In this document: one piece after another, positions 1 through 64,000 of the stretch | Numbering within the stretch: position 1 is the stretch's first letter | Layout: each line of letters opens with the position of its first letter | Made by a program: the position numbers and the translations under genes | Source of the DNA: Halopiger xanaduensis SH-6 | GTDB taxonomy: Archaea > Halobacteriota > Halobacteria > Halobacteriales > Natrialbaceae | DNA length: 64,000 nucleotides | Direction of reading: 5' to 3' | Assembly: GCF_000217715.1 (NCBI RefSeq) | Contig: NC_015666.1 | Location: 322,270 to 386,269 of the forward strand | The notes under the pieces: generated by a model | Database searches by the model: none | Told to the model about the DNA's origin: nothing | What the model saw: only the letters and a program-made list of their open reading frames with translations

Positions 1-1
1 C

Positions 2-607
2 GCTATCGTCGCTCTCCACCCCATAGGCCCAGACGAATTAGTCGTAACCGCCAATCTCCAAGAAAACGCCGTCCCAACAGTTGAAATGGGCGACGAACTC
101 GAGGTGGTGTATGATGCGAAGCTTTCGCGGACGAACGCGACGAACCCAGCGTGGGTTGACCTCCTACGCGAGGCGGAACAGGCAATCCTACGCGGTAACC
201 TCATCTCGGCAGTCCCCCTACTGGTCTCCGCAGTCGATGGCGGCCTGTACCGCTTGATCTACCTGTACTTCGTCTTGAACGGCCGTGATCGCAAGGATGC
301 GAAGCAGCACATCAAGAGTCGATTCGATGATGGACACGGCAACATCTATACCAAGGATCTTGCTAAGGACGCTCTAAATGAAATCACGGGCTCTTCGCTA
401 ACTGACGCTCATGGCCCCTATGGGGAGAGATGGCATGAGTTCTACGGAGAACACGGCAATCGGGGCTTCAGAGACGCAGTTATCCATCCCGACAACGAGC
501 CTCTTGATGGAATCGATCGAGAGACAGTGATCGAGTGGTTCAATATCTCGGTCTCACTCATCATCGGTGGATTCGAACTGCTTTGGGAGTTGGATTCTGA
601 CGGTTGA
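2..607 (+). CDS. HEPN-like domain protein, 5'-truncated by the window edge
   Basis: The frame is open to the left edge, so the true start probably lies outside the window. An in-frame ATG at 86 is the first internal candidate, but the residues before it look coding (VVTANLQENAVPTVEMGDE). The protein appears to have an N-terminal beta-rich segment and then a helical domain that runs from about residue 25 (counted from the ATG at 86) to the end. Near the C terminus is RDAVIH, which fits the R-x4-H signature of HEPN domains, many of which are RNases in toxin-antitoxin and abortive-infection systems. The assignment rests on that motif and the helical pattern only. No antitoxin partner is recognised next to it inside the window. 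Confidence 0.6.
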   Translation, partial: AIVALHPIGPDELVVTANLQENAVPTVEMGDELEVVYDAKLSRTNATNPAWVDLLREAEQAILRGNLISAVPLLVSAVDGGLYRLIYLYFVLNGRDRKDAKQHIKSRFDDGHGNIYTKDLAKDALNEITGSSLTDAHGPYGERWHEFYGEHGNRGFRDAVIHPDNEPLDGIDRETVIEWFNISVSLIIGGFELLWELDSDG

Positions 608-621
608 TTCTTTCTGAGAAG

Positions 622-813
622 GCAATGTATGTGGGCCTCGGACAGGTGCTCCTCGAACCGGTCTCCGTCGACGGCGTGCGGGCCGGCGTTGACGACGAGC
701 GAGGCGTGCCTGCTGGGTAACCAGAATCCCGAGACAGTGATCTCCTCCGACCAGCCGAAGCCAGTCGTCTCGATGTCCCATGCCACGTGGTCGCGGTCTG
801 ACGTCTCGCGCAT
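622..813 (-). pseudogene. Truncated DEDD exonuclease-like / RNase H-fold fragment
   Basis: Read leftwards from an ATG at 813, the first about 60 residues look like a real N terminus. They contain WDIETTGFG, which matches exonuclease motif I (D-x-E) of DEDD 3'-5' exonuclease-type folds, and continue to DGDRFEEHLSEA. After that the frame runs into the antisense of the HEPN-like gene and loses halophilic character, so the rest of the domain (motifs II and III) is missing. I read it as a remnant cut off by a deletion or insertion junction near 622. It may still be translated into the overlapping gene. Confidence 0.5.
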
Positions 814-915
814 CTCTGTGTCGAAGGCGTTCTGCGAAGGGGATTGGCGATAGAGGGGTGTTTCCGGATTCCGCGTTCGGGGGCGGATTACTGATCTTCG
901 AGAACCGAAGCCGCG

Positions 916-2583
916 TCAGGCCGCGGCGATCTGCTGGGGCGGCCGGCACCGGCGGACGGTGTCGATGAGCGACGACGCCAGCTCCGTCCACCGCTCTCGG
1001 TCGCCCACATCCACGAGGGCATTGATCTCCTTTCCCGCCCGCTCCGGACTGACATCGCCCCACTCGAAAACCGAGTCGATCCCAAGTTCTGCCTCAATAT
1101 CGCCGCGGTATTCCGAGAAGTCACGGCTCTCTTCCGCGGTCGCATCCGTGACCGAGTCGAGCTGGACGGCACCGAGCAAGTCCTCCGCACTCACGTCCCT
1201 ATCGACCATGTTCTCGATCGCCCGGAGGGTGATCTCCTCGTCCTGTTGACCGGTAAACAGGATGTCCGCCTGCGAGATGATCTCGTCGACCAGATCGCGG
1301 CTCTGGGCGTCCTCGTACAGTTCCTCCCTGTCGTAGTCCGGCCCGAGCGGCGTATCGATTCTCGTCGCGTACCCGACGACCTCGTCGGGCAACACAGGCT
1401 CGACCTCGGAACGGTAGAAGGCGTCCCCGGAGGGGTAGCGCGATTCGACGGACACCAGCCACATGTTCACCCGGACGTCTTCGTCTCGCTCGGCCTCGTC
1501 GTCAACCGTGTATGTCCGACCGATCTTAATGTGGTCGTCGAACTTCCGAGCGAGCGGTCGGTCGATGTCGTCGTAGCCGTCCACGGAGCCGTCCCAGTCG
1601 ATGACCCGGAGAGCGAGCAAGAACGTGTCTCTGCTCCCCAGCTCCTGCTTCAGCCGCTCGCGCTCCTCCTTTATGGCATCCAGAACCCTCGACTGTGCCC
1701 CGCCCACACTCAGCTCCGCCTGCACGAGTTCCGCGATGTTTTTCTTGTACTCCCGGAGCGTCGTCTTGTCGTATTCGGGGTAGGTCTTCCCGAAGGGGTA
1801 GTGGGCGTTCATCAGCTCCTCGTACGTCTGTTCCGGGTCGTCCACGTCCGTCTCCAGAGCGACCCTGCGACCCATGCCGTCCTCCGAGTCGAGGATCTCA
1901 CGGAGATCGTCGAACCCGTGCAGGAGCTTCAGCTCGGCCTCGCCCGGGTGGGTGAAATCGAAGTTCTCCAAGCACTGCGAGATCGCGTCCTTGTGCTCGT
2001 AGATGCCCCCGTCGGCCGCCCTCTGGTGGCGGACGATGATCAGCACGGTCACGACGAGCCGGTCGTCGGTGGGGAGGGCGAGTATCTCGGGGGCGACCAC
2101 CTCCTTCACCGCGAACGGCCCGGTGTGTTCCGCCCTTGAGACGACCTTCTCGGCGACCGACTCGGCGTCGTACTCATCGGACAGCCAGTCCTCCTGCCTG
2201 AAGTCCTCGGCGACGGTCTCCTCGATTTCGGCGAGGAACTGCTCAGCCTCCACCACCGCCCGCTGATGCCTGATGTTCTCGTTCCGTCTCTCGGCCATCT
2301 TGATCACTGACTTCACTGGCCACGCGGCGGGGTTCTGGGCGACTCCGATCAGGAACTCGTTCACTCTGCGCTCATGTTCCTCAGGGAGGATCGACCGACG
2401 GGACAGACTGAGGTAGGCCTCCGCGAGCAGAAGTGTTAGGGCGGCGGTGGCCGCCACATGGGCGAACTCGAGTTGAATGGGGAAGGATACCGCCTCGCGC
2501 ACCGCGAGAAGGGACAAGAGGAGGGCCACCTGCCCTGCTCGGATAGGTAGGGAGCTGGCATTTTCGAGCGGTTCCTCCGTCAT
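916..2583 (-). CDS. Membrane-anchored orphan protein with long soluble domain
   Basis: I chose the ATG at 2583, giving about 555 residues. A longer reading frame from 2754 adds residues that do not look halophilic and overlaps a separate remnant. Residues about 18-60 form two hydrophobic segments (around VALLLSLLAV and VAATAALTLLLAEAYLSL), followed by a long acidic soluble part with a probable coiled region (IKEERERLKQELGSRD). No enzyme motif is recognised. The protein is probably anchored in the membrane with the large domain in the cytoplasm. A TTTATG element about 40 bp before the ATG (minus strand) could be the promoter. It lies in the accessory block, so a plasmid or defence role is possible, but I cannot assign a function. 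Confidence 0.75.
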   Translation of the reverse strand: MTEEPLENASSLPIRAGQVALLLSLLAVREAVSFPIQLEFAHVAATAALTLLLAEAYLSLSRRSILPEEHERRVNEFLIGVAQNPAAWPVKSVIKMAERRNENIRHQRAVVEAEQFLAEIEETVAEDFRQEDWLSDEYDAESVAEKVVSRAEHTGPFAVKEVVAPEILALPTDDRLVVTVLIIVRHQRAADGGIYEHKDAISQCLENFDFTHPGEAELKLLHGFDDLREILDSEDGMGRRVALETDVDDPEQTYEELMNAHYPFGKTYPEYDKTTLREYKKNIAELVQAELSVGGAQSRVLDAIKEERERLKQELGSRDTFLLALRVIDWDGSVDGYDDIDRPLARKFDDHIKIGRTYTVDDEAERDEDVRVNMWLVSVESRYPSGDAFYRSEVEPVLPDEVVGYATRIDTPLGPDYDREELYEDAQSRDLVDEIISQADILFTGQQDEEITLRAIENMVDRDVSAEDLLGAVQLDSVTDATAEESRDFSEYRGDIEAELGIDSVFEWGDVSPERAGKEINALVDVGDRERWTELASSLIDTVRRCRPPQQIAAA

Positions 2584-2644
2584 CGGCCAGCAGTTGGCAA
2601 CCAGAAAACATAAAGTAACATGATGGGATCTCTTGAGCAGCGGG

Positions 2645-2815
2645 CTACGAGGAGGGGCTGTAAACGCGATCGCGCCCTTCGCCCTCGGCCTCAACGAGGT
2701 TGTAGCGGCCATCTTTTGGAGGATGACGGCCAGTTCGTGTGAGTGCAGGTACAAGGCGCCTGTCTCCGAGACGACGAACCGGACTCGCCACCAAGTGGGA
2801 CATAGACGGGACGTC
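2645..2815 (-). pseudogene. Frameshifted remnant of a small halophilic protein
   Basis: On the minus strand one frame reads WWRVRFVVSETGALYLHS and continues to VILQK. A shift of one base near 2714 then gives DGRYNLVEAEGEGRDRVYS and a stop (TAG, 2645-2647). Both halves have acidic, halophile-like composition and codon use, and they join smoothly only if a single base is lost at the AAAAGAT run. I see no ATG or GTG before the first half. I take this as a decayed gene, although a sequencing error at the A-run could also explain the shift. The family is not recognised. Confidence 0.4.
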
Positions 2816-2884
2816 AGGACGACGGCAATTCAGTTAGTAGGCACCACAGACTGGGAGTGGTAGTTGTAGAAACCATCCTCACCG

Positions 2885-2916
2885 CATGCGTCGAAGACAG
2901 AGGTGTCTTCGGCATG
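2885..2916. repeat. Long imperfect stem-loop near the integrase 3' end
   Basis: The arms CGAAGACA (2892-2899) and TGTCTTCG (2904-2911) pair perfectly around a GAGG loop. An outer CATGC/GCATG pair (2885-2889 with 2912-2916) extends the stem past a two-base bulge. It lies in an otherwise empty stretch of about 230 bp between the decayed gene and the recombinase stop. It could be a transcription terminator for the recombinase, a protein site or part of an attachment site. Nothing in the sequence decides between these. The rest of 2816-3051 holds no gene that I can support. Confidence 0.45.
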
Positions 2917-3051
2917 ATCCATGCGCAGGTTCTGGATAAGGGTTGCCAGCAGGCTTCATTTGGCGGCTATTCGATGTTCTATACCACCGGAGAAAAACTC
3001 GGTAAGACAGGCCACTCAACTATCGGTGCCAACTGTTAACAATCAAGTATC

Positions 3052-4227
3052 TCATTTCTCGATCTCGACTGCCGGGCACGCTGGAAGATGCTCAGAGTAT
3101 CCACGAATAGTCTCTCCACACCAATCACACGTCTGTCGTTGCTCAATCGTCGCTTCCTTAGTGAGGTGTTGTCGACAGTGAATGCAGTTTTGTTTCTCAC
3201 GTGGCGTTTTCTGGTGGCATCGAGGACACTCAACGGGAGCAGTTGGATTCGGTTCTTCACCCTCATCAACGTCGACTCCGTGGATCCTAGCGACTTCCCG
3301 GTCGGTATCTTCTGCGAATACCGAGACGTATCGTGAGGCGACATCGCTCCCACGCGTCCACCCATGGTGATCTTCGATGTGTGCCTGATTCATCCCTCGA
3401 GATGCCAGATGAGACGCGCTTGACTTCCGGAAATTGGTGAATGTGACTGGCTTATCGACGTTTGCACGTTCGGCTGCGTCCTTGATCGCCGTCCGAAGCG
3501 CGTTGTAAGTCGGTGCCGTCGGTTCCTTCAACTTGCTCCACAGTGGATCATCGAGTGCATCACCGGGGTGGGCCTCCAGCCACCGCTGAAGGAACGGGAC
3601 GCTTGGAACCAACCCGACCGAACGCTGTCCCATCTTCCCACGTACCGTTACCTGATAACCGTGCTCGTAATCTGTGACGTCTCCAAGCGTGAGGCTTCGA
3701 AGCTCTCCCGACCGAGGGCCAGCATCCCATGCAACAGCGACCAAAGCCGCATCACGTGGATTCCGTGTTTCCTCGATCAGAGGGAGGACATCGTCTTCCC
3801 ATTTCAGCATATCACTGGGCTCAGGTGCCGGGTCGTATGTACTGGGGGTATTTGACGGAATCCACTCCATTGTCTCCGGCGGAGAATCGCCATTTACCTC
3901 TGTAGCCCGCCGGCCAAATTGCTTCAACGCTACTCGGTAATCGCGATTCGTCTCTGGATTATCGTAGGTTCGATGAATCCACCGAACGATCTCCTTCACT
4001 TCTTCTTCATCCTCCAAAGCATCGACCAGACTCCCAGCGTGCTCTGCCATTCGGACATTGTGACGAAGAAGTTTGAGGTGCCGATGATCGCCTACTTGAC
4101 TCGGGATGAGCATCAGCTCGTCACTAAATTTCAGTAATGCATCCCGATTCGCTTCGTCTACATCCCGGCGATCGTTCTGTATCTTATTGCGGAGGGTCTC
4201 CAATTGTTGGCTAACGTCCTGCGTCAT
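3052..4227 (-). CDS. Tyrosine recombinase/integrase with C-terminal zinc-binding motifs
   Basis: The 391-residue protein would catalyse site-specific DNA recombination. The catalytic domain begins around residue 140. Arg172 lies in GPRSGEL, Lys198 in the beta-hairpin (RGKMGQ) and Arg267 in NFRKSSASHL. His288 and Trp290 lie in HHGW, and the nucleophile is probably Tyr300 (SRY). The residue normally His in the H-x-x-R box is Thr264 here, a substitution that may be tolerated in this haloarchaeal group. Unlike phage integrases, the C terminus carries two zinc-binding motifs: Cys334/337 with Cys348/351, and Cys367/370 with His380/Cys384. It is probably the enzyme that mobilised this accessory block. 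No neighbouring excisionase is evident. Confidence 0.88.
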   Translation of the reverse strand: MTQDVSQQLETLRNKIQNDRRDVDEANRDALLKFSDELMLIPSQVGDHRHLKLLRHNVRMAEHAGSLVDALEDEEEVKEIVRWIHRTYDNPETNRDYRVALKQFGRRATEVNGDSPPETMEWIPSNTPSTYDPAPEPSDMLKWEDDVLPLIEETRNPRDAALVAVAWDAGPRSGELRSLTLGDVTDYEHGYQVTVRGKMGQRSVGLVPSVPFLQRWLEAHPGDALDDPLWSKLKEPTAPTYNALRTAIKDAAERANVDKPVTFTNFRKSSASHLASRGMNQAHIEDHHGWTRGSDVASRYVSVFAEDTDREVARIHGVDVDEGEEPNPTAPVECPRCHQKTPREKQNCIHCRQHLTKEATIEQRQTCDWCGETIRGYSEHLPACPAVEIEK

Positions 4228-4250
4228 ATCGGATTTAGCCCAGTTATAGA

Positions 4251-4388
4251 ATGCTGATTGGCGAGTTTTCTATTTTCGCTGTCACAGAGGATACTTCGAA
4301 GGTTTGGGACTTGGATGATCCCGATAGATTGTCGTCGGATGAGGTGGTCGAGATTCACGACGAGTGGCAGAATTGCTTGACAAGGTGA
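4251..4388 (+). CDS. Possible 45-residue small acidic protein
   Basis: An ATG at 4251 opens a 46-codon frame ending in TGA at 4386-4388. The product is acidic (DTSKVWDLDDPDRLSSDEVV) with Trp residues and halophile-like codon choice in its second half. It lies between the divergent recombinase and the AAA ATPase gene and starts 24 bp from the recombinase start codon, so the two would share a promoter region. It could be a small regulator, an excisionase-like protein or the remnant of a larger gene. No family is recognised and there is no obvious ribosome-binding site. Confidence 0.4.
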   Translation: MLIGEFSIFAVTEDTSKVWDLDDPDRLSSDEVVEIHDEWQNCLTR

Positions 4389-4438
4389 TCGGCCGACAGC
4401 GACTACCACAACGCACAGATGTCCGGCAGCAAACTCGT

Positions 4439-4460
4439 TTAACCTTAAGAATAAGGATAA
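4439..4460. promoter_or_regulatory. Palindrome in the promoter of the AAA ATPase operon
   Basis: CCTTA (4443-4447) and TAAGG (4452-4456) pair around AGAA. The arms extend to TTAACCTTA and TAAGGATAA with one mismatch. The site is A+T-rich and ends 20 bp before the ATG at 4481, where the TATA element of a leaderless or short-leader gene would be. It is therefore a plausible operator overlapping the core promoter, perhaps for autoregulation by a product of the operon. Confidence 0.4.
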
Positions 4461-4480
4461 CCATATGAGGAATACGGAGA

Positions 4481-5422
4481 ATGACCGACCAGTTCACCGC
4501 GGTGCTGGACGAGACCGAGTCGGCGCAGCGGGCGTACGCGGAGCAGTTCGGGATTGAGTCCGCGCGCATCCCGTTCACCGCCGAGACGCTTCCTGATGCC
4601 CGAATCGCCGTCCGCGTCAACCAAGATCTCTTGCAAGAGGTCGCGAGTCACCTCATTAACCGCGCCGGTCACGTTTCGATCATCGACGAGCGCGGCGCCG
4701 GGAAGAGCCACTTCCGCGATCTCGTCTACAACGCGCTCTCCGACGGCCCGCGAAGCGACGAGTTCTACATCGCCCGCATCCGCGAAGTCGAGAGCCTGAC
4801 CACGCGCCGGGTCTACACCCGGCTCCTCGACGCGTTGGCCGAGTACGACGACCTCGACATCCCCGACGAGTACCCCCACGCGACCGACGACGTGCGCCAA
4901 CTCGTCGAGGATGTCGCCGAGCAACTCGAGGCGCAGGACAAGGCGTGTGTTGTGCAGGTCGACCAGCTCGAGGACGCCGCCCGCAACGCGCGGACGTTCC
5001 GACAGCTCCTCGCGGCGCTGCAGTCCGTGGGCGATCTCGGGGACTCCCGGCCTGTGTTCGTCCTCTTTCTGTTCGGTACGCCGTTGGCCGCCGAGCGTAT
5101 CGACGAGTTGCGGGAGACACTCTCCTCGCGGCTCGTCGCGAAGAACCGGTCGCTGGAGCGGTTCGGATTCGCGGAGACCGACGAGCTGATCGCGCGCTGG
5201 CTGGCGTGGGCGCGAGACGAGGAGTACGAGGAGGGCTACCCGTCCGACCCGTTCGCGGCGTCGGCGATCGAACGCGTCGTCGAACGGAGCGACGGCACGC
5301 CCCGAAGTGTCCGACAGGAATGCTACCACGCCTTCCGTGCCGGTGCCCGCCAGTTCGCGGATGATGCGGGCGTCGAAATCACTGCTGAAACGCTCGAAGA
5401 GTACATCGAGAGTAAATATTAA
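4481..5422 (+). CDS. AAA/ORC-like ATPase
   Basis: The 313-residue P-loop ATPase has a Walker A motif at residues 71-76 (RGAGKS, preceded by IIDE). The Walker B strand is CVVQVDQLED, where Asp161 is followed by Gln instead of the usual Glu. A possible sensor-2 region lies near DGTPRSVRQECYHAFR at the C terminus. The pattern resembles Orc1/Cdc6-type and related AAA ATPases, but I see no C-terminal winged-helix domain, so it is unlikely to be a complete origin-binding protein. The Gln in place of the catalytic Glu suggests slow or absent hydrolysis, or a switch role. It is the first gene of a likely three-gene operon, 25 bp before the next gene. Confidence 0.75.
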   Translation: MTDQFTAVLDETESAQRAYAEQFGIESARIPFTAETLPDARIAVRVNQDLLQEVASHLINRAGHVSIIDERGAGKSHFRDLVYNALSDGPRSDEFYIARIREVESLTTRRVYTRLLDALAEYDDLDIPDEYPHATDDVRQLVEDVAEQLEAQDKACVVQVDQLEDAARNARTFRQLLAALQSVGDLGDSRPVFVLFLFGTPLAAERIDELRETLSSRLVAKNRSLERFGFAETDELIARWLAWARDEEYEEGYPSDPFAASAIERVVERSDGTPRSVRQECYHAFRAGARQFADDAGVEITAETLEEYIESKY

Positions 5423-5447
5423 CATTAACCCTAATACTAACACAACT

Positions 5448-5756
5448 ATGAGCGAGAACCCATTCAACGACGCAATGGACGAGGCCGAAGGAGATGCGGA
5501 CGACGGCAGCGACGCGGAGTCCGAGTTCGATCTCGACCGGTACTACGACGCGCTCGACGCTGGGCCGAAGGAGAAGACTATCGGGATCGCGGTCAACGAG
5601 GAGATGCACGCCTTCTACCAAGAGCTGCAGGACGCCGACGAGATCGAGGTCGACGTCTCGCAGTCCATCCGCGACCACATCGAGAAGCTCGCTCACCGCC
5701 ACGAGCAGGTCTTTGAGCGGGCGATGCGCAAGCTCGAGATCGAGCGGGAGTACTGA
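5448..5756 (+). CDS. Small acidic protein of the AAA-phosphoesterase operon
   Basis: I chose the ATG at 5448 (102 residues) because upstream in-frame codons lie in the end of the ATPase gene. The N-terminal 35 residues are very acidic and probably disordered (DEAEGDADDGSDAESEFD). The C-terminal half is a predicted helical segment with many charged residues (SIRDHIEKLAHRHEQVFERA). It follows the ATPase by 25 bp of A+T-rich sequence with repeated TAA(C) steps and ends one base before the phosphoesterase ATG. It is probably an adaptor or partner of the ATPase. No family is recognised. Confidence 0.65.
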   Translation: MSENPFNDAMDEAEGDADDGSDAESEFDLDRYYDALDAGPKEKTIGIAVNEEMHAFYQELQDADEIEVDVSQSIRDHIEKLAHRHEQVFERAMRKLEIEREY

Positions 5757-5757
5757 G

Positions 5758-6666
5758 ATGGAGGGCCAGCGCCTGCTCGTGATGGGTGACAATCATGGTG
5801 ACACGGAGTCGCTTGAAACGGTGGTCGAAGAAACCGAGGGCGCCGAGTTTGACTACATCGTTCACACGGGGGACATCACGGACGCGCACCGGCGCGGTGT
5901 CGGAACCGCGGCCGACCAGCTTCGAGAACTCGAGCCCCTGTTCGCGGATCTAGCCGAGCGCGGCGAGTTGGTCTACATCTACGGCAACCGGGATAGCGAG
6001 CGCGGCGGCGACAAGCACGTCACCGAACGGTACGAGTTGTCTCCCGGTACCCGACTCCCAAAAGGTGGTGCCGTCAAGGTCGCCGGTCAGCGGTTTACGG
6101 CCGATCCCGACGATGTCGGCGACGACGACGTGCTGGTCACGCACGGCCAGCTCCCGGAGCCCTTCTACTCGTTCGACGGTCGAGCATACTTCTGCGGGCA
6201 CACGCACCGTGGCTGGCATCGAGGCCGGGCGCTCAACTCCGCCCATTTGAAGAAGGTGCGGAAGGGGTACTTGGGAGCCTACTTCATCGTCGAACTGGAT
6301 GGGGATGGCCTGCAGGTCGAATGCCGGGGAATCGACGAGTCGTGGACGGCGATCGAGTGCCCCGACCACAGCTGGTACAGGACGCAGTTCCAGCCCGAGA
6401 AGTTCGGCTGCCGCCTCTGCAAGTTCGGGTCAGCGGAGGCGCTTCGAGAGGTGGCGTGGACGGCGTACGCGTCTCACGTCGACGAGCCGGGCGAGGACGC
6501 AATCGACGCGACCGACCTCGTGTCCGGCGTCCTTGCGCTCCTTGACGGTGCGGACGACGCCGAGGAGCAGTTCCGCGCGTACCTTGATACCCTCTTGAAG
6601 CAGCCCGGCCCGCACGACCCGCTCCAGCCATCCGACGGTAACCCGACGACACTCGTCCCACGGTGA
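5758..6666 (+). CDS. Calcineurin-like metallophosphoesterase with C-terminal zinc site
   Basis: The 302-residue protein has all the metal-binding motifs of the calcineurin-like phosphoesterase fold. These are GDNHGD (Asp11, His13), GDITD (Asp39), GNRD (Asn77), THG (His129) and GHTH (His148, His150). It should hydrolyse phosphomonoesters or phosphodiesters such as nucleotides or nucleic acid ends, using two metal ions. After the catalytic domain there is a Cys-x2-His followed by Cys-x2-Cys (CPDH ... CRLC), a probable structural zinc site, and a helical tail. The ATG follows the stop of the preceding gene by one base, so the two are probably translationally coupled. The substrate is unknown. 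Confidence 0.85.
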   Translation: MEGQRLLVMGDNHGDTESLETVVEETEGAEFDYIVHTGDITDAHRRGVGTAADQLRELEPLFADLAERGELVYIYGNRDSERGGDKHVTERYELSPGTRLPKGGAVKVAGQRFTADPDDVGDDDVLVTHGQLPEPFYSFDGRAYFCGHTHRGWHRGRALNSAHLKKVRKGYLGAYFIVELDGDGLQVECRGIDESWTAIECPDHSWYRTQFQPEKFGCRLCKFGSAEALREVAWTAYASHVDEPGEDAIDATDLVSGVLALLDGADDAEEQFRAYLDTLLKQPGPHDPLQPSDGNPTTLVPR

Positions 6667-6700
6667 ACGGGCTGCCGTAGATGTGGTGCTTCGAGAGTCG

Positions 6701-7057
6701 CTATGCTCGGTGCCACCGCCACGCGATCGAGAGGGCCCCAACGCCCGTCACGCCCGAGACCAGCATCGAGAGGCTGAGGAACCCGAACAGGTCAGGCGCG
6801 ACGAACCGGAAGAAGAAGGCGAGGTCACTGACCATCGCGTAGTCCATCACGAGGAGGAGGAGCCCGTACCCCGCAGCCTGTAAGAACTGGACGGGGCGGA
6901 CAACTCCCAGATGGACGAGTCCGGCCAGCAGGAGAAGCCCTCCGAGGATCGCGGTCGTCAGCACTCGAACGCCGTGAACGAAGGCCGCAGACTTGTTGTG
7001 GCGGTAGTCCCCCACCGCCTTCCGGAGAAAAATCGAGAGGCTCACGTACAGCCTCAA
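6701..7057 (-). CDS. Small integral membrane protein
   Basis: The 118-residue product has about three hydrophobic segments (around LTTAILGGLLLLAGLVHLG, AAGYGLLLLVMDYA and FGFLSLSMLVSGVTGVGALS). It has no recognised family. It runs convergent to the phosphoesterase gene, with the stop codons about 35 bp apart. It may be cargo of the accessory island, for example an immunity or anchoring protein, but this is a guess. The ATG at 7057 is the first in frame and gives an N terminus with a typical basic flank. Confidence 0.6.
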   Translation of the reverse strand: MRLYVSLSIFLRKAVGDYRHNKSAAFVHGVRVLTTAILGGLLLLAGLVHLGVVRPVQFLQAAGYGLLLLVMDYAMVSDLAFFFRFVAPDLFGFLSLSMLVSGVTGVGALSIAWRWHRA

Positions 7058-7094
7058 TCTCGTCTAGTTGATAATCTGCTTTACGGTGGTTGCA

Positions 7095-7129
7095 GTATAT
7101 CGAGGAGGGGTCGAAGGCGACCGATATAC
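7095..7129. terminator. 35-nt stem-loop between two minus-strand genes
   Basis: An outer arm pair GTATATC (7095-7101) and GATATAC (7123-7129) encloses an inner perfect pair GGTCG (7109-7113) and CGACC (7118-7122) with an AAGG loop. It lies between the end of the gene stopping at 7193 and the start of the gene beginning at 7057, both on the minus strand. It may be a terminator or processing structure of the first, or an operator for the second. The GTATATC arm also resembles a TATA element. Confidence 0.4.
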
Positions 7130-7192
7130 CGGGACGCGGGGGACTTCATCTACTCGGCGGTCAGAAATGAGCTGTCCCGCGCGGACTGACGA

Positions 7193-7483
7193 CTATACCT
7201 CGTCAAGGAGGACGGGGTCGCGCTCGATCACGCCGAGGTCGACCAGCCGGCGGTGGAGTTGGCGCTCTTCCTCGGTGATCGGGCCGTCGGTGTAGGTGCC
7301 TTGCTTGCGGTACTCCTCTTTCGCCTCTTGCTGGAGCTTCTCGGCAGTCGCTCGGGCCACGAACTCGTCGACGGTATCGAACTGGTCGTGGTCGGCGATC
7401 TGTTCCTCGATGAGGTCGCGGAACTCCTGTGGGAGTTCGATGGATGCTGTCGGCATCGCGATGGGCCCCGCAGCTGCGGACAT
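7193..7483 (-). CDS. Putative ribbon-helix-helix protein (CopG/ParD-like)
   Basis: I chose the ATG at 7483 (96 residues). The in-frame ATG at 7456, giving MPTASIELP, is the other option and may be the real start. The N terminus TASIELPQEFRDLIEEQIAD has the strand-then-helix pattern of MetJ/Arc-type DNA-binding proteins. It is followed by FDTVDEFVARATAEKL, a second helix common in CopG/ParD antitoxins. The C-terminal 45 residues are charged and helical. It could be an antitoxin or an element regulator, but no toxin is seen next to it. The upstream 320 bp (7484-7806) is a divergent control region. Confidence 0.6.
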   Translation of the reverse strand: MSAAAGPIAMPTASIELPQEFRDLIEEQIADHDQFDTVDEFVARATAEKLQQEAKEEYRKQGTYTDGPITEEERQLHRRLVDLGVIERDPVLLDEV

Positions 7484-7753
7484 CCTAATAATCACCGATA
7501 GTTGATGTCTCTCGACCCTTCCTGCCCCCTTGGTTCCGATGAAAAGCTGATCGTAGTGTCCTTGATGGTAGAGAAGTCCAAATACTGGGTCTAAAAGCGC
7601 CGATTCCCGGATTGCTCTACTTGAGTCGCGGACGCATCGAAGCGGACGGCGTGGGACGTAGTGTTCGCCTTGCAGCACTTCCCCGGCGAGGATTGAGCGC
7701 GCCTGTCAGCGAGCGGGTCACGCTGTTCCGAGGGGGATAAATGCTGGTACGGC

Positions 7754-7783
7754 AGGGTTGCAGACCCACGCAACCCTTTATCC
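7754..7783 (+). promoter_or_regulatory. Perfect palindrome adjoining a TATA box
   Basis: AGGGTTGC (7754-7761) and GCAACCCT (7770-7777) form perfect 8-bp arms around AGACCCAC. The second arm runs directly into TTTATCC (7777-7783), which lies about 25 bp before the ATG at 7807, the right place for a haloarchaeal TATA element of a leaderless gene. The palindrome therefore covers the BRE position and is a good operator candidate for the gene pair that follows. I see no gene in the rest of the 7484-7806 interval. Confidence 0.5.
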
Positions 7784-7806
7784 GCGCGCAGCGGGGTTCG
7801 CTAAGA

Positions 7807-8151
7807 ATGCAGATGATGACGGCAACCATCAACGACGACCACATCGACGAGCGAATCGAGAACCCGCAGCCCAAGCACCTGCTCCGCCTCCGAGAAGGCA
7901 ACATCGTCCGCGCCCAGACGGAGAGTCACAGCGTCATTGGGTACGTGACCGAAGAAGGAGAGTTGGAGGAGTGGAGTGATGGCGAGACCTCCATCGGCGT
8001 CGAGATCTACGTTCCTGTTGAGGGAGAGGATCGGTTCGGTACGCTGATCTATTACAACGACTCGCATGGCGAGGGCTTGGTGCTGGACATCCTCCGGAGC
8101 GACGTCGACTGCGAGGATTTGCAGTTGCTTGAGGTGGTCAGCGATGAGTGA
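7807..8151 (+). CDS. Small acidic orphan, first of a coupled pair
   Basis: I chose the ATG at 7807 (114 residues). An earlier in-frame ATG at 7741 would begin inside the palindromic operator and add non-halophilic residues. The protein is acidic with a beta-rich middle (EGNIVRAQTESHSVIGYV ... GVEIYVPVEG). No family is recognised. Its stop overlaps the start of the next gene by 8 bases, so the two are co-translated. Segments such as LREGNIVRAQTE resemble LEEGDSVRVVSE in the neighbour, which hints that the two genes are old tandem duplicates. Confidence 0.6.
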   Translation: MQMMTATINDDHIDERIENPQPKHLLRLREGNIVRAQTESHSVIGYVTEEGELEEWSDGETSIGVEIYVPVEGEDRFGTLIYYNDSHGEGLVLDILRSDVDCEDLQLLEVVSDE

Positions 8152-8476
8152 CGTGGCGGAAGTCTTCATCGCGGACACGAGTAATGAGGCGCGGACGACT
8201 AGCGAGATCGTCGATCTGATGCAGGAACTCGAGGAGGGTGACTCGGTGCGTGTCGTGTCTGAGACACAGGACGTGCTGGCTCGTGTGGACGCCAACGTCG
8301 ACGCGTGGCGAGACTGGGAGGACGACCTGATTATCGAGGTGCCGTTGAAGGTCTACGGTGACTCGCGGCTGGAACATCGGCGGGACTACTTGGCGTGGAT
8401 CGGGTTCGGGCCGGTTGACTTCGGTGTGCCGGGGCGGGCAGAGCGGGAGCGCGTGGATGAACTCCACGTGATGTAG
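8144..8476 (+). CDS. Small acidic orphan, second of a coupled pair
   Basis: The ATG at 8144 overlaps the previous stop and gives 110 residues. The product is acidic with a probable N-terminal helix (ARTTSEIVDLMQELEEG) and a beta-rich second half. It has no recognised family. Weak similarity to the preceding protein suggests a common origin. It ends 116 bp before the stop codon of secY on the other strand. That gap holds no gene or clear terminator. Confidence 0.6.
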   Translation: MSDVAEVFIADTSNEARTTSEIVDLMQELEEGDSVRVVSETQDVLARVDANVDAWRDWEDDLIIEVPLKVYGDSRLEHRRDYLAWIGFGPVDFGVPGRAERERVDELHVM

Positions 8477-8592
8477 GGCGGGTTCGCGGTTCGGTCTTGT
8501 TCTCGGACGAATGCTTCTGCTAAGGAGTTATTGACGTTCGCAAAGAAGGATGCCGGCAGAAGTTTCGATTCGTCGGCTGTTTAAACGATTTT

Positions 8593-10056
8593 TTAATCTT
8601 TTCCAAACATCTGGCGCATCATCGGGTGCATCTCCATCATCTGCTCTTCGGCGATCTCCTCGTAGAGCTTGTAGGTGATGGAGACGGCCAGCAGCAGGCC
8701 GGTTCCGGTAACGGACCCGATGGTGCCGAGCATGTTCGCCCAGACGGCCAGCAGGCCGACCAGTGCGCCACCGATGACGGTCACCTGCGGGATATACCGC
8801 TCCATGACCTTCTCGATGACGCCGACGTTCTGTCGGAAGCCGGGGATCTGCATCCCGGAGTTCTGGATCTGCTGGGCGGTGGCTTCGGGACCCATGTCCG
8901 TCGTTTCGACCCAGAAGACGGCGAAGATCGCGCCGCCGACGATCATGAAGGTGAGGTCGACGGAGATGCGGATCAGCACCTGCCACGCTTCCTGGGTGAC
9001 GGCACCGGTCCACCACATCCAATCCTGAGGCCTGTAGATCGGCGCGAGGTAGTAGAAGAACCCGCCGACCGCTTCCCCCTCGGTGTACTGACCCAGCGCA
9101 GAGGGCATTCCGGCCCACTGGCTGTTCAGGATCTGGCCAAGCATCTGGATGTTCGCCTGCAGCGCGCGGACGAGGATCATCGGCAGGACGCTCGCGTAGA
9201 TGAGCTTCACCGGGAAGCGACCGCGAGCACCCTTCACGCGGGCGTGACTGAGCGGGATCTCGACCCGCACGGACTCCGCGTAGACGACGATGCCGAAGAT
9301 CAGCAGCGTCGTCAGCAGCGGGATGATCATCCCGCCGTCGGTCATCAGCAGCGTGGAGAGCCCGTCGGTGGAAACGACGGATCCGACCTCCATCTGCCCC
9401 GTGAGGATCATGTACCAGTTGTAGAAGAACCCGCCCTGTGCGGGCTGGATGAACCCGGCCACGAGTCGCTGGCTCACGCCGGCGATAATGAACAGGCCGA
9501 TCCCGCTCCCGACGCCCCACTTGCTAACGACCTCGTCCATGTAGAGGAGGAGGACACCGCCAGCGAAGATCTGCAGGAACATCAGCAGCTGGACCTGCGT
9601 TTGACCGAACTGGAGGCCACCGATCGACAGCGACTGCTGGGCTGGCAGGAAGCCGCTGGCGAACACCATCGGAAGCCCAGTGAGTGCCACCATCACGACG
9701 ACGAGCACCTTCTGGAGGCCCTGGTAGAGAACCTGATCCCGGGGGTCGTTGGTGTCGAGACCGAGCAGGTTCGCACCGCCGAGCAACTGCAAGACGATGC
9801 TCGCCGTGACGATCGGTCCGATACCGACCTGCAGGATCGAACCCTGCGACCCAGCGAGGATCGCACGGAACTGGCCGAAGAGGTCGTTCGCGCCGCCGGA
9901 TTGCATCCCGAGCAGCGAGATGTTCGTCAGGAAGAAGTACAACACGAGAATGCCGGCCGTCCACGCCAGCTTCCGCTTGAAGGGAACGTGCCCCTCCGGA
10001 CGCTGGACGGCGGGCATCCGCGTTAAGACCGGTTCAGCGGCTTCCTTCCATCCCAT
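8593..10056 (-). CDS. secY: Preprotein translocase subunit SecY
   Basis: This is the channel-forming subunit of the Sec61/SecYEG translocon in the cytoplasmic membrane (487 residues). The N terminus (WKEAAEPVLTRMPAVQRPEG) is the typical haloarchaeal amphipathic start. About ten hydrophobic segments follow, including LVLYFFLTNISLLG and the plug-proximal region GSQGSILQVGIGPIVTASIV. The basic, cytoplasmic C-terminal end is short (MRQMFGKD). It is the last gene of the ribosomal supercluster, 2 bp after L15, so ribosome and translocon synthesis are linked. The adk gene often found next is missing. Confidence 0.97.
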   Translation of the reverse strand: MGWKEAAEPVLTRMPAVQRPEGHVPFKRKLAWTAGILVLYFFLTNISLLGMQSGGANDLFGQFRAILAGSQGSILQVGIGPIVTASIVLQLLGGANLLGLDTNDPRDQVLYQGLQKVLVVVMVALTGLPMVFASGFLPAQQSLSIGGLQFGQTQVQLLMFLQIFAGGVLLLYMDEVVSKWGVGSGIGLFIIAGVSQRLVAGFIQPAQGGFFYNWYMILTGQMEVGSVVSTDGLSTLLMTDGGMIIPLLTTLLIFGIVVYAESVRVEIPLSHARVKGARGRFPVKLIYASVLPMILVRALQANIQMLGQILNSQWAGMPSALGQYTEGEAVGGFFYYLAPIYRPQDWMWWTGAVTQEAWQVLIRISVDLTFMIVGGAIFAVFWVETTDMGPEATAQQIQNSGMQIPGFRQNVGVIEKVMERYIPQVTVIGGALVGLLAVWANMLGTIGSVTGTGLLLAVSITYKLYEEIAEEQMMEMHPMMRQMFGKD

Positions 10057-10058
10057 CG

Positions 10059-10571
10059 TTAGTCCTCGCTCTGTTCGGTTTCGTCGGCGGCGTCCGTCTC
10101 CGCCTCGGATTCAGCGTCCGCTCGTTCCTGCGCTCGTTCCGAGAGGACCGCGTCGCCGCCGGCGTCTGCGAGCTTCTCCTCGGCCGCGTCCGAGAAGGCG
10201 TCGGCCGTGACCTCGAGGGCGTTGCGGACCTGGCCGGAGCCAAGGACCTTCACGGTGTCGACCTCGTGGCCGTCCTCGACGACGTCGCGTGCGTCGATCG
10301 CGTAGCCGTCGTCGGTTTCCTCGGCGACGCCCTCGGCTGCGTAGAGGATGGCGTCCTCGTCGAGCTTCTGGACGTCGATCTCCGCGACCTCTTCGCGGAT
10401 GTCCTGGGGTCGCTTGAAGCCGTGCTTGCCCTTCGGCTCGTAGTTGTGGAACTCGTGCTTGCTGCGCCCGGCGCGGCCGCGACCGCCGCGGTGGCCCGCA
10501 CCGCGTCGGTTCTTGTGGGAGCCACCGCTGTGCGTTCGTGACCCGCGTTGGCGTCGTTTTTTACTCGTCAT
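10059..10571 (-). CDS. rpl15: Large-subunit ribosomal protein uL15
   Basis: I chose the ATG at 10571 (170 residues); the longer open frame upstream overlaps L30. The basic N terminus with Gly-Arg-rich RNA-binding loops (GAGHRGGRGRAGRSKHEFH) is the uL15 signature. The C-terminal about 30 residues are a very acidic tail, as expected in halophiles. It contacts 23S rRNA in the large subunit. The gene starts 2 bp after the L30 stop and precedes secY. Confidence 0.96.
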   Translation of the reverse strand: MTSKKRRQRGSRTHSGGSHKNRRGAGHRGGRGRAGRSKHEFHNYEPKGKHGFKRPQDIREEVAEIDVQKLDEDAILYAAEGVAEETDDGYAIDARDVVEDGHEVDTVKVLGSGQVRNALEVTADAFSDAAEEKLADAGGDAVLSERAQERADAESEAETDAADETEQSED

Positions 10572-10573
10572 GG

Positions 10574-11041
10574 TTATCGCATCGATTCTAACAGGTCGTT
10601 GATTTCGTCCGTTGTATGCTTTCCGAGTTGGCCGCCCTCGGCGGTCGGCTTCTTGATGCCGGCGTGACCCCCGCGGGGCGGGTGCAGACGAAGCGTCGGG
10701 GACAGCCCCTGCTCGCGCAGCGTCGTCTCCTCGGCGAGCAGCGCCTCGGCCAGCGACTCGAAGTCGCCGTACTCGGTGTTCTCGTCGACCCACTCGGCGT
10801 CGACGTCGGACTGGTCGCCCTCGAGAGGCTCCGCGCGCTTTGCGAGCACGGCTGCGAGCACCTCGGCGCTCGGTTCGCCGTGCGCGACGTAGTCGTTGAC
10901 CTTGTTGACCATTCCCGTGTAGGTGTCGGTCTCGGGGACGAGCGCGCAGTGGTTGACGCTGTGGATGTTCAGCATCTCCAGGGTATCCTGGACGGTTTGC
11001 TGGCGGTTCACCTCACCGCGAACCTGAACGACTGCCTTCAT
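10574..11041 (-). CDS. rpl30: Large-subunit ribosomal protein uL30
   Basis: The 155-residue protein has the archaeal long form of uL30. The ferredoxin-like core starts at once (VVQVRGEVNRQQTVQDTLEM) and is followed by an archaeal/eukaryotic C-terminal extension with a conserved basic stretch (LHPPRGGHAGIKKP). It overlaps the S5 stop by one base and is part of the same transcript. Confidence 0.96.
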   Translation of the reverse strand: MKAVVQVRGEVNRQQTVQDTLEMLNIHSVNHCALVPETDTYTGMVNKVNDYVAHGEPSAEVLAAVLAKRAEPLEGDQSDVDAEWVDENTEYGDFESLAEALLAEETTLREQGLSPTLRLHPPRGGHAGIKKPTAEGGQLGKHTTDEINDLLESMR

Positions 11042-11712
11042 TACTCAGTCACCTCGGCTTCGTCTCGCTCTCGGTCGGTCGAACCAGAGCGACGTCGCGG
11101 GTGACGCGACTGCGATGCGTTCTCCAGCGCGTTGAACGTCGCCTTCGCCAGGTTGACCGTGGTCCGAGTGTTGCCGTGGCTCTTGGTCCAAGCGTTCTCG
11201 ATGCCGGCCAGGTCGAGCACCGCGTGGACGGTGTCGCTGGCGGCCAGGCCCAACCCTTCGGGGGCGGGGATGACCTCGACCTCGACGGAGCCGGCCTTGC
11301 CCGTCGTGCGTCGGGTCAGGGAGTGGGGCCGGTCCGAGCGGTCCTCCCAGGAACCGGAGCCGCGGGGGACCTCGATCATGTTCAGCTTCGCGATACCGAT
11401 CGCCTTCTGGATGGCGGACCCGACCTGGTCGTCTCGGCCTTCCGCGTAGCCGACGTAGCCGTCGCGGTTGCCGACGGCGACGACGCAGCGGAACTTGACG
11501 CGTCGTCCGGAGTCGGTCATCCGCTGGACCATGTTGATGTCCAGCACTTCGTCGTCCAGTCCGGGGAGGAGCTGGTCGACGATCTCGGGCTCCTTCAGCG
11601 GGAGGCCCGAGTTGAGGGCGTCCTCCATTGTGTCGATTTCGCCCTCCTGAACCATCCGGCCGAGACGGGTGACGGGTTCCCAGCCGCCGTCGTTGTAGTC
11701 GTTTGCGCTCAT
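11041..11712 (-). CDS. rps5: Small-subunit ribosomal protein uS5
   Basis: The 223-residue protein has an N-terminal double-stranded RNA-binding-type domain ([20 protein letters not shown]) and the C-terminal S5 domain ([17 protein letters not shown]). uS5 lines the mRNA entry side of the 30S subunit and affects decoding accuracy. The tail is enriched in Arg and Glu. The start overlaps the end of L18 by four bases. Confidence 0.97.
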
Positions 11713-12257
11713 TCTAGGATCGCCTCTCGTACGTCGTCGAAGTGTTCAGGAAGTTCGGTCGCGTCGAACTCGCCGTTGTACAGCGGCTCGTCGAGCTGCT
11801 CGGCGTACTCGGCGATGTGCTCGCCGCGCGTGCGCGACCAGTCCGCGAGGACCTCGTCGTTGTGCGGAATCTCGAGACCCGCGTCGATCGCGCCTTCCTG
11901 AACCGCGAACACCTTGTTACCGGGCGTCGCGGTGTTGAGACCGATATCGAGGACCGCTTCCTCGACGCCGGCCTCGACGGCGCGCTGGCCGGCCAGCAGG
12001 CCGGTCAGGTACGCCGCGGAAATGTTACTCGTGGGGGCTTCCCAACCGTACTCCTCGAGGTCGCTCGAGTGTGCGCTCGCGAGCGTCTCGTCTCCCTGAG
12101 GTCCGGGAGTGATCAGCTGCGCCGTGGTGTGCTTGTTGCTCTTTCGAGCGACGAGTCGGGGCTTACCCGACTTCAGCAGGCGCAACCTCTGGTGGTAGTC
12201 CGTCCGGACCTCACGGCGACGCCGCATCGGCACTTTGTATCGTGGTCCTGTCGCCAT
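11709..12257 (-). CDS. rpl18: Large-subunit ribosomal protein uL18
   Basis: The 182-residue archaeal uL18 begins [19 protein letters not shown], with the conserved [20 protein letters not shown] segment that binds 5S rRNA. The central [20 protein letters not shown] helix is typical. Together with uL5 it anchors 5S rRNA in the central protuberance. It shares one base with the L19e stop. Confidence 0.97.
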
Positions 12258-12706
12258 TATTGGTCACCGTAGTTGTCGTCGATGTAGTTCAACAGGTACC
12301 GGACGCTGCGGAACTCGCCGCCGCCAGCCTTCTTGTAGAGCTCGCGGTACTGCGTGGGCGTCAGCTCGCCCTTGTCGCGGAGTTCGCGCAGCTTCCGTCG
12401 CTGTGCGCGGATCTTGCTTTCCCACTCTTCCTTCTCGTTCTGGCGTGCGCCCTTCTTGCCGCGGCGCTTGCCCGGGCCCTTCTGGTGGCCGTAGGAGCGC
12501 TTCGCGTTGCGCTCGCGGGCGCGGCCGCGGGAGTTGCCCTTGGCGTCTTCGGCCTGAATACGACCCTCCTCGACGAGTTCGCGGATCTCGTCGCGGGTGA
12601 TCGCTTCGGCGATGTCGCCCTGGGCGTCGGGGTCGAGCCAGATGCGGTTCTCACCGACGTCTAAGACGTCGGCGGCCAGTCGCTTCTGTGCGGAGAGATC
12701 AGTCAT
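12257..12706 (-). CDS. rpl19e: Large-subunit ribosomal protein eL19
   Basis: This 149-residue protein is found only in archaea and eukaryotes. The N-terminal domain ([20 protein letters not shown]) is followed by the very basic linker ([20 protein letters not shown]) that runs along 23S rRNA, and by a C-terminal helix. Its presence, with L32e and S4e, identifies the cluster as archaeal. It overlaps the L32e end by 8 bp. Confidence 0.97.
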
Positions 12707-13418
12707 TGGCTTCCACCTCGACTTCTTCGTAGGTCGGGTTCAGGACGCGAATGTCCTCGTCCTCGGCCACTTCCTCGATCCGTTCGCGCTTGCGCGCGCC
12801 GACCGAGGAGGCGATGCGAACCGCTTCGCGGTCGCCGTCGACACCCTCGAGGTCGTCGACGTTCTCGACGTAGACCTCTTCGAAGCCGCTCGGGTGCTTT
12901 CCGCGAACGGCTTCGGGCGTGCGGAAGCCGGCCTGGACCTTCGGGCCCTTGCCCTTGATGCCCTTGCGCTGCTTGGACAGCTGGCCGCGGGGGCGGCGCC
13001 ACGATTCGGGCGTCCGCTTTTTCATGTGGTAGTCCTGCCGCTTGAACTGCGGCTTGCCCTCGCTCTTCCGACGCTCGAGGAGTCGCTCCTCGTCCTCGGA
13101 GAGTTCGGGGGTCTTCTCGGTCAGCCCGCGGGCGCGAAGCTCCGTCTCGACGTCTTCCTCGGACTCCTCCGCTTCTTCGGCGCCCTCGTCTTCGATCTCG
13201 GCTTCGGTCTCTTCGGTGACCTCGAGGTCGCCGACGTCGGCCTTGATACGGGCCGCGAGCGCGTTACCGATGCCCTCGGCTTCGGCCAGGTCGTCCTGGT
13301 CGGCTTCCTTGACGTCCTCGATGGACTCGAAGCCGGCCTCGCGAAGGGCGTCGGCCTTGCTCGCGCCAACACCGCTGATGTCCTCGAGTTCCTGTGGTTC
13401 GTCGTCTTCGGCTGCCAT
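12699..13418 (-). CDS. rpl32e: Large-subunit ribosomal protein eL32 with N-terminal HhH extension
   Basis: The C-terminal about 130 residues are the eL32 domain ([20 protein letters not shown] and following). The N-terminal half is a halophile-type extension. Residues about 8-60 form tandem helix-hairpin-helix repeats ([16 protein letters not shown] and [16 protein letters not shown]), followed by an acidic spacer. HhH motifs bind nucleic acid, so the extension could add an rRNA contact or an extra-ribosomal function. At 239 residues it is about twice the eukaryotic length. Confidence 0.96.
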
Positions 13419-13421
13419 CTA

Positions 13422-13955
13422 TCAGGCACCTCCTTTGGCGGGTTTGTTGGTGATGTAGACCCCGTCCTGGAAGACGCGGGTGTCCTTGCCGCTGACGCGG
13501 GTCAGCTGCTCGATGTCGGCCGCCGTCTGCCCGACGTCTTCCTTGTCGGGACCGGAGAGGACGAGCTGCTCGTCGTCGACGGTAACCTCGGTATCACCGT
13601 GGATAGTCGTACGTCGCGGTGCCTTTTCGCCGAGGAAGTTCTCGATGACGACGTCGTCGCCCTCCACGCGGACCTGCATCGGGAAGTGGGAGTAGAAGAC
13701 TTCCATCTCGTACTCCCAGCCCTCGGTCACGCCGTGGAAGGCGTTGGTGATGTGGCTCTCGAAGGTGCCGACGGTCGCGTTCGTCTTCGCGTCCTCGGAC
13801 TCGCTTTCGATCACCACGCTGTCGTCGTCCACGTCGACGCTCACGTCGGGGTACCAGAGGCGGCGGGTAACGCTGCCTTCCGGTCCGTCGACGGTCACGT
13901 CGAGGTGGTCGATCTCGACGGTTACGTTGTCAGGGATTTCCAGTTCGACTCGCAT
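13422..13955 (-). CDS. rpl6: Large-subunit ribosomal protein uL6
   Basis: The 177-residue protein has two related alpha/beta domains. The N-terminal strand IPDNVTVEIDHLDVTVDGPE and the C-terminal ITNKPAKGG ending fit archaeal uL6. It lies near the factor-binding region of the 50S subunit. It is separated by 2-3 bp from both neighbours in the operon. Confidence 0.97.
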   Translation of the reverse strand: MRVELEIPDNVTVEIDHLDVTVDGPEGSVTRRLWYPDVSVDVDDDSVVIESESEDAKTNATVGTFESHITNAFHGVTEGWEYEMEVFYSHFPMQVRVEGDDVVIENFLGEKAPRRTTIHGDTEVTVDDEQLVLSGPDKEDVGQTAADIEQLTRVSGKDTRVFQDGVYITNKPAKGGA

Positions 13956-13957
13956 TG

Positions 13958-14350
13958 TTAGTAGACGTATGCGATCACCTGGCCCCCGATGCCCTGCTCA
14001 CGAGCCTCGTAGTGGCTCATGATGCCGCTGCTCGTCGTGACGACGAGCGCGCCGAAGTCCCGAGCGGGGAGGAATCGCTTCTCCCACTTCTCGAACTCGT
14101 CGGCGCCGGCGCTGTAGCGGGGCTTGACGGGGCCGCACTCGTTGATCGCTCCTTTCAGTTCGACCTCGAACTGACCGGCTTTGCCGTCGTCGACGTACTC
14201 GAAGCCGTCGATGTACCCGCGGTCGTAGAAGACCTCGAGTACGCTGCCGATCTCGTTCGAGGCGGGCGTTACCTCGTGGGTCAGATGGCCCACGCTTTCG
14301 GCGTTGTCGATGCCCGAAAGCGCGTTGCTGAGTGGATCGTTCCCAGTCAT
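13958..14350 (-). CDS. rps8: Small-subunit ribosomal protein uS8
   Basis: I chose the ATG at 14350 (130 residues), which gives the conserved [18 protein letters not shown] start. The longer frame upstream is antisense-like Ser/Arg sequence over S14. The signature [20 protein letters not shown] is present near the C terminus. uS8 binds the central domain of 16S rRNA and is an assembly nucleator. The start is 1 bp after the S14 stop. Confidence 0.97.
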
Positions 14351-14351
14351 G

Positions 14352-14558
14352 TTATCGATACTTCTTGAAGCCCATGTCACGAGCGATCTCGCGGAAGCAC
14401 TGTCGACAGAGGTTGATGTCGTACTTCCCGACGAGACCCTGCTTGCGACCGCAGCGCTGACAGGCTTCTTCCTGCCCCGTGCGCTTGGCCGCGTGCTCGC
14501 CCGTGCTGAGGGCGTCGGTTTCGGTTTCAGTTTCGGCTTCGGTTTCGCTTTCACTCAT
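14352..14558 (-). CDS. rps14: Small-subunit ribosomal protein uS14, zinc type
   Basis: The 68-residue protein has two Cys pairs (Cys33/36 and Cys51/54 in [10 protein letters not shown] and NLCRQC) that bind one zinc ion, and the conserved C terminus [13 protein letters not shown]. The first 20 residues are an acidic Ser/Glu/Thr-rich stretch, longer than in many haloarchaea. The last bases of L5 overlap its start. Confidence 0.97.
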
Positions 14559-15093
14559 CTGCGGATCCCTCCACGGTGACGTCGAAGGTCGACTCGAGGA
14601 ACGCGACGGCGTCCTCGGGGTTCAGTCGGTGTTTCGACGGGATCGGGCGCGTCGCCTTGTCGCGCTTGGAGACGCGGTAGCCCGGACGCACCAAGTTGAC
14701 AGTGACGTCCAGTCCGAAGATCCCGACGTTCGGATCGTACTCCTGGCTCGGGAAGTCGGTGTGCTCCTCGATCCCGAAGCTGAAGTTACCCGTGTCGTCG
14801 AACTGGCTGGCCGAGAGGTCGGCCAGCGGGAGGGCCGTCTCGAGGAACTCGTGGGCGTCCTCGCCGCGAAGGGTGACCTTCGCGCCGATCGGATCGCCCT
14901 GGCGAATGCCGAAGTCGGGTTCGGTCTTTTTCGCCTGGGTCCGGACGCTCTCTTGCTCGGTGACCTCCTCGATGATGTCCTCGGCTTTGCCGAGTTCGCG
15001 ACCGCCCTGACCGACGCCCATGTGGACGACGACCTTCTCGACGCGCGGCTCGCGCATCTCGTGGAAGTCGGCTTCCGAGTCGGCCTCGCTCAT
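14551..15093 (-). CDS. rpl5: Large-subunit ribosomal protein uL5
   Basis: The 180-residue protein contains the uL5 core ([19 protein letters not shown], and [20 protein letters not shown] near the centre). It binds 5S rRNA and contacts the P-site tRNA. The start overlaps the S4e stop by 4 bp. The short acidic N-terminal extension is typical for halophiles. Confidence 0.97.
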
Positions 15094-15791
15094 TCGTCAT
15101 CACCCGTGAAGTTCTCGTCGATCACGACGACGTACTCCTCGATGGTCTCGAACCCGCCGTCTTCCGTGTCGACGGTGACGGTGTTCGAGCCGCTGCCGGG
15201 AGTGACGTCGATCGTCTCGACTTCGCCGATCTTGCCGCCGTGGTTGCCGCGGATGGCGGTGACGAGCGCACCCTCCTCGTAGGGGAAGTGCGCGACGACC
15301 GACTTGTCGTCGTTGTCGATGACGATCGAGTCGTTGCTGCTGTACTCGGCGCCGTCCTCGACGAGGACGTTCGTCCCGTCGTGCAGCGTCAGCTGCGTGT
15401 CGCCGCCGGGCACCTGCTGCTTGTTGTCGATCTTGCCGAGGCGGCTCTCCGCGGCCTCGGCGTCGATCTCGGTCAGCGCGAGCCGACCGCCTTCGTCGGG
15501 GAAGACGCGGTAGTACTCCTCGCGGCCGGGGAACGCGATGATGTCGAAGATACCGATCGGACGCTGTTCGTCGTTGATCGGCTGCCCGTTGACGAGGATC
15601 GCGTCCTCGGAGAGGGCGTATCGCGCTTCCTTCGTCGAGTCGACGTAGCCGAGCACGTCCCGCAGCAGGACGACGAGCGGGACGCCCTCCTCACCGTGGG
15701 GGCCGGCGCCGGCCTTGACGGTGAAGGTGTCGGTCTTGCGCTCGACCGGCCAGGTCTTCGGGACCGAAAGTCGTTTCTGGTGTTTCGTCAT
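15090..15791 (-). CDS. rps4e: Small-subunit ribosomal protein eS4
   Basis: The 233-residue archaeal/eukaryotic protein starts [20 protein letters not shown]. It has an S4-type RNA-binding domain ([20 protein letters not shown]), the central eS4 region, and a KOW-like segment near the C terminus ([15 protein letters not shown]). It overlaps L24 by four bases. Confidence 0.97.
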
Positions 15792-16159
15792 TCGTTATCA
15801 CCTTCCGATTCGTCGCCCTCGAGGCGCGCCTCGCGGCGCTCGTCCTCGAGGTCGAGCTCCGTGATCCGGACGTTCGACGGGTCCAGCGGCCGGGGCACTT
15901 CTTCGCCGTCGGCCGTCTCGACCGTCACGTCCTCGACGTGAATGACGCCGTCCTCGAGGATCGCTTTGAGAACCTCGCCTTCTTCGCCGGCGTGGTCCCC
16001 GCGCATGACCTCGACCGTGTCGCCCGCGTTGACGCGGGTGCGACGGGTATCGTACTCCTCGCGGAGGTCGTCGGACAGCGTCGCGTGGAGCTGCTTCTGC
16101 CGCTTGTGCAGCGGCGCTCGCTCCGTCTGCGTTCGCTGTTTGTGTGGTTGCTTGCTCAT
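15788..16159 (-). CDS. rpl24: Large-subunit ribosomal protein uL24
   Basis: The 123-residue protein has a KOW motif at about residues 46-62 ([20 protein letters not shown]) and the N-terminal basic region ([20 protein letters not shown]) typical of archaeal uL24. It is one of the first proteins to bind during 50S assembly. The C terminus is acidic. Confidence 0.97.
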
Positions 16160-16160
16160 G

Positions 16161-16559
16161 TTAGACGATCATCGTCGCGGTGGAGGCGATCGCGCCGAAC
16201 CGTTCGGCGACTTCGCGAGCGATCGGGCCCTTGATCTCCGTGCCGCGGGGTTCCTCGTTCTCGTCGATGATGACCGCTGCGTTGTCCTCGAACTTCAGCC
16301 GCGTCCCGTCCGGCCGGCGGATCGACTTCCGCTGGCGGACGATGACGGCCTCGAGGACCTGGCGGCGCATCTCGGGGGTACCCTTGGTCACGGAGACCGT
16401 GACCTTGTCACCGAGACCCGCCTTCGGCTGGCGGTTCTTGGTGCCGTGGTAGCCCGCGACGCTGATGACTTTCAGCTCGCGTGCGCCGGTGTTGTCGGCG
16501 CACGTGACCAGCGAGCCCTTCTTGAGCCCCTGGGTCACGTCGGCTTTCATCGCTTCCAT
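16161..16559 (-). CDS. rpl14: Large-subunit ribosomal protein uL14
   Basis: The 132-residue protein has the conserved core [20 protein letters not shown] and the C-terminal ITGPIA-type segment (here [20 protein letters not shown]). It lies at the subunit interface, where the anti-association factor aIF6 binds in archaea. It shares one base with the S17 stop. Confidence 0.97.
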
Positions 16560-16993
16560 TATTCCTCACCCTCCTCGTCGGTCGCGAAGTCCTCGGCCGA
16601 CAGCTCCGGCTCGGGTTCGGCCTGGCCGGTGAGGTCGGCGACGTCCTCCGCGGTTGCCTCTTCGGTTACTTCGACGACCACGTGCGATTTGGTCTTCGAC
16701 AGTGGTCGGGTCTCTGCGATCTTGACCGTGTCACCGACCGAGAGCGGCTCGAGCACGCCCGGCACGTGGGCCGGGATGCGCGAGCGACGCTTCATGTACC
16801 GGTTATACTTCGGTACAGCCACGTCGTACTCTCGCTCGACGACCACGGTCTTCTCCATGTCCGTCGACACGACGGTCCCCTCGAGGACTTGGCCTCGAAC
16901 GGAGAGCTCGCCGTAGAACGGACACTTCTCGTAGTCGTATTCCTCCGGGTTTTCTGGTTCCGGAGGGGTTTCAACGTCTAGTCCAATTGCCAT
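16559..16993 (-). CDS. rps17: Small-subunit ribosomal protein uS17
   Basis: The OB-fold core ([40 protein letters not shown]) is flanked by an archaeal N-terminal extension and a long acidic tail of about 35 residues ([20 protein letters not shown]). At 144 residues it is longer than most archaeal uS17 because of that tail. Its start lies within the end of the Rpp29 gene (16-bp overlap). Confidence 0.96.
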
Positions 16994-17439
16994 GGTGAAT
17001 CACCATTCGTTTCCGTGCGTCGGGCGGGTCGTGAGAGCAATCGCGATCCATCGACCGTAACGTAGGCCGCGCCCTCGCCAGCTGCGCGGCGGTCCCCTTC
17101 GGGATCGCCGCGATGGCTGTCGGTATCGCCGGCAGCCCGGTCCTCCTCGCCGTTTCCGGCGGCAGAGGGTTGAGTGTCGGCCAGTTTGGACGCGGTCCCC
17201 GACCCCTTGGCGGAGTCGGCGGCGTCATCTGTGATCGCGAACTCGAACGTCGAGCCCGATTTCGGCACCGTGATAACCCGAGACTCGCCGTCGTTTCGAA
17301 TCTCAATGGACAACGTCTTCGTCGTCTCGATTACGACACGACCGGCTATCCCGACCCGCGAGTCGTCGGTACTCTCGACGACGCGGACCGGGAGTCCGTT
17401 GAGTTCGTGTCGCGGCAGGGTCTCGGGTGTCAGTGCCAT
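16978..17439 (-). CDS. rnp1: RNase P protein component 1 (Rpp29/Pop4 family)
   Basis: I chose the ATG at 17439 (153 residues). The Sm-like barrel core is visible from about residue 12 (ELNGLPVRVVESTDDSRVGI ... GRVVIETTKTLSIEI ... VPKSGSTFEF). It forms part of RNase P, which matures the 5' ends of tRNAs. A low-complexity, charged insert of about 50 residues (75-125) separates this core from the C-terminal strand YVTVDGSRLLSRPARR, the usual end of the fold. Its place between L29 and S17 is standard for archaea and couples tRNA and ribosome supply. Confidence 0.92.
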   Translation of the reverse strand: MALTPETLPRHELNGLPVRVVESTDDSRVGIAGRVVIETTKTLSIEIRNDGESRVITVPKSGSTFEFAITDDAADSAKGSGTASKLADTQPSAAGNGEEDRAAGDTDSHRGDPEGDRRAAGEGAAYVTVDGSRLLSRPARRTETNGDSPWQLD

Positions 17440-17447
17440 GTGTATCG

Positions 17448-17669
17448 TTAGTCGTCCGCTTCGTCCTCGAGGTCGCCTTCCTCGCGCTGGACCGTCTTGA
17501 TCCGCGCGATGGTGCGACGCAGCTCGCCGATGCGGCCCGGGTTCTCCGGGGCGCCACCGGCGGCGAGGACGGACTTCGAGTTCAGCAGTTCGGTCTCGAG
17601 TTCCTCGAGTTCCTCCTGCCGTTCGGCAGGGGTCATGTCGCGGATCTCTTCGACGTGCAGGATCGCCAT
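17448..17669 (-). CDS. rpl29: Large-subunit ribosomal protein uL29
   Basis: This small two-helix protein (73 residues) starts [20 protein letters not shown] and has the characteristic [20 protein letters not shown] helix. It lies at the peptide exit tunnel, where signal recognition particle and the translocon dock. The ATG overlaps the S3 stop by one base. Confidence 0.97.
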
Positions 17670-18631
17670 CAGGCGTCACCTCCCTCGTCTTCCTCGTCGC
17701 CTTCGTCGGATTCGGATTCCATCTCCTCGACGAGTTCTTCGGCTTCGGCTTCGACGTCTTCCTCGAGTTCGTCGAGTTCTTCCTCGACGTCCTCGTCGCC
17801 TTCGGGGACGTCGACCTCTTCGAACTCCTCGTCGGCGTCGGCGTCGACTTCCTCTTCGATGACTTCCTCGACGACCTCTTCGTCGACCTCGGCCTCGTCG
17901 GACGGGGCCTCGGGTTCGGACGCCTCGGTTTCGGCGGCCTCGGCGTCGGCCTCCTCGGGTTCGCCTTCGAGGAGTTCCTCGACGCCTTCGGCCTCGTTGG
18001 CCTCGACGGCCTCGGGGACGAGTTCCTCGGGGTCGACGTCCTCGCTGACTTCGAAGTCGTCGGGCAGTTCGGCGCCCGGCGGGATGATCTTGACCGTAAC
18101 GCCGATCGTCCCGAGCTTCATGACGGCCGTCGCCTGGCCCTCGTCGACGATCTCCTCGGCGGGTTCGCCGTTGTGCTTGATGTAGCCGCGGTTGAACTTC
18201 TCGACGCGCGAGCGGGCGCCCGTGACCTTCCCGGAGAGGACGATCTCGGCGCCGAGCGCGCCGGCTTCCATGATCCGGTCGATCGTCGTGTGACCGGCCT
18301 TGCGGAAGTACCAACCGCGCTCGAGTGCGTTGGCCAGCCGGTCGGCCACGATCCGTGCGTTGAGGTCGGGTTCGTCGACCTCCTGCACGTCGACCTGCGG
18401 GTCCTCGAGGTTGAACTTCTCCTCGAGCGCGGTCGTGACCTTCCGGATGTTCTCGCCGCCCTTACCGATGACCATCCCGGGCTTCTCGGCCTTGAGGACG
18501 ATCTGGGTGCCCATCGGCGTCTTGGCGACCTCCATGCCACCGTAGCCTGCGCGGCCGAGTTCTTCCTGGAAGAACTCGTCTATCTGGGACCGCTGCAGGC
18601 CGTTCTCGATGAATTGTTGTTCGTCAGCCAT
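17669..18631 (-). CDS. rps3: Small-subunit ribosomal protein uS3 with long acidic tail
   Basis: The 320-residue protein has the N-terminal KH domain ([24 protein letters not shown] loop) and the C-terminal uS3 domain ([18 protein letters not shown]). The last about 110 residues (from about 205) are almost entirely Glu, Asp, Ala and Val, far longer than the tail in non-halophiles. The tail is presumably disordered at low salt and extends from the mRNA entry site. A reader should not take the opposite-strand open frames over this tail as genes. Confidence 0.96.
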
Positions 18632-19122
18632 TAGTTATCACCCTCGTCGGAGTCGTCCTCGTCTGCGTCGGGTTCGGCGACGACGATTTCGACGTCGACC
18701 TGCGGCGTGTTCCACGAGGACGCACGCCCCATCGCGCGGGGCTTGCGACCGACCGATTCGCCGACCTTGTGGGCGGCGACGTGGACGATCTCCATCGACT
18801 CGCCGTCGAAGCCCTGGTGGTCGGCGTTGGCCGCGACGTTCTCGAGGAGGTCGAGGAACTCGCCGGAGACCTTCTCGGGGTACTTGCCGGCGTCCCAGCC
18901 CTCGAGATCGGATCGGTGGCCGGCACCGGCGTTGTGCGACTTGAAGGGCACCGACTGCTTCTGGTCGATGACGTCCTGCAGGTAGTCCTGCGCGTCGCCG
19001 ACGGTTCGGCCCTTGAGCTCGCGGGCGACCTCCTTGCTGTGCTTGTGGCTCATGTGACGCTCCCGGAGCATCGCTTTCGCGGTCTCGTCCGGGTCCGCGT
19101 CGACTGAGTAGTTGATTCCCAT
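18631..19122 (-). CDS. rpl22: Large-subunit ribosomal protein uL22
   Basis: The 163-residue archaeal uL22 starts [20 protein letters not shown] and has the extended loop region near [20 protein letters not shown] that lines the exit tunnel. The C terminus is acidic. It overlaps the S3 start by one base and follows S19 by 7 bp. Confidence 0.97.
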
Positions 19123-19129
19123 GCGTAGA

Positions 19130-19555
19130 TCACTTCAGTGGGACGAACTTCGACGATCGAGTCGCGCCGATGCCCGCCTGTCCGTGTTCGACGGACGTGC
19201 GGGTCAGCTGGAACTCCCCGAGGTAGTGTCCGACCATCTCGGGTTCGATGCGGACGCGCTCGAAGGACTGGCCGTTGTAGACCTCGAAGGTCAGTCCGAC
19301 GAACTCCGGCAGGATCGGCATATCCCGCAGGTGCGTCCGGATCGGCGCGTTCGCCGTCTCTTCTTCGCCTTTGTCGCGGGCCTCCTCGAGAAGCTTCTGC
19401 TTCTCGACGGAGAGTCCGCGCTTGATACTTCGCCGCTGGCGTGCGGGCAGCAGTTCCGCGACTTCCTCGAGCTCCATGTCCTGCAGCTCGTCGAGCGTGT
19501 GACCGCGGTAGGTGAACTCCTCACCTTCGCGGCCGGTTCGGTACTCCTGGCTCAT
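19130..19555 (-). CDS. rps19: Small-subunit ribosomal protein uS19
   Basis: The 141-residue protein has an archaeal N-terminal part ([20 protein letters not shown]) and the uS19 core ([20 protein letters not shown], ending [10 protein letters not shown]-like). It sits at the head of the 30S subunit and forms bridges to the 50S subunit. It overlaps L2 by four bases. Confidence 0.97.
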
Positions 19556-20274
19556 TTGTTCCCACCTCGGCCGGTACGGCGCGAGGAAATGTCACCGACC
19601 TTCCGTCCCGGCGGGGCGTCCCGCGAGACGGACTTCGGTTTCCCGGGGTGCTGTCGGCCGCCGCCACCGAACGGGTGGTCGACGGCGTTCATCGCGACAC
19701 CGCGGACGCGGGGCCACTTGGTCCCGCGCGCTTTCATCTTGTGGTGCTTGTTCCCTGCCTTGACCATCGGCTTCTCCGTGCGGCCGCCGCCGGCGACGAC
19801 GCCGATGGTGGCGCGACACTGCGGATCGAGGCGCTTGACCTCGCCGCTGGGAAGCTGGATGACCGCAGCGTTGCGGTCGTGGGTGATCAGGTCTGCGTTG
19901 ACGCCGGAGGCGCGAGCGAACTTGCCGCCGTCGCCCTGATTGGCCTCGACGTTACAGACGGGGACCCCTTCCGGAATCTCCGCGAGCGGGAGCGTGTTGC
20001 CCGGCTTGATCTCCGCCGAGACGCCGACCTGAATCTCCTCGCCGACGCTGATGCCTTCCGGGACGAGGATGAGGCGCTGGTCGCCGTCCTCGAACTCGAC
20101 GGCCGCGACCGGCGCCGAGCGGGCGGGGTCGTGTTCGATGTCCACGACCGTGCCGCGGACGACGTCGTCGTCCTCCTCGTTCTTGTGATCGAGCTTTGCC
20201 TTGTACCGGTGCGACGGGGCGCGGAACGTGGAGGTACCGCGACCGCGTCGCTGTCCGAGGATGCGTCGTCCCAT
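19552..20274 (-). CDS. rpl2: Large-subunit ribosomal protein uL2
   Basis: The 240-residue protein shows both uL2 domains and the functional C-terminal loop [20 protein letters not shown]. That loop has the conserved His near the peptidyl transferase centre. It is essential for subunit association and peptide bond formation. The start ([20 protein letters not shown]) is typical. Confidence 0.98.
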
Positions 20275-20276
20275 CG

Positions 20277-20531
20277 TCAGAACACCCCGATTCGCGAGGC
20301 GACTTCTTGGGCGTCGTCGTCCTCGGACAGACGAACTGTCGCTTTCTTCTTCCCTTTCATCGTTACCTGGGTGTTGACGTTGTCGACGGAGACGTCGAAG
20401 CGCTCCTCGACGACATCGCGAATCTCGGGCTTGGTGGCGTCGGGGTTGACGACGAACTGGAGCTTGTTCTCGAAGTCCATGTCGTTCATCGCCTTCTCCG
20501 TCACGAGCGGGTGTTCGATGATCGAACTCAT
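20277..20531 (-). CDS. rpl23: Large-subunit ribosomal protein uL23
   Basis: The 84-residue protein (IIEHPLVTEKAMNDMDFENK, ending VRLSEDDDAQEVASRIGVF-like) fits archaeal uL23. It lies at the tunnel exit, where it binds 23S rRNA and recruits SRP. The start overlaps the L4 stop by four bases. Confidence 0.97.
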   Translation of the reverse strand: MSSIIEHPLVTEKAMNDMDFENKLQFVVNPDATKPEIRDVVEERFDVSVDNVNTQVTMKGKKKATVRLSEDDDAQEVASRIGVF

Positions 20532-21280
20532 CGGTCGGCCACCTCCTCGAGAGCGCTTTCGGTCCAGACGGTCAGTCGACCCGGCTGTGCACCGGGCGCG
20601 AGATCCTCTGCGTTGACCTCCGCAGCGGTCGTCACGTCGGCTCCGGCGAGGTTCCGGGCCGCGCGGGACGGGCCGGACTCGCTCGAGGTGACGAACAGGA
20701 TCGACTTGGGCGTCTTGTACTTGCGTCCGCGGGTCTTCCCCCGACCCGAGCGGATGCTGCGGCCCTCGTCGGCGCGTTCGATGTCGTCGGCGAGTCCGGC
20801 GGCCTCGAGGAAGGAAACGACTTCCTTCGTCTTCACGAGGTCTTCGAACTCGTCGTCGACGACGACCGGAATTTCGGCGTCGTCGTCGAACTCGTGGCCG
20901 CGCTCGGCGACGAGCTCGTCGTCGGTCGTCGCGGCGATCGCGCTGCGGACGGCCAGTTTCTTCTCTTTCGTGTTGATCGATTCAGTCCAGTCCTTCTCGG
21001 CCTTCGGCGGGTGGGCCTTGCGTCCCTTGACGGTCTGGGGAACGCGGCGACCGCGTCCGTCCTGTCGCGGGACGTGGGCCATCCCTCGGCCGCTGCCGAA
21101 CGATTCGGCCGGCGTGCGGAGGCCGGCGAACTCGTCGGCACCGTAGTCCTGTTTCCGGTTTGCCTGGGCGGCTCGCACGGCGCGGGCGATCAGGTCCGGG
21201 CGGTAGTTGGTCTCGAAGACCGCCGGGAGCTCGACCGAACCCGCGTCGGCGCCGTCCAGGTCGCGTACTGTTGCTTCCAT
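20528..21280 (-). CDS. rpl4: Large-subunit ribosomal protein uL4
   Basis: The 250-residue archaeal uL4 (VRDLDGADAGSVELPAVFET at the start) has the long tunnel-lining loop around GRGMAHVPRQDGRGRRVPQT and the C-terminal alpha/beta domain. It is an early assembly protein of the 50S subunit. It starts 3 bp after the L3 stop. Confidence 0.97.
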   Translation of the reverse strand: MEATVRDLDGADAGSVELPAVFETNYRPDLIARAVRAAQANRKQDYGADEFAGLRTPAESFGSGRGMAHVPRQDGRGRRVPQTVKGRKAHPPKAEKDWTESINTKEKKLAVRSAIAATTDDELVAERGHEFDDDAEIPVVVDDEFEDLVKTKEVVSFLEAAGLADDIERADEGRSIRSGRGKTRGRKYKTPKSILFVTSSESGPSRAARNLAGADVTTAAEVNAEDLAPGAQPGRLTVWTESALEEVADR

Positions 21281-21283
21281 ATG

Positions 21284-22303
21284 TTATCCCTGGTTGGATG
21301 CGGTGGAGACGTAGCGTACCTCGGGATCGAGGCGCGGCTGGTCTCCGGGTCGGATCGCCGGGCGGAAGCGCACGAGGCGCTGTTCCGGCCCGGGGAGCGA
21401 GCCCTTGATTAGCGCGTGCGGCCCGTCGACTTCACCGTAGTTGATGAAGCCGCCGTCGACCGTCGCGTCTGCACCGTCGCCGATGTCGACGAGGCGCTTG
21501 TTCAGTTCCGTCCGCTGGTGGTAGCCGGTCTGGCCCTGTTGGGGGACCGTCGACCGGACGCGGGACGGATTCCAGGGACCGAGGTTCCCGATGCGGCGGC
21601 GCCAGCCCTGCCGGGCGTGCTTGCCCTTGCGTTTCTGGACGCCCCAGCGCTTGACGGGGCCCTGAGTCCCTTTCCCTTTCGTGACTCCGCTCGCGTCGAC
21701 GTACTCGCCGGCGCGGAACACGTCGTTCATGACGTGCTCGCCACCGTCCTCGAGCAGTTCGAGGGCGAAGTCGACGCGCTCCTCGACGGCCCCGCCGCCG
21801 ACGCGCGTCTCCATCACGTCCGGCTTCTTCTTGGGGACCGAGGGAATCTCGGTCGGAACCGTGTGCGTGATGACGCGAACGTCGTCGACGCGGCCCTCCT
21901 CGAGGAGGCCGCGGAGTTCGTCTTCGGCGGCGTCGGGATCGTAGTCGTCACCGGGGAGGTCGAGGACGCGATCGAGTTCGGAAACGAACTCGTCGGTCCA
22001 GACCTCGGTGACGGGCTGCTTCCCGTACGCCGTATCTTCGTACGCTCGCAGGGCGACGGCGCGCATGGGCGGCGTCTCCACGATCGTCACGGGGACGGTC
22101 TGTTCCATCCCCTCGGTCGGCGAATTCGACTGGTCGTCGACCATGACGACGTGGGTCATGCCGGCCTTGTAGCCCGCGAAACCCTGGAGCGTCGGCTGTC
22201 CTTCGTCGTCCGGCCACGAGTTGAAGCGCGGCACCTCCGAGGAGGCGCGCTTCCGTGGACCGAACCCGAGTGAGCCTTTGCGTGGTGCGTTTGATTGTGG
22301 CAT
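21284..22303 (-). CDS. rpl3: Large-subunit ribosomal protein uL3
   Basis: The 339-residue archaeal uL3 has the N-terminal PRKGSLGFGPRKRASSEVPR and the central loop VTKGKGTQGPVKRWGVQKRK that reaches the peptidyl transferase centre. Acidic inserts are present around residue 150. It is the first ribosomal protein of the cluster and starts 4 bp after the methyltransferase stop. Confidence 0.97.
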   Translation of the reverse strand: MPQSNAPRKGSLGFGPRKRASSEVPRFNSWPDDEGQPTLQGFAGYKAGMTHVVMVDDQSNSPTEGMEQTVPVTIVETPPMRAVALRAYEDTAYGKQPVTEVWTDEFVSELDRVLDLPGDDYDPDAAEDELRGLLEEGRVDDVRVITHTVPTEIPSVPKKKPDVMETRVGGGAVEERVDFALELLEDGGEHVMNDVFRAGEYVDASGVTKGKGTQGPVKRWGVQKRKGKHARQGWRRRIGNLGPWNPSRVRSTVPQQGQTGYHQRTELNKRLVDIGDGADATVDGGFINYGEVDGPHALIKGSLPGPEQRLVRFRPAIRPGDQPRLDPEVRYVSTASNQG

Positions 22304-22307
22304 TCTA

Positions 22308-23186
22308 TCACTCTCGTAGTGAGAGGGGCGCGAGGGTGGCGAACAGAGCTTCCTCCGTTCGCACGACCTCGCTTCCCTGATCCGGAACCGTGTTGAGCCA
22401 GAGGTCGAACCCTGGTCCTGGATCGGCTGTGGGTTCGACGTTGCCGTCGTCCGCGTCGCCGCCGTATGCGGCAGCGACGTCGGACGCCTCGATTCCGAGG
22501 ATGGCCGGCAGCCCTCTCTCGGGCGCTCCGAAGGCGACGGTCAAACCGTCGCGATCGATGCGTCCGGCCAGCGTCTCGAGCCGCCCGACGGTGAGCCGTT
22601 CACCGTGTCGAGAGGCGGCGATGCGGACGCCAGCGTCCTCACGGCTGAGTGCTGCCGATAGGTCCGTTTGCTCGACGGAAAGCCCCGGAAGGGGTTCGTC
22701 GACGAGCTTCGCCCGGACCGGTCGTCGCGAAGAGATCCTGACGGTCACGCGCTCCCCCTCGTCGACCTCCATATCCGGAGGCGTGTTGAGGGAGATCGGG
22801 TGTTGCAGTCCGCAATTGACCCGGACGCGCCCTTCAGGTCCGACCTCGGTCACGATCCCTTGTCTTAACGACCCCGAATCGTTCGATTCGGAGCCGGTCT
22901 GTGACACCGCGCGCAGCGGCGGCAAGACGCCGGCGTACTCTAGTTCGTCCCGCATCCCCCACGCCTCGTTTCGGAGGTAGGGGGGCGTTGCGGCGTACCG
23001 CAGGACGGTGCTGACGAACCCGCCGTCGAATCGCCCCGTTTCGCCGTCCCGATCGGGATAGACGACGAGGCGATCGGCCCGGAAGATCGTCGCCGCGCGG
23101 GCGACGTATCCGAGTTTGCGAGTGGCCTCGCGTTTGTCCTCGGCTTCCCGGGTGAGCGACGACGGCACGAGTACGCTGACGGTCAT
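22308..23186 (-). CDS. SPOUT-family RNA methyltransferase (DUF171/C9orf114-like)
   Basis: The 292-residue protein matches the archaeal RNA methyltransferase family related to eukaryotic C9orf114/SPOUT1. Its N-terminal part is TVSVLVPSSLTREAEDKREA ... YVARAATIFRADRLVVYPD. An inserted OB-like segment follows at about residues 105-165, with CGLQHPISLNTPPDMEVDEG in it, and the trefoil-knot region is at the C terminus. It probably methylates a base in rRNA using S-adenosylmethionine. It heads the ribosomal transcript, with a TATA element (CTTTTAAGA) about 56-64 bp before its start, so its level should follow that of the ribosomal proteins. Confidence 0.85.
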   Translation of the reverse strand: MTVSVLVPSSLTREAEDKREATRKLGYVARAATIFRADRLVVYPDRDGETGRFDGGFVSTVLRYAATPPYLRNEAWGMRDELEYAGVLPPLRAVSQTGSESNDSGSLRQGIVTEVGPEGRVRVNCGLQHPISLNTPPDMEVDEGERVTVRISSRRPVRAKLVDEPLPGLSVEQTDLSAALSREDAGVRIAASRHGERLTVGRLETLAGRIDRDGLTVAFGAPERGLPAILGIEASDVAAAYGGDADDGNVEPTADPGPGFDLWLNTVPDQGSEVVRTEEALFATLAPLSLRE

Positions 23187-23241
23187 GCCGAGACGCTTCG
23201 GCGCCGCGTCACTAGACTGTAGCGATGTATTGCGGATAGGG

Positions 23242-23250
23242 TCTTAAAAG
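23242..23250 (-). promoter_or_regulatory. TATA element of the ribosomal supercluster
   Basis: On the minus strand the element reads CTTTTAAGA, preceded by GCTATT as a possible BRE. It would place the transcription start near 23217 and a leader of about 30 nt before the methyltransferase ATG at 23186. All following genes to secY are spaced by less than 10 bp or overlap, so this is the probable main promoter. The interval 23260-23440 shows no gene. Confidence 0.5.
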
Positions 23251-23450
23251 AATAGCGGATTCGATCCCGGCTGACAACGCCTCACACCCGCGAATTCGTG
23301 CCGAACGGACACACACTCACGGATGGTAACGCGTCACTTTCGGGGCCGCCGGAAACGGTACGATTTTGCCGGAAAATTCAGCAACCGACTGGTCGCCGTC
23401 GACGACATTCACCATGTAATCGCATCCCGATGTCGGACCGATTCGTAGGC

Positions 23451-23460
23451 CTTATATATT
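23451..23460 (+). promoter_or_regulatory. TATA box of the tRNA-Gly gene
   Basis: CTTATATATT is a strong archaeal TATA element 41-49 bp before the mature tRNA 5' end, consistent with a transcription start near 23485 and a short 5' leader removed by RNase P. Confidence 0.65.
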
Positions 23461-23499
23461 CACCCGACTGTAGAAATGAGTGCAGCGAAGCACCACAGG

Positions 23500-23570
23500 G
23501 CGCTGGTAGTGTAGTGGTATCACGTGACCTTGCCATGGTCACAACCTGGGTTCAAATCCCAGCCAGCGCA
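23500..23570 (+). tRNA. tRNA-Gly (anticodon GCC)
   Basis: The cloverleaf folds completely. The acceptor stem GCGCTGG pairs with CCAGCGC and the discriminator base is A. The D arm is GTG/CAC with loop TAGTGGTAT, and the anticodon stem TGACC/GGTCA carries loop TTGCCAT. The variable region has 4 nt, and the T stem CTGGG/CCCAG carries loop TTCAAAT. The anticodon GCC reads GGC/GGT glycine codons. There is no intron and no encoded CCA. A TTTTT run at 23571-23575 directly after the gene is the likely terminator. Confidence 0.97.
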
Positions 23571-23575
23571 TTTTT
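23571..23575 (+). terminator. T-run terminator after tRNA-Gly
   Basis: Five T residues follow the discriminator base directly, the usual intrinsic termination signal for archaeal RNA polymerase. Confidence 0.5.
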
Positions 23576-23715
23576 GTCGCGAACAAATCCGTGAGCTACG
23601 GAAATCGTATCTGCGCGCTTCTGCCGAACTCACGCTCTCCAGAGACGAGTCCGTTCTCGAATTTTCGATTCCTCGAGTCGGAGAACGCAGAACCGTACCG
23701 TATCGTCGATCAGTC

Positions 23716-24168
23716 CTACTCGATGGTCACCGTCTCCGGCTCCGGCCCCGTCTGCGGGTGACGCTCGGTGTCGGCGAGATCCTCGAGCGCCAGCACGACG
23801 TTCCACTTGTTCGACTTCCAGAACGCGTCGAAGAGAACGCCCAGAACGGGGACGGAGCCGCCGATGACGTCGACGGCGATGTTCGCCAGCATCCGCCCGA
23901 GCGTCGAGAGTGAGACCCCCAACCGGGCGGCCTCGGCGACGATGTACAGCGAGACGACCCCGACCGCGGTGTCGCCGGCTCCGGGGAGGATGCCGACGAT
24001 CGGATCGAGTCCGAACCGGAAGTTCGTCCCGGGAACCCGCATTCCTTCGTCGAGCACGCGAGCGACGACGTGCATGCGGTCGAGCGCCGACTGGTCTATC
24101 GTAGCGGGGATATCGTCCTCGAACTCCTCGAGCGCCGTCTCGATGTCGTCCGCCGAACCGGTTGCCAT
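23716..24168 (-). CDS. DUF4112 family protein
   Basis: I chose the ATG at 24168 (150 residues). The central part (DPIVGILPGAGDTAVGVVSL and GGSVPVLGVLFDAFWKSNKW) is characteristic of DUF4112, a short family with one or two hydrophobic helices of unknown function. The protein is probably membrane-associated. It stands alone, convergent with the tRNA-Gly gene. Confidence 0.85.
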   Translation of the reverse strand: MATGSADDIETALEEFEDDIPATIDQSALDRMHVVARVLDEGMRVPGTNFRFGLDPIVGILPGAGDTAVGVVSLYIVAEAARLGVSLSTLGRMLANIAVDVIGGSVPVLGVLFDAFWKSNKWNVVLALEDLADTERHPQTGPEPETVTIE

Positions 24169-24562
24169 ACTATTCCGTCGGCGCGTCAGCCGAATAAGTC
24201 CGCGGGCGGACGTGGCAAGCACTCGAATCGCCGTCGGACGGCGCCTCGTGCCGACAGCGACGGGGCGTTGCGGGTCGATTTACCTCCTACCGCGCGTCTG
24301 CGCGAGGGCCGGATCGAACTCGAGGTCCGACTGCGGTGCCGCCGTGATTTCGCCGACAATCAGTTGTTGTAATCGAGACCGCTCGAGCGGCGACCGACTG
24401 CTCGCGAGTGAGTACGAGTAAGTCGCGGTTACGGTCGGTCGTCAGTCTCGGGGACGGCGTCGGGGTAACCTGCGATCCGTCTCGCAGAAGCACAATACTC
24501 GAATTTGAACTGTTAGTATCGAATTCCGTCACGTTCGTTTACCGATATCGGCTGCGATCACC

Positions 24563-24570
24563 TTTTATAC
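24563..24570 (+). promoter_or_regulatory. TATA element of the HalOD1 gene
   Basis: TTTTATAC lies about 46-53 bp before the ATG at 24616, giving a leader of about 25 nt. The preceding stretch 24169-24560 contains no gene I can support. Open frames there have neither halophilic composition nor start signals. Confidence 0.45.
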
Positions 24571-24615
24571 TCCGAGTAACTACGAATCAATAGACGATTG
24601 ACTCGCAGATCCTCC

Positions 24616-24984
24616 ATGCAAACTGAACTCTCAACAACTGACGCCGGCGACGACTTGCAGTACGACCAGACGAACGACCGCTACGTCTTCCACCACGACA
24701 CCGACGGGACGGCGACGATCACGACGACGATCGTCCACGCGCTCGCCTCGATCGCGGAGACGGACGTCTCGCAGGGCGAGTTCTCCCTCTACGATAGCGT
24801 CGATCCCGACGCGCTCGACCGACTCTTCAGCAAGAAGGCCGACGGCACCGAGCGCACGGGCGGCCACGTCGCCTTCACCGCCCTCGAGCACGAGGTGTAC
24901 GTCTACGCGAACGGCGACGTTATCGTCTACCCGCCCTCGGAAGCCGGCCGCGGTCGCAGTCGCGCTGGCGGGTCCTCGAGCTGA
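24616..24984 (+). CDS. HalOD1 output-domain protein
   Basis: I chose the ATG at 24616 (122 residues). The core TATITTTIVHALASIAETDVSQ ... DPDALDRLFSKK ... VAFTALEHEVYVYANGDVIVY (shown in pieces) matches the haloarchaeal HalOD1 output domain. That domain is often found alone or at the C terminus of sensor and regulator proteins. It probably takes part in signal-dependent gene control, but the ligand or partner is unknown. The C-terminal 15 residues are a Ser/Gly/Arg-rich tail. Confidence 0.8.
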   Translation: MQTELSTTDAGDDLQYDQTNDRYVFHHDTDGTATITTTIVHALASIAETDVSQGEFSLYDSVDPDALDRLFSKKADGTERTGGHVAFTALEHEVYVYANGDVIVYPPSEAGRGRSRAGGSSS

Positions 24985-25133
24985 CGGCAGCGATATCGAT
25001 ACCGACACCGACCCCGGATCCGAGTCCGTCGCTCGCGCTCACTTCTTCCCTTGTTTTACCCCGCCACGTACCGACGGGTCTCGGCAGGCCGCCGTGGGAC
25101 GGCTTTAGGATCGTGCCGCCCGTAGGGGTAGGT

Positions 25134-25469
25134 ATGACGGTAATCGCCCTACTGAGCGTCGCACCGGTGATCGAAGGCAGCATGTCCGGCGAGGTCGCGA
25201 AGGCCGTCGACGCCCTCGAGGACTACGACGTCGAGTACGAGACCAATCCGATGGGGACGGTGATCGAAGCCGAGTCGACCGACGAACTGTTCGCGGCCGC
25301 GCAGGCGGCCCACGAGGCGGTCGACGCGGATCGCGTCAGCACCGTGCTGAAGATCGACGACAAGCGAACCCGGGATGAGTCGGCCGCGGAGAAGGTCGAC
25401 GCCGTCGAGGACCACCTCGGTCGACCCGCGAGGAACAGCGGTGACGCCGACGACGAAGACGCGGAGTAA
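25134..25469 (+). CDS. MTH1187-family thiamine-binding protein
   Basis: The 111-residue protein (VIALLSVAPVIEGSMSGEVA ... DYDVEYETNPMGTVIEAEST) fits the MTH1187/YkoF-type family. These are small ferredoxin-fold proteins that form oligomers and bind thiamine or related pyrimidines. The first about 90 residues cover the domain and the rest is an acidic tail. I chose the ATG at 25134. It is followed at 94 bp by a metal-binding chaperone gene on the same strand. Confidence 0.85.
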   Translation: MTVIALLSVAPVIEGSMSGEVAKAVDALEDYDVEYETNPMGTVIEAESTDELFAAAQAAHEAVDADRVSTVLKIDDKRTRDESAAEKVDAVEDHLGRPARNSGDADDEDAE

Positions 25470-25562
25470 CGGCTGGTCTCGCCAGAACGATCGCCGTGTC
25501 CGGTCTGGCCCGTAGCCCGCGGCCAGCACAACCCTCAACCCCCTCGAGCGGCTACCGCGCCC

Positions 25563-25772
25563 ATGGAACAGACCACGCTCGAGGTCCGCGGGATGTCCTG
25601 CGACGGCTGCGAGGAGACGGTCACCGGCGCCCTCGAGGCGCTCGAGGGCGTGTCGGCGGCGACGGCGAGCCGCGAGGACGACGAGGTCCGCGTCGAACAC
25701 GACGAAGCGAGAGTGGACGAGGCGACGATCGCGAACGTGATCGCGGACGCCGGGTACGAACCTGCGGTCTGA
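25563..25772 (+). CDS. Heavy-metal-associated (CopZ-like) metallochaperone
   Basis: The 69-residue protein is a complete single HMA domain. The metal-binding loop is GMSCDGC (Cys13, Cys16) after the first strand, and the C-terminal VIADAGYEPAV strand is typical. It should bind Cu(I) and hand it to a P-type ATPase or regulator. No such ATPase is in the window. The genes on both sides are unrelated. Confidence 0.93.
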   Translation: MEQTTLEVRGMSCDGCEETVTGALEALEGVSAATASREDDEVRVEHDEARVDEATIANVIADAGYEPAV

Positions 25773-25887
25773 GGGAAGGCTTCGGGCTTCGATATCGAAG
25801 GCCGCCGTTCGACGCTCTGCGCGCCGTCTGACGCAGGTCCGACGAGAACTGACAAACTGTTTTACGCCGGGGCCTGATCCGTAAGGT

Positions 25888-26820
25888 ATGGAGAGTCTCA
25901 ACCGCATGGCGATCGAGCTGGTCGACGAGGCCCTCGACTACGCCGAGGAACTCAATATCGGCGGCTACGACCTCGAGAACGAGGCGACCGTCCTCGACTT
26001 CGGGGTCGAGTTCGACGGCGGCATCGAGGCGGGGCTGTTGCTCACCGAGATTCAGACGGCCGGACTGGCGACGCCGAGCCACGAACTCGGCGAGATCGAC
26101 GGCGTCCCGGTCCACACCGTGGAACTGTCGACCGACCAGCCGGCGCTGTCGCTGCTGTGCTCGCAGAAGGCCGGCTGGGAGCTGACCACCGAGGACTTCG
26201 AGGGACTGGGCAGTGGCCCGGCCCGCGCGCTGGTCGCCCAGGAGGAGGAGTTCCGCCGCGTCGGCTACACCGACGCCTTCGACCTGACGGCGCTGGCCGT
26301 CGAAACCGACGAACTCCCGCCGGAGTCGGCCGCCGAACAGGTCGCCGAACTCGCAGAGGTCGAACCCAGCAGCGTCTTCCTGCTGGCCTATCCGACCGCC
26401 AGCCTCGTCGGCAGCATCACGAACGCCGCCCGCGCGGCCGAACTCGCGACGTTCCGCCTGACCGAACTCGGTTACGAGCCGCTCGACATCGTCTCGGCGA
26501 CGGGACGGGCGCCGGTCGCCCCCGTCGCGGGCGACGAGCGGACGGCCATCGCGCGCACGAACGACGCGATCGCCTACGGCGGGACGGCCCACCTCACGGT
26601 CCGCGAGGATTCGGACGTCTTCGATTCGGTCGCCTCGACGGCCGCCGAGGATCACGGCCGGCCGTTCGGCGAGGTCTTCGACGACCTCGACTGGGAGTTC
26701 GAGGAGGTCCCCTCGGACCTGTTCGCGCCCGCGAAGGTGACGATCGACGTGCTCGGCGGGCCGACCTACGTCCACGGCGAGACGGACGAGGACCTGCTCG
26801 CCGAGTCGTTCGGCCTGTAA
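25888..26820 (+). CDS. mch: Methenyltetrahydromethanopterin cyclohydrolase-like protein
   Basis: The 310-residue protein follows the Mch family over its whole length (MESLNRMAIELVDEALDYAE, LSLLCSQKAGWEL, GPARALVAQEEE, YGGTAHLTVREDSD). In methanogens Mch interconverts methenyl- and formyl-tetrahydromethanopterin. Haloarchaea are not methanogens and use folate-type C1 carriers, so here it probably acts in one-carbon metabolism with a folate substrate, as is inferred for the haloarchaeal branch. A TTTTAC element about 30 bp before the start could be the promoter. Confidence 0.9.
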   Translation: MESLNRMAIELVDEALDYAEELNIGGYDLENEATVLDFGVEFDGGIEAGLLLTEIQTAGLATPSHELGEIDGVPVHTVELSTDQPALSLLCSQKAGWELTTEDFEGLGSGPARALVAQEEEFRRVGYTDAFDLTALAVETDELPPESAAEQVAELAEVEPSSVFLLAYPTASLVGSITNAARAAELATFRLTELGYEPLDIVSATGRAPVAPVAGDERTAIARTNDAIAYGGTAHLTVREDSDVFDSVASTAAEDHGRPFGEVFDDLDWEFEEVPSDLFAPAKVTIDVLGGPTYVHGETDEDLLAESFGL

Positions 26821-27000
26821 CGGACCGCGGAATCGGCGCGGACCGTTTTTGACGGCGCACCGTCGCCGGTCGCGTCTCTTGAGGCCGGTGGACGACGCGG
26901 CGAGCGCCGACGTACCGAGCCGGAACCGACAGACGGCGGACCGGTGGGCATGCGTGCGTAGGCACTCCGCTTTCGGTTCGATCCCGGTTATACGGAGCAA

Positions 27001-27648
27001 ATGGGCGGAGCGCGAGCGGACGACGTCGACGTCGAGACGATCTGTTTCGAACTCGATGGGACGCTTTGTACCAGAATTCGACCGAGCGCGGACGATCTCG
27101 AGACCGACGGGAGTGCGGGCGCGTTGCGGCGACGAGACGCCGCCGAACCGACGATCGAACCGAAACCGAGACTCAAACCTGCTCTCGAGACGGAGGCCGA
27201 TCGGCTCGTCGCCGACGAGACCGACGCGATTCGGGATCGCTGGACCGTCGACTCCGTTCCAGGTGCCGAAGCCGTACTCGAGACGCTGGCCGAGGAGTAC
27301 CGGCTCGGCGTCGTAACGAACGGCGCGCCGGAACTCCAGCGGGCGAAACTCGAGGCGGCCGGCCTCGAGGACTATGTCGAGACCGTCGTCTGCGGCGGCT
27401 ACGAGACGCCCGCGAAACCGGCCCCGGAGCCGTTCGACGTCGCGCTCGAGGAACTGGACTCGAGCCCGGAACGGGCGGTGCACGTCGGGAACTCGCTGTC
27501 GTCGGACGTCGCGGGCGCACGCGCCGCGGGGATTCAGCCGGTGTGGATTCCGCGGACCGGGACCGAGATCGCGTCCGATCAGTTCGATCCGACGCCGGAG
27601 TATACGCTCGAGAGCCTGGGAGAGTTGACGTCGCCGCCCTGGCGCTGA
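27001..27648 (+). CDS. HAD-superfamily protein with altered catalytic residues
   Basis: The 215-residue protein has the HAD frame: FELDGTLC (motif I), VVTNG (motif II, Thr106), AKPAPEPF (motif III, Lys139) and VGNSLSSD (motif IV). The nucleophile position, normally the first Asp of D-x-D, is Glu17, and the first acidic position of motif IV is Asn164 (Asp169 is kept). Between motif I and the cap (residues 25-60) lies an extra Arg/Glu/Pro-rich stretch. The enzyme may be inactive as a phosphatase or have a changed chemistry. Compare the intact HAD protein at 40048-40707. Confidence 0.8.
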   Translation: MGGARADDVDVETICFELDGTLCTRIRPSADDLETDGSAGALRRRDAAEPTIEPKPRLKPALETEADRLVADETDAIRDRWTVDSVPGAEAVLETLAEEYRLGVVTNGAPELQRAKLEAAGLEDYVETVVCGGYETPAKPAPEPFDVALEELDSSPERAVHVGNSLSSDVAGARAAGIQPVWIPRTGTEIASDQFDPTPEYTLESLGELTSPPWR

Positions 27649-27691
27649 CGGCTCGAAAACGTGAGTGACCGGACCGGCCTATCGAGCGCCG

Positions 27692-29293
27692 TCAGTCAAT
27701 CGGATGAACGTCCGTCACGGTCCCGACCCCCTTGCTGCGGCCCTCGCGGAAGACGAACTTCTGGCCCTCCTCGACGAGGTACGGCCGGAACTTGAAGCGG
27801 ACGGTCGCCTCGCCGGTATCGCCCGGCAGGAGCCGGCCGTCCTCCGGGTAGAACGCGGCGGCTTCGCCGATCGTCTCGAGGTGGACGACGGGTTCGTAGC
27901 CGTCGCCGATGCGGGTCGGATGGTTGAGAACCATGACTTCGGCCTCGAACTCTCGGACGGGCTCGGGGTCGGCGTCCCGCGGGAGCAGGACCATGCCGCG
28001 CTCGATGGCGCTCTCCTGAATCCCCTTGAGCGCGATGCCGACGATCCGGCCCGCCTGGGCCTTGTCGACGCGGTGGTAGTGCATCTCGATCGAGCGCACC
28101 TCGACCTCCTCGAAGCGGCCGTCGGGCATCGGCCCGATGAGGAGTTCGTCGCCGGCCTCGACCTCGCCGGACATCACGGTGCCGGAGGCGACCGCGCCGA
28201 CGCCGGTCACGGAGTAGCTCCGGTCGACGTACATCCGAAACTCGCCGGTGTCCTGGGCGGTCTTGGGCAGGCGGTCGAACAGTTCGTCCAGCGTCTCGAG
28301 GCCGTCCATCGTGATGGCGCTGGTCTCGACGATGGGGACGACGCGCTCGTTGATCTCCTCGACGGCGGCGTCGACGCCGTGGCGGGCGACCCGCAGCGGC
28401 GATTTGTCGACCTCCCGGAGCAGCCGCTCGACCTCGCGTTCGACCTCCTCGACGCGCTCCTCGCTGACCGCGTCGGTTTTCGTGATCGCGACGATCGTGG
28501 GCAGATCGGTCGCGAGCAGGACGCCGAGGTGTTCGCGGGTCGTCCGCGTCGGGCCGTCGTCCGCGGCGACGACCAGCAGCCCGTAGTCGAGTTTCTGCCC
28601 GACGAGGCCGCGAATCGTGGTACGCAGCCAGGGTTCGTGGCCGACGGTGTCGACGAACGAGACCAGCCGGTCCGCCTCCTCGACGACAGCCGCACGGTCG
28701 GCCTTCCGATTGGGGTTTCGGACGCGAACCGGCCCGTCCTCGTCGAAGCCGTAGACCGCGTAGGAGAGGTCGGCCGAGAGGCCGCGTTCGACCTCGTGGG
28801 GCTGGACGTCGAGATACGCGCGCGTGGCGCCGTCGCCGTCGTCCGGTTTGCCGGTGACGAGCGACCCGACGAGCGTGCTCTTGCCGTGGTCGACGTGGCC
28901 GGCCGTCCCGACGACGACGTGTTCGTCGTCAGTATCGAGGACGCTGCCCTCGTGGATCAACGCGACGCCGACGAGCCCGTCCTTGACGCCCCACGTCTGG
29001 ACGTCGTCGATGTGCGCGTCGGCCTCCTCGGCGAGCAGGGAGAGCACGTCCATCGTCTCGGAGAAGGTGTCCGGATCGATGCCGGCGAGGCCGCCGTCGT
29101 CGGTGACGCCGACGACGTACGTCGCCTCGCCGTCGCCCGACAGCAGTCGGTGTCGAAGTTGCGCGGCCAGGCTCTCGCGTCGCCCACCCTCGAGGTGGAC
29201 GTCCCGTGAGAGGCGTTCCTTGAACTCGACGTTGCCACCGTCCTGTTCGCCACGGTCCAGGGCCCGCTCGAGGAGGGCCCGGTCACGGCTCAT
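27692..29293 (-). CDS. GTPBP1/2-like translational GTPase
   Basis: I chose the ATG at 29293 (533 residues). After an N-terminal region of about 125 residues come the GTPase motifs: G1 GTAGHVDHGKST (129-140), the switch-2 motif DTVGHE, TKTD (G4) and TSA (G5). EF-Tu-like beta-barrel domains follow (SVTGVGAVASGTVMSGEVEA, and the C-terminal RFKFRPYLVEEGQKFVFREG). This is the archaeal GTPBP1 type, a relative of aEF1A. Eukaryotic GTPBP1/2 act on stalled ribosomes or aminoacyl-tRNA, and a similar role here is inference. Confidence 0.88.
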   Translation of the reverse strand: MSRDRALLERALDRGEQDGGNVEFKERLSRDVHLEGGRRESLAAQLRHRLLSGDGEATYVVGVTDDGGLAGIDPDTFSETMDVLSLLAEEADAHIDDVQTWGVKDGLVGVALIHEGSVLDTDDEHVVVGTAGHVDHGKSTLVGSLVTGKPDDGDGATRAYLDVQPHEVERGLSADLSYAVYGFDEDGPVRVRNPNRKADRAAVVEEADRLVSFVDTVGHEPWLRTTIRGLVGQKLDYGLLVVAADDGPTRTTREHLGVLLATDLPTIVAITKTDAVSEERVEEVEREVERLLREVDKSPLRVARHGVDAAVEEINERVVPIVETSAITMDGLETLDELFDRLPKTAQDTGEFRMYVDRSYSVTGVGAVASGTVMSGEVEAGDELLIGPMPDGRFEEVEVRSIEMHYHRVDKAQAGRIVGIALKGIQESAIERGMVLLPRDADPEPVREFEAEVMVLNHPTRIGDGYEPVVHLETIGEAAAFYPEDGRLLPGDTGEATVRFKFRPYLVEEGQKFVFREGRSKGVGTVTDVHPID

Positions 29294-29482
29294 ATACTCC
29301 GTTAGCGGCTCACACGGCAAAAGCTTTCTCGTCAGTTGATAGCATGCGTCACGGATATACGTGCTGACGAATCGGACGGTCATCGGAAACTGAGCGTCGA
29401 TCGAGGCTCGAGGATGGCGCAGTACGACCCGACCGGGAGGATCCAGCCCCGGGTTCAAGGCGCTCGAAAGACTACAACCGGT

Positions 29483-29695
29483 ATGAGCGTCAGCGGCCTC
29501 TGTCAGATCTGCGAGTCCCGGCAAGCACAGGAGCGGTGCGACAACTGCGGGACGCTCGCGTGCGAGCAACACTACGAGCAGGACACGAACCTGTGTGCCG
29601 ACTGCGCGTCGCAGGCGCGTCCCGGGTCGGGCGATCCAGTTACGAATCCGAATCAGGATCCGGATCACGACGATGTCGACGTCAACCGGTTCTAA
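29483..29695 (+). CDS. Small zinc-finger protein (B-box-like)
   Basis: The 70-residue protein has a compact Cys/His array in its first 40 residues: CQIC, then CDNC, C-x3-H (CEQH) and CADC. This spacing fits a B-box or HIT-type finger binding two zinc ions. The rest is an acidic, Pro/Asn-rich tail. I chose the ATG at 29483. It probably mediates protein contacts. It is divergent from the GTPase gene and 6 bp before the next frame. Confidence 0.75.
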   Translation: MSVSGLCQICESRQAQERCDNCGTLACEQHYEQDTNLCADCASQARPGSGDPVTNPNQDPDHDDVDVNRF

Positions 29696-29701
29696 CCTGC
29701 C

Positions 29702-29960
29702 GTGACGTCGATCCGCGACCTGCTCGGCGAAACGCTCGCCGTCGGCGAGACGTTCCGGCTCCGGCTCGAGGAAGCGGACGACGACACGCTGGTCGCGGAG
29801 CATCCGATCGATGCCAGTCCGATGAACATCGCCGTCGTCTACGGACTGGATCGGCTCGAAAAGCGACCGCCGACTGACCCGGTCGCGGTCGAAATCGTCG
29901 GGGAGGTTGTCGACGCGGGTTGCCGGTCGGATCGTCGACTCGGACGAACTCGACCGATAA
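29702..29960 (+). pseudogene. Short acidic protein with probable frameshift near its end
   Basis: A GTG at 29702 opens a clearly halophilic frame (SIRDLLGETLAVGETFRLRL ... PTDPVAVEIVGEVVDA). Near 29920 the frame turns into Arg/Ser/Pro-rich sequence and would run 98 bp into the antisense of pyrF. In the +1-shifted frame the sequence continues as RVAGRIVDSDELDR and ends at TAA 29958-29960, just before the pyrF stop. I therefore think the original protein was about 85 residues and that an indel (or sequencing error) lies near 29915-29925. The family is unknown. Confidence 0.5.
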
Positions 29961-29978
29961 GCGCCGCTCTCTCGGGCC

Positions 29979-30779
29979 TCAGTCCCGATACTGGTTCAGC
30001 CGTTTTTTCAGCCGCTTGGCCGCCTGTTCACTCGCCTTCGCGAACTCCTCGCCATCGTTTTCGCCGGCGAAGATGATCCCGCGCGAGGAGTTGACGAGGC
30101 CGACGCCGTCCGCGAGCCCGTATTCGACGGCCGCCTCCGCGTCGCCGCCCTGCGCGCCGATTCCCGGCACGAGGAAGGGGAGGTCGGGAACCTGTTCGCG
30201 CAGTTCCTCGAGTTCCTCGGGTTGGGTCGCGCCGACGACGAGGCCGACGTTGTCGTTCTCGTTCCAGAGGTCGGCCAGCGCCGCGACCCGCTCGTAGACC
30301 GGTTCGCCGGTCTCGAGTTCCAGGTCCTGAATGTCTGCGCCGCCCGGGTTGGACGTGCGACAGAGGACGAACACGCCCGACTCCGCGTCGGCGAGGAACG
30401 GCTGCAGCGAGTCCCGGCCCATGTAGGGGTTGACCGTGATCGCGTCGACGGTCTCGAGCAGTTTGGCGTACTGTCGGGTCGTGTTCCCGATATCGGCGCG
30501 CTTCGCGTCGAGCAGGACGGGGACGTTTTTCCCGTGCGCGTACGCGACGGTCTCCTCCAGGGCGCGCCAGCCGTCCGGATCCTCGTAGAAGGCGGCGTTG
30601 GGTTTGAAGACGGCGGCGTGTTCGTGGGTCGCGTCGATGATCCGCCGGTTGAAGGCCCAGCGGGGGAGGTCGTACTCCTCGAGGAGGTCTGGGAGCCGGT
30701 CGAGGTCGGGGTCGAGCCCGACGCTGACGACGCTGTCGACCGTTCGGATGCGGTCGTGCAGCCGGTCGAAGAAGTTCAT
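29979..30779 (-). CDS. pyrF: Orotidine 5'-phosphate decarboxylase
   Basis: The 266-residue type-2 OMP decarboxylase makes UMP in pyrimidine synthesis. The active-site segment DAKRADIGNTTRQYAK carries the Asp-Lys-Asp-type catalytic set. The phosphate-binding part PGIGAQGGDAEAAVEYGL and NSSRGIIFAG follow. I chose the ATG at 30779, which gives the family N terminus MNFFDRLHDRI. It is transcribed alone from a divergent promoter region shared with the gene at 30915. Confidence 0.95.
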   Translation of the reverse strand: MNFFDRLHDRIRTVDSVVSVGLDPDLDRLPDLLEEYDLPRWAFNRRIIDATHEHAAVFKPNAAFYEDPDGWRALEETVAYAHGKNVPVLLDAKRADIGNTTRQYAKLLETVDAITVNPYMGRDSLQPFLADAESGVFVLCRTSNPGGADIQDLELETGEPVYERVAALADLWNENDNVGLVVGATQPEELEELREQVPDLPFLVPGIGAQGGDAEAAVEYGLADGVGLVNSSRGIIFAGENDGEEFAKASEQAAKRLKKRLNQYRD

Positions 30780-30914
30780 GGCAGCGAGTGGCCCCGCGAC
30801 GGTCGAAAAGGTTGCTATCCGGATGAGAGTACACATATTAGCTATTTGAACGGTACGAGAAGTCCAAATTCTTTAGACGGTATCTATTTCGATCGGATAC
30901 TGGTTGGCCCGTGT

Positions 30915-31265
30915 ATGGGAATCAGATCTACGCTTTCGACCCAGTCGTCTCTCGAGCGTCTCGTCGACCGCGTCCGCTCGGCCATCGACGGATCGGAGCC
31001 GACGGCGTCCGAGGCGGACGACCGGGCCGAAGACGAGAGCCGGGTCGACGCGCCCGGGAATCTCTTCCACTGTTCGGCGTGCGGAACCGTCTATATCGCC
31101 GACGAGAAGCAGTTCTGTCCGACGTGCGAGACCGAAGTCGAACAGGTTCGGTCGACGCTCGCCTGCCGTCAGTCGGCCGCCGGGTCGTCCGGTTCCGATT
31201 CCGATTTCGGCTCCGACTCCGGCTTCGACTCGGATTCGGTCGCCGTTCCCGATCCGAACTCGTAA
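30915..31265 (+). CDS. Zinc-ribbon protein with Ser/Asp tail
   Basis: I chose the ATG at 30915 (116 residues). An N-terminal helix and an acidic linker are followed by a zinc ribbon at about residues 53-73 (FHCSACGTVYIADEKQFCPT, with Cys-x2-Cys twice). After it the C terminus is a repeat-like Ser/Asp/Gly/Phe tail (GSDSDFGSDSGFDSDS). The last 97 bp overlap the antisense gene ending at 31169. TATCTATTTC at 30881 may be the TATA element. The protein may bind RNA, DNA or protein; no specific role is seen. Confidence 0.7.
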   Translation: MGIRSTLSTQSSLERLVDRVRSAIDGSEPTASEADDRAEDESRVDAPGNLFHCSACGTVYIADEKQFCPTCETEVEQVRSTLACRQSAAGSSGSDSDFGSDSGFDSDSVAVPDPNS

Positions 31266-31429
31266 GTCGCGATCTCCGTCGCGCCGCAGACGGGACACCG
31301 GTCGCACGGCTCGTCGAAATCCGTCCCGCAGTGGCGACACTCGTAGATGACCGTCCCGGCGGTCGCCTCGGTCTCGTCCCCGCCGTTCGCCTGTCGGAGA
31401 AACTCGGGGAGGAATCGGCCGAGCGGCAT
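31169..31429 (-). CDS. Zinc-ribbon protein with Glu/Ser tail
   Basis: The 86-residue protein has the ribbon YECRHCGTDFDEPCDRCPVC (three Cys-x2-Cys-type pairs in close order), followed by a Glu/Ser/Pro tail (ESESKPESEPKSESEPDD). The tail coding sequence is the complement of the Ser/Asp tail of the zinc-ribbon gene on the other strand. It follows the Lrp gene in convergent position, with its start 2 bp from the Lrp stop, but in the same direction, so it could be in one transcript with it. Confidence 0.7.
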   Translation of the reverse strand: MPLGRFLPEFLRQANGGDETEATAGTVIYECRHCGTDFDEPCDRCPVCGATEIATYEFGSGTATESESKPESEPKSESEPDDPAAD

Positions 31430-31430
31430 C

Positions 31431-32222
31431 TCAGCGTACCCGTGTCGACTCGACGTCGCCGTCCGGGCCGCGGAACCCGCGGAGCGCGGGCTCGTCCGCG
31501 TCGGTCGGCGAGAACACCGTGACGACGTCGTACGGTCGAATCTCGGTGTCGCCGTGGGGCGTGATCACGTCGTCGTCGCGCTCGATGGCGATCACGAGCG
31601 TGTGATCGTCGAGGATGCCGTCGTCGTCGGCTTCCTCGAGCGTGCGGCCGGCGATCGGCGCGTCCTCGGCGACGGTCACCTCGACGACCTCTGCGCCGCC
31701 GGTGAGGCTGATGTAGTCGGTCAGCGGTTCGCGCCGGCGGCCGTCGGCCGGACCGTACGGCGCGTACGGGAAGGTGTGCTCGTTCTGCAGGAGAAACTCG
31801 TCCTCGATCTCGACGTTCATCTTCTCGAGTTCGCGGCCGATCCGCCGGAGGTCGGAGGTGTCCGTCCCGACGGCGAGGACGTGGAGGTTCATCCGCCCGC
31901 CCATCAGTTCGCGGACGTTGACGACGCCGGGAACCGTGCCGACCCGGCGGGCGAGTCCTTCGACCTCGTCGAAGGGCGCGTGACACAGGAACAGGTTCAT
32001 CAGCGAGCCGTCGGCGCGTTCGAAGTCGACGGTCGCGTGGTAGCCCTCGATGACGCCGTGCTCCTCGAGTTTCGCGATCCGGTTGCGGATCGTCGCGGGC
32101 GAGACGCTCACTTCCTCGGCGATCGCGGGTGCGGCGGTGTTGCGCGCGTCGCCCATGAGTGCGTAGACGATCCGACGATCGATCTCGTCGAGCCGGTAGT
32201 CGCCGCCGGTTCGCTCGGTCAT
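31431..32222 (-). CDS. Lrp/AsnC regulator fused to an RCK_C (TrkA-C) domain
   Basis: I chose the ATG at 32222 (263 residues). Residues about 8-55 are the winged helix-turn-helix (RLDEIDRRIVYALMGDARNT, VSPATIRNRIAKLEEHGVIE). An Asp/AsnC-type effector domain follows to about 165. The C-terminal about 80 residues (EVVEVTVAEDAPIAGRTLEE ... VITPHGDTEIRPYDVVTVFS) are an RCK_C domain, which binds ligands such as c-di-AMP or ions in K+ transport proteins. It lies directly downstream of trkH on the same strand and is probably the transcriptional regulator of the Trk genes, sensing the same ligand as the transporter. Confidence 0.9.
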   Translation of the reverse strand: MTERTGGDYRLDEIDRRIVYALMGDARNTAAPAIAEEVSVSPATIRNRIAKLEEHGVIEGYHATVDFERADGSLMNLFLCHAPFDEVEGLARRVGTVPGVVNVRELMGGRMNLHVLAVGTDTSDLRRIGRELEKMNVEIEDEFLLQNEHTFPYAPYGPADGRRREPLTDYISLTGGAEVVEVTVAEDAPIAGRTLEEADDDGILDDHTLVIAIERDDDVITPHGDTEIRPYDVVTVFSPTDADEPALRGFRGPDGDVESTRVR

Positions 32223-32244
32223 ACGCCACCCTGTGCGATGGCGG

Positions 32245-32253
32245 AATATATAA
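32245..32253 (-). promoter_or_regulatory. TATA box of the Lrp/RCK_C regulator
   Basis: The minus strand reads TTATATATT about 25-30 bp before the ATG at 32222. The mRNA should therefore be leaderless or nearly so. It gives the regulator its own promoter between trkH and the regulator gene. Confidence 0.6.
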
Positions 32254-32340
32254 CCCCAGTACTTTTCATTCCGGAACGAACGGCGCAATTACTTTCGAAT
32301 CGGAACCGCTGCGGACGGGCACGGTGATCGGAACCCGCGA

Positions 32341-33858
32341 TCAGGACTGCCAGTACGCCGGCAGCAACAACACGAGCACCGGAATGATCTCGATACGGCC
32401 GATCCACATCATGATCACCATGACGGCGCGCGTCGTGGCGGGGAAGCCGGCGTAGTTGTCCATGGGGCCGGCCATGCCGAACGCGGGCCCGATGTTGAGG
32501 AAGATCGACGCGGCGGCGCCGAGCGCCTCGAACTCGGTGACCGTCGTCCCCGATCGAGCGGCGTCGACGACGATCAGCACCGTCAGCAGGAAGAAGATCA
32601 CGATCGCGAGCATCACGTAGGCGAAGATGTCGGTGATCGTCTCCTCGTCGACGACGCCGTCGCCCAGCCGGACGGGGCGGACCGCCTCCGGGTGGATCGA
32701 CGTGAAGAAGTTGCGGTACAGCCCCTTGACGATCACGAGCCACCGCAGCGTCTTGATCGAGCAGGTCGTGCTGCCGGCCATGCCGCCGAGGAACATACAC
32801 AGGAAGAGCACGTGTTTCGCCCCCGCGGTCCAGAGGTCGAAGTTCGCCGAGGCGTAGCCCGTCGTCGTCACCATCGAGACGACGTTGAAGACGCCGTGTC
32901 TGATCGTCGCCTCGAGCCCGAAGTCCATCTCGGGGTCGATGCCGATGATGAACGCGACGATCGCGCTGATCCCGACGACGAGACCGAGGTAGAAGCGAAG
33001 CTCCTCGGACTCGAGCGGCCGTTCGAAATCGCCCTGCACGACGTAGTACAGCAGCACGAAGTTGGTCGCGCCCAGCAGCATGAACGGCGTGATCGCCCAC
33101 TGCACGATCGGCTCGAACGCGGCGATGCTCTCGGCTTCGGGCGAGAAGCCGGCAGTCGAGACGCTGGTGAGGGCGTGGGCGACGGCGTTGAAGAGGTGCA
33201 TGTTCTCCGCGAGTCCGAGAAGCTGCAGGGCGTAGAACGTCGCCGCCGCCAGGACCGTCAGCCCGACGTACAGCCCCCAGATGAGCCGCGCCGTGCTCTC
33301 GATCTGCGGGGTCAGCTTGGTGACGTTCTTGGTCTGCGTCTCCGTCTCCATCAACTGGGCGCCCCCGACCATCAGGTTCGACAGCAGGCCGATCGCGACG
33401 ATCAGGATGCCGAGGCCGCCGAGCCACTGGAGGATCTGGCGCCAGAGCAAGATCGCGCGCGACTGGTTCGCGAAGTCCCAGCCGTTCATGATCGTTGCCC
33501 CCGTCGTCGTGAGCCCGCTCATGCTCTCGAAAGCGGCGTTGACGAGGCTGTAGAACGCGGAGTCGGGGCCGGCGGCGAGCCCCGCCAGATAGAACGGGAT
33601 CGCCCCGACGAGGCCGACGCTGAGCCACGTGAACGCGACCATCAGGAACCCCTCCCGCTGGCCGAGTTCGCGGTCGTCGCTCAACAGTTCGAGGGCCGCC
33701 CCCAGGACGACCGTCACCACTACGGCGGCCGCGAACGGGAGGACGTCGTCACCGTCGACGACGGCGAGCAAGAGCGGCACCGCGAGCGGGACCGCGATCC
33801 ACTTTAGCACCGTCCCCGAGAGGCTACAACTCGAGCGCCAGTCGACACGGATTCGCAT
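32341..33858 (-). CDS. trkH: TrkH-family potassium uptake protein (first copy)
   Basis: I chose the ATG at 33858 (505 residues), giving RIRVDWRSSCSLSGTVLKW, the same start pattern as the second copy. The protein is a K+ channel-like transporter with four pore loops, for example ESMSGLTTTGATIMNG, HALTSVSTAGFSPEAES, VVSMVTTTGYASANFD and ASIFLNIGPAFGMAGPMD. The loop Gly residues that form the selectivity filter are present. It works with the TrkA gating subunit. It is divergent from trkA, with about 270 bp between them. Confidence 0.93.
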   Translation of the reverse strand: MRIRVDWRSSCSLSGTVLKWIAVPLAVPLLLAVVDGDDVLPFAAAVVVTVVLGAALELLSDDRELGQREGFLMVAFTWLSVGLVGAIPFYLAGLAAGPDSAFYSLVNAAFESMSGLTTTGATIMNGWDFANQSRAILLWRQILQWLGGLGILIVAIGLLSNLMVGGAQLMETETQTKNVTKLTPQIESTARLIWGLYVGLTVLAAATFYALQLLGLAENMHLFNAVAHALTSVSTAGFSPEAESIAAFEPIVQWAITPFMLLGATNFVLLYYVVQGDFERPLESEELRFYLGLVVGISAIVAFIIGIDPEMDFGLEATIRHGVFNVVSMVTTTGYASANFDLWTAGAKHVLFLCMFLGGMAGSTTCSIKTLRWLVIVKGLYRNFFTSIHPEAVRPVRLGDGVVDEETITDIFAYVMLAIVIFFLLTVLIVVDAARSGTTVTEFEALGAAASIFLNIGPAFGMAGPMDNYAGFPATTRAVMVIMMWIGRIEIIPVLVLLLPAYWQS

Positions 33859-34129
33859 CGAGTGTGCCGAGATGGACGGTCCGGAACAATAATCGGTTCG
33901 GAACGCCGACCGCGTCGGCGTCGAGACGGCGCCTACGAACAACGGATCGAAAACGACGGTCCGGTTTCGATCCGGAAATACAAACGTCGGTTCGGGTCCG
34001 GCGCCCGAATTTCGATATGCGAGCGTCTTAGGGCACTGTTCTGCCGATATCGACGATTCGCTTTCGAAAACGCGTCGTAAGACATTTCTTGATACCGGCA
34101 AAACGATGCGTAGAAATGGAGGGACTACC

Positions 34130-35464
34130 GTGCGCGTAGTCATCGTCGGTGCCGGCGAAGTCGGTCGCGCGATCGCCGCCAATCTGGATGACTCGCACGA
34201 CGTCGTCATCGTCGATCGGGACGGCGACGTCGTCGAGGAGCTCACGTACTCGCTGGACGTCCTCGCGCTCGAGGGCGACGGGACCGAGCTCGAGACGCTC
34301 CGCGAGGCGGACGTCGAGCGGGCCGACCTGGTCATCGCCTGTACCGACAGCGACGAGTCGAACGTCGTCGTCTGCGGCGCGACGAAGACGGTCAGCGACG
34401 CGTTCACGATCGCACGGGTCAGGCGGCGGACGCTGCTGGAAACCTGGGAAGGGTCCCAGGGCGCGTTCGGCGTCGACTTCATGGTCTGTACCGACCTGCT
34501 GACGGCTCAGACGATCTTCCGCATCTCGGGCCTTCCGTCGTCGCAGGACGTCGACACGTTCGTCGGCGGCCTCGTCCGGATGGCGGAGTTCGAGATCGAC
34601 GCCGATAGCCCGATCGTCGATACGACCGTCGAGGAGGCCGACTGTTACGACTCCCTGACGTTCGCGGCCATCTTCCGCGACGACGACATGATCGTCGCCC
34701 GCGGGGACGCCGTGTTGCGAGCCGGCGATCGGGTCGTCGTCATCGGCAGCGCCGACTCCGTCAGCGACTTCGCGCAGGACGTCGTCCCGGTCGCGAGCGA
34801 CGACGCCGACGAAGTCGTCATCGTCGGCGCCAGCGAGATCGGCTTCCAGGCCGCCCGCGAGTTCGAGGACCACGGCTACCGACCGCGCCTGATCGAGCGG
34901 GATCACGACCGTGCTCGCGAGGTTGCCGAGGCCCTTCCGGACACGCTGGTGATGGAAAGCGACGCGACCGACGCCGACTTCCTCGCGCGCGAGCACGTCG
35001 ACGAGGCCGACGTCGTCATCGCCGCGCTCGACGGCGACGAGAAGAACCTGCTCGTCTCGCTGCTGGCCAAGCGTCTCGGCGTCGACCGCACCGTCGCCGT
35101 CATCGAGAACTTGGAGTACGCGGAGCTGTTCGAGACGGTCGGCGTCGACGTCGCGATCAATCCGCGCGAGGAGACCGCCGAGGAGATCGTCCGCTTCACG
35201 CGGGCCGGCCGCACCGAGAAGGTCGCGATGTTGGAACACGACCGCGCGGAGGTAATCGAGTTCGAGGTCGCGCCGGACAGCGTCCTCGCGGGCGAGACGA
35301 TCGTCGACGCGACGACGCACCTCCCGGACCGCGTCGTCATCGGCGCGATCTCCCGGGCTGGCGAACTCGTGACGCCCCGCGGCGGAACGGTCATCGAACC
35401 GGGCGATCACGTCGTCGTCTTCGTCGACGCGGCGGTGCTCGACGAGGTCGTCGAGGCGATCTGA
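34130..35464 (+). CDS. trkA: Trk potassium uptake regulatory subunit TrkA
   Basis: I chose the GTG at 34130 (444 residues) because GGAGGG at 34118-34123 is a near-perfect ribosome-binding site 6 bp before it and the product then begins MRVVIVGAGEVGRAIAANL. The ATG at 34106 lies upstream of that site. The protein has two RCK_N domains with NAD-binding GxGxxG-type starts (VGAGEVG and VGASEIG, the second with Ser) and two RCK_C domains. It gates TrkH. Its stop is 1 bp before the second trkH, so they form one operon. Confidence 0.94.
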   Translation: MRVVIVGAGEVGRAIAANLDDSHDVVIVDRDGDVVEELTYSLDVLALEGDGTELETLREADVERADLVIACTDSDESNVVVCGATKTVSDAFTIARVRRRTLLETWEGSQGAFGVDFMVCTDLLTAQTIFRISGLPSSQDVDTFVGGLVRMAEFEIDADSPIVDTTVEEADCYDSLTFAAIFRDDDMIVARGDAVLRAGDRVVVIGSADSVSDFAQDVVPVASDDADEVVIVGASEIGFQAAREFEDHGYRPRLIERDHDRAREVAEALPDTLVMESDATDADFLAREHVDEADVVIAALDGDEKNLLVSLLAKRLGVDRTVAVIENLEYAELFETVGVDVAINPREETAEEIVRFTRAGRTEKVAMLEHDRAEVIEFEVAPDSVLAGETIVDATTHLPDRVVIGAISRAGELVTPRGGTVIEPGDHVVVFVDAAVLDEVVEAI

Positions 35465-35465
35465 G

Positions 35466-37010
35466 ATGCGATACACCCTGCGAGTCGACTGGCGGTCCGG
35501 GCTGAGCCTCGTCGGTACCATCCTCGCCTTTCTCTCGCTCGCGTACGTCGTACCGATCGTCACCGCCCTGCTGTACGGCGGCGACGACCTCTGGTTGTTC
35601 GTCGTCACGATGGCGGCGACCGCCGGCTTCGGCCTCGCGCTGCGCCGACTCGAGCCCGAGCCGGATCCGGGCGCCCGCGAGGCGTTCATGGTCGTCGCGC
35701 TCACGTGGCTGTTCGCGGCGGTGTTCGGCGCCGTCCCGTTCGTCCTCGCGGGCAACGGGACCGTCGCCCATCCGGTCAACGCCCTCTTCGAGAGCATGAG
35801 CGGGTTCACGACGACCGGAGCGACCGTCATGGGCGATATCTCCTTCGAGACCCACTCCCGGGCAATGTTGATGTGGCGCCAGCTGACCCAGTGGGTCGGC
35901 GGCATGGGGATCATCGTCCTCGCGGTCGCGATCCTCTCGCAGATGGCCGTCGGCGGCGCCCAGCTGATGGAGGCCGAGACGCCCGGGCCGGGGGTCTCGA
36001 AGCTCACACCACACATCGCCGAGACCGCCCGGGTTCTGTGGATCGCCTACGTCGGGTTCACCGTCCTCTACATCACCTTGCTGTACGCGGCGCACCTGGC
36101 CGGCTACGCGCCGAGCATGGACGCGTACAACGCCGTCGCCCACGGACTCACGACGCTGCCGACCGGCGGCTTCTCGCCGGAAGCCAGGAGTATCGAGGCG
36201 TTCTCGCCGGTCGTGCAGTGGCTCGTGGTCCCGTTCATGTTCATCGCCGGGGTCAACTTCGTGCTCTGGTGGCACGTCGTCTCGGGCGATCCGCGAACGA
36301 TGCTCCGGGACAACGAGTTCCGGCTCTATCTCGGCGCCGTCACCGTCCTCTCGATCGTCGGCACGGCCATGCTCTTCTATTCGACGCTCGAGGGGCCGGA
36401 CGGGCAGATCGGCGGGAACCTCGAGCGGTCGGCCCGCTACGCGACGTTCCAGATCGCGTCGCTGGTCAACTCGACGGGGTACGCAAATATCGACTTCGCC
36501 CAGTGGAACGGTCCGACGAAGGGACTGCTCCTGTTCGCGATGTTCATCGGCGGCTCGACGGGGTCGACCGGCGGCGGGATCAAGGTCCTCCGGTGGCTGG
36601 TGATCCTGAAGACGTTCCGCCGAGAGATCTTCACGACGATCCACCCGGAGGCCGTCCGCCCCGTGCGGATGAACGGACGGATTCTCGACGAGGACGCGGT
36701 TCGCGGAATCTACTCCTTCTCCCTGTTGTTCCTCGTGCTCTTCTTCGTCGGCATCGCGCTCCTCGCGGTGGACGCCGCTCGCGTTGGCCTGTACGCCGAC
36801 CCCGACTTCGAGGTGATCGACATCGTGGGCGCGTCGATCGCGACGCTTGGCAACATCGGCCCAGGACTCGGAACCGTTACCGGGCCGATGGGCGGCTACA
36901 ACGATTTCCCGCTCTCCTCGAAGGGGCTGATGATCGTCTACATGTGGATCGGCCGCCTCGAGATCTTCCCGGTGCTCGTGTTGCTGACGCGGGCGTACTG
37001 GCAGAGCTAG
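35466..37010 (+). CDS. trkH: TrkH-family potassium uptake protein (second copy)
   Basis: The 514-residue protein has the same layout as the other TrkH in the region: MRYTLRVDWRSGLSLVGTI start, and filter loops ESMSGFTTTGATVMGD, HGLTTLPTGGFSPEARS, LVNSTGYANIDF and TLGNIGPGLGTVTGPMGG. It is co-transcribed with trkA. Both TrkH proteins could use the single TrkA between them. The two copies differ clearly, so they are old paralogues, perhaps with different affinity. Confidence 0.94.
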   Translation: MRYTLRVDWRSGLSLVGTILAFLSLAYVVPIVTALLYGGDDLWLFVVTMAATAGFGLALRRLEPEPDPGAREAFMVVALTWLFAAVFGAVPFVLAGNGTVAHPVNALFESMSGFTTTGATVMGDISFETHSRAMLMWRQLTQWVGGMGIIVLAVAILSQMAVGGAQLMEAETPGPGVSKLTPHIAETARVLWIAYVGFTVLYITLLYAAHLAGYAPSMDAYNAVAHGLTTLPTGGFSPEARSIEAFSPVVQWLVVPFMFIAGVNFVLWWHVVSGDPRTMLRDNEFRLYLGAVTVLSIVGTAMLFYSTLEGPDGQIGGNLERSARYATFQIASLVNSTGYANIDFAQWNGPTKGLLLFAMFIGGSTGSTGGGIKVLRWLVILKTFRREIFTTIHPEAVRPVRMNGRILDEDAVRGIYSFSLLFLVLFFVGIALLAVDAARVGLYADPDFEVIDIVGASIATLGNIGPGLGTVTGPMGGYNDFPLSSKGLMIVYMWIGRLEIFPVLVLLTRAYWQS

Positions 37011-37034
37011 GGATTGTGGCGTCGCTGACGCCGA

Positions 37035-37472
37035 CTATTCAGCGATCTCGAGCACTTCCACGAGATTGTCCTCGGGATCTCGCAGGAACAGAATCGAGTT
37101 CCCCGTCGCGGTCGTCTGCGGTTCGCTGAGTGTCTCGACATCGTCCGGCAGGTCGGCGTAGAACGACTCGAGGTCCGCGACCGTGAAACCGAGATGCTTC
37201 GCTCCCGGCTGATTGAGTCCGGCGTCCGGCGACGCTCGAGCCTGGGGCTCGTACTCGACGATCTCGACGCGGATGCCGTCCGCCTCGAGGTGGACGAAGT
37301 TCGCGGCGGCGTCGTCGACGCCGACGGCCGTCGAAAAGGCTTCGCCGTCGACCTGGAACCGATCGGCGACGTCGAAGCCGAGGACGTCGCGGTAAAAGGG
37401 CAGGACGGCCTCGAGGTCCTCGACGGTGATTCCGACGTGGTGGGACTGCAGGTCGTGTGCGTTCGCGGTCAT
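37035..37472 (-). CDS. VOC-family protein (glyoxalase I-like)
   Basis: I chose the ATG at 37472 (145 residues). The protein has paired beta-alpha-beta units of the vicinal oxygen chelate fold: HHVGITVEDLEAVLPFYRDV with LGFDVADRF, and KHLGFTVADLESFYADLPDD with FLRDPEDNLVEVLEI. The metal ligands expected from the fold (His12/13, Glu in VEIVEYEP, His in KHLGF, Glu in LVEVLE) are present. It may detoxify methylglyoxal-thiol adducts. That role is suggested by the methylglyoxal synthase gene next to it in the divergent direction, but methylmalonyl-CoA epimerase-like activity is possible. Confidence 0.8.
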   Translation of the reverse strand: MTANAHDLQSHHVGITVEDLEAVLPFYRDVLGFDVADRFQVDGEAFSTAVGVDDAAANFVHLEADGIRVEIVEYEPQARASPDAGLNQPGAKHLGFTVADLESFYADLPDDVETLSEPQTTATGNSILFLRDPEDNLVEVLEIAE

Positions 37473-37654
37473 CGTCTCCGATACTCGCGCCGGAGGAACA
37501 GTAAATCGTTCCGTCTCCGCTCGCGGTTGCCGGTTGTAGGGGGAAGCGGTCTGCGGGTGGGGGAGGGCGACGGTGCCGAGCCGAGGTGCCGAAGCCGAGT
37601 ACGGCGACGCCGCGAGTCGCCTACGCTTATTTTCCCGGCACCCGTCCGTCCGGT

Positions 37655-38023
37655 ATGACCCGCGTTGCACTCATTGCACACGACGAGAAGAAGCCGGACC
37701 TGATCGAGTTCGCGCAGAACCACGAGGAGCAACTGCGCGAGTACGAACTGATCGCGACCGGAACGACCGGCAAACGCCTCATGGAGGCGACCGACCTCGA
37801 GATCGAACGCAAGGAGTCGGGCCCGCTGGGCGGCGACATGATGATCGGCGCGGAGGTCGCGGAGGAGAAGCTCGACGGCGTCGTCTTCCTACGGGATCCG
37901 CTGCGCGCCCAGCCCCACGAGCCGGATATCTCCGCACTCTTGCGGATCTGCGACGTCCGCGATACCGCGCTGGCGACGAACCTCGCGTCCGCGGAGTTTC
38001 TCATCGAGGGGCTGGCCGACTAA
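37655..38023 (+). CDS. mgsA: Methylglyoxal synthase
   Basis: The 122-residue protein converts dihydroxyacetone phosphate to methylglyoxal and phosphate. The family motifs are all present: IAHDEKKPDL (His9, Asp10), TGTTGKRL (35-42, phosphate binding), SGPLGGDMM (Asp61), DPLRAQPHEPD (Asp81, His88, Asp91) and ALLRICD. A TATA-like GCTTATTTT about 25 bp before the ATG at 37655 suggests a leaderless mRNA. It lies between the VOC gene and the KhtT/antiporter pair, which suggests a stress-related module. Confidence 0.95.
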   Translation: MTRVALIAHDEKKPDLIEFAQNHEEQLREYELIATGTTGKRLMEATDLEIERKESGPLGGDMMIGAEVAEEKLDGVVFLRDPLRAQPHEPDISALLRICDVRDTALATNLASAEFLIEGLAD

Positions 38024-38104
38024 TCGAGCCACGGGCGCCCAGTTCTCGGTCACCGCGTGCGGTTCAACACCGTCTTTATTATCGCTGCACCCCCTCGTTG
38101 ACGT

Positions 38105-38593
38105 ATGACCATCTACGAGAGCGACCTCCCCGGCGTCGGGAAGAAGTTCGAGGTCGAACTCGAGAACGACGAACGACTCGTCATCGTCACGCACAACACG
38201 GGGAAGCGGGAGGTGTACCTGAAGGAGAATCCGGACGCCGACGGCGACAAACTGTTCGAGGTGTCGGACCGGCTCGCACGCAAGGTCGGGACGATTCTGG
38301 AGGGCGCGTACTTCCAGCCGGTGCAGGCCGAGGCCGTGGAGACGATGCTCTCGGACGATACCTTCCTCGAGTGGTTCAACGTCACCGACACGGCCGAGAT
38401 CGCCGGCCAGACCCTCGAAGAAGCGGCGATACGGGAGCGAACGGGCGTTTCCGTCATCGCGATCCAGCGCGGCGACGACCTGATCTCGCCGCCGACGCCG
38501 GAGACGGTTCTCGAGGTCGGCGACACCCTCGTCGTCGTCGGTGAGCGGGAGGAGTGCGCCGAGTTCGAAACCCTGCTGGGTGACGAGATTTAA
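38105..38593 (+). CDS. KhtT-like regulatory subunit of a K+/H+ antiporter
   Basis: The 162-residue protein has an N-terminal domain of about 70 residues found in KhtT/AmhM-type antiporter subunits (IYESDLPGVGKKFEVELEND) and a C-terminal RCK_C domain (AEIAGQTLEEAAIRERTGVS ... GDTLVVVGEREECAEFETLL). It should bind a nucleotide or ion signal and gate the antiporter encoded 42 bp downstream. TTTATTATC at 38075 is a TATA element about 25 bp before the ATG, so the pair has its own leaderless promoter. Confidence 0.88.
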   Translation: MTIYESDLPGVGKKFEVELENDERLVIVTHNTGKREVYLKENPDADGDKLFEVSDRLARKVGTILEGAYFQPVQAEAVETMLSDDTFLEWFNVTDTAEIAGQTLEEAAIRERTGVSVIAIQRGDDLISPPTPETVLEVGDTLVVVGEREECAEFETLLGDEI

Positions 38594-38634
38594 CCGACCG
38601 ATGTTCGCATTCGTTCCGCCGGAGGTGACCGCGA

Positions 38635-39918
38635 GTGGCAACTGCTGAATCGACCGCGCTGATCGACGTCGGCGTCCTCTTCGTGGCCGTCGCCGTCGCC
38701 GGTTACCTCGCGAACCGAATCAACCAGTCGGTGATCCCGTTTTACATCCTCGTCGGCATGCTGCTCGGCGAGCACGTCCTCGGCACCGTCGACTTCCCGG
38801 CCCTGCTCGGAATGGACCTCGTGCCCCACGGGTCGGACCTCGCGCTCGTCGAGACCGACTTCATCTACGTCGGTCACGAGATCGGGATCGTCCTGCTGCT
38901 GTTCTTCCTCGGCCTCGAGTTCAACCTGGGCCGGCTCCTCGCCTCGAAGGAGCGCATCGGGAAAGCGGGGACGGTCGACCTCGCGATCAACTTCGGCGTC
39001 GGGCTGGTGCTCGGCTACGCGCTGTTCGGCGCGTTCCTGCCGGCCTTCCTCACCGCCGGAATCGTCTATATCTCCTCGTCGGCGATCATCACGAAGTCGC
39101 TGCTCGATCTGGGCTGGATCGCCAACGACGAGTCCGACGCGATGCTCGGAACGCTGGTCTTCGAGGACCTCTTTATCGCCGTCTACCTGTCCGTCGCGAC
39201 CGCGCTGGTGCTCGGCAGCGGAGACGTCGGCGCGGCGCTCGGACAGATCGGGATCGCCGTCGGCTTCATCCTCGCGCTCCTCCTGCTGGTCTACCTGGGC
39301 ACCGAGTGGTTCCAGCGCGGTCTGGACACCGACTCCCACGAGTTCGTCGTGCTCCGGGCGCTCGGCGTCACGCTGCTGATCGCGGGCGCCGCGCTCTCGC
39401 TCGGGGTCAGCGAGGCCGTCGCCGCCTTCTTCGTCGGCATGGCCTTCTCCTCGACCGACCACGTCCACGACTTAGAGAACCTGCTCGAGCCGCTGCGGGA
39501 CGCCTTCGCGGCGATCTTCTTCTTCTGGATCGGGCTCGTTACCGATCCGTCGCTGTTCCTCGGCGTCGCGGGGCTCATCGCGGTCGCGGTGATCGCGACG
39601 ACGCCGACGAAACTGGTCAGCGGCTACCTCGGCGGTCGGATCTACGACTTAAGCGAGCGCCGGTCGGTCCGCGTCGGCCTCGGGATGTCAACCCGCGGCG
39701 AGTTCTCGCTGATCATCGCGAGTCTGGCGCTCCAGGGGGCCGGCACCGGCCTCGCGGAGGGCGTCGCCGCGGACATCTACGCGTTCGCCGTCGGCTACGT
39801 CTTGGTCATGAGCGTCCTCGGCACCTCGCTCATGCAGTACGCCGACCGGATCGAATCCGTCGTCGTGCCGCGACTCGAGGCCCGCGCCGGGACGCAGGCA
39901 CAAACGGGCGGCGACTGA
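38635..39918 (+). CDS. CPA2-family monovalent cation/H+ antiporter (KhtU/KefB-like)
   Basis: The GTG at 38635 gives 427 residues. About 12 hydrophobic segments fit the CPA2 fold (IPFYILVGMLLGEHVL, GIVLLLFFLGLEFNLGRLL, GTLVFEDLFIAVYLSVATAL with the conserved ED pair of the ion site). There is no C-terminal RCK domain, as expected when the regulatory part is a separate KhtT-like protein. It should exchange K+ (or Na+) for H+ across the cell membrane. The start codon choice is supported by the closely spaced KhtT gene. Confidence 0.9.
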   Translation: MATAESTALIDVGVLFVAVAVAGYLANRINQSVIPFYILVGMLLGEHVLGTVDFPALLGMDLVPHGSDLALVETDFIYVGHEIGIVLLLFFLGLEFNLGRLLASKERIGKAGTVDLAINFGVGLVLGYALFGAFLPAFLTAGIVYISSSAIITKSLLDLGWIANDESDAMLGTLVFEDLFIAVYLSVATALVLGSGDVGAALGQIGIAVGFILALLLLVYLGTEWFQRGLDTDSHEFVVLRALGVTLLIAGAALSLGVSEAVAAFFVGMAFSSTDHVHDLENLLEPLRDAFAAIFFFWIGLVTDPSLFLGVAGLIAVAVIATTPTKLVSGYLGGRIYDLSERRSVRVGLGMSTRGEFSLIIASLALQGAGTGLAEGVAADIYAFAVGYVLVMSVLGTSLMQYADRIESVVVPRLEARAGTQAQTGGD

Positions 39919-40047
39919 CGGCCGCGCCGGGTCCGGTTCGGGGTCGAAATCGTGGTTGTGGTTGTGGCCGTGGTCGTGGTCGCCCTCTCCTGACGCTCGA
40001 GCCGAAGGGATACCTTGAACCCGCTCGAGGCCGCCATACCTGCTACG

Positions 40048-40707
40048 ATGCCACAGGCGGTCGTCTTCGACCTCGACTACACGCTCGCGGTACCGACCCG
40101 GGACCGGGAGACCATTCTACAGGACGCCGTCGACGCCGTCGGCGCCCCGTCGCTCTCGCGCGAGGACTACCTCGAGGTCCACGGCCGGCACCTCACGCGG
40201 GAGTCGCGCGAGCCGATCTTCGCGGACCTGCTGGCCGACCGCGAGAGCGACGCCGATCCGGCCGCCGTCGCGACGGCCTACCGCGAGACGATCGCGGACG
40301 CGCTCGAGCCGCTCCCCGGCGTCGAAGCGATGCTCGCGGACCTCCGGACCGAGTACCGCGTCGGCCTGCTCACCAACGGCCCCGTGCGCGCCCAGCGGGA
40401 CAAACTCGAGACGCTCGGTTGGGAGGACGCCTTCGACGCGGCGCTGGTCACGGGCGAACTCGAGGCCGGCAAACCCGACCCCCGCGCGTTCGAGGCGATC
40501 GCGGCGGAGTTGGACGTCGATCCGGCCGACGCGGTCTACGTCGGCGACGACGTCGACGCCGACGTCACCGGCGCGACCAACGCCGGCATGACCCCGGTGC
40601 AGGTGCTGCTCGAGGACGGCCCCGATCCGGATTCGCGGGCGGTCGCCCACGTGGAGCAGCGCGAGATCGCGACGGCGCTGCCGGCGGTGCTCGCGGACCT
40701 CGAGTGA
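40048..40707 (+). CDS. HAD-superfamily hydrolase
   Basis: I chose the ATG at 40048 (219 residues). All catalytic motifs are intact: VVFDLDYTLAVP (nucleophile and acid Asp), LLTNGP (Thr), AGKPDPRAF (Lys) and VYVGDDVDADVTGA (metal Asp residues). The cap is of the small helical type (C1), and the protein is probably a phosphatase for a small phosphorylated metabolite. It forms no evident operon: 127 bp separate it from the next gene. Confidence 0.88.
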   Translation: MPQAVVFDLDYTLAVPTRDRETILQDAVDAVGAPSLSREDYLEVHGRHLTRESREPIFADLLADRESDADPAAVATAYRETIADALEPLPGVEAMLADLRTEYRVGLLTNGPVRAQRDKLETLGWEDAFDAALVTGELEAGKPDPRAFEAIAAELDVDPADAVYVGDDVDADVTGATNAGMTPVQVLLEDGPDPDSRAVAHVEQREIATALPAVLADLE

Positions 40708-40834
40708 CCCGCATCGGCCTCTCAACATCTTTCGTCCCACAGGTAAGGGACTCGCGGAGACGGAACGCGGCGGAGCACTGTGCTACGCGAGAGGCAGGGC
40801 GAAGTTCTACGGGAGTGGACCGACTCCGTAGAGT

Positions 40835-41632
40835 ATGCCATTAAACCACATACGACGAGGGACGGGAGAGCCGCTCGTCCTCGTTCACGGCCTAGGCGGC
40901 AGTTGGCGGACGTGGTTGCCGGTCCTCGACGACCTGGCCGCCGAGCGCGAGGTGATCGCGGTCGATCTCCCCGGCCACGGCGCCACGCCGCCGTCGCCCG
41001 GCGAGACGTCGATCGAGACGCTGACCGACGCCGTCACGTCGTTTCTCGAGGCGAACGATCTCCGCGGGGTCGATATCGTTGGAAACTCGATGGGCGGACG
41101 GCTGGTCCTCGAACTCGCGCGTCGGGGGGTCGTCGGCGCGACCGTGGCGCTCGATCCCGGCGGATTCTGGACGGGCTGGGAGCGGTACTTCTTCTACGCG
41201 ACGCTCGCCCCGTCGATCCGCCTCGTCCGGTTGCTCCAGCCGGTGTTGACCCCGCTTACCGAAAGCGCCGCGGGTCGAACCCTGCTTCTGGCCCAGCTCT
41301 CGGCGCGCCCGTGGGAACTCCCGGCCGACGTCGCCCGAGAAGAGTTGCGAACGTTCGCCGACTCGCCCGTGTTCGACGAACTGCTGCGGCGGCTGGCGTT
41401 CGGCCCCGGGCAGCCGGGAACGGCCGACGCGCCGGGCCCAGTCGTGATCGGGTGGGGTCGCAAGGATCTGGTAACGCTTCCCCGGCAGGCGACGCGCGCG
41501 ACGGCTCGGTTCCCCGACGCTCGATTACACTGGTTCGAGGGGAGTGGCCACTACCCGCACTGGGACGCTCCCGCGGAGACCGTCCGACTGATCCAGGCGA
41601 GTACCGGTTCCCTCGAGCGAACCGAAATCTAA
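40835..41632 (+). CDS. Alpha/beta hydrolase
   Basis: The 265-residue protein has the nucleophile elbow GNSMGG with Ser85, a probable acid Asp211 (GWGRKDL) and His239 (GSGHYPHW), a complete catalytic triad. The oxyanion loop HGLGGSWRTW is near the N terminus. The cap (about residues 110-185) is helical. It is likely an esterase or lipase of small substrates; the substrate cannot be told from sequence. The following 27 bp separate it from the convergent gene. Confidence 0.88.
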   Translation: MPLNHIRRGTGEPLVLVHGLGGSWRTWLPVLDDLAAEREVIAVDLPGHGATPPSPGETSIETLTDAVTSFLEANDLRGVDIVGNSMGGRLVLELARRGVVGATVALDPGGFWTGWERYFFYATLAPSIRLVRLLQPVLTPLTESAAGRTLLLAQLSARPWELPADVAREELRTFADSPVFDELLRRLAFGPGQPGTADAPGPVVIGWGRKDLVTLPRQATRATARFPDARLHWFEGSGHYPHWDAPAETVRLIQASTGSLERTEI

Positions 41633-41659
41633 TCTCTCATCGGCGGGTGATGGAAACGC

Positions 41660-42091
41660 CTAGTCGGTTGTCGCGACCGATCGAACCGCTTCCTGAACCG
41701 CGTCCGTCGCTCGCTTGACCTCGGCGCCGCTCTCGACGAACACCAGCGTTCGCGGCGGGCGAGTCGCCTTCGGCCGGACGCGTAGCTCGAGGTCGCCCGC
41801 AGCCTCGGCCGCGACGTCCTGCCCCTCGGTGAACTCGAGGCGGGCACGGTCCTCCTGGACGAACACCTGCGCGAGTCGGGTCTCGTCCTCGTCGGACTCG
41901 TCGGTATCAGCTTCGGAACGCGAGCGATACAACGAGACGTCGTACGCCCGCGCCCCGTCCGCCGTCGGTTCGACGTCGCGGTCGGCGTTGGTGACGGCGA
42001 CGCGCTCGAGGCCGCCGTCCTCGCGGCCGTCGAGTTCCGAAGACAACAGCTGTGCGATCCGCGTGCCGTCGGTGATCCGATCCTCGACCAT
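41660..42091 (-). CDS. Conserved halophilic protein of unknown function
   Basis: The 143-residue acidic protein (MVEDRITDGTRIAQLLSSEL ... VFVESGAEVKRATDAVQEAV) has alternating strands and two likely helices, and no known motif. It lies 23 bp downstream of the DUF2240 gene on the same strand and may be co-transcribed with it. Acidic residues cluster at 62-72 (TDESDEDE). Confidence 0.65.
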   Translation of the reverse strand: MVEDRITDGTRIAQLLSSELDGREDGGLERVAVTNADRDVEPTADGARAYDVSLYRSRSEADTDESDEDETRLAQVFVQEDRARLEFTEGQDVAAEAAGDLELRVRPKATRPPRTLVFVESGAEVKRATDAVQEAVRSVATTD

Positions 42092-42114
42092 GCGGGTCGT
42101 CGGGCCGGCGGAGA

Positions 42115-42591
42115 CTAACGCTCTTCGGGTTCGGCTTCCGTCCCGGCCTCGACGATCGCGTCGCGGGCGATCGGCGCGATATCGTCCACGTCGAGCCCCT
42201 CGCGGCGGGCGTAGACGACCGCGGCCGCCTCGATCGTGACGCCGAGGTCGCCCTGGAGGGCGTTGATCGCGCCGACGGCCTCGTGTTTCTCCGCGCCGTC
42301 GGCGACGAGCGCGTCGAGCACCCGTTCGAACGCCGACCGCTCCTGCAGAATGTCTTCGTCGGGGACGAACTCCTCCGGGACCGTCACCTCCGACGGGTCG
42401 AATCCGGCCACGAGGTCGTCACCGTCGCGCTCGAGCAGTCCCTCGCGCGTCGCGATGTCGATCAGGCGCTTGGCCTGATCGGGCGAGAACCAGTCCCGAT
42501 CCAGCGAGAGCGCGACGACGAACTCGCCTTCCTCGAGGCGAGTGGTCCCGTTTTGGATGAAGGGTGCGGCGGCGGCGACGCGAAGACTCAT
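42115..42591 (-). CDS. DUF2240 family protein
   Basis: The 158-residue protein starts MSLRVAAAAPFIQNGTTRLE and has the N-terminal helical/winged-helix-like unit (FSPDQAKRLIDIATREGLLE) followed by FERVLDALVADGAEKHEAVG. This pattern fits DUF2240, an archaeal family of unknown function often predicted to bind nucleic acid. It lies 87 bp downstream of the RNase HI gene on the same strand. Confidence 0.8.
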   Translation of the reverse strand: MSLRVAAAAPFIQNGTTRLEEGEFVVALSLDRDWFSPDQAKRLIDIATREGLLERDGDDLVAGFDPSEVTVPEEFVPDEDILQERSAFERVLDALVADGAEKHEAVGAINALQGDLGVTIEAAAVVYARREGLDVDDIAPIARDAIVEAGTEAEPEER

Positions 42592-42678
42592 CGGAGACGA
42601 CTCTCTGCGGTGGCGGAATAACGGTGACGATTGTCGAGTGGATGCGCGCGGTGTGCGCGGTGTGTGGGGTGTGGTTCG

Positions 42679-43386
42679 TCAGTCGGAGGCGCGCCCGCTC
42701 CCGCCAGCCCCGGCGCTAGTGCTGGTGCTGTGGCGATCGGCGCGAGACGGCGGCGGGAACTCGGCGTCCTCGTTGGGGTTCGCTCCGGGTCCCGTCCCGG
42801 CACCCGACGCCGTTCGGGACTCGAGGGGCTCGGGGAGCACGCAGCGGTCGGGTTCCTGATTGACGTGTCGGTACCGGTCCGGCGTGTTCGCGAGCGGGTG
42901 CGCGGGGTTCTGATCGCTGTCGATCCGCGCCGCGCGAACCTCGTCGAAGCCGCTGAGCCGGGCTTCGATCCCGCGCCAGTGATACCGCGTCGCCGCCGGC
43001 ACCGAGAGCGGTTGCGGCGGCTTGCCGTCGGGGTGGTTCGTCGCGAGGATGGCAGTGTTGACGTTGCTCGCGAGCGCGTCGTGGTCGACGAGGACGCCGA
43101 CGCGGGCGTCGCGGGGCGCTCGCGCGGCGAGGACGTCGAGGCCGAGATGCAGCGCTCGGTACTCGGCAACGTTGTTGTCCGGCGGCGTATCCGCGGTCGC
43201 GATGCGTGCGACGCGGGTGCCGTCGCGCGTTTCGATGACGGCGCCCAGGCCACCGCCCGACTCGCGGAAGGACCCATCGGTAGCGACGTAGAAGTCTCGA
43301 TGGTGGGTCCGAGGCGGGTGGGCGATGTGGGGCGTGGGCGACTCGTCGAACAGGTCCCGCAGTGCGGACCGGCCGTGAGCGGCCAT
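42679..43386 (-). CDS. rnhA: Type I ribonuclease H
   Basis: The 235-residue protein has the RNase H fold with catalytic acids in ATDGSF (Asp37), NNVAEYRAL (Glu75) and VDHDAL (Asp101), and a later Asn/His stretch (DQNPAHPLAN). It cuts the RNA strand of RNA-DNA hybrids. An N-terminal extension of about 30 residues precedes the domain. The C-terminal about 70 residues are Gly/Ser/Pro/Ala-rich low-complexity sequence with no evident fold, an unusually long tail for this family. Confidence 0.88.
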   Translation of the reverse strand: MAAHGRSALRDLFDESPTPHIAHPPRTHHRDFYVATDGSFRESGGGLGAVIETRDGTRVARIATADTPPDNNVAEYRALHLGLDVLAARAPRDARVGVLVDHDALASNVNTAILATNHPDGKPPQPLSVPAATRYHWRGIEARLSGFDEVRAARIDSDQNPAHPLANTPDRYRHVNQEPDRCVLPEPLESRTASGAGTGPGANPNEDAEFPPPSRADRHSTSTSAGAGGSGRASD

Positions 43387-43506
43387 ACCCGTAGTACGAA
43401 CCGAGGATTTCTTAAACTTACCCCTGGATTCAGCCGCCGAATCGCTGTTCCTCTCGGCTACTGACCCCGAACCTCGGTGGAGATATGTTCACAAAACACC
43501 ACAACA

Positions 43507-43532
43507 TGGTAGTTGTTACCACTATGTATAAG
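43507..43532 (+). promoter_or_regulatory. dppA promoter with adjacent palindrome
   Basis: TATGTATAAG (43523-43532) lies about 24-33 bp before the dppA ATG at 43556, giving a leaderless mRNA. Directly upstream, TGGTA (43507-43511) and TACCA (43517-43521) form a palindrome with spacer GTTGT that covers the BRE region. A repressor or activator of the peptide transporter could bind here. Confidence 0.45.
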
Positions 43533-43555
43533 TGGGATCGCTGTAATTCTCGGGT

Positions 43556-45112
43556 ATGCAGGGTGCTAGACATAACGAATTGGATCGGCGACGATTCCTC
43601 CAGCTTACCGGCATCGCGACGACTGCCGGACTTACCTCGATTGCAGGCTGTATCGACGATTCCGGCGGCAGTTCGAACGACGAATTCGTCGTGACCCAGG
43701 GCGAGTTCGCCACGACCGTCGACCCGAACGGCCACAACGACGCCCCGACCTACAACGTGCTCGATCAGGTCTACGAGCCGCTGTGGGACATCACGCCCGA
43801 CGGCGAACTCGAGCCGCGCATCGTCGAGGAGTGGACTCACCCCGACGACAGCACGATGGAACTGACCGTGCGGGACGACGTCGTCTTCCACGAGGGCCAG
43901 GAGATGACGGCGTCGGACGTCGCGTACACGATCAACCGCGCCGTCGACGAGGAGGTCGGCATCGCGAGCGAGCAGGCCGACCGCTACCCCGGCGTCGTCG
44001 GCGCCGAAGCCCCGGACGACACGACGGTCCTGATCGAACACGAGTCGGTCCCCTCGATCGTCGAGTTCAACGTGGCCACCGTCGCCACCGTCGTCAGCCA
44101 GGAGTGGATGGAAGAGCGCGAGCAGCCGGTCACCGACGAGTTGAACGGCACCGGTCCCTACCAGGTCGACGAGTACACGCCGGACGAGGAGATCACGTTC
44201 ACCACGTTCGACGACTACTGGGGCGAGACCCCGGACCTCGATCCGGTTCGGTTCCGCGGCGCCAGCGAGGCGAGCACCCGCGTCTCCGAACTCGAGACCG
44301 GCGAGAGCGATCTGGTCGTCAACGTGCCGCCGTCGGACGTCGCCAACATCGACGAGGCCGAGGACGTCGAGGTGCGGACCGTCACCAGCCTCCGGAACAT
44401 CTTTCTGGTCATGCCCAACGACGACGAGCCGTTCGACAGCCAGGAGTTCCGCCAGGCGATGAACTACGCCGTCGACGTCGACGCGATCATCGAGAACGTT
44501 CTCGACGGCTTCGGCTCGCCGACCTCCCAGCCGATCCCCGAGGGGATCTTCGGCTACAACGACGACCTCGACCCGTACCCGCACGACCTCGAGCAGGCCG
44601 AACAGCTCGTCGAGGACAGCGGCTACAGCGGCGTCGAGATCACCCTCGAGTCGCCCGAGGGGCGCTACCTCAACGACACGGAGGTCGCCGAAACCGCGGC
44701 CCAGCAGATCGACCAACTCGAGAACGTCTCGTGCGACTTCCAGATCACGGACTTCGAGACGATCACCGAGTCGTCCCTCGACGCCGATCCGTCGACCTCG
44801 CCGGACTTCTTCCTCATCGGCTGGGGCAACCCGACCTACGACGCGGACTACGGACTCGCGCCGTGGTTCGTCAGCGGCCAGGCCGCCTACAACTTCGAGG
44901 ACGAGGAGATCGAGGAGAAGATCCTCGAGAGCCAGCAGACGAGCGATCCGGACGAGCGCGAGCAGTTGCTCCAGGAGATCAACGCCGACCTCCACGAGGC
45001 GGCGCCGTGGGTCTTCCTCCACCGCGAGGAGAGCATCTACGGGATCCGCTCCGACGTCGACTGGGACCCCCGCGCCGACGAGAGCATCTTGCTGGACGAG
45101 ATGAGCACGTAA
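43556..45112 (+). CDS. dppA: Dipeptide/oligopeptide ABC transporter, substrate-binding lipoprotein
   Basis: The 518-residue protein starts with a Tat signal (RRRFLQ, residues 11-16), a hydrophobic segment and a lipobox ending in Cys32 (TSIAGC). It is therefore exported folded and lipid-anchored outside the cell, as usual in haloarchaea. The mature part is a family-5 solute-binding protein (LDQVYEPLWDITPDGELEPR, FRQAMNYAVDVDAIIENVLD). It should capture peptides, or possibly nickel or sugars. It is the first of five genes forming the whole transporter. Confidence 0.93.
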   Translation: MQGARHNELDRRRFLQLTGIATTAGLTSIAGCIDDSGGSSNDEFVVTQGEFATTVDPNGHNDAPTYNVLDQVYEPLWDITPDGELEPRIVEEWTHPDDSTMELTVRDDVVFHEGQEMTASDVAYTINRAVDEEVGIASEQADRYPGVVGAEAPDDTTVLIEHESVPSIVEFNVATVATVVSQEWMEEREQPVTDELNGTGPYQVDEYTPDEEITFTTFDDYWGETPDLDPVRFRGASEASTRVSELETGESDLVVNVPPSDVANIDEAEDVEVRTVTSLRNIFLVMPNDDEPFDSQEFRQAMNYAVDVDAIIENVLDGFGSPTSQPIPEGIFGYNDDLDPYPHDLEQAEQLVEDSGYSGVEITLESPEGRYLNDTEVAETAAQQIDQLENVSCDFQITDFETITESSLDADPSTSPDFFLIGWGNPTYDADYGLAPWFVSGQAAYNFEDEEIEEKILESQQTSDPDEREQLLQEINADLHEAAPWVFLHREESIYGIRSDVDWDPRADESILLDEMST

Positions 45113-45279
45113 CCGATAACCGGTCGCGAAACGAGAATCGCCCTCCGAATCGCCATCCGGCTATCGAACGCCGACGAAACGGCGTCGACCGTCAGCACGT
45201 TGCCGGTCGACCGCCGCGCCGGAGTTCGAAAGAGGTGTACTCGCACACCACCCCAACAACTGTCAGGTAAAAGGAATCG

Positions 45280-46269
45280 ATGTCTCTCGCCAAGTTTCTG
45301 ATAAAACGTCTTCTCCAGGGCGTGTTCGTCATCTGGGGCGTCATTACGGTGACGTTCGGCCTCAGAGCGGTCGCCCCGGGGGACCCGATCGATCTGATCG
45401 TCGATCCGTCGACGTCCCCCGAGGTGCGCGAACAGATCCGCCAGGAGATGGGATTGAACGAACCGCTCTACGTCCAGTACGTCGACTACGTCCAGGGCGT
45501 CCTCGTCGGCGACCTGGGCTACTCGTACCAATCGCGTCGCGACGTGACCGTCATGGTCCTCGAGCGCGTCCCGGCGACCCTCGAGTTGGCGATCGCGGCG
45601 ACGATCGTCGCGATCGGGATCGCCATCCCGCTGGGCGTCATCAGCGCGACCAGACGGCACGACCCCGCCGACTACGGGGCGACGCTGTTCTCGCTGGTCG
45701 GGATCAGTACGCCGAACTTCTGGCTGGGGATCATGTTGATCCTGCTGCTCCCGGTCCAACTCGGCGTCTTCCCGGTGAGCCAGCGCCCGGTCGGCTTCGG
45801 GACGGCGGTGTACTCGCTGGTGACGACGGGCTACTTCAACGACCTCATCACCTGGTTCAGACACGTAACGCTCCCCGCGATCACGCTGGGGACGTACTTC
45901 ACGGCGCTGATCACGCGGCTGACCAGAAGCGGGATGATCGACGAACTCGGGAAACCGTACGTGACGGCGACCGAGGCGAAGGGGCTGCCGGGCGTCCTGA
46001 TCCGGTTCAAGCACGTCCTGCGGAACACGATGATCCCGATCATCACGGTGCTCGGCCTGCAACTGGGGACGCTGATCGGCGGCGCCGTCATCACCGAATC
46101 CGTTTTCGACTGGCCCGGCCTCGGCCGCCGACTGATCGACGCGCTCTACGCCGGTGACTGGCCCGTCATCCAGGGCGTGCTCATCTTCATCGGCGTCGGG
46201 TTCGTCGTCATCAACGTCGTCGTCGACGCGCTGTACGCGACGCTCAATCCGCGGGTGACCGACGAATGA
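45280..46269 (+). CDS. dppB: Dipeptide/oligopeptide ABC transporter permease (DppB type)
   Basis: The 329-residue membrane protein has the DppB N-terminal segment (FLIKRLLQGVFVIWGVITVT) and about six transmembrane segments. The EAA loop (VTATEAKGLPGVLIRFKHVL) contacts the ATPase. It forms half of the transport channel. It overlaps dppC by four bases (ATGA). Confidence 0.94.
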   Translation: MSLAKFLIKRLLQGVFVIWGVITVTFGLRAVAPGDPIDLIVDPSTSPEVREQIRQEMGLNEPLYVQYVDYVQGVLVGDLGYSYQSRRDVTVMVLERVPATLELAIAATIVAIGIAIPLGVISATRRHDPADYGATLFSLVGISTPNFWLGIMLILLLPVQLGVFPVSQRPVGFGTAVYSLVTTGYFNDLITWFRHVTLPAITLGTYFTALITRLTRSGMIDELGKPYVTATEAKGLPGVLIRFKHVLRNTMIPIITVLGLQLGTLIGGAVITESVFDWPGLGRRLIDALYAGDWPVIQGVLIFIGVGFVVINVVVDALYATLNPRVTDE

Positions 46270-47276
46270 TCTCGGACCGACTCAAATCGAACCTCAAGCG
46301 GGAGTTCGACCGGAGCCTGATGGCGAAACTCGGGCTCTCGATCGCCGTCGTGATCATCCTGGTCGCGACGTTCGCACCGATACTCGCGACGCACAACCCG
46401 AACACGACCGGCTACTTCGACGAGGAGGGGAGTTCGTACCCGCCGATCGGCTTCGACTACGAAACCCACACCTGGGAGGACACCGACGACGGCCGGGAAC
46501 GGGTCTCCCACACCGTCGAATCGACGCCGGAGCACATTCTCGGAACGAACAACCTCGGGCAGGACGTCTACTCGCGGCTGCTCTACGGCGCTCGAACGTC
46601 GCTGCTGGTCGGCCTGATCGGAACCGGTCTGGCCGCGGCGGTCGGCGTGCCGTTCGGGCTGGTCGCGGGCTACTTCAGCGGCCGGATCGACGACTCGATG
46701 ATGCGGATCGCCGACATCATGCTGGCGTTCCCGTCGCTCGTGCTCGCGATCGCGCTGATCGGCGTCTTCGGGCGGAGCGTGCAGTACATCCCGGATCCGA
46801 TCGTGCTGTCGGGGCTCGTCGACGGGATGCCCGAGTACGCCGTGCTTCCGGGGACCGTGACCCTCGTCGTCGCCTTGGTCAACTGGGTCTGGTTCGCCCG
46901 CGTCGCCCGCGGCGAAGCGCTCTCGATCCGCAACGAGGAGTACGTCAAAGCCGCCAGGAGCCTCGGCGCGAGCAACCGGACGATCCTCCTCAAGCACGTC
47001 CTGCCGAACAGCCTCACGCCGATCATCGTGCTCGCGACGCTGCAGGTCGCGGCGATCATCCTCCTCGAGAGCTCACTCTCCTATCTCGGGTTCTCCGGGA
47101 CGACGCTCTCGTGGGGGTACGAGATCAGCCAGGGCCAGGACTACTTGCGGACCGCCTGGTGGGTCTCGACGATCCCCGGGATCGCGATCGTGCTCGCAGT
47201 GATCAGCATCAATCTGCTCGGCGACTGGCTACGGGACTCCCTCGACCCGAACATCGAGGGCGAAGGAGGTGTCTAA
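46266..47276 (+). CDS. dppC: Dipeptide/oligopeptide ABC transporter permease (DppC type)
   Basis: The 336-residue permease has the N-terminal membrane segment (LGLSIAVVIILVATFAPILA), a periplasm-side loop (residues 38-95, including ILGTNNLGQDVYSRLLYGAR), the membrane core and the EAA loop (EYVKAARSLGASNRTILLKH). It pairs with DppB. A GGAGGT sequence near its end serves the next gene. Confidence 0.94.
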   Translation: MISDRLKSNLKREFDRSLMAKLGLSIAVVIILVATFAPILATHNPNTTGYFDEEGSSYPPIGFDYETHTWEDTDDGRERVSHTVESTPEHILGTNNLGQDVYSRLLYGARTSLLVGLIGTGLAAAVGVPFGLVAGYFSGRIDDSMMRIADIMLAFPSLVLAIALIGVFGRSVQYIPDPIVLSGLVDGMPEYAVLPGTVTLVVALVNWVWFARVARGEALSIRNEEYVKAARSLGASNRTILLKHVLPNSLTPIIVLATLQVAAIILLESSLSYLGFSGTTLSWGYEISQGQDYLRTAWWVSTIPGIAIVLAVISINLLGDWLRDSLDPNIEGEGGV

Positions 47277-47283
47277 GACGAAG

Positions 47284-48579
47284 ATGCCCGAAGATATCGT
47301 TCGCGTCACCGGACTCTCGACTCGCTACTTTACTGAACAGGGACAGGTAAACGCCGTCGACGACCTCGATCTGCGGATCGAGCGGGGCGAGGTCTTCGGC
47401 ATCGTCGGCGAGAGCGGCTCCGGCAAGAGCGTTACCGCCCGATCGATCATGGACCTCATCGACTCGCCCGGCGAGATCGTCGACGGGACGATCGAGTTCA
47501 ACGACGCCGATCTGGCCGACCGGGTCCGCGAGGACCATCCGGAGGCGGTCGACGGAAACTTCGTCGACCTGCAGGCGATCCCCGAACGGATCCGCCGCTC
47601 GCTCCGGGGAACCTCCTTCAGCATGATCTTCCAGGACCCCGAGAGCAGCTTCAACCCGAGCCTCACGGTCGGCGAACAGCTCGCCGAGGCCGTGGAAGTC
47701 CAGCGCCGGGCCAGCGCCAACCCCCGCTCGACGCGCTCCCGGACCGAGTCGTCGGAGTACTCGCTGGGCAACTTCGTGCTCTCGACCGTCCTCCCCTCCC
47801 AGAAGTACGTCACCGAGGAGAGCCGCGAGCGCGCGGTCGAACTGCTCGAGCTGGTCGGCATCCCCGACCCGGTCGAACGGGCCGACGAGTACCCCCACGA
47901 GTACTCCGGCGGGATGCTCCAGCGGGCGATGATCGCGCAGGCGTTGGCCGGCGAACCCGACGTGCTGATCGCCGACGAGCCGACGACCGCGCTGGACGTG
48001 ACGATCCAGGCGCAGGTGCTCGACCTGCTGGACGAACTCCAGGAGGAAACGGGCATGACGATCCTGCTGATCACCCACAACCTCGGCGTCATCGCGCGGA
48101 TGTGCGACCGCGTCGGCGTGATGTACGCCGGCGAGATCGTCGAACGCGGCACGCTCGAGGACGTCTTCGACGACCACGTCCACCCCTACACTGAGGGGCT
48201 GCTCGGCTCGATTCCGGACCTCGAGGACGCGGGCGGTCGCCTCGAGCCGATCCCCGGCAACGTGCCGAGCCTCCTCGACCACGAGATGGGGGATCGGTGT
48301 CACTTCGCGGACCGCTGCCCGAAGGCCATGGAGGACTGCCTCGAGCATCCGCCGGAGTACGACGCCGACGGGAGCGAGTACCACGCAGCCCGCTGCGTGC
48401 TCGCCGAAACGGCGTATCAGGAGTCGCGGGCGCTGCCCGACGGCTACTTCGGCGAGGACGAACGGCCGGCGGGGGACAAACACGCCGATCCCGAGGACGC
48501 GGAGCCCGGCGAAGCGACGGCGGACGATCGGGCGCAACCCGCCGCCGACGATGCGGGCACCGGAGGTGAACTGCGATGA
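47284..48579 (+). CDS. dppD: Dipeptide/oligopeptide ABC transporter ATP-binding protein (DppD type)
   Basis: I chose the ATG at 47284 (431 residues). A GTG at 47269 is also in frame but lies on the GGAGGT site (47265-47270), so ATG is more likely although 13 bp away. Motifs are Walker A GESGSGKS, signature SGGMLQR, and Walker [12 protein letters not shown]. The C-terminal oligopeptide-transporter domain has a four-Cys cluster-like region ([14 protein letters not shown]) and a long acidic tail of about 60 residues. It energises uptake with DppF. Confidence 0.93.
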
Positions 48580-49991
48580 GCACTGACACGCCGCAATCAG
48601 GGACGAACGCGGACACAGACGCAGATACAGACGATGATGCAGCGGTCGAGCGACGATCGCACGAGCCGCTCGTCCGCGTCCGAAACCTCCAGAAGTACTT
48701 CTGGGAGAACGACTCGCTGCTCGACCGGCTGCTCGGAAACGATCGGGTCGCCGTCCGCGCCGTCGACGGCGTCAGCTTCGACATCTACGAGGGCGAGACG
48801 CTCGGCCTCGTCGGCGAGTCCGGCTGCGGGAAGTCGACCACCGGCGAGACGCTGCTCCGACTCCAGGAGCCGACCGACGGCCGCGTCGAGTTCGAGGGAC
48901 AGAACGTCTACGACCTCGCGGGCGAGGCCCTCACCGAGTTCCGCACCGACGCGCAGGTCGTCTTCCAGGACCCGTTCTCGAGTCTCGACCCGCGGATGAC
49001 GATCGGCGACATCGTCCAGCAGCCCCTGGACATCCACGACGTCGGCACCGAGGACGAACGCCGCGAGCGAGTTCGGGACCTGCTCGAGCGGGTCGGCCTC
49101 TCGGTCGACCAACTCGACCGCTACCCCCACGAGTTCTCCGGCGGGCAGCGCCAGCGCATCGGCATCGCCCGCGCGCTGGCCCTCGAGCCCGACTTCCTCG
49201 TGCTCGACGAGCCGACCTCGGCGCTCGACGTCTCCGTGCAGGCGCAGGTCCTGAACCTGCTGGACGACCTGCAAGACGAGTTCGACCTCACCTACCTGCT
49301 GATCAGCCACGACCTCTCGGTGATCCGCCACGTCTGCGACCGCGTCGCCGTGATGTACCTCGGCGAGATCGTCGAGATCGGCCCCGTCGCCGACCTCTTC
49401 GAGGTACCGAAACACCCCTACACGAAGGCGCTGCTCGAGAGCGTGCCGCGGGCCTCGACGGACGAACGCGAACGCGACCGGGAGACGCTCACCGGCGACG
49501 TCCCCTCGCCGCGGGATCCGCCCAGCGGCTGCCGATTCCGCACCCGCTGTCCCGCGGTGATCCCGCCCGAAGACCTCGAGATCGAACAGGAGACGTACCG
49601 CGAGCTCATGGACCTCCGCCAGCGGATCGAAGGGGAGGACATCTCCCTCGAGTCGGTCGGCGAGGACGGACAGTTCGCGCTCGAGGACGGCCCGGTCCCG
49701 GAGGCGGACGTGCCGGCGTTCGTCGCGGCGCTGAAAGAGCGTTTGCTCGATCGGGACCTGCCGTCGCCCCACGACGAGATCGTCGAGGAGGCGCTCGCGG
49801 AACTGGCTACCTCGGACTGGGACGCCGCGGCCGAGCGACTGCGAGCGGAGTACGAGAGCGTCTGCGAGCGCGCCCACCCCGATCTGCGAACCGACGAGCA
49901 GTCCGCGCCCGAACAGCACCGGCCGGTCGCCTGCCACCTCTACGGCGAGTCGCCGCCGAACGCCGTCGACCCCAGTTCGTGGCGCGAGTGA
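48576..49991 (+). CDS. dppF: Dipeptide/oligopeptide ABC transporter ATP-binding protein (DppF type)
   Basis: The 471-residue ATPase has Walker A GESGCGKS, signature SGGQRQR and Walker [12 protein letters not shown]. The C-terminal part has a Cys-containing region ([10 protein letters not shown]) and then an extra segment of about 130 residues ending [20 protein letters not shown], longer than in bacterial DppF. The first 25 residues are an acidic Asp-rich stretch. It overlaps dppD by four bases. Confidence 0.93.
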
Positions 49992-50130
49992 GGTGGCAGC
50001 CCCGCCTCGTAGCCGGTATTCTCCCGCTCTTCCGTGCAGCCGTTTTCAATCAAAATCGCTGATTGTACGGCGCAGCGCTCCTATCTGTATTGGCAGTAGG
50101 TGTAATACCACCCGATGCATCCACTCTACT

Positions 50131-50493
50131 ATGACGACGAGCGCCACTCGGATGGAGGCCGCCTGTTCCTTACTCGCAGAATCGAAGCGACGCTACCTGC
50201 TCTACCTGCTTGCGGAGGACGGCGAGAAGAACATCGAGGATCTCATCACGCAGATCACCGCCTGGGAACACGAGCAACCGATCGAAACGATCGAGAAGGA
50301 AGCCCGCCAGCGCGTGTACGTGACGCTGGTCCACAACCACCTGCCCCGCCTCGCCGACTACGACATCGTCGAGTACGACCTCCGAAGCGGCGACATCGTC
50401 CTCGCCGAGGGCTTCGACGACATCAAACCGCTGCTGAAGCAATTCAAACAGACCGAGGACGTCCCGGAGATCCGCAAGCGGCCGGTCCTGTAA
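50131..50493 (+). CDS. DUF7344-type winged-helix protein
   Basis: I chose the ATG at 50131 (120 residues). The layout (AACSLLAESKRRYLLYLLAE, then DLITQITAWEHE, RQRVYVTLVHNHLPRLADYD) fits the haloarchaeal DUF7344 winged-helix domain, a frequent transcription regulator. It lies 140 bp after the transporter operon with its own A+T-rich upstream region (TGTAATACC). The regulated genes are unknown; the transporter is one candidate because of its position. Confidence 0.75.
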   Translation: MTTSATRMEAACSLLAESKRRYLLYLLAEDGEKNIEDLITQITAWEHEQPIETIEKEARQRVYVTLVHNHLPRLADYDIVEYDLRSGDIVLAEGFDDIKPLLKQFKQTEDVPEIRKRPVL

Positions 50494-50765
50494 GCGGCCG
50501 GGAGCCGACGTCGATACTCGACTGCGACGGGCGCGATACTACCCTCCCGGTACCGCAGCGCATTCGCGGCTTCTCTTCTCCTATTGACACCGGCCGAGAC
50601 CATCGAGATAGCACCGTCTGAACCTCGTATCCGACACTATACCCGTACCCAACCCCAGTCCGCCAGAACCGGTGACCGAGTGACCGGTCTCGGCTGGGCC
50701 GACGTCCTCGAGCACGACGTGATTCGAATCGAAACACATTGAACGGTGCCGCGGTAACCGCCGCT

Positions 50766-51716
50766 GTGAGCCGCTATCGGAACTTCGGACTCTTCCTGGT
50801 GTTGTCGGCCCTCTGGGGAACCGCGTTCGTCGCGATCAGCGCCGGCCTCGAGCATCTTCCGCCGGTGCTGTTCGCGGCGCTGCGGTACGACGTCGCGGGC
50901 CTCCTGATGCTCGGTTACGCGGCGTACGCCGTCGGCGGTGCGGACGGCGCGGACGGCGAGACGTGGTACCCCAGGGGACGCGACGAGTGGGCGACTGCGG
51001 CGGTCGGCGCCGCGCTGTTGATCGCCGCCTACCACGCGTTCCTCTTCGTCGGCCAGCAGCACACGACCGCTGCCGCCGCCTCGATCGTCGTCAGCCTCTC
51101 GCCGGTCCTCACGACCGGCTTCGCGCGACTGCTGATGCCCTCGGACGCCCTCTCGCCCGCGGGCATGGCCGGCGTCTGTATCGGACTCGTCGGGGTGGCG
51201 GTCATCGCCCAGCCCGATCCCTCGAACCTGTTCGCGACCGACGCCGTCGCCAAACTGCTGGTCTTTCTGGCCGCGGCGTCGTTCGCCCTCGGGAGCGTGC
51301 TGACCCGCCGTATCGACGCCTCGCTGCCCATCGAGACGATGGAAGCCTGGTCGATGCTCGGCGGCGCCCTCCTGCTCCACGGCGTGAGCCTCGCGCTCGG
51401 CGAGCCATTCGAGCCGGCGACCTGGACCGACCCGCAGGCCCTCGGCGCGCTCGCGTACCTGGCGGTCGGCGCGAGCGCGATCGGCTTCCTGCTGTACTTC
51501 GACCTGCTCGAGCGGCTCGGCGCCGTCGAGATCAACATGGTATCGTACGTCGCGCCGATCTTCGCCGCGGTCGTCGGCTGGCTCTATCTGGACGAGGTCG
51601 TCGACGCGATGACGCTGTTCGGGTTCGGCCTGATCGTCGTCGGGTTCCTCCTCGTGAAGCGGCGGGCGATCCGGGAGGAGTTCGGCCACGTGCAGCGGTG
51701 GGTGTCGGGCGACTGA
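50766..51716 (+). CDS. EamA/DMT-family transporter
   Basis: I chose the GTG at 50766 (316 residues), because it begins directly before the first helix (SRYRNFGLFLVLSALWGTAF). A TTG at 50739 would add residues. There are about ten transmembrane segments in two repeats (ALWGTAFVAISAGLEHLPPV ... and AASFALGSVLTRRIDASLPI). This family exports metabolites such as amino acids. The substrate is unknown. It stands alone with 272 bp upstream of it that hold no gene I can support. Confidence 0.88.
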   Translation: MSRYRNFGLFLVLSALWGTAFVAISAGLEHLPPVLFAALRYDVAGLLMLGYAAYAVGGADGADGETWYPRGRDEWATAAVGAALLIAAYHAFLFVGQQHTTAAAASIVVSLSPVLTTGFARLLMPSDALSPAGMAGVCIGLVGVAVIAQPDPSNLFATDAVAKLLVFLAAASFALGSVLTRRIDASLPIETMEAWSMLGGALLLHGVSLALGEPFEPATWTDPQALGALAYLAVGASAIGFLLYFDLLERLGAVEINMVSYVAPIFAAVVGWLYLDEVVDAMTLFGFGLIVVGFLLVKRRAIREEFGHVQRWVSGD

Positions 51717-51769
51717 CGGCGGTCGGCAGTCGGCGACCACAAACGCAACCGCAACCGCGACCGCCGACG

Positions 51770-52069
51770 CTACTCCGTGTCCTTCTCGTAGGCGTGGCCG
51801 ACGTAGAGTGCGGCGAAGTTGACCGTCACCAGCGCGAAAAACACCGCCGTCTCCGGCGGCGTCGCCAACCCGGTGAGCAACAGCGGCACGTGGAGGAACG
51901 GCAACAGGATCGCCCCCCAGAAACACGTCTTCCGGACCGAGGATGCGATCGTCGGCGCCGCTCGCTCGAGGCGGTGGTCGTCGCCGCTGTCGGCGCTGCC
52001 CGCCCCGTCGCCGATCGAGGGCGAACTCGAGGTCGACCGCCGATCGCGCGTCGCTGAGGAATCCGACAT
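51770..52069 (-). CDS. Small membrane protein with two transmembrane segments
   Basis: I chose the ATG at 52069 (99 residues); an in-frame ATG at 52111 would add 14 residues. The first half is a Ser/Asp-rich acidic stretch. The second half has two hydrophobic segments (GAILLPFLHVPLLLTG and AVFFALVTVNFAALYVGHAY) and ends in charged YEKDTE. No family is recognised. It may form an accessory membrane subunit. Confidence 0.65.
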   Translation of the reverse strand: MSDSSATRDRRSTSSSPSIGDGAGSADSGDDHRLERAAPTIASSVRKTCFWGAILLPFLHVPLLLTGLATPPETAVFFALVTVNFAALYVGHAYEKDTE

Positions 52070-52308
52070 CGAAACACCTGAGACGGTCGAAATACCGTGT
52101 TCGAGCCCCATATATCGGCGCGACGCTTTCGATCCGCTAGCCGCGATTCACGCGAGTACAGCGGGGTGTACTATCGATAACCGTTCGTACTGCGGCTCGA
52201 GGCGACGATCCGGATAACCGATCCGCAGGCAGTGTTACTTGGTCACACACTGCAAGAACGCGGGAGTAAGTGACAGCTACCGGCATCTAATACCGGATTA
52301 TGGGCCCA

Positions 52309-52425
52309 CTACACGGAGTCCTCTCCGGCGGTCCAGAGACCGTAGACCTTCCGAACGAGTTGGCGCGACGCCGTCGATCCGAGGACAACGTACAAAAGAA
52401 CGATCCGAAACCGCTCGCCGTCCAC
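52309..52425 (-). CDS. Possible 38-residue protein downstream of CDC48
   Basis: A GTG at 52425 opens a frame to TAG at 52309-52311. The product (DGERFRIVLLYVVLGSTASR ... VYGLWTAGEDSV) combines a hydrophobic helix with basic residues and acidic ends, unlike a random antisense frame. The frame stays open upstream through TPLVDGERF, so the true start may be earlier. It follows the CDC48-type gene by 52 bp on the same strand. The remainder of 52070-52477 holds nothing I can support. Confidence 0.4.
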   Translation of the reverse strand: MDGERFRIVLLYVVLGSTASRQLVRKVYGLWTAGEDSV

Positions 52426-52477
52426 GAGCGGCGTCAGGTAGTGCGGGTGCGGAGGGAGGCCAAGCGGTGCGCCGCGG

Positions 52478-54709
52478 TTACTGGAAGCCGATCCGGCTGC
52501 CGCGACGACCGGTCGGTTCCGGGCCGCCCGAGCCGCCCTGGAACTCGTCCTCGATGCGCTCGTAGTAGTCGAGGATGTCCTCGGTGATCGTCGGCCGGAC
52601 GTTCTCCATCGCCTGCCGGAAGTGGCGCATCTCGACGACGTCCGCTTCCTCGTCCTCGCGCAGCGCCTCGATCGCCGCCTCGCGGGCGATCGACTCGAGG
52701 TCGCTGCCGACGTAGCCGTCCGTGATCTCGGCGATTTCCCGCAGCGAGACGTCGGCGGCCAGCGGCGTATCCTCGGTGTGGATCTCGAGGATGCGCTCGC
52801 GGCCCTCGACGTCGGGCTCGCCGATCATCACGAGGCGGTCGAACCGACCCGAGCGCAACAGTGCGGGGTCGATCATGTCGGGCCGGTTGGTCGCGCCGAT
52901 GACCATCACGTCCTCCATGTCCTCGAGGCCGTCGAGTTCGGTCAGCAGCTGGTTGACGACCCGCTCGGAGACGTTCGAACCAGTCTCGCCGCCGCCGCGA
53001 CCGGGTGCGAGGGCGTCGAGCTCGTCGAAGAAGATCACCGTCGGCGAGACCTGCCGGGCCTTGCGGAAGGTCTGCCGGATGGCCTTCTCCGATTCGCCGA
53101 CCCACTTCGAGAGTAGCTGCGGGCCGCGCACCGAGATGAAGTTCGCGTTCGTCTCGTTGGCGACGGCCTTCGCCATCAGCGTCTTCCCGGTGCCCGGCGG
53201 CCCGTACAGCAGGACCCCGGCCGGCGGATCGACGCCCAGCCGGTCGAACCGCTCGGGGCTCGAGAGGGGCCACTCGACGGATTCCTGGACCTGCTCTTTA
53301 GCCTCGTTGAGGCCGCCGACGTCGTCCCAGGAGATCTTCGGGAGTTCGACGAGGACCTCCCGCATCGCCGACGGCTCCACCTCGTTTAAGGCGCCGCGGA
53401 AGTCTTCGCGCTTGACGATCATCCGGTCGATCAGGCTCGGCGGAATGTCCTCCTCGTCGAGGTCGATCTCGGGGAGGTACCGCCGCAGGGCCTTCATCGC
53501 GGCCTCCTTCGTCAGGCTCTCGATGTCGGCGCCGACGAAGCCGTGGGTCTCGTCGGCGAGGTGACCGAGGTTGACGTCGTCCGACAGCGGCATGCCGCGG
53601 GTGTGGATCTGGAGGATTTCCTCGCGGCCGGTCTCGTCGGGGACGCCGATCTCGATCTCGCGGTCGAACCGACCCGGACGACGCAGCGCGGGGTCGACCG
53701 AGTCGACGCGGTTGGTCGCCGCGATGACGATGACCTGCCCGCGCGACTCGAGGCCGTCCATCATGGTCAGCAACTGGGCGACGACGCGGCGTTCGACCTC
53801 GCCGGTGACGTCCTCCCGTTTGGGGGCGATGGAGTCGAGTTCGTCGATGAAGATGATCGACGGCGACTCCTCGGTCGCGTCCTCGAAGATCTCGCGTAAC
53901 TGCTGTTCGGACTCGCCGTAGTACTTGGAGATGATCTCCGGGCCCGCGATGGAGAAGAAACTCGCGGAGGTCTCGTTAGCGACGGCCTTCGCGAGCAGCG
54001 TCTTCCCGGTGCCCGGCGGGCCGTGCAGGAGGACGCCCTGCGGCGGCTCGATGCCGAGCTTCTTGAAGATCTGCGGGTGCTTCATCGGGAGTTCGACCAT
54101 CTCCCGGACCCGCTGGATCTCGCTCTGGAGTCCGCCGATGTCCTCGTAGGTGATGCCGCCGCCGGTCTTCTCGAAGCCCGAAATGGGCTCCTCGCGGAGT
54201 TCGACGTCGGTGTCCTCAGTGATGAGGACCACCCCTTCCGGTTCCGTTTCGACCGCGATCAGCGGGATGGCCTGCCCCGGGGACCGCATGAAGGGATGGT
54301 TCGTCGAGCTCATTACGGGGACGATGTCGCGGCCGACGACCGGCCGCTTCAGGATCTGCCGTTTGACCATGCCGGCGGCGTCTGAGCCGAACTGGACCGA
54401 CGCCTCCTCCGGCGGCGCGAGGGTGAGTTTGTCGGCCTTCGTCGCTTCGGCCTTCCGGATCGTCACCCGCTCGCCGATGCCCACGTCGGCGTTCTGCCGG
54501 GTGAAACCGTCGATGCGGACGGTGTCCGTGTTCCAGTCCTGCCGGTCGGCGCGCCACACCTTCGCGGCGGTGGTGTCCGCACCTTCGATCTCGATGATGT
54601 CGCCCGGACTCAGCTTCAAATGCAACAGCGTGTCCGGGTCGAGTCGGGCGATACCACGACCCGAGTCGTTCGGGTACGCTTTGGCAACCTCCAGTTGAAC
54701 TTCGTTCAT
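52478..54709 (-). CDS. cdc48: CDC48/VAT-type AAA ATPase
   Basis: The 743-residue protein has an N domain (about 1-185; [20 protein letters not shown]) and two AAA modules. The first has Walker A at 230-237 (GPPGTGKT) and Asp-Glu at 289-290. The second has Walker A at 503-510 and Asp-Glu at 562-563. It forms a hexamer that unfolds proteins for the archaeal proteasome. The C-terminal tail is Gly/Arg/Pro-rich ([19 protein letters not shown]). It is the archaeal homologue of VCP/p97 and probably works with SAMP tagging. Confidence 0.96.
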
Positions 54710-54903
54710 GATTCGGGATGGACGGCGATGTGAGTCACTCCGATTCGTGATCGGATAGGTTTTTTGCTAGCTCTAGTTGTGCTAGATGCTACCACGTCAG
54801 AGTTAGGGAGGTGGCTACATAGATGTGACGGCATCGGACGGTTTTGGCGGGACCGGATCGGCGAGCAGATGGCTTTTTTGCCGTTCACCTCCCCGGCGTA
54901 CGT

Positions 54904-56283
54904 ATGACCACGAACACGGGTCCGAACGTCCTCGCGTTCGACGGCCGCATGGGTGCCAGCGGCGACATGCTCCTCGCCGCCCTGGTCGACGCCGGGGCCG
55001 ATCCCGACGCTCTCGAGGCGGTCGAAGCCACCCTCGAGATCGAGTACCGGATCGCCGAGACGGTCAAGTGCGGGATCGCGTCGACGACGGTCGACGTGGT
55101 GTTGACCGGTGAATCAGGTGACTCGAGCGGTCACGAACACGAGCACGACGAACACAGCCACCAGCACGACGGTCACGATCATTCGAGACACGAGCACGAT
55201 CACGGCCACGACGACCACAATCACGCGGACGGCCACTCGAGCGACGGCGACCACGACCACGTCCACGCCGAGGGTCACGGACCGCACCGCAGCTATCGGG
55301 AAGTCCGCGAGATCGTCGCGGACATGGCCCTCCCCGCCGCCGTCGAAGACGACGCGCTCGCGATCTTCAAACGGCTCGGCGAGGCCGAAGCCAGCGTCCA
55401 CGGCGAGACCCTAGAGGACATTCACTTCCACGAGGTCGGAGCCGACGACGCCATCGCGGACGTCGTCGGCGCGGCGGCGCTGGTCCACGACCTCGAGCCG
55501 GACCGGATCGTCACGACGCCGCTTTCGACCGGCGGCGGCACCGTCGGGATGAGCCACGGCGAGTACCCCGTCCCCACGCCGGCGGTGGTCGAAATCGCCC
55601 GGGAGGCCGACTGGTCGCTGCGCGGCGGGCCCGTCGACCGCGAACTGCTGACCCCGACCGGCGCGGCGATCCTCGCGCACTTCGCCGAGGGCGTCGACGA
55701 ACTCCCCTCGCTCGAGCTCGAGGCGTCGGGCTACGGCGCCGGCGGCTACGACCTCGATCCGCACCCGAACGTGCTCCGGGCGCTCGTCGGCCGAGGTGAC
55801 GGCTCGCTCGTGAAGGACGACATCGCCGTCCTCGAGACGAACCTCGACGATGCAACGCCGGAAGTGCTGGGCGGCCTGCAGGAGACGCTCTCGGACGCGG
55901 GCGCGCGAGACGTTTCGATTCTTCCGGCGACGATGAAGAAGTCCCGCCCGGGCCACCTCGTGAAGGTTATCTGCAAGCCCGAGGATCGGCAGCGCGTCGC
56001 TCGAGCGCTCGCCGAGGAGACGGGGACGCTCGGGGTTCGCGATGCGGGGGCGACACATCGGTGGATCGCACGGCGGGAGTTCGAGACGGTAGAGTTGGAA
56101 CTCGAGGGAGAGACCTACGAGGTGACCGTGAAAATCGCGAGTGACGCCGACGGCGAGGTTTACGACGTGAGTGCCGAGTACGAGGACGCGAAGGCGGTTG
56201 CTCGAGAAACCGAATTGTCGATTCGTGAGGTGATTCGGCGAGCGGAAGACCAGAGTCCGACAAATCGTAGAGACGAATTCTGA
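54904..56283 (+). CDS. larC: LarC-type nickel-insertion protein with His-rich region
   Basis: I chose the ATG at 54904 (459 residues); the frame upstream is not coding. The start AFDGRMGASGDMLLAAL carries the LarC signature (D-x-x-x-G-x-S-G-D-M). The protein has the family's C-terminal domains (VLETNLDDATPEVLGGLQET and MKKSRPGHLVKVICKPEDRQ). LarC inserts nickel into the pyridinium cofactor of lactate racemase (LarA) using CTP. Residues about 77-128 are a His/Asp-rich segment with more than 20 His residues, longer than in many homologues, probably for nickel storage. larA, larB and larE are not in this window. The last 560 bp are duplicated at 57540-58090. Confidence 0.9.
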   Translation: MTTNTGPNVLAFDGRMGASGDMLLAALVDAGADPDALEAVEATLEIEYRIAETVKCGIASTTVDVVLTGESGDSSGHEHEHDEHSHQHDGHDHSRHEHDHGHDDHNHADGHSSDGDHDHVHAEGHGPHRSYREVREIVADMALPAAVEDDALAIFKRLGEAEASVHGETLEDIHFHEVGADDAIADVVGAAALVHDLEPDRIVTTPLSTGGGTVGMSHGEYPVPTPAVVEIAREADWSLRGGPVDRELLTPTGAAILAHFAEGVDELPSLELEASGYGAGGYDLDPHPNVLRALVGRGDGSLVKDDIAVLETNLDDATPEVLGGLQETLSDAGARDVSILPATMKKSRPGHLVKVICKPEDRQRVARALAEETGTLGVRDAGATHRWIARREFETVELELEGETYEVTVKIASDADGEVYDVSAEYEDAKAVARETELSIREVIRRAEDQSPTNRRDEF

Positions 56284-56487
56284 GATAGAAATCACTCTAT
56301 TGATCGTTTTTGCCTTCCTGACGAAATCACGTACCGTGACTCCGCGGCGGAGGTTACGGTAACGAAGCAGAATACGGCGACAGTTGGATTACAAACGTAA
56401 TTTGACTTACCGACGCTCGAGGAGTTACGACTACCGAGCTACGTTATATCAAATAAATAATCAGGTGTTGGAAAGTGGCAGGACTAT

Positions 56488-57258
56488 TCAGAGAAGACCG
56501 TCGACGTCAAGGTCGAGGTCGAACTGCGCATCAAGGAAGTCCGATGCGTCCGAAGCATCATCGAAGGGACCGAATTGCTCACCGTCAACGATGACGAAGA
56601 CGCCAGCGGAAGTCTCGAATGCGGAGACATCCTCTTCACTGACACCGTCGTCGCCGTTAGTACCGTCGTCGCCGTTAGTACCGTCGTCGCCGTTAGTACC
56701 GTCGTCGCCGTCAGTTTCGTTCTCGTCGTCAGCACCGTCATCGGCGCCGAAGATGTTATCCTCGACGTCGATTTCCTGTTCGGGCTCGACGTCCTGCTCG
56801 GCGTCGACGCTCGAGTCAGCAGTCGCGTCGACGTCAGCAGCGTTGGTCTGGTCGACGTCCTGGTTCTGCGCGACTTCAGCGGTGGAGAACGCCGTCGCGC
56901 CAGTACCGGCACCGTTATCGGTAGCCGCAGCGCCGCCGGCACCGCCGCTCTTTTGTTTGGCGTGGTCCGCAGCGCCCGCAGCAGCGCCACCAGAGCCGGA
57001 GCCGCCAACGGCGAGCGCGTCACCGGACGTCGCGCTGGCCGTCTGCGCGTTGTTGTTGGTCTGGTCGACGCTCACTTCGGTCGTCGCGTCACCGGACTCG
57101 ATGTCCTGAATCGCCTCGACATCCTGGTCAAGGAGGTCTCCGTCGAAGAGATCGTCCGTGTCGGTATCGTTATCCTGTGCCGCTGCCGTTCCAGCGAGTG
57201 CCATCGCCGCAAGGGCGACCATCGCTACCGTCAGTGTGATTGCGAGTGCGCGCTTCAT
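56488..57258 (-). CDS. Secreted Q/N-repeat protein, curlin-like family (A1)
   Basis: I chose the ATG at 57258 (256 residues), which gives a Sec signal peptide (MKRALAITLTVAMVALAAMA ... TAAAQ) and probable cleavage after about residue 27. The mature protein has two family motifs, VDQTNNNAQ and NQDVDQTNAAD, separated by a Gly/Ala/Ser-rich spacer. Then come an Asp/Glu-rich part and four TNGDDG units (four 18-bp repeats), and a distinct C-terminal end (FVIVDGEQFGPFDDASDASD). It is paralogous to the protein at 58172-58816 and related to the large repeat protein at 59502. Probably secreted, extracellular or cell-surface; assembly into fibres is inference. 204 bp of non-coding DNA lie between it and larC. 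Confidence 0.75.
   Translation of the reverse strand: MKRALAITLTVAMVALAAMALAGTAAAQDNDTDTDDLFDGDLLDQDVEAIQDIESGDATTEVSVDQTNNNAQTASATSGDALAVGGSGSGGAAAGAADHAKQKSGGAGGAAATDNGAGTGATAFSTAEVAQNQDVDQTNAADVDATADSSVDAEQDVEPEQEIDVEDNIFGADDGADDENETDGDDGTNGDDGTNGDDGTNGDDGVSEEDVSAFETSAGVFVIVDGEQFGPFDDASDASDFLDAQFDLDLDVDGLL
56644..56715 (-). repeat. Four tandem 18-bp repeats inside the A1 gene
   Basis: The unit (plus strand ACCGTCGTCGCCGTTAGT) occurs at 56644, 56662, 56680 and 56698, the last with one changed base. In protein each unit is TNGDDG or NGDDGT. The paralogue at 58172 lacks them, so they arose or expanded after the duplication. They are in frame and variable in principle. Confidence 0.85.
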
Positions 57259-57539
57259 AGTTGAATTTTTGCTGTTTATGAGGCACGCATCACACGGGAG
57301 TACCGCTCCGCAACCGAGCTCGACCCTTTCCGCGGGCCGCCGCTCGTCACGGGAGGTACCAACCGACTCCCGACGCATCCCCTGTGACGCGTTGCCCAGT
57401 CGCTGCTCATCACGGAGTCCCACTTCAACCCGAACTACAGTTTCAGGGGAAGACTCGAATTAGAAGTGCTACAGCTGTTGATCTGTTTCTGCTGATGGAG
57501 ATTTCATTGTTCCTAATACTACACCTTCGAACGAGACGA

Positions 57540-58090
57540 GAACCGCCCGTCGCTCGAGATCGAGGCTCGAGCCACGGCGCCGACAGCTTCGACCTCGATC
57601 CACACCCAGACGTGCTCCGGGCGCTCGTCGGCCGGAACGAGAGGGGTGCTCGTGACCGACGACATCGCCGTCCTCGAGACGAACCTCGAGCCACGCGACG
57701 CCGAAAGTCATAGCCTACAGGACGAATTTATGGACGCGGGCGAGCGTGGCGTTTCGATCCTGCCGGCGATGATGAAGAAGTTCCGCCCTGGCGACCTCGT
57801 GAAGATCATCTGCAAACCCAGGCATCGCCAGCGCGTCGCTCGAGCGCTGACCGAGAAGACGGGACATTAGGTGTTCGTAATGCAGGGATCGGGGCGACGC
57901 ATCGATGGATTGCACAGCAAGAGTTCGAGACGGAGGGTTGGTACTCGACGGCGAAACCCACGAAGTGACTGTGAAATAGCGAGCGATGCCGACGGCGAGA
58001 TTTACGACGTCAGTGCCGAGTGCGAGGACCGAAGGTAGTTGCTCGAAAAGTCGATTTGTCGAATCGAAGTGTGATTCAACAGGCAGAAAC
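57540..58090 (+). pseudogene. larC 3' fragment, duplicated and decayed
   Basis: Read on the plus strand, the segment repeats larC from about codon 265 to the end: VTDDIAVLETNLEPRDAESH, MKKFRPGDLVKIICKPRHRQ and RVARALTEKTGH match the parent. Frames are broken by small indels around 57650, a stop at 57868-57870 (where the parent continues GTLGVRD) and another stop near 57976 (TAG, parent AAAATC). The fragment has no start and no N-terminal half. It marks the duplication that also copied the secreted-protein gene. Confidence 0.85.
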
Positions 58091-58171
58091 GACTGTACTC
58101 ACTTCCACTAGCTAGGACCCTCACCGCAAGTCAACACATCAAAAAATAAGCAGAACGAATATGGACCGGGT

Positions 58172-58816
58172 TTATCCTTCAGTTGCGTTCAGGTCGACGT
58201 CAGCATTGATCGCATCGACGATGTCAGCGATCGAGTCCTCGCTCAGGTCGACGGTCTCGTTACCGTTGTCAGTGCCGTCGTCGACACCGTCACCGGCGTT
58301 GACTTCGTTATCTTCGACTTCGACTTCCTGTTCGGGTTCGACGTTCTGCTCGGCGTCGACGCTCGAGTCCGCATTAGCGTCGATCTGCGCAGCGTTGGTC
58401 TGGTCGACGTCCTGGTTCTGCGCGACTTCAGCAGTGGAGAACGCCGTAGCGCCAGTGCTGGCACCGTTATCGGTAGCCGTAGCGCCGGCACCGCTACCGC
58501 TCTTGTACTTAGCGTGATCCGCGGCGCCCGCAGCGCCGGCACCGCCGCCGTTACCGGAGCTACCAGCGACCGCGTCACCGGACGTCGCGCTGGCCGTCTG
58601 CGCGTTGTTGTTGGTCTGGTCGACGCTCACTTCGGTCGTCGCGTCACCGGACTCGATGTCCTGCTCCGCATCGACGTCCTGATCGAGGAGGTCTCCGTCG
58701 AAGAGATCGTCGGTTTCGTTGTCTCCGTTGTCCTGTGCAGCTGCCGTTCCAGCGAGTGCCATCGCCGCAACGGCGATCATCGCTACCGTCAGTGTGATTG
58801 CGAGTGCGCGCTTCAT
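58172..58816 (-). CDS. Secreted Q/N-repeat protein, curlin-like family (A2)
   Basis: I chose the ATG at 58816 (214 residues). The signal peptide (MKRALAITLTVAMIAVAAMA) is nearly identical to the one in A1. The mature protein has the same two motifs VDQTNNNAQ and NQDVDQTNAAQ, the Gly/Ala-rich spacer with a DHAKYK segment, and an Asp/Glu-rich region. It ends in SEDSIADIVDAINADVDLNA, unlike A1. It lacks the TNGDDG units. The upstream 240 bp are nearly the same as for A1, so both probably share regulation. Probably secreted. Confidence 0.75.
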   Translation of the reverse strand: MKRALAITLTVAMIAVAAMALAGTAAAQDNGDNETDDLFDGDLLDQDVDAEQDIESGDATTEVSVDQTNNNAQTASATSGDAVAGSSGNGGGAGAAGAADHAKYKSGSGAGATATDNGASTGATAFSTAEVAQNQDVDQTNAAQIDANADSSVDAEQNVEPEQEVEVEDNEVNAGDGVDDGTDNGNETVDLSEDSIADIVDAINADVDLNATEG

Positions 58817-59343
58817 ATTGATGAGTTTCGTGTTTATGAGGCACGCATCACACGGGGGTACCAGCTCCGCAACGGAGCGTCGACCGCTATCCGCAGGCCG
58901 CCGCTCGTCGCGGGAGGTACCAACCGACTCCCGACGCATCCCCGCTGTGACGCGTTGCCCAGTCGCTGCTCATCACGGAGTTCCACTTCAACCCGGACCA
59001 CAGTTTCAGGGGAAGACTCGCATTAGAAGTTCTGCAACCGTTGATCTCTATCTGTTGGGTCGGCTTTCACTCGCTGCAACTGTCCCTCCCAATCGATACG
59101 ATCAGCTTAGCGAACCGTTCGTTCCTCGTTCCGGCAACGGCATCACGCGGTGCCGTCCCCGAAATACCGAGTATGAACTGCGAGGGTTTGCGACCGGCTT
59201 CCAGTAACCACGGCCTTTGCGCCGTGAAACAGTCCCCAATTTCGATACGTAGCCGGCGATTTCGAGACCTCGAGACCGTCAGTGACGGCTGTATAGCATT
59301 TGAGATGGGTTAGCACACCATCAGATCGAGCGGGCCGCGATCG

Positions 59344-59432
59344 AAGTTTCCCCCTTCCGGTCGTAAGTTCCACCCTTCGGAACGGTAGGTCGCTTCATAT
59401 TTGCCGAAACTGACAGATAACAAAGTCTGTCA
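59344..59432 (+). promoter_or_regulatory. Control region of the large curlin-like gene
   Basis: Two imperfect direct repeats (AAGTTTCCCCCTTCCGG at 59344-59360 and AAGTTCCACCCTTCGGA at 59365-59381) lie 21 bp apart, two turns of the helix. They are followed by TTCATATTTG at about 59394, a possible TATA element. Further on is a perfect palindrome (TGACAGA at 59411-59417, TCTGTCA at 59426-59432, spacer TAACAAAG). A leader of about 75 nt would follow. The layout suggests an activator site upstream and an operator or RNA structure downstream. The interval 59056-59340 holds no gene. Confidence 0.4.
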
Positions 59433-59501
59433 TCGGGATACGACGGTTCACGCCGTGGAGTTACAGAAAGGAAGACTCTCACGGTTCACGTCAAACGAAT
59501 C

Positions 59502-61052
59502 ATGACAAACACGACGACGATACGTTCACAGTGTACGACGGTTCTTATGGCATGTATAGTCGCCGTAGCGATGCTCTCGGTCGGCGTGCCGGCGGCCGCA
59601 GCCGCCGAAGACGCCGAGACTGAGGGCGACGGCAGCGCTGGTACGCCCTACGCGCTCGAGGACGACGAAGGCCTGTACCTGGTCTTCGGCGCCGAGCTGG
59701 GAGACATGACCCTCGAGGAGTACATCGAGGAGCACGCGTCCGGCGATCAGATGGACGACGTCGAGATCTCCCAGTACCAGGACGTCGACCAGGTCAACAT
59801 CAACCAGCAGGAGAACGCGACGTCGATCTCGATCGACGGCGGCGAGGCCACGGCGGTGCAGGAGGCCTCGCAGTACAACGATAACGAACAGTACGCGGAC
59901 GCGAACGCGGACAACACGCAGGCGGTCCAGACGGAGTTCGAGGACGTCGGCGAGGTCACGATCCTCATCGGCGACGGCGACGGCAAGTCGTTCGACGGCT
60001 GGGGCATCGCCGACAAGAAGGGCCACAAGCCCGAGATCGACAACGCCGACCAGACGGCCGAAGCCGAAGTGACGCAGGTCCAGGAAGTTGCCCAGCTCAA
60101 CTACAACGAGCAGAACATCGCGTTCGCGATCGCGGAGAACGGCAGCGAAGCGACCGCGCTCCAGCAGTCCCAGCAGTCCAACGAGAACCTGCAACAGGGC
60201 GTCGCGAACGCGACCAACGTCTACACGGGCAACGGTCAGTTCGAGGACCAGGCCGCAGAAGCGGCGGTCCAGCAGGGCCAGGCCGTCAGCCAGGAGAACA
60301 TCAACCAGCAGGACGGCGCCGTTGCGATCGCCGTCGGCAACGACAGCGTCGCGACCGCGATCCAGATGACGGAGCAGACCAACCTCAACGAACAGATCGG
60401 CAACGCGACCGCCGAAAACGTCATCCAGTCGCTCGGCGGCATGAACGTCGCCACGGCCGGTCTCGACGACGACACCCAGGTCCTCGACACCGAGCGCTCG
60501 GTCGAGACGCTGCTCGCCGACAAGGAGGGCGACCACCACAAGAAGAGCGACGAGAAGGTCCAGACGGCCACCTCCGAAGTGGCCCAGAACCAGACCGCCG
60601 AGCAGATGAACGTCAACCTGCAGAACACGGCGCTGGCGCTCGCGACCAACGAGAGCAACGCCACCGCCGTCCAGTTGGCCTACCAGTCCAACATCAACTC
60701 GCAGGTCGGCGCCGCCGACGCGCTGAACGTCTACGCCGGCCCGAGCCACCAGTACGAGAACGCGATCGTGACCTCGACCACGAGCGTGACCGTTGGCGGC
60801 GAAGACGTCGACGGTATCGAAGGGATCTCGTACGACAGCGACGCGCAGCAGACGAACGATCCCCAGCAGCACGCGAGCGCCCAGATCGCGCAGGTGCAGT
60901 TCATCACGCAGGAGAACGTCAACGAGCAGCACGCCGCCATCGCCGTAGCCGAAAACGGAGATGACGCCGACGCTGCGCAGGTGACCATGCAGGAGAACGA
61001 GAACGTCCAGTTCGGGTCCGTCGCCGCGACGAACCTCTGGGCTGCAGCGTAA
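59502..61052 (+). CDS. Large secreted protein with ten curlin-like Q/N repeats (B)
   Basis: The 516-residue protein begins with a signal peptide (VLMACIVAVAMLSVGVPAAA, cleavage near residue 35) and an acidic N-terminal part. Then five repeats of 53-57 residues follow (about 88-140, 189-242, 254-310, 358-413, 459-515). Each holds two half-motifs of the form Q-x3-Q-x-N-x-N-x-Q, 27 or 28 residues apart, for example QTAEQMNVNLQ and QLAYQSNINSQ. Between them lie A-x-A-I/L-A-type strands. Spacers of variable, partly charged sequence separate repeats 1-2 and 3-4. The alternating Gln/Asn ladder resembles CsgA curlin repeats and suggests a beta-solenoid that could polymerise. No sortase or membrane anchor is visible, so it is probably extracellular. 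Confidence 0.8.
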   Translation: MTNTTTIRSQCTTVLMACIVAVAMLSVGVPAAAAAEDAETEGDGSAGTPYALEDDEGLYLVFGAELGDMTLEEYIEEHASGDQMDDVEISQYQDVDQVNINQQENATSISIDGGEATAVQEASQYNDNEQYADANADNTQAVQTEFEDVGEVTILIGDGDGKSFDGWGIADKKGHKPEIDNADQTAEAEVTQVQEVAQLNYNEQNIAFAIAENGSEATALQQSQQSNENLQQGVANATNVYTGNGQFEDQAAEAAVQQGQAVSQENINQQDGAVAIAVGNDSVATAIQMTEQTNLNEQIGNATAENVIQSLGGMNVATAGLDDDTQVLDTERSVETLLADKEGDHHKKSDEKVQTATSEVAQNQTAEQMNVNLQNTALALATNESNATAVQLAYQSNINSQVGAADALNVYAGPSHQYENAIVTSTTSVTVGGEDVDGIEGISYDSDAQQTNDPQQHASAQIAQVQFITQENVNEQHAAIAVAENGDDADAAQVTMQENENVQFGSVAATNLWAAA

Positions 61053-61300
61053 CTGAACCGTTACGCGATCGTCGTTCGACCGGCTACCGACTCCGTTTCG
61101 ATATTCTGTTTTTTGCCGTCCGTCCCGCGAATCGAGCCGCGCGACTCCTGTCGGCAGCGAGCGTCACCGATGATTCCGTCCCGCCTTATCCGCACGACGG
61201 CTCCTGCGACGGCCCAAAATCAAAACGCGCGTCGCGCGTACGGTTCCAAAAAATGGACTGAGACAGGCGTTCTCGTCGAGGCGAATCGAACCGAGACCGA

Positions 61301-61648
61301 TCAGTCGAACATCTCGCCGACGTTCGCGAGCGTCTGGTCGACGATGTCGGTGCCGAAGTCGGTGTCGATGAAGTCGTCACCGCCGTCGACGGCGTCGCCG
61401 TCCTCGTCAGATAGGTCGCCGGTTCCGTCCGTCGCAAATGACGTCTCGGTCTCCGTCACACTCTCCTCGATCGTCTGCGAACTCTCGTTTTGAACCGATA
61501 CGTTCTCGGTTGCTTCGCCGGTCTCGACCGACTCCGAGACCGATTCGCTTTCCTGTGCTGTTGCCGCTCCGATGCCGAAGGTCATCGCCAGCAATCCGAC
61601 GACGACCATCGCCGTAAGTAACCGCTGACCGATCTTCCGTCCAATCAT
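61301..61648 (-). CDS. Small secreted acidic protein, diverged family member (C)
   Basis: The 115-residue protein has a signal peptide (LLTAMVVVGLLAMTFGIGAA, cleavage near TAQ). The mature part starts with a segment (ETGEATENVSVQNESSQT) that can be aligned with SGDATTEVSVDQTNNNAQ of A1/A2, but without the Gln/Asn ladder. The rest is Asp/Glu/Thr-rich, with GDDFIDTDFGTDIVDQTLAN at the end. It is convergent with the large repeat gene (about 248 bp of non-coding DNA between) and may be an accessory such as a capping or chaperone-like protein. That role is inference. Confidence 0.6.
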   Translation of the reverse strand: MIGRKIGQRLLTAMVVVGLLAMTFGIGAATAQESESVSESVETGEATENVSVQNESSQTIEESVTETETSFATDGTGDLSDEDGDAVDGGDDFIDTDFGTDIVDQTLANVGEMFD

Positions 61649-61654
61649 GGGTAT

Positions 61655-61671
61655 CTGCCCGCAGCGGGCAG
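61655..61671. promoter_or_regulatory. 17-bp GC-rich palindrome just before the small secreted gene
   Basis: CTGCCCGC (61655-61662) and GCGGGCAG (61664-61671) pair perfectly around a single A. The site begins 7 bp before the ATG at 61648 (minus strand), so it would be in the mRNA leader or on the promoter. It could be an operator or an RNA stem that limits translation. Confidence 0.45.
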
Positions 61672-62014
61672 CGGCGATTCACCGGAAGCGGGAATAAACG
61701 AAGGCAATCGTTTGCAAGCCAAACACGCGATTGCGACGCTGTAGTCGAAACTTTGCACGGCGATCGAGTCGCCGTCCGATCGTGTGACCGGAGTGAAAGA
61801 TCGACGGCTGGCAGCGCGGTAAGGGGAGCCAAATCGGTTGCCGATCGCGGTTCCCACGCGTGATTACACGTCGCACCGGCGCGTTCTCGCGCCCGCGCTC
61901 GAGGCGTCCCAAGCCCCAAGCGGCGACGCCGACCCGGCCGACCGTCCGTCGGGAGGCGTGACGGTCACGAACCGATGAAAAAGTGGTATTACCCTCGGTG
62001 TGGCCCCTCCGGAT

Positions 62015-62635
62015 ATGGACCGCCGCACGCTCGTTCGGATCGCACCCGGCGTCGGACTCGGATTCCTCGCGGGCTGTCTCGGCGCCGCCGACGACTCGTC
62101 GGACGGCGACGGCGAGACCGCGGGGAACGAAACGGCGGAGACGGAAAGCGAGACGGGCACAGAGACCGCGAATGAGACTGAAACGGACGGGGGCGACGAC
62201 GTGCTCGAGGACGACGCGGAACTGACTTTCGAGACGCTCGAGGTCGGTCCGTTCGAGGCGATTACCACGACGGCGCTCGACGACTCGGCTGACAAAGGGG
62301 ACGGTGAGAAGGCGGCCGACGAGGAGCCGGTCGACGAGGGGGCGACCGTCTACCACCGCATCACGATCGAGAACGCGTCGAATCGGGATCGGGAGCTCTC
62401 GATTCGAATCGATCGCGACGGGACCACCGTCCTCGAGGGAACGAACGAACTGTCCCCCGAGACGGCCCTCGAGATCGTCATCGGGGAGCCGGGAACCTAC
62501 GAGACGACGCTCGAGGCCGGCGGGATCCGAAACACGTCGTCGATCTCGCGGTCGGGAACGCCCTGCGAGGAGTCGCGGACGGTCGTCTCGTTTACCGACG
62601 GCGGGATCGAGACGAACACGACGACGTCCTGTTGA
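62015..62635 (+). CDS. Lipoprotein with twin-arginine-type start
   Basis: I chose the ATG at 62015 (206 residues); an in-frame GTG at 62000 is less likely. The N terminus DRRTLVRIAPGVGLGFLAGC has the RR pair, a hydrophobic stretch and a lipobox with Cys21, so the protein should be lipid-anchored outside the cell. Residues 25-70 are a Glu/Thr/Ser/Asp-rich linker. The C-terminal about 100 residues form a beta-rich domain (YHRITIENASNRDRELSIRI) with two Cys residues near the end. No function is recognised. The 366 bp before it (61649-62014) hold the palindrome and no other gene. Confidence 0.75.
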   Translation: MDRRTLVRIAPGVGLGFLAGCLGAADDSSDGDGETAGNETAETESETGTETANETETDGGDDVLEDDAELTFETLEVGPFEAITTTALDDSADKGDGEKAADEEPVDEGATVYHRITIENASNRDRELSIRIDRDGTTVLEGTNELSPETALEIVIGEPGTYETTLEAGGIRNTSSISRSGTPCEESRTVVSFTDGGIETNTTTSC

Positions 62636-62747
62636 CCCCGGCGTCCCGTCGGTTCGCTCGAGTTCCGGACCGCATTCGCATCTTGTACGCACTGGCGAGC
62701 CGCTCTCGAGGAGAACCCAACGCTCGAGGAGCAGGGCGGAGCGGACC

Positions 62748-63506
62748 CTACCCGTCGGCGTCTTCGTCCGCCGGGTCGGCGTCGCCGCGGTGTTCGGCAA
62801 GCGCCTCGTCGATCGTCAACTCGCCGACCGCGACCCGGCGGGCGAGTACCTCGTCGATCGCGCGGTTGTGCTCGCTCTGCTCGCGCGAGCGGTCCTTGAT
62901 CCGCTGGAGTTCGCCGGCGGTCGGTTCGATCTCCCGCGTGTCGACCACCTCGCCCTCGAGGCGCGCGATGTTGACCGCCGCGAGGACGTCCTCCATCCCG
63001 CGCGCACCCGTGCCGAGGTACGGCGTCGTGCCGGTCTCGTCGACGAGTTCGACCCGGACATCCTCGAGGTCGTTGACGAGTTTGGCACTCTGGAGGCGGG
63101 AGCCGTCGCCGATTCGGACGACCGGATCGGCGGCCTCGCCGGCCTCGCGCTTGATCACCGCGACGGCGTCGGCCAGCGGCACCTGGAAGGCGGCGACGAC
63201 CATCTCGCCGGCGAGGACGGCGATGCCGGGTTTGCGGCCCGGATCGACGCCGATGATCGTCCGACCGTCGTCGCCCCGGACCGCGGTCAGCGCCTGGTCG
63301 ACGGCGCGTCGCGGGTCGTCGGGGTCGGCGACGATCGTGGTGACGTCCGGGAAGTCGTCGGCGTGGTCGGCGCCGGTGACGACGACGGCGGTCCGCTCGG
63401 GCAAGGCCTCGTCGGGTTCGACGGTCGTGAACTCGGTCCCGCGGTCGCGAAGCTCGTTGACGACCCCGTGGTACACCTCGAAGTCCGACGTTGCGACGAC
63501 GATCAC
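62748..63506 (-). CDS. RuvC-like RNase H-fold protein
   Basis: I chose the GTG at 63506 (252 residues), which gives IVVATSDFEVYHGVVNELRD. The central motif TIIGVDPGRKPGIAVLAGEM matches the first strand of RuvC/RNase H-like resolvases and DUF460-type proteins, with the Asp of D-P-G. Acidic residues follow at VRIGDGS and in the C-terminal half (MEDVLAAVNIARLEGEVVD). It may bind branched DNA or RNA. It is divergent from radB, with 156 bp between them, and this pairing suggests a DNA repair link. Confidence 0.7.
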   Translation of the reverse strand: MIVVATSDFEVYHGVVNELRDRGTEFTTVEPDEALPERTAVVVTGADHADDFPDVTTIVADPDDPRRAVDQALTAVRGDDGRTIIGVDPGRKPGIAVLAGEMVVAAFQVPLADAVAVIKREAGEAADPVVRIGDGSRLQSAKLVNDLEDVRVELVDETGTTPYLGTGARGMEDVLAAVNIARLEGEVVDTREIEPTAGELQRIKDRSREQSEHNRAIDEVLARRVAVGELTIDEALAEHRGDADPADEDADG

Positions 63507-63662
63507 GGGTCGGCTTTCGTGACCGGTCCGAATAAACGTGTACGTGTCCAGATTGGACCGAGCGGGCCGTCTCAAGCGCCAGCTATCCCGACGACGGCGG
63601 GCGTTTCTCGCGGCGCCGACGGGTTTCGGGGGGTTTTTGCGCCGACCGCTCCAAGGACGCCC

Positions 63663-64000
63663 GTGAACGAGGAGGCGATTCCGACCGGCTGTGGCCCGGT
63701 CGACGAGCTGCTCGGCGGGGGGTTCGAACGCGGGACGGTCACGCAGGTGTACGGGCCGCCGGCCGCGGGGAAGACGAACCTCGCGCTCTCGGCGGCCGTC
63801 GAGACGGCCGTCGCCGACGGGACGGCGGTCTACATCGACACCGAGGGCGTCTCGGTCGACCGATTTGAACAACTGCTCTCGGCTCGCGTCGAGGGCGAGT
63901 CTGCGACCGCGCGGTCCGACGGTTCGGATTCGGGAGCCGGCGACACCGACACCAACGTCGACGTCGAAACCGTCGCCTCGAGAATTGTCATCGAGGACGC
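63663..64000 (+). CDS. radB: DNA repair and recombination protein RadB (5' part)
   Basis: A GTG start at 63663 opens a RecA-family frame that runs past the window end. The start EEAIPTGCGPVDELLGGGFE, the Walker A motif GPPAAGKT (about residues 37-44) and YIDTEGVSVDRFEQLL fit RadB, the archaeal paralogue of RadA. Behind this a Ser/Gly/Asp/Thr-rich stretch (ATARSDGSDSGAGDTDTN) forms an insert in the core, unusual for RadB. RadB assists homologous recombination with RadA and the Hjc resolvase. The 3' part is outside the window. Confidence 0.88.
   Translation, partial: MNEEAIPTGCGPVDELLGGGFERGTVTQVYGPPAAGKTNLALSAAVETAVADGTAVYIDTEGVSVDRFEQLLSARVEGESATARSDGSDSGAGDTDTNVDVETVASRIVIED

Follow-up and report, generated by a model that had tools for sequence, protein, structure and literature searches.

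A duplicated cassette of promoter-like box, folded leader and small secreted Q/N protein gene beside larC in Halopiger xanaduensis

Many transcripts in the haloarchaeal group are leaderless. For a structured haloarchaeal 5'-UTR, stem loops are reported to be required for translational regulation (Brenneis and Soppa 2009, PMC2636863), which makes an RNA reading of the leader presented here plausible. The likeness lies in the stem loops within a 5'-UTR, which in that account affect translation. Here, on the other hand, a single closing stem spans the whole leader, is conserved across genera in front of one gene family, is without an Rfam match and is described from sequence alone. For the proteins, the likeness is to curli CsgA/CsgB (PMC3521004), namely secreted Q/N repeat proteins with regular spacing and a small and a large relative lying adjacent. 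The motif here is Q-x-N-x-N-x-Q, whereas that of curli is QxGx2N, and our proteins have no solved relative by sequence. Membership of the curlin family was considered and rejected: across 19 orthologs there are 1–2 QxGxxN motifs per protein against 9–10 of Q-x-N-x-N-x-Q, with no Pfam curlin hit. Two further archaeal systems are relevant. The amyloid-like sheath protein of Methanospirillum hungatei (PMC10593813) is likewise extracellular and is built of beta arches, a resemblance that is conceptual only. The biofilm matrix of Haloferax volcanii, positive with Congo red and thioflavin T (PMC4180959), is also haloarchaeal extracellular material, in a different haloarchaeal family, and that report names one candidate gene, HVO_1403, as potential only. 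Among the open-licence PMC papers listed for haloarchaea and archaea, we found no title or opening of an abstract that describes the leader or these genes.

The duplicated unit and its larC passenger

We analysed a 64-kb stretch of the Halopiger xanaduensis SH-6 genome (the window; G+C 65.0%), in which the following features make up the duplication.

54904..56283, + strand: intact larC (nickel pincer cofactor biosynthesis); Pfam Ni_insertion 1.7e-133, NCBIfam LarC1 1.8e-58 and LarC2 3.6e-37, BLASTN
56488..57258, − strand: small secreted Q/N protein, copy 1, 256 aa; open reading frame and alignment; DDGTNG repeats
57495..57545, no strand: duplication junction between the copy 1 upstream region and the copy 2 larC piece
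57546..58077, + strand: decayed larC fragment (pseudogene), copy 2
58172..58816, − strand: small secreted Q/N protein, copy 2, 214 aa; open reading frame

When the region is searched against the window with BLASTN, two matches emerge, both direct and colinear: 55704-56236 with 57546-58077 (80.5% identity, 543 columns, E 1e-132) and 56724-57494 with 58276-59057 (87.4%, 787 columns, E 0). Overall, 55704-57494 is seen again as 57546-59057, the first match being the larC part and the second the gene with its upstream region. Each unit consists of the larC 3' part on the + strand, followed on the − strand by the small secreted gene with its upstream region. This is the order and orientation given in a preliminary description, which had the larC 3' part, a gap, the secreted gene and its upstream region occurring twice in the same direction, and the similarity extends far beyond the signal peptide. 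The noncoding upstream region belongs to the unit and is 88.5% identical over 235 positions; a coding reading of it was discarded, since no common frame survives the indels that separate the copies (judged by eye). With colinear direct copies and a junction between them, this is a tandem segmental duplication, in itself an ordinary kind of event. Apart from a 50-base piece, no other copies were found in the genome (4,355,268 bases, four contigs).

The copy 2 larC piece has its counterpart at 55704-56236 in the 3' part of intact larC, spanning codons about 267 to 444 of 459 and leaving the extreme 3' end outside. Counted where the larC genes of both species (see below) agree, its changes fall on 25/164, 20/169 and 20/118 sites at codon positions 1, 2 and 3, while those unique to the window's intact larC fall on 1/140, 3/152 and 16/114. 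In addition, nine indel runs separate the piece from larC. Substitution neutral to codon position, combined with indels that break the frame, marks it as a pseudogene, and the copy 2 larC piece is a neutrally decaying passenger. The preliminary description had credited it with frameshifts and two stops. The frameshifts are there, but alignment codon by codon in the larC frame across the gaps shows no nonsense substitution; thus the stops arise from the frameshifts.

Age of the duplication, gene conversion and selection

The genus is represented by two genomes, that of the window and that of one sister species (L015). In the latter, the order is intact larC, gene, larC piece, shortened gene, larC piece, gene, that is, three units, of which the middle one carries a gene with a large in-frame deletion that removes about 90 residues and leaves the frame open. 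In the window and at both sister-species junctions, the upstream region joins the larC piece through a sequence that is recognisably the same. The duplication is thus older than the species split.

The two parts of the unit group differently. Informative sites were counted on four sequences, both copies of the window and the full-length pair of the sister species, with the shortened middle copy left out. In the coding region they are 60 within-species, 8 positional and 6 cross, against 2, 10 and 2 in the upstream region. Since coding sequence groups by species and upstream sequence by position, the coding regions have been homogenised within each species after the split. This is the signature, read from site patterns in one comparison of two species, of gene conversion following an older duplication; paralogs that group by species despite an older duplication are evolving in concert, as far as two species can tell. 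A recent tandem duplication in this species only, with copy 2 open merely for want of time, would also place the coding regions closest within each species, and tandem duplicates are common as a matter of general knowledge. We nevertheless regard it as very unlikely: the sister species has the same junction, upstream sites group by position across species (10 against 2), and the larC piece is already 19.5% diverged with its nine indel runs, yet the gene beside it is open.

An older duplication followed by conversion also bears on what the decay of one part and not the other can tell us. Copies 1 and 2 of the secreted gene each retain a complete open frame, and their signal peptides are almost identical, as had been reported for copy 2 along with its conserved upstream region. 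Between the copies, dN is 0.147 and dS 0.414, a dN/dS of 0.36, and the three sister-species copies give 0.26–0.34 among themselves; these values support purifying selection on the secreted genes. The earlier reading of differential decay as selection on copy 2 therefore holds in part, the lower divergence of the gene being, on the site patterns, partly homogenisation. Between species, dS in the small genes is 0.49–0.66 and exceeds that of neighbouring genes at 0.18–0.39 (larC 0.39, the large neighbour 0.20, cdc48 0.18). Alternatively, copy 2 might be retained passively, with gene conversion alone holding the frame open and no function of its own. The strong within-species homogenisation and the loss of about 90 residues from the sister middle copy fit such passive retention, but that shortened copy is still open at a dN/dS of 0.26 to its paralogs, and other genera also carry the gene two or three times in tandem, without a detected larC piece in between. 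On balance, we consider passive retention unlikely and selection, assisted by conversion, the better reading.

The C-terminal ends of the two proteins do differ, as had been noted in support of diversification after duplication. The novelty, however, belongs to copy 1, the copy beside intact larC, and not to copy 2: the last 53 aa of copy 1 find a match in 1/125 family genomes, its own, whereas the tail of copy 2, by eye, is like those of the sister species.

The folded leader

Upstream of each small gene lie two conserved elements.

57256..57403, − strand: folded 5' leader, copy 1, ATG included; covariance model R1, 109 bits (in training set); fold −68.2 kcal/mol, z −3.37
about 57397-57383 and about 57294-57282, − strand: copy 1 leader, 5' arm and 3' arm (model R1, fold)
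57417..57444, − strand: promoter-like box GAAACTG...GGGTTGAAGT upstream of the copy 1 leader; conserved in most homologs, putative function
58814..58966, − strand: folded 5' leader, copy 2, ATG included; R1, 111.1 bits (in training set); fold −72.1 kcal/mol, z −3.02
about 58960-58946 and about 58852-58840, − strand: copy 2 leader, 5' arm and 3' arm (model R1, fold)
58980..59007, − strand: promoter-like box, copy 2; conserved in most homologs, putative function

Upstream regions of homologs in other genera share the promoter-like box, roughly GAAAC[CT]GT...CGGGTTCAAGT or CGGGTATAAGT. They also have two blocks in common, GGGCAACGCGTCACA and, immediately ahead of the ATG, TGTGATGCGTGCC, which are reverse complements with one bulge. 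The cassette is thus promoter-like box, folded leader and gene, with a presumed promoter role for the box and a predicted 5' end. The upstream regions of L068, L003b and L018 had been excluded by eye at an earlier stage.

The leader is conserved, and so is its predicted closing stem. RNAalifold on 20 leaders returns the closing stem of the two blocks and nothing else, and single-sequence folds close with it in 12/12 leaders (z −1.9 to −6.1). Of 44 leaders, 43 have a closed stem in their minimum-energy fold (the unclosed one being L092), against 246/880 dinucleotide shuffles (28%), and the last 12 nt, AUG included, are 0.886 unpaired against 0.441 in shuffles. The first nucleotides are predicted to pair with those ending about 10–44 nt before the AUG, and the spacing between the arms ranges from about 20 to about 110 nt. 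Spacer length was taken from the 38/44 leaders that the pattern parsed.

Covariation support for the stem is suggestive. In alignment A3 of the 44 leaders, which was fitted to the model and hence favours structure, 8 cells are changed on both sides against 2.1 in shuffles, the covariation score is 0.100 against 0.078 (sd 0.005), and 0/500 shuffles reach either measure. In A2, built with MAFFT from the first 20 sequences, covariation is not above shuffles, 77–81/500 being as high. A2 omitted 6/26 leaders that MAFFT aligned badly (three of L062, and L066a, L067 and L003a), five of which the model recovers at E 5.1e-5 or better and L066a at 0.007.

These mixed results leave room for a DNA element, such as a paired operator or protein-binding sites, in place of an RNA structure. 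It would account for the strong sequence conservation of both arms, for the four of 13 pairs that never vary in the first 20 sequences and for covariation no higher than shuffles there. The arms, however, are found on the transcript side of the promoter-like box, downstream of it; their spacing varies from about 20 to about 110 nt; some groups retain pairing through two-sided changes or a shifted bulge (for example L067, L094 and L098); and the AUG region stays unpaired in the predicted folds. We therefore give the DNA element little credence, and a cis-acting RNA is the most likely identity of the leader.

R1, a model of 13 pairs, matches in 48/125 family genomes with 1–3 matches each, genomes of the training sequences included, and finds nothing in the other 77/125; in the H. 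xanaduensis genome its matches are the two cassettes only. A second model, R2, places the element in 46 of the order's 392 genomes; 45 of these belong to the family, and the single match outside (G132), partial and at E 0.0028, is taken as chance. In 46 of the 47 elements examined, the leader runs into a small protein whose start resembles a signal peptide, although the position before an ATG is partly built into R1, which includes it; the exception is L105, where the element ends out of register with an ATG. Neither leader has an Rfam match, the search giving four weak hits outside the leaders and far below the gathering score.

The secreted proteins and the proposed system

The small genes have a usual neighbour, which in the window lies next to copy 2.

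59502..61052, + strand: large secreted protein, 516 aa; Q-x-N-x-N-x-Q motif present ten times, arranged as five pairs

Its 10 motifs compare with 0.046 in shuffles, and each small protein has one Q-x-N-x-N-x-Q and one Q-x-Q-x3-Q-x-N. A profile match of small to large protein across a K/H-rich linker is modest (E 2.3e-4, probability 45%). Searches of Pfam and NCBIfam gave no match of note for either protein, a profile search against solved structures gave nothing up to E 1, and AlphaFold models of both are of low confidence (mean pLDDT 29.6 and 48.4). The large gene has an upstream block of its own, conserved but with a weak consensus fold (−4.9 kcal/mol, 20 sequences); the box is not generally shared with it, a GAAACTG-like sequence occurring in 2/22 large-gene upstream regions, those of the window and its sister only.

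Across 33 leader loci, the window included, the large gene is present in 28, cdc48 in 29 and a long larC match in 24, in stretches of 8.6–18 kb, outside which a gene may fall. In 8 of the 9/33 loci without a long larC match the cassette sits beside the large gene, and the cassette is thus independent of larC. The large family occurs in 87 of the order's 392 genomes, including 13 that belong to other families, and nine plasmid records hold relatives, seven annotated as hypothetical and two as PGF-CTERM sorting domain-containing, an annotation that points to the cell surface; no plasmid records matching the small protein were found. Judging by the Q/N motifs, the small protein and its large neighbour are probably parts of one extracellular assembly.

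Taken together, the account that we find reasonably probable, though well short of assured, is an old cassette duplication with a passenger larC piece, converted and selected genes and a cis-acting leader RNA. First, a tandem duplication before the split of the two species would have copied the complete cassette and the adjacent larC 3' part, the latter a passenger left to neutral decay. Second, the secreted genes would have been kept open by purifying selection and homogenised via gene conversion, and unequal exchange between like units may have produced the third unit of the sister species. Third, the leader would be transcribed from just before the 5' arm, its 5' nucleotides pairing near the AUG to form one closed rod. 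Such a rod may shield the 5' end against decay, and would leave the AUG and the A-rich stretch before it single-stranded for ribosome entry. Finally, extra copies may serve to make more of the small subunit or to vary its supply.

A broader proposal, which we put forward tentatively and with some doubt, is that the leader represents a new class of archaeal cis-regulatory RNA, so far of one haloarchaeal family, that would tie the mRNA 5' end to the region before the start codon. It would also set the output of a hitherto undescribed surface-fibre system of the Q/N-ladder kind, in which the small-subunit cassette has been repeatedly amplified and homogenised. The locus itself offers a natural experiment, in which a neutral larC passenger lies beside selected and converted sequence of equal age. 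The part worth following is the conserved leader together with a widespread, uncharacterised family of secreted Q/N-repeat proteins, both of which bear on how haloarchaea control mRNA output and on the composition of their extracellular material.

Surroundings of the large gene

The large secreted-protein gene (59502..61052, plus strand), the usual neighbour of the small secreted genes, is preceded at 59377-59501 by a strongly conserved block of its own. Common to the 20 loci in the alignment, the block has a core, GATAACAAAG, which is frequently flanked by TGACAGA and TCTGTCA, with GGTTCACGCCGTGGAG after it, and its consensus fold across these loci is weak. Close to the large gene lie two further small ORFs; the sister species has conserved both, with the dN/dS values listed here, and they are found again at several other loci:

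61301-61648, small ORF, dN/dS 0.46
62000-62635, small ORF, dN/dS 0.43

Changes within the small secreted proteins and a related protein

The first small secreted gene (gene 1, minus strand) carries a repeat immediately before its genome-specific tail:

56644-56728, tandem repeat of an 18-bp unit inside gene 1, encoding DDGTNG

Among the small genes in the sister species, the middle one (L015, 8339-8665) has an in-frame deletion that fuses the signal peptide straight to the second motif, the ORF still being open. Elsewhere in the same genome (L016, 6725-7786), a further protein contains a related stretch, SGDANVSVDVSQSSSNVQTGEAESGDA, preceded by a twin-arginine-like N-terminus and Asp/Gly repeats.

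A larC fragment at another locus

In the stretch L112, a C-terminal larC fragment (5763-5981, 60% identity) lies close to a small secreted gene, and full larC was not seen within that stretch; the fragment possibly represents an independent larC loss or a relic.

Follow-up and report, generated by a model that had tools for sequence, protein, structure and literature searches.

Genes and repeats

The window, a 64,000-nucleotide stretch of the Halopiger xanaduensis SH-6 genome, contains four neighbouring genes, here called A, B, C and D (Table 1), with A and B in divergent orientation to C. All four reading frames are open and encode Sec-like N-termini. An earlier sequence-only reading treated the four as a cluster of secreted, curlin-like proteins on the strength of Sec-type signal peptides and a motif, Q-x-N-x-N-x-Q, often with a preceding Q-x3, and this motif is indeed found in three of them, far above the expectation from shuffled sequences. 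C contains ten copies (0.05 expected from shuffles of its mature part), all ten of which have the preceding Q-x3 (i.e., QxxxQxNxNxQ; 0.005 expected by shuffling). A and B each contain one copy (0.002–0.004 expected) and, in addition, an incomplete one, VAQNQDVDQTN.

Table 1. Genes, repeat units and upstream elements at the locus (positions are those of the window).
Feature	Position	Strand	Description
A	56488..57258	-	256 aa, small, secreted; tandem paralogue of B
GACTGGGCAACGCGTCAC element upstream of A	57384..57401	-	12-mer core GGGCAACGCGTC
B	58172..58816	-	214 aa, small, secreted; two half-motifs flanking a Gly/Ala-rich insert
GACTGGGCAACGCGTCAC element upstream of B	58947..58964	-	same element as upstream of A
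Conserved element directly upstream of C	59405..59501	+	30 homologues aligned
C	59502..61052	+	516 aa, Sec-like signal, five 55-residue pair-units (ten half-repeats) plus linkers
C pair-unit 1	59751..59921	+	residues 84-140
C pair-unit 2	60054..60227	+	residues 185-242
C pair-unit 3	60252..60428	+	residues 251-309
C pair-unit 4	60564..60740	+	residues 355-413
C pair-unit 5	60870..61046	+	residues 457-515
D	61301..61648	-	Sec-like N-terminus, no motif

The ten motifs of C form five pairs, with spacings of 27–28 residues within a pair and 40–75 residues between pairs. The protein is acidic and Q/N/A-rich, terminates at its last repeat without an anchor, and is encoded by a single full-length copy in this genome. 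It is a candidate subunit of a matrix or fibre. A and B arose as a tandem duplication (87% DNA identity between the two regions) and have low-complexity inserts and two weaker motifs each, which in B are VSVDQTNNNAQ and VAQNQDVDQTN. Relative to B, A has an additional acidic C-terminal part with a TNGDDG-type tandem. B is a candidate minor subunit, cap or nucleator.

We rejected D as a fourth component: the motif is absent from it, profile comparison shows no similarity to the repeats, and D-like genes are confined to close relatives.

Distribution and genetic linkage

Of 125 genomes of the family (GTDB; Natrialbaceae), 99 have a homologue of C, and within the sampled phylum such homologues are confined to one order. 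An alignment of 44 homologues (36–90% identity to C) covers all five units in every sequence, with Q, N, A and G invariant in a position-specific manner. A profile of the unit finds exactly five copies in 13 of 15 positive genomes, the other two having ten units over two genes and six units, respectively.

By iterated profile search, the A-like small proteins have the repeat of C in common, and their genes are linked to it: an A-like gene lies head-to-head upstream of C at 34/41 loci with a Sec-type C; split by subfamily, one or more such genes lie divergent upstream at 29/33 Sec-type and 5/8 PGF-CTERM loci. A Tat-signal subfamily of C relatives has Lys-rich tails and a linked A-like gene at none of six loci. 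Nine of the 44 C relatives carry at their C-terminus the PGF-CTERM anchor of archaeosortase substrates (TIGR04126, best E 5.5e-12), the features of which (PGF motif, hydrophobic stretch and basic end) are absent from C of this window.

The genes conserved around the C/A pair have a housekeeping appearance (they include larC, a Cdc48-type AAA ATPase and a RadA/RadB-like gene), placing the pair in a conserved housekeeping neighbourhood, and no conserved assembly or regulatory gene was seen among them. We found no Pfam, NCBIfam or PDB sequence relative, and no experiment on any member; the system bears no Pfam or NCBIfam name. The available sequences support C and the A-like proteins as an undescribed secreted pair with the same Gln/Asn repeat, present five times in C and as one or two degenerate copies in the small partners, genetically linked and near-universal in one haloarchaeal family.

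Upstream elements

The element directly upstream of C has a mean column identity of 67% and 12 invariant columns across the 30 homologues. It includes a near-invariant GATAACAAAG at 59416-59425, within the inverted repeat GACAGA...TCTGTC, and its core is unique in this genome. It is probably a promoter or regulatory site. The 12-mer core of the element upstream of A and B recurs upstream of A-like genes at 12 loci and has just two copies in this genome. An Rfam scan of the region gave nothing above threshold, so nothing marks the upstream elements as known RNAs.

Predicted structure and covariation

AlphaFold2 predicts nothing but beta-strand within the units of C (pLDDT about 75–85), with disordered linkers and moderate overall confidence (pTM 0.48). 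The predicted strands are unusually long (27–29 residues) which, together with the moderate confidence, means that C could also form a large antiparallel sheet. The models of A and B are poor (pTM 0.16), that of B having strands just at its two motifs and low confidence elsewhere. A Foldseek search of 350,542 PDB chains with C ranked FapC (9u4u) and CsgA (8c50) first and second, neither match being significant (E 0.2 and 0.5, TM about 0.1), and a search of a viral fold library gave no significant match.

Covariation was assessed in 81 C relatives (about 20–38 effective sequences). The same halves of neighbouring units show a parallel, in-register signal (z 5.6 and 4.2) that weakens with growing unit distance, and an antiparallel signal appears within units (z 2.8). 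Restricting the analysis to one subfamily leaves neighbour signals of 2.0 and 2.2, which still exceed those at every other shift, and a within-unit signal of 3.5. These signals suggest that each unit of C folds back on itself and that neighbouring units stack parallel and in register, giving a five-layer beta-arch stack whose order and register are supported, short of proof. Self-pairing of the palindromic QxNxNxQ at a register sum of +6 was also considered and is unsupported; the within-unit signal is at +2.

Besides the number of effective sequences, two points weigh against the covariation evidence: the between-unit signal could be mimicked if repeats exchange sequence with one another, and the full-set signal stems partly from joint N/Q loss in one clade.

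On the question of globular versus stacked structure, which the sequence-only reading had raised, the all-beta prediction, the covariation and the top two PDB matches all point to stacked layers, with the fold matches remaining below significance.

Comparison with known systems

Curli (CsgA/CsgB, PF07012) resemble the proteins described here in being secreted Gln/Asn repeat proteins with major and minor subunits and an expected beta-arch stacking. C could on that basis be a divergent curlin acquired from bacteria: it is accompanied by small proteins with the same repeat, it contains S-x-A-x-A-x-Q, which resembles the CsgA motif N/S-x-psi-x-psi-x-Q (PMC12822426), and CsgA is the second, non-significant, fold match. 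However, PF07012 matches neither C (E up to 10) nor its 43–44 aligned relatives (E up to 1) nor anything in the whole genome, in a search whose control did find E. coli, and hhalign of the C unit profile against E. coli CsgA and CsgB gave a probability of 0.1. The curlin spacing Q-x10-Q (from a repeat of 19–23 residues) is not enriched in C (7 seen vs 6.3 expected by shuffling), the period being about 22 in curlin and 55 (two halves of 27) in C. C also differs in its linkers between units and its acidic, high-salt setting, no csgEFG-type gene was seen among its conserved neighbours, and its family is limited to one order of the sampled phylum. We therefore reject curlin membership and consider descent from true curli very improbable; "curlin-like" is apt for composition and layout, not for homology.

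The covariation suggests a stack organised most like that of FapC. The Fap system of Pseudomonas (FapC/FapB; PMC12392863) has long Gln/Asn repeats with linkers, a nearly fixed repeat number, one inferred repeat per layer, and major/minor subunits that have the same repeat and are encoded by adjacent genes, all of which parallel C and A. Both proteins also have an N/Q run followed by alternating Ala (NqQN-psi-a-psi-a in FapC, N-x-N-x-Q-x-x-A-x-A-I-A in C), and FapC is the top, albeit non-significant, PDB fold match. They differ in motif, spacing and repeat size (about 38 residues x 3 in FapC, 55 x 5 in C), no FapA/D/E/F-like neighbours were seen at C loci, and a search with the C unit profile missed the solved FapC chain at E up to 10.

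The archaeal sheath proteins (SH of Methanospirillum, MspA of Methanothrix) are extracellular and have an amyloid-like beta-arch, as proposed for C. In the accounts cited here, the strands of SH are antiparallel within each sheet, SH has a cap domain and disulfides, no Gln/Asn repeat is described, and SH homologues are reported from Methanotrichales, Methanomicrobiales, Alkanophagales and Thermofilales, not from haloarchaea (PMC10593813, PMC6242892, PMC11576556). Profile searches of the PDB with C gave no SH or TasA-type sequence relation, the sole match being a weak, chance-level one to PhoQ. TasA and the archaeal thread filaments are built of globular subunits linked via a donated strand, whereas C is an extended repeat protein. 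Like C, they are secreted, and the cited descriptions give them as filament subunits, with TasA in biofilms (PMC9674648, PMC9715654).

Proposed assembly and alternatives

Our best reading is a new extracellular system of haloarchaea, a cross-beta matrix or surface structure that is curli/Fap-like in its working and not homologous to either. It retains from the sequence-only reading a secreted, repeat-sharing system of one large and several small proteins, which is linked and conserved across a haloarchaeal family, and drops curlin membership and D. We see roughly an even chance that C is a secreted five-layer beta-arch protein which polymerises with A/B into such a structure; polymerisation, function in a matrix and the parts played by A and B are what we infer. 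Each 55-residue pair-unit would form two long strands folded back on each other with Gln/Asn and Ala inward, and the five units would lie on top of each other, in register and running parallel, while the flexible linkers loop out. The exposed top and bottom layers could then add to further C, or to the related layer of A/B. Assembly would take place outside the cell after Sec export, and we propose that archaea with one membrane can do without an outer-membrane export or chaperone system. This would yield a cross-beta fibre or meshwork in the extracellular matrix or at the cell surface, tied to the cell in some relatives by the archaeosortase anchor on C.

The main alternative, which we regard as less likely, is that C does not polymerise and is instead a monomeric surface protein (adhesin, stalk or S-layer accessory) in the form of a beta-solenoid or long beta-sheet, with A and B being small secreted relatives that bind C or act separately. 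The anchors in nine C relatives, the subfamily with Tat-type signals, Lys-rich tails and no linked small gene, and the disordered linkers all fit this alternative, as does a unit number fixed at five, which is what a finished domain would have. Against it, the subfamily represented in the window lacks an anchor and has nothing after the last repeat, both the Gln/Asn ladder and the genetic linkage to relatives of one unit are in keeping with a polymer that has minor subunits, and FapC, which is a fibre, likewise combines long linkers with a repeat number that hardly varies (PMC12392863). An improbable alternative is an export-and-stick polymer with no ordered cross-beta, i.e., a Gln/Asn-rich acidic glue or hydrogel whose repeats are kept for weak multivalent contacts. 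The composition of C, its disordered linkers and the low-complexity inserts of A and B would suit such a material, but the position-specific invariance across 44 sequences, the predicted strands and the position-specific covariation argue for an ordered fold.

The PGF-CTERM and Tat subfamilies may act as single surface proteins, a possibility that counts against our best reading.

A fuller version of the polymerising reading sees in the system the haloarchaeal equivalent of curli/Fap. The cross-beta fibre would have evolved independently, would consist of five-layer subunits with one-layer nucleators/caps, would be exported by Sec only with no machinery for assembly, and would withstand saturated salt, being archaeosortase-tethered in some genera. 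We consider this plausible, at somewhat below even chances. If true, it would explain genetically how this haloarchaeal family could form an amyloid-type matrix. Biofilms of Haloferax volcanii are reported to take up Congo red and thioflavin T, in a study that could name no more than a tentative candidate gene (PMC4180959); that staining is, as far as tested, not accounted for by the C family. For genetic work, the C family itself offers a concrete target: most members of one haloarchaeal family have it, together with small proteins bearing the repeat, and conserved sequences of its own lie upstream. If C polymerises, layered cross-beta matrix proteins would have arisen again in archaea without dedicated export/chaperone genes, and the product would be a salt-stable protein material.

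A secreted two-component repeat family

The sequence-only reading claimed four secreted-protein genes, three of them sharing a Gln/Asn motif, and both claims stand: A to D are open reading frames beginning with Sec-like signal peptides, and the motif is present in A, B and C. The large protein C (516 aa) contains ten copies of QxxxQxNxNxQ (residues 93, 120, 194, 221, 260, 288, 364, 391, 466 and 493), against an average of 0.005 expected from shuffled mature C. These form five pairs, with 27-28 residues within a pair and linkers between pairs, and the resulting 55-residue pair-unit, made of two half-repeats (h1 and h2), has the consensus xAxAxVxQxQxVxQxNxNxQxxAxAIAxxGSxATAxQxxxQxNxNxQxGxAxAxN. 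A and B, which are paralogues in tandem, both have one complete and one partial motif with an insert rich in Gly and Ala between the two; their strand makes them divergent from C.

Features of the repeat-protein locus, in window positions
Feature	Position	Strand	Remark
A	56488-57258	minus	Sec-like signal peptide
B	58172-58816	minus	Sec-like signal peptide
C	59502-61052	plus	Sec-like signal peptide
D	61301-61648	minus	Sec-like signal peptide; small, acidic
Lipoprotein-like gene near D	62000-62635		lipobox LAGC
GACTGGGCAACGCGTCAC element upstream of A-like genes	57384-57401 and 58947-58964		core common to many genera
Conserved element directly upstream of C	59405-59501		about 85-95 bp
larC fragment between A and B	57546-58077		80% identical to 55704-56236 over 543 bp

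Relatives of C are present in 99 of 125 genomes and 26 of 29 genera of the family, which is Natrialbaceae as judged from locus names. A class-wide sample gave 85 positive genomes out of 391, mostly of this family, with five strong matches spread over three further families of its order; in a small phylum-wide sample, the unit profile at E 1e-4 matched no genome outside the family. All 44 aligned relatives span all five units, and in nearly all genomes each gene has exactly five units by the unit profile.

An iterated profile search from A retrieved small proteins, secreted and about 95-300 aa long, in which the C repeat is matched too; several are a single pair-unit behind a nearly invariant signal peptide, and 52/61 small matches lie divergently upstream of a C gene. 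Homologues do co-occur: one to three A-like genes are divergent from and directly upstream of C at 29 of 33 Sec-type loci and 5 of 8 PGF-CTERM loci, and at none of the 6 Tat-type loci. That A and C represent a new, conserved, secreted two-component repeat family is established.

D, also proposed for the set, was dropped because a search found no motif in it, it has no repeat in common with the others, and D-like genes are confined to close relatives. There they travel downstream of C with the lipoprotein-like gene (P0006).

Probable stacking and cell-surface location

A likeness to curlin was also proposed, but the family is not curlin: PF07012 gave no match, profile comparison with CsgA/CsgB was negative, the period is wrong and no assembly-type neighbours were seen. 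No sequence relatives were found in the PDB. AlphaFold2 (44-row alignment) predicts only beta-strands within units (pLDDT about 75-85) and disordered linkers, with a pTM of 0.48. Among 350,542 chains, the top fold matches were FapC (E 0.2) and CsgA (E 0.49), with TM-scores near 0.1; the ranking is suggestive but is not a match, so we examined stacking by covariation.

Across 81 homologues, in-register covariation links corresponding positions of the same half-repeat in adjacent units (h1-h1 5.6, h2-h2 4.2); it weakens as units lie further apart and is zero four units away. Inside a unit the signal is antiparallel (2.8, register sum +2), and no parallel h1-h2 signal was found. Some of the h1 signal traces to N and Q at motif positions +4 and +6 being lost together, as aligned PGF-CTERM members show. 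With the analysis limited to the largest subfamily (60 sequences, Neff 19.5), the signals between neighbours fall to 2.0 and 2.2, still top of all shifts and above more distant unit pairs, and the within-unit signal is 3.5. This pattern is the one expected of stacked beta-arches, with side chains touching across the arch and layers stacked parallel and in register. Sequence exchange between repeats could mimic the between-unit part, and numbers are small, so we treat the pattern as support for stacked arches, not proof.

A PGF-CTERM archaeosortase signal ends 9 of the 44 aligned relatives (TIGR04126, E 5.5e-12), which puts the C family on the cell surface, in the anchor-bearing genera at least. 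A Tat-like KRRGYLKG signal marks another, deep clade, whose members often have Lys-rich tails. Each label sits on supported tree branches; as drawn, the tree has PGF-CTERM in two clades. C of the window has neither signal and ends with its last repeat.

The proposal of an extracellular amyloid or matrix system keeps its secreted repeat family, for which a layered cross-beta architecture is moderately supported, and loses curlin and D. These are very probably secreted beta repeat proteins, and parallel layered stacking of their units is the likelier arrangement; for a matrix or surface polymer the chances are at best even. Fibre formation, matrix function and the roles of A and B we infer. Fap is the closest known system in organisation (PMC12392863): it too has long repeats with linkers, a nearly fixed repeat number, probably one repeat per layer, and adjacent major and minor subunit genes with a common repeat. 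Known archaeal amyloids are sheath proteins of methanogens and relatives; they differ in fold and are not reported from haloarchaea (PMC10593813, PMC11576556).

Upstream elements and gene duplication

The element directly upstream of C has 67% mean column identity and 12 invariant columns across 30 homologues, with no Rfam match. It includes GATAACAAAG, enclosed in the window by an inverted repeat, GACAGA-TAACAAAG-TCTGTC; this repeat may be a palindrome bound by a protein, or may form an RNA hairpin. Upstream of A-like genes another element recurs, whose core is GGGCAACGCGTC. The genome has one copy of the C-upstream core and two of the A-like-upstream core, all at this locus; with only two copies, the latter is no general regulon site. 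The two elements suggest dedicated, conserved control.

The A and B regions share 87% identity over 787 bp, and between them lies a decaying fragment of the neighbouring gene larC; we therefore attribute B and A to tandem duplication of a segment including part of larC. In a second member of the genus (L067), three A-like genes stand side by side. Stand-alone single-unit small proteins occur away from C at L053 (three in 5 kb) and L126-L128, and Tat-type lineages have their small genes unlinked to C. Longer A-like proteins (L044:5514-6389, L049:11253-12071, L058:11079-12095) have a domain of ~100 residues inserted between the two half-motifs, with a conserved TVxF start and a Cys pair.

Follow-up and report, generated by a model that had tools for sequence, protein, structure and literature searches.

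The locus and its neighbourhood

The window analysed here is a 64,000-nt stretch of the Halopiger xanaduensis SH-6 genome (contig NC_015666.1, positions 322,270 to 386,269). Towards its 3' end lies a gene encoding a repetitive protein rich in glutamine and asparagine, hereafter the ladder protein, which is preceded by a palindrome and, further upstream, by two divergently oriented genes for small secreted Q/N proteins (Table 1). The annotations read for the neighbourhood name larC, hypothetical proteins and the radB region; at the 72 loci at which we found relatives of the ladder gene, tblastn matches to larC were present in 30 and matches to the radB-adjacent downstream gene in 29, with any match length counted. 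Downstream of the ladder gene, positions 61301-61648 of the window (minus strand) encode a small secreted protein rich in Ser, Glu and Thr, relatives of which occur at 6 of the 72 loci. Elsewhere in the window (22738-22837, minus strand) the Rfam model of the L4-Archaeoglobi ribosomal-protein leader matches strongly (74.6 bits), and this in a haloarchaeal host.

The 10-base core of the palindrome (GATAACAAAG) was invariant in all 13 aligned upstream regions, and its 18-base core has a single exact copy in the whole genome. That the conserved upstream DNA might be coding was rejected, because one-base indels between close relatives break the frame.

Table 1. Features of the ladder locus, in window coordinates.
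Feature	Position	Strand	Remarks
Second, tandem-duplicated small Q/N protein copy, 256 aa	56488..57258	-	Translation, neighbour comparison
larC 3' end remnant carried in the duplication	57546..58077	+	80.5% identical to 55704-56236
214-aa small secreted Q/N protein, MKRALAITL...GTAAAQ, with a pair of Q/N arms; minor-subunit or nucleator candidate	58172..58816	-	Translation; homologous divergent genes elsewhere
Palindrome TGACAGA-N8-TCTGTCA; candidate operator or leader element	59411..59432	+	69 bp before ATG of the ladder gene
Five-repeat Q/N ladder protein; major subunit candidate	59502..61052	+	ORF, 516 aa
N-terminal export signal (putative), residues ~1-35, no twin-arginine motif	59502..59606	+	Hydrophobic stretch read from sequence; cleavage site inferred
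Short conserved N-terminal segment, residues 50-80 (Y-L-V-F-G-A ... L-E-E-Y)	59649..59741	+	Invariant columns; strand and helix in model
Repeat 1	59754..59921	+	Residues 85-140; half-motifs at 93, 120
Repeat 2	60057..60224	+	Residues 186-241; half-motifs at 194, 221
Repeat 3	60255..60425	+	Residues 252-308; half-motifs at 260, 288
Repeat 4	60567..60734	+	Residues 356-411; half-motifs at 364, 391
Repeat 5	60873..61040	+	Residues 458-513; half-motifs at 466, 493

The ladder protein contains five exact double-motif repeats

The first-pass annotation of this stretch had described ten half-motifs of the form Q-x3-Q-x-N-x-N-x-Q in the ladder protein, paired at spacings of 27, 27, 28, 27 and 27 residues. 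Both the positions and the spacings were reproduced exactly, and the ten sites listed in Table 1 are the only occurrences of the strict motif in the protein. With a relaxed form of the half-motif, the real protein again had 10 sites, whereas its shuffled versions (10,000) averaged 0.02 and reached 2 at most. The five repeats, each 56-57 residues long, scored 90-139 against one another with BLOSUM62, where the shuffle maxima were 53-64, and their pairwise z values were 10.5-18.2 (500 shuffles per pair). An internal repeat signal, whose absence had been named beforehand as grounds for abandoning the idea, is therefore clearly present. The spacers between the repeats measure 44, 9, 46 and 45 residues by our repeat boundaries, so that their lengths do vary as had been described, although the range of 9-46 is slightly off the 12-60 residues first given.

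The pattern of the putative export signal, M-T-x..RSxxTTVLMACIVA, is kept in relatives of the ladder protein. Residues A, Q, E and N abound in the protein, which is also strongly acidic, with 87 D+E versus 9 K+R in 481 residues. The short conserved segment that precedes the repeats is modelled by AlphaFold2 as a strand (residues 22-27) followed by a helix (residues 36-43, mature-protein numbering).

A widespread family in Haloarchaea

Relatives at E 1e-5 or better were present in 84 of 391 sampled genomes of the class, 79 of these 84 belonging to the host's own family. In a collection of genomes from 84,980 species, the 72 loci comprise 71 haloarchaeal ones and one from a Thermincola MAG (L105). 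Nine plasmid records carry relatives, labelled "hypothetical protein" or "PGF-CTERM sorting domain-containing protein". When a profile of 61 repeats (A4) was used, 15 of 392 genomes of the phylum matched, with exactly five repeats in 14 of them and ten in the remaining one.

The ladder protein had no Pfam match up to E 1 and nothing credible in NCBIfam or PHROGs, and the weak rows that these three libraries returned for its uncharacterised neighbours fell below the cut-offs. Neither phmmer nor profile searches of PDB chain sequences recovered a relative; one profile match, to PhoQ (E 0.096), was discarded as what looks like a chance Q/N run. No match was obtained in viral contigs searched with the ladder protein or in phage records searched with the bacterial relative, and we found no paper on the family among the open-access papers searched.

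A tree of 64 proteins has two clades, one of 42 rows, from Natrialbaceae, that lacks twin-arginine motifs and a wider one of 22 rows, 20 of them with twin-arginine-type N-termini, with two label changes on the tree; the long branches or unusual composition of several rows make the details of this tree uncertain. Both types occur together in three genomes (L051/L083, L054/L082 and L056/L084). A PGF-CTERM-like C-terminal tail was found in members of both clades (L068, L070, L073-L076, L078 and L096); the window protein ends without one. More divergent Haladaptatus relatives, at 33-36% identity, were seen at two loci (L106, 8001-9837; L107, 8001-8357), where our script detected three relaxed half-motifs in none of the ORFs; they possibly represent a third subfamily.

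The bacterial locus (Thermincola, Bacillota; 8064-10376) consists of three tandem genes with two repeats each, and the repeat is the same 56-residue one (E 1e-32 to 3e-19 against the haloarchaeal profile). Its proteins differ from the haloarchaeal family in that a signal peptide is not evident and the C-terminal domain is another one. Two YheC/D ATP-grasp genes (PF14398), which we take to be of a family annotated as spore-coat associated, lie nearby on the upstream side. This genome was the sole match among 398 sampled genomes of its phylum.

Conservation follows an inward-outward alternation and the order of the repeats

The pairing of half-motifs is kept across the family: among 310 pairs in 68 members (relaxed motif), the spacing was 27 in 242, 28 in 67 and 26 in a single pair. 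Across 61 repeats, four of them bacterial, nine columns are invariant (six Gln, three Asn). We scored the anatomy of the repeat on those 241 of the 309 extracted repeats that span 57 residues (27-residue spacing). Entropy was low at every second, inward position from -8 to +10 (A A V Q Q V Q N N Q), at +13, +15 and +17 (A A A) and at every second position from +23 to +45 (A A Q s Q N N Q G A A N); these inward, alternate positions are nearly invariant Q, N or A, while the intervening outward positions vary. Each half-motif is followed by a run of small residues, A at +13/+15/+17 after the first and G/A/A at +12/+14/+16 after the second. The parity thus shifts by one residue after half-motif 1 and stays unshifted after half-motif 2, a difference that argues against the halves being equivalent stacked coils. 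Among the features by which we judged likeness to functional amyloids, imperfect repeats, conserved inward Asn/Gln and predicted strands compatible with a cross-beta arrangement are found here.

For 320 repeats from 64 proteins, we sought the nearest repeat in proteins no more than 50% identical overall. It occupied the same ordinal position in 305 of the 320 cases, and mean repeat identity was 0.56 between repeats of the same ordinal, 0.42 between different ordinals and 0.44 within one protein. This ordinal identity suggests that the five-repeat protein probably predates the divergence of its family, and it would be expected if the repeats were ordered layers; judging by the sequences, the five repeats are probably not interchangeable.

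A divergent small secreted Q/N gene usually accompanies the ladder gene

The two small Q/N genes of the window arose by a tandem duplication (56724-57450 versus 58276-59013, 87.8% identity), with a larC fragment left between the copies. Across the loci, the signal peptide of the small partner (about MKRxLxLTLTVALIGSLMFMGFAGTAAA) is strongly conserved, and the protein usually bears two Q/N arms. We searched the 2.6 kb upstream with a regular expression for such proteins. Of the 46 loci whose ladder protein lacks a twin-arginine motif, the window's among them, 40 had a divergent small Q/N gene there, as compared with 1 of 66 in the same-strand upstream control, 1 of 128 in the downstream strand-windows and 1 of 20 loci with twin-arginine signals. 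This expression had been loosened once, because obvious misses were seen at the stricter setting, at which the respective counts were 21/46, 0/66, 0/128 and 0/20. Some of the six loci missed by the looser version (e.g., L061 and L062) do have the small gene. The loci in this test, which omitted L105-L107 and four loci whose upstream sequence was short, are non-independent, and L048 and L049, from the plasmid and the chromosome of a single strain, look like one locus copied.

The likeness of the small proteins to the ladder repeat differs between lineages. In Haladaptatus they consist of a single clean repeat (E 4.5e-15 to 1.1e-12 against the repeat profile), and in many Natrialbaceae the likeness is weak. 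Of the window's own copies, the 256-aa one reached E 0.086 and the 214-aa one was unlisted at E 10; in the small proteins of this lineage, the order of the arms looks swapped.

Predicted structure and fold comparison

AlphaFold2 was run on the mature ladder protein with an alignment (A2) of 63 relatives, from which we omitted L105-L107, the partial L102 and, as near-duplicates by judgement, L049, L061, L071, L097 and L098. In the full model (mean pLDDT 66.7, pTM 0.63), the repeat blocks are all-beta at pLDDT of about 70-94, and the spacers and the N-terminus are largely below 50, the spacers being predicted to be disordered. Both in this model and in that of a two-repeat construct, each repeat comprises one strand of ~20-22 residues, a short one and one of ~25 residues, and zero helix falls on any motif, helices across the Q/N motifs being the other observation that the first-pass annotation had named as speaking against a beta-ladder. 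We are highly confident that the ladder protein belongs to a real, conserved, beta-forming and exported repeat family.

The two-repeat construct had the same strands at weaker confidence (mean pLDDT 75.9, pTM 0.47), and since two repeats alone fall below the best repeat blocks of the five-repeat chain, the comparison hints at repeat-on-repeat stacking. We read the succession of long, short and long strands as one long arch per repeat. In these models the structural unit is probably the whole ~56-residue repeat, a strand-turn-strand layer, rather than two 27-residue coils, and we regard it as fairly likely that each repeat forms one layer and that the layers stack. Side-chain volume complementarity of the proposed facing arms did not support the register (permutation p 0.26).

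Against 350,542 PDB chains, significance was never reached with Foldseek. The top row for the full model was FapC (9nqd; E 0.14, probability 0.02). For the two-repeat model, the first row was likewise FapC (9u4u; E 0.077, probability 0.06, the best value overall), followed by FapC 9nqd at rank 3, the CsgA fibril 8enq at rank 4 and HET-s at ranks 13 and 17, all non-significant. Many further weak rows for this model belong to folds that we take to be beta-solenoids or beta-helices, for example a filamentous haemagglutinin domain, SufB/SufD and ice-binding proteins. Superposition on the amyloid rows failed (rmsd 24-29 A, TM-scores at most about 0.2), and VIA-align of the models against the fold hits gave zero alignments with Z >= 2. 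Given these E values and the failed superposition, we treat the FapC rows as a lead towards functional-amyloid architecture and not as a match.

A proposed extracellular fibre and its alternatives

We favour, at a probability of roughly 0.55, the reading in which haloarchaea build an extracellular, amyloid-like (cross-beta) fibre with the ladder protein as its major subunit. The protein would be exported from the cell by means of its putative N-terminal signal, and each ~56-residue repeat would then fold as one long beta-arch layer, in which a first strand (A-x-A-x-V-x-Q-x-Q-x-V-x-Q-x-N-x-N-x-Q) leads through a kink to a short A-x-A-x-A strand and from there, round a turn, to a last strand (A-x-A-x-Q-x3-Q-x-N-x-N-x-Q-x-G-x-A-x-A-x-N). 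Layers 1 to 5 would stack in order, the inward Gln and Asn making hydrogen-bonded rows along the axis, and end-to-end stacking of monomers would yield the fibre, on whose outside the variable acidic spacers would form loops. The divergent small secreted protein, carrying one pair of the same arms, would probably nucleate, cap or co-polymerise with it. Through the PGF-CTERM anchor in which some relatives end instead, the fibre would be held at the cell, and within biofilms it may serve in cell-cell or surface adhesion.

Three other readings were weighed. A disordered acidic linker of low complexity, rich in Q/N, lacking any defined fold and conserved in composition only, would suit the richness in A, Q, E and N and the low pLDDT of the spacers and the N-terminus; however, the repeats resemble one another at z of 10-18, beta structure is predicted over all five of them, the inward positions are fixed while the outward ones vary, and the Q/N invariance is position-specific across 61 repeats. 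It is because of this position-specific conservation that such a linker is already largely excluded, and we consider it very improbable. The first-pass annotation had been right that the ladder is real, conserved, predicted to be beta and distinct from random low complexity, but its proposal of 27-residue solenoid coils, with the protein as a chain of five short solenoids, is disfavoured. In that arrangement, each half would be one coil, giving five independent two-coil solenoids on flexible spacers. The same core motif does recur in both halves at a fixed spacing of 27-28, as it would in tandem coils, and the spacers are predicted to be disordered; yet the parity after the motif is unlike between the halves, strands of 20-26 residues misfit a three-sided 27-residue coil, confidence drops in the two-repeat construct, the ordinal identity of the repeats points elsewhere, and the core left to each solenoid would be very small. 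We hold this arrangement to be improbable.

The ladder protein might instead be a monomeric surface adhesin or spacer, built of one or several stable beta-solenoids that bind cells, polysaccharide or mineral without polymerising. We judge this unlikely, even though the predicted repeats are beta-rich, many of the weak Foldseek rows fall into classes that we take to be beta-solenoids or beta-helices, the chain is extremely acidic, and a C-terminal PGF-CTERM anchor in some relatives fits a single anchored molecule. Separate secreted genes with one repeat are hard to account for if the solenoid is monomeric, ordered stacking suits the fixed repeat number and the ordinal identities equally well or better, and a capping domain is not evident.

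The fibre reading thus draws on the exact repeats with their nine invariant columns, the in/out alternation, the all-beta repeats and their five ordinal identities, together with the presence of five repeats in 14 of the 15 matching genomes, the FapC top rows (non-significant), the linked small Q/N gene, the single-repeat proteins of Haladaptatus, the plan shared with FapC and the dye staining of Haloferax, the last two of which are taken up below. Counted against the fibre were the non-significant Foldseek values, the failed superposition, the mean pLDDT of 66.7, the p of 0.26 in the arm test, the lack of a curlin repeat or CsgG, the weak match of the Natrialbaceae small proteins, the partner gene in 1 of 20 twin-arginine loci, and the acidic spacers, which would equally fit a soluble monomeric surface protein.

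A broader version of the fibre reading, to which we give somewhat less than even odds, is that of a haloarchaeal two-component functional amyloid with a five-layer major subunit, a divergent one-layer nucleator and an upstream palindrome. It would have arisen independently of curli and Fap by convergence on an Asn/Gln-ladder design, would serve as matrix in the biofilms of this lineage in saturated salt, and its repeat would have been reused in a bacterium of a spore-forming lineage. The fibre reading, if true, would provide an archaeal, salt-adapted imperfect-repeat amyloid and a new repeat for comparing how Asn/Gln rows determine fibre architecture, as well as a fibre that, with its strongly acidic surface, would have to assemble at multi-molar salt, a point of interest for materials. 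The question of haloarchaeal amyloids becomes directly testable with such a family, which is widespread and unannotated, follows a plan like that of Fap and curli and has a small candidate subunit genetically linked to it.

Comparison with known systems

Staining of the Haloferax volcanii biofilm matrix with Congo red and thioflavin T has been reported (PMC4180959), and HVO_1403 is the only amyloid candidate gene named in the part of that report considered here, where it was left untested. Among the known systems closest to the ladder protein is an archaeal amyloid, MspA of the Methanospirillum sheath, an extracellular protein with imperfect repeats and conserved G, A, N and Q, whose gene is described as lying outside any operon (PMC6242892). 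According to the same source, MspA has two ~80-aa repeats and forms a tubular sheath, as opposed to the five ~56-residue repeats found here.

With the curli subunits CsgA and CsgB, the ladder protein shares Q/N-anchored strand-turn-strand repeats, inward small hydrophobic residues, the number of five repeats (as in the E. coli subunit) and, in the reading proposed, the combination of a major and a related minor subunit. The curlin repeat is described as a unit of about 23 residues with N-x-psi-x-psi-x-Q twice (PMC10192328), whereas the ladder repeat has 56-57 residues with Q-x3-Q-x-N-x-N-x-Q twice. Whole-genome searches with Curlin_rpt (PF07012) found nothing at E 10, and with CsgG (PF03783) nothing at E 0.1, both models being positive in the E. 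coli control, and a genome search with an outer-membrane beta-barrel model found nothing either. Since neither a curlin repeat nor CsgG was recovered, the secretion or assembly machinery, if any, would be different or absent.

Of the Fap subunits FapC and FapB, FapC is described as containing three imperfect repeats, each forming one cross-beta layer, with a conserved Asn/Gln network and linkers of about 30-260 residues (PMC12392863, PMC12822426), and three repeats are given as almost universal (PMC12822426). Imperfect repeats in a fixed number, variable linkers, conserved Asn/Gln rows, ordinal-distinct repeats (IR1-IR3 in FapC), ~50-60 residues per repeat in a layer (a proposed one here), a related second subunit (here a candidate) encoded nearby and, putatively, export are features common to both systems. 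They differ in that the ladder protein has five repeats instead of three and another consensus, that its host is a haloarchaeon without an outer membrane, that its candidate small subunit is a single-repeat, divergently transcribed one, and that we noticed no fap accessory genes in the flanking annotations that we read; among all PDB chains, the solved FapC chains showed no detectable sequence match to the ladder protein (phmmer and profile searches). By analogy, we propose that the ladder protein may work in the manner of FapC or CsgA, as a member of a family that is apparently unrelated to curli and Fap fibres and probably of independent origin.
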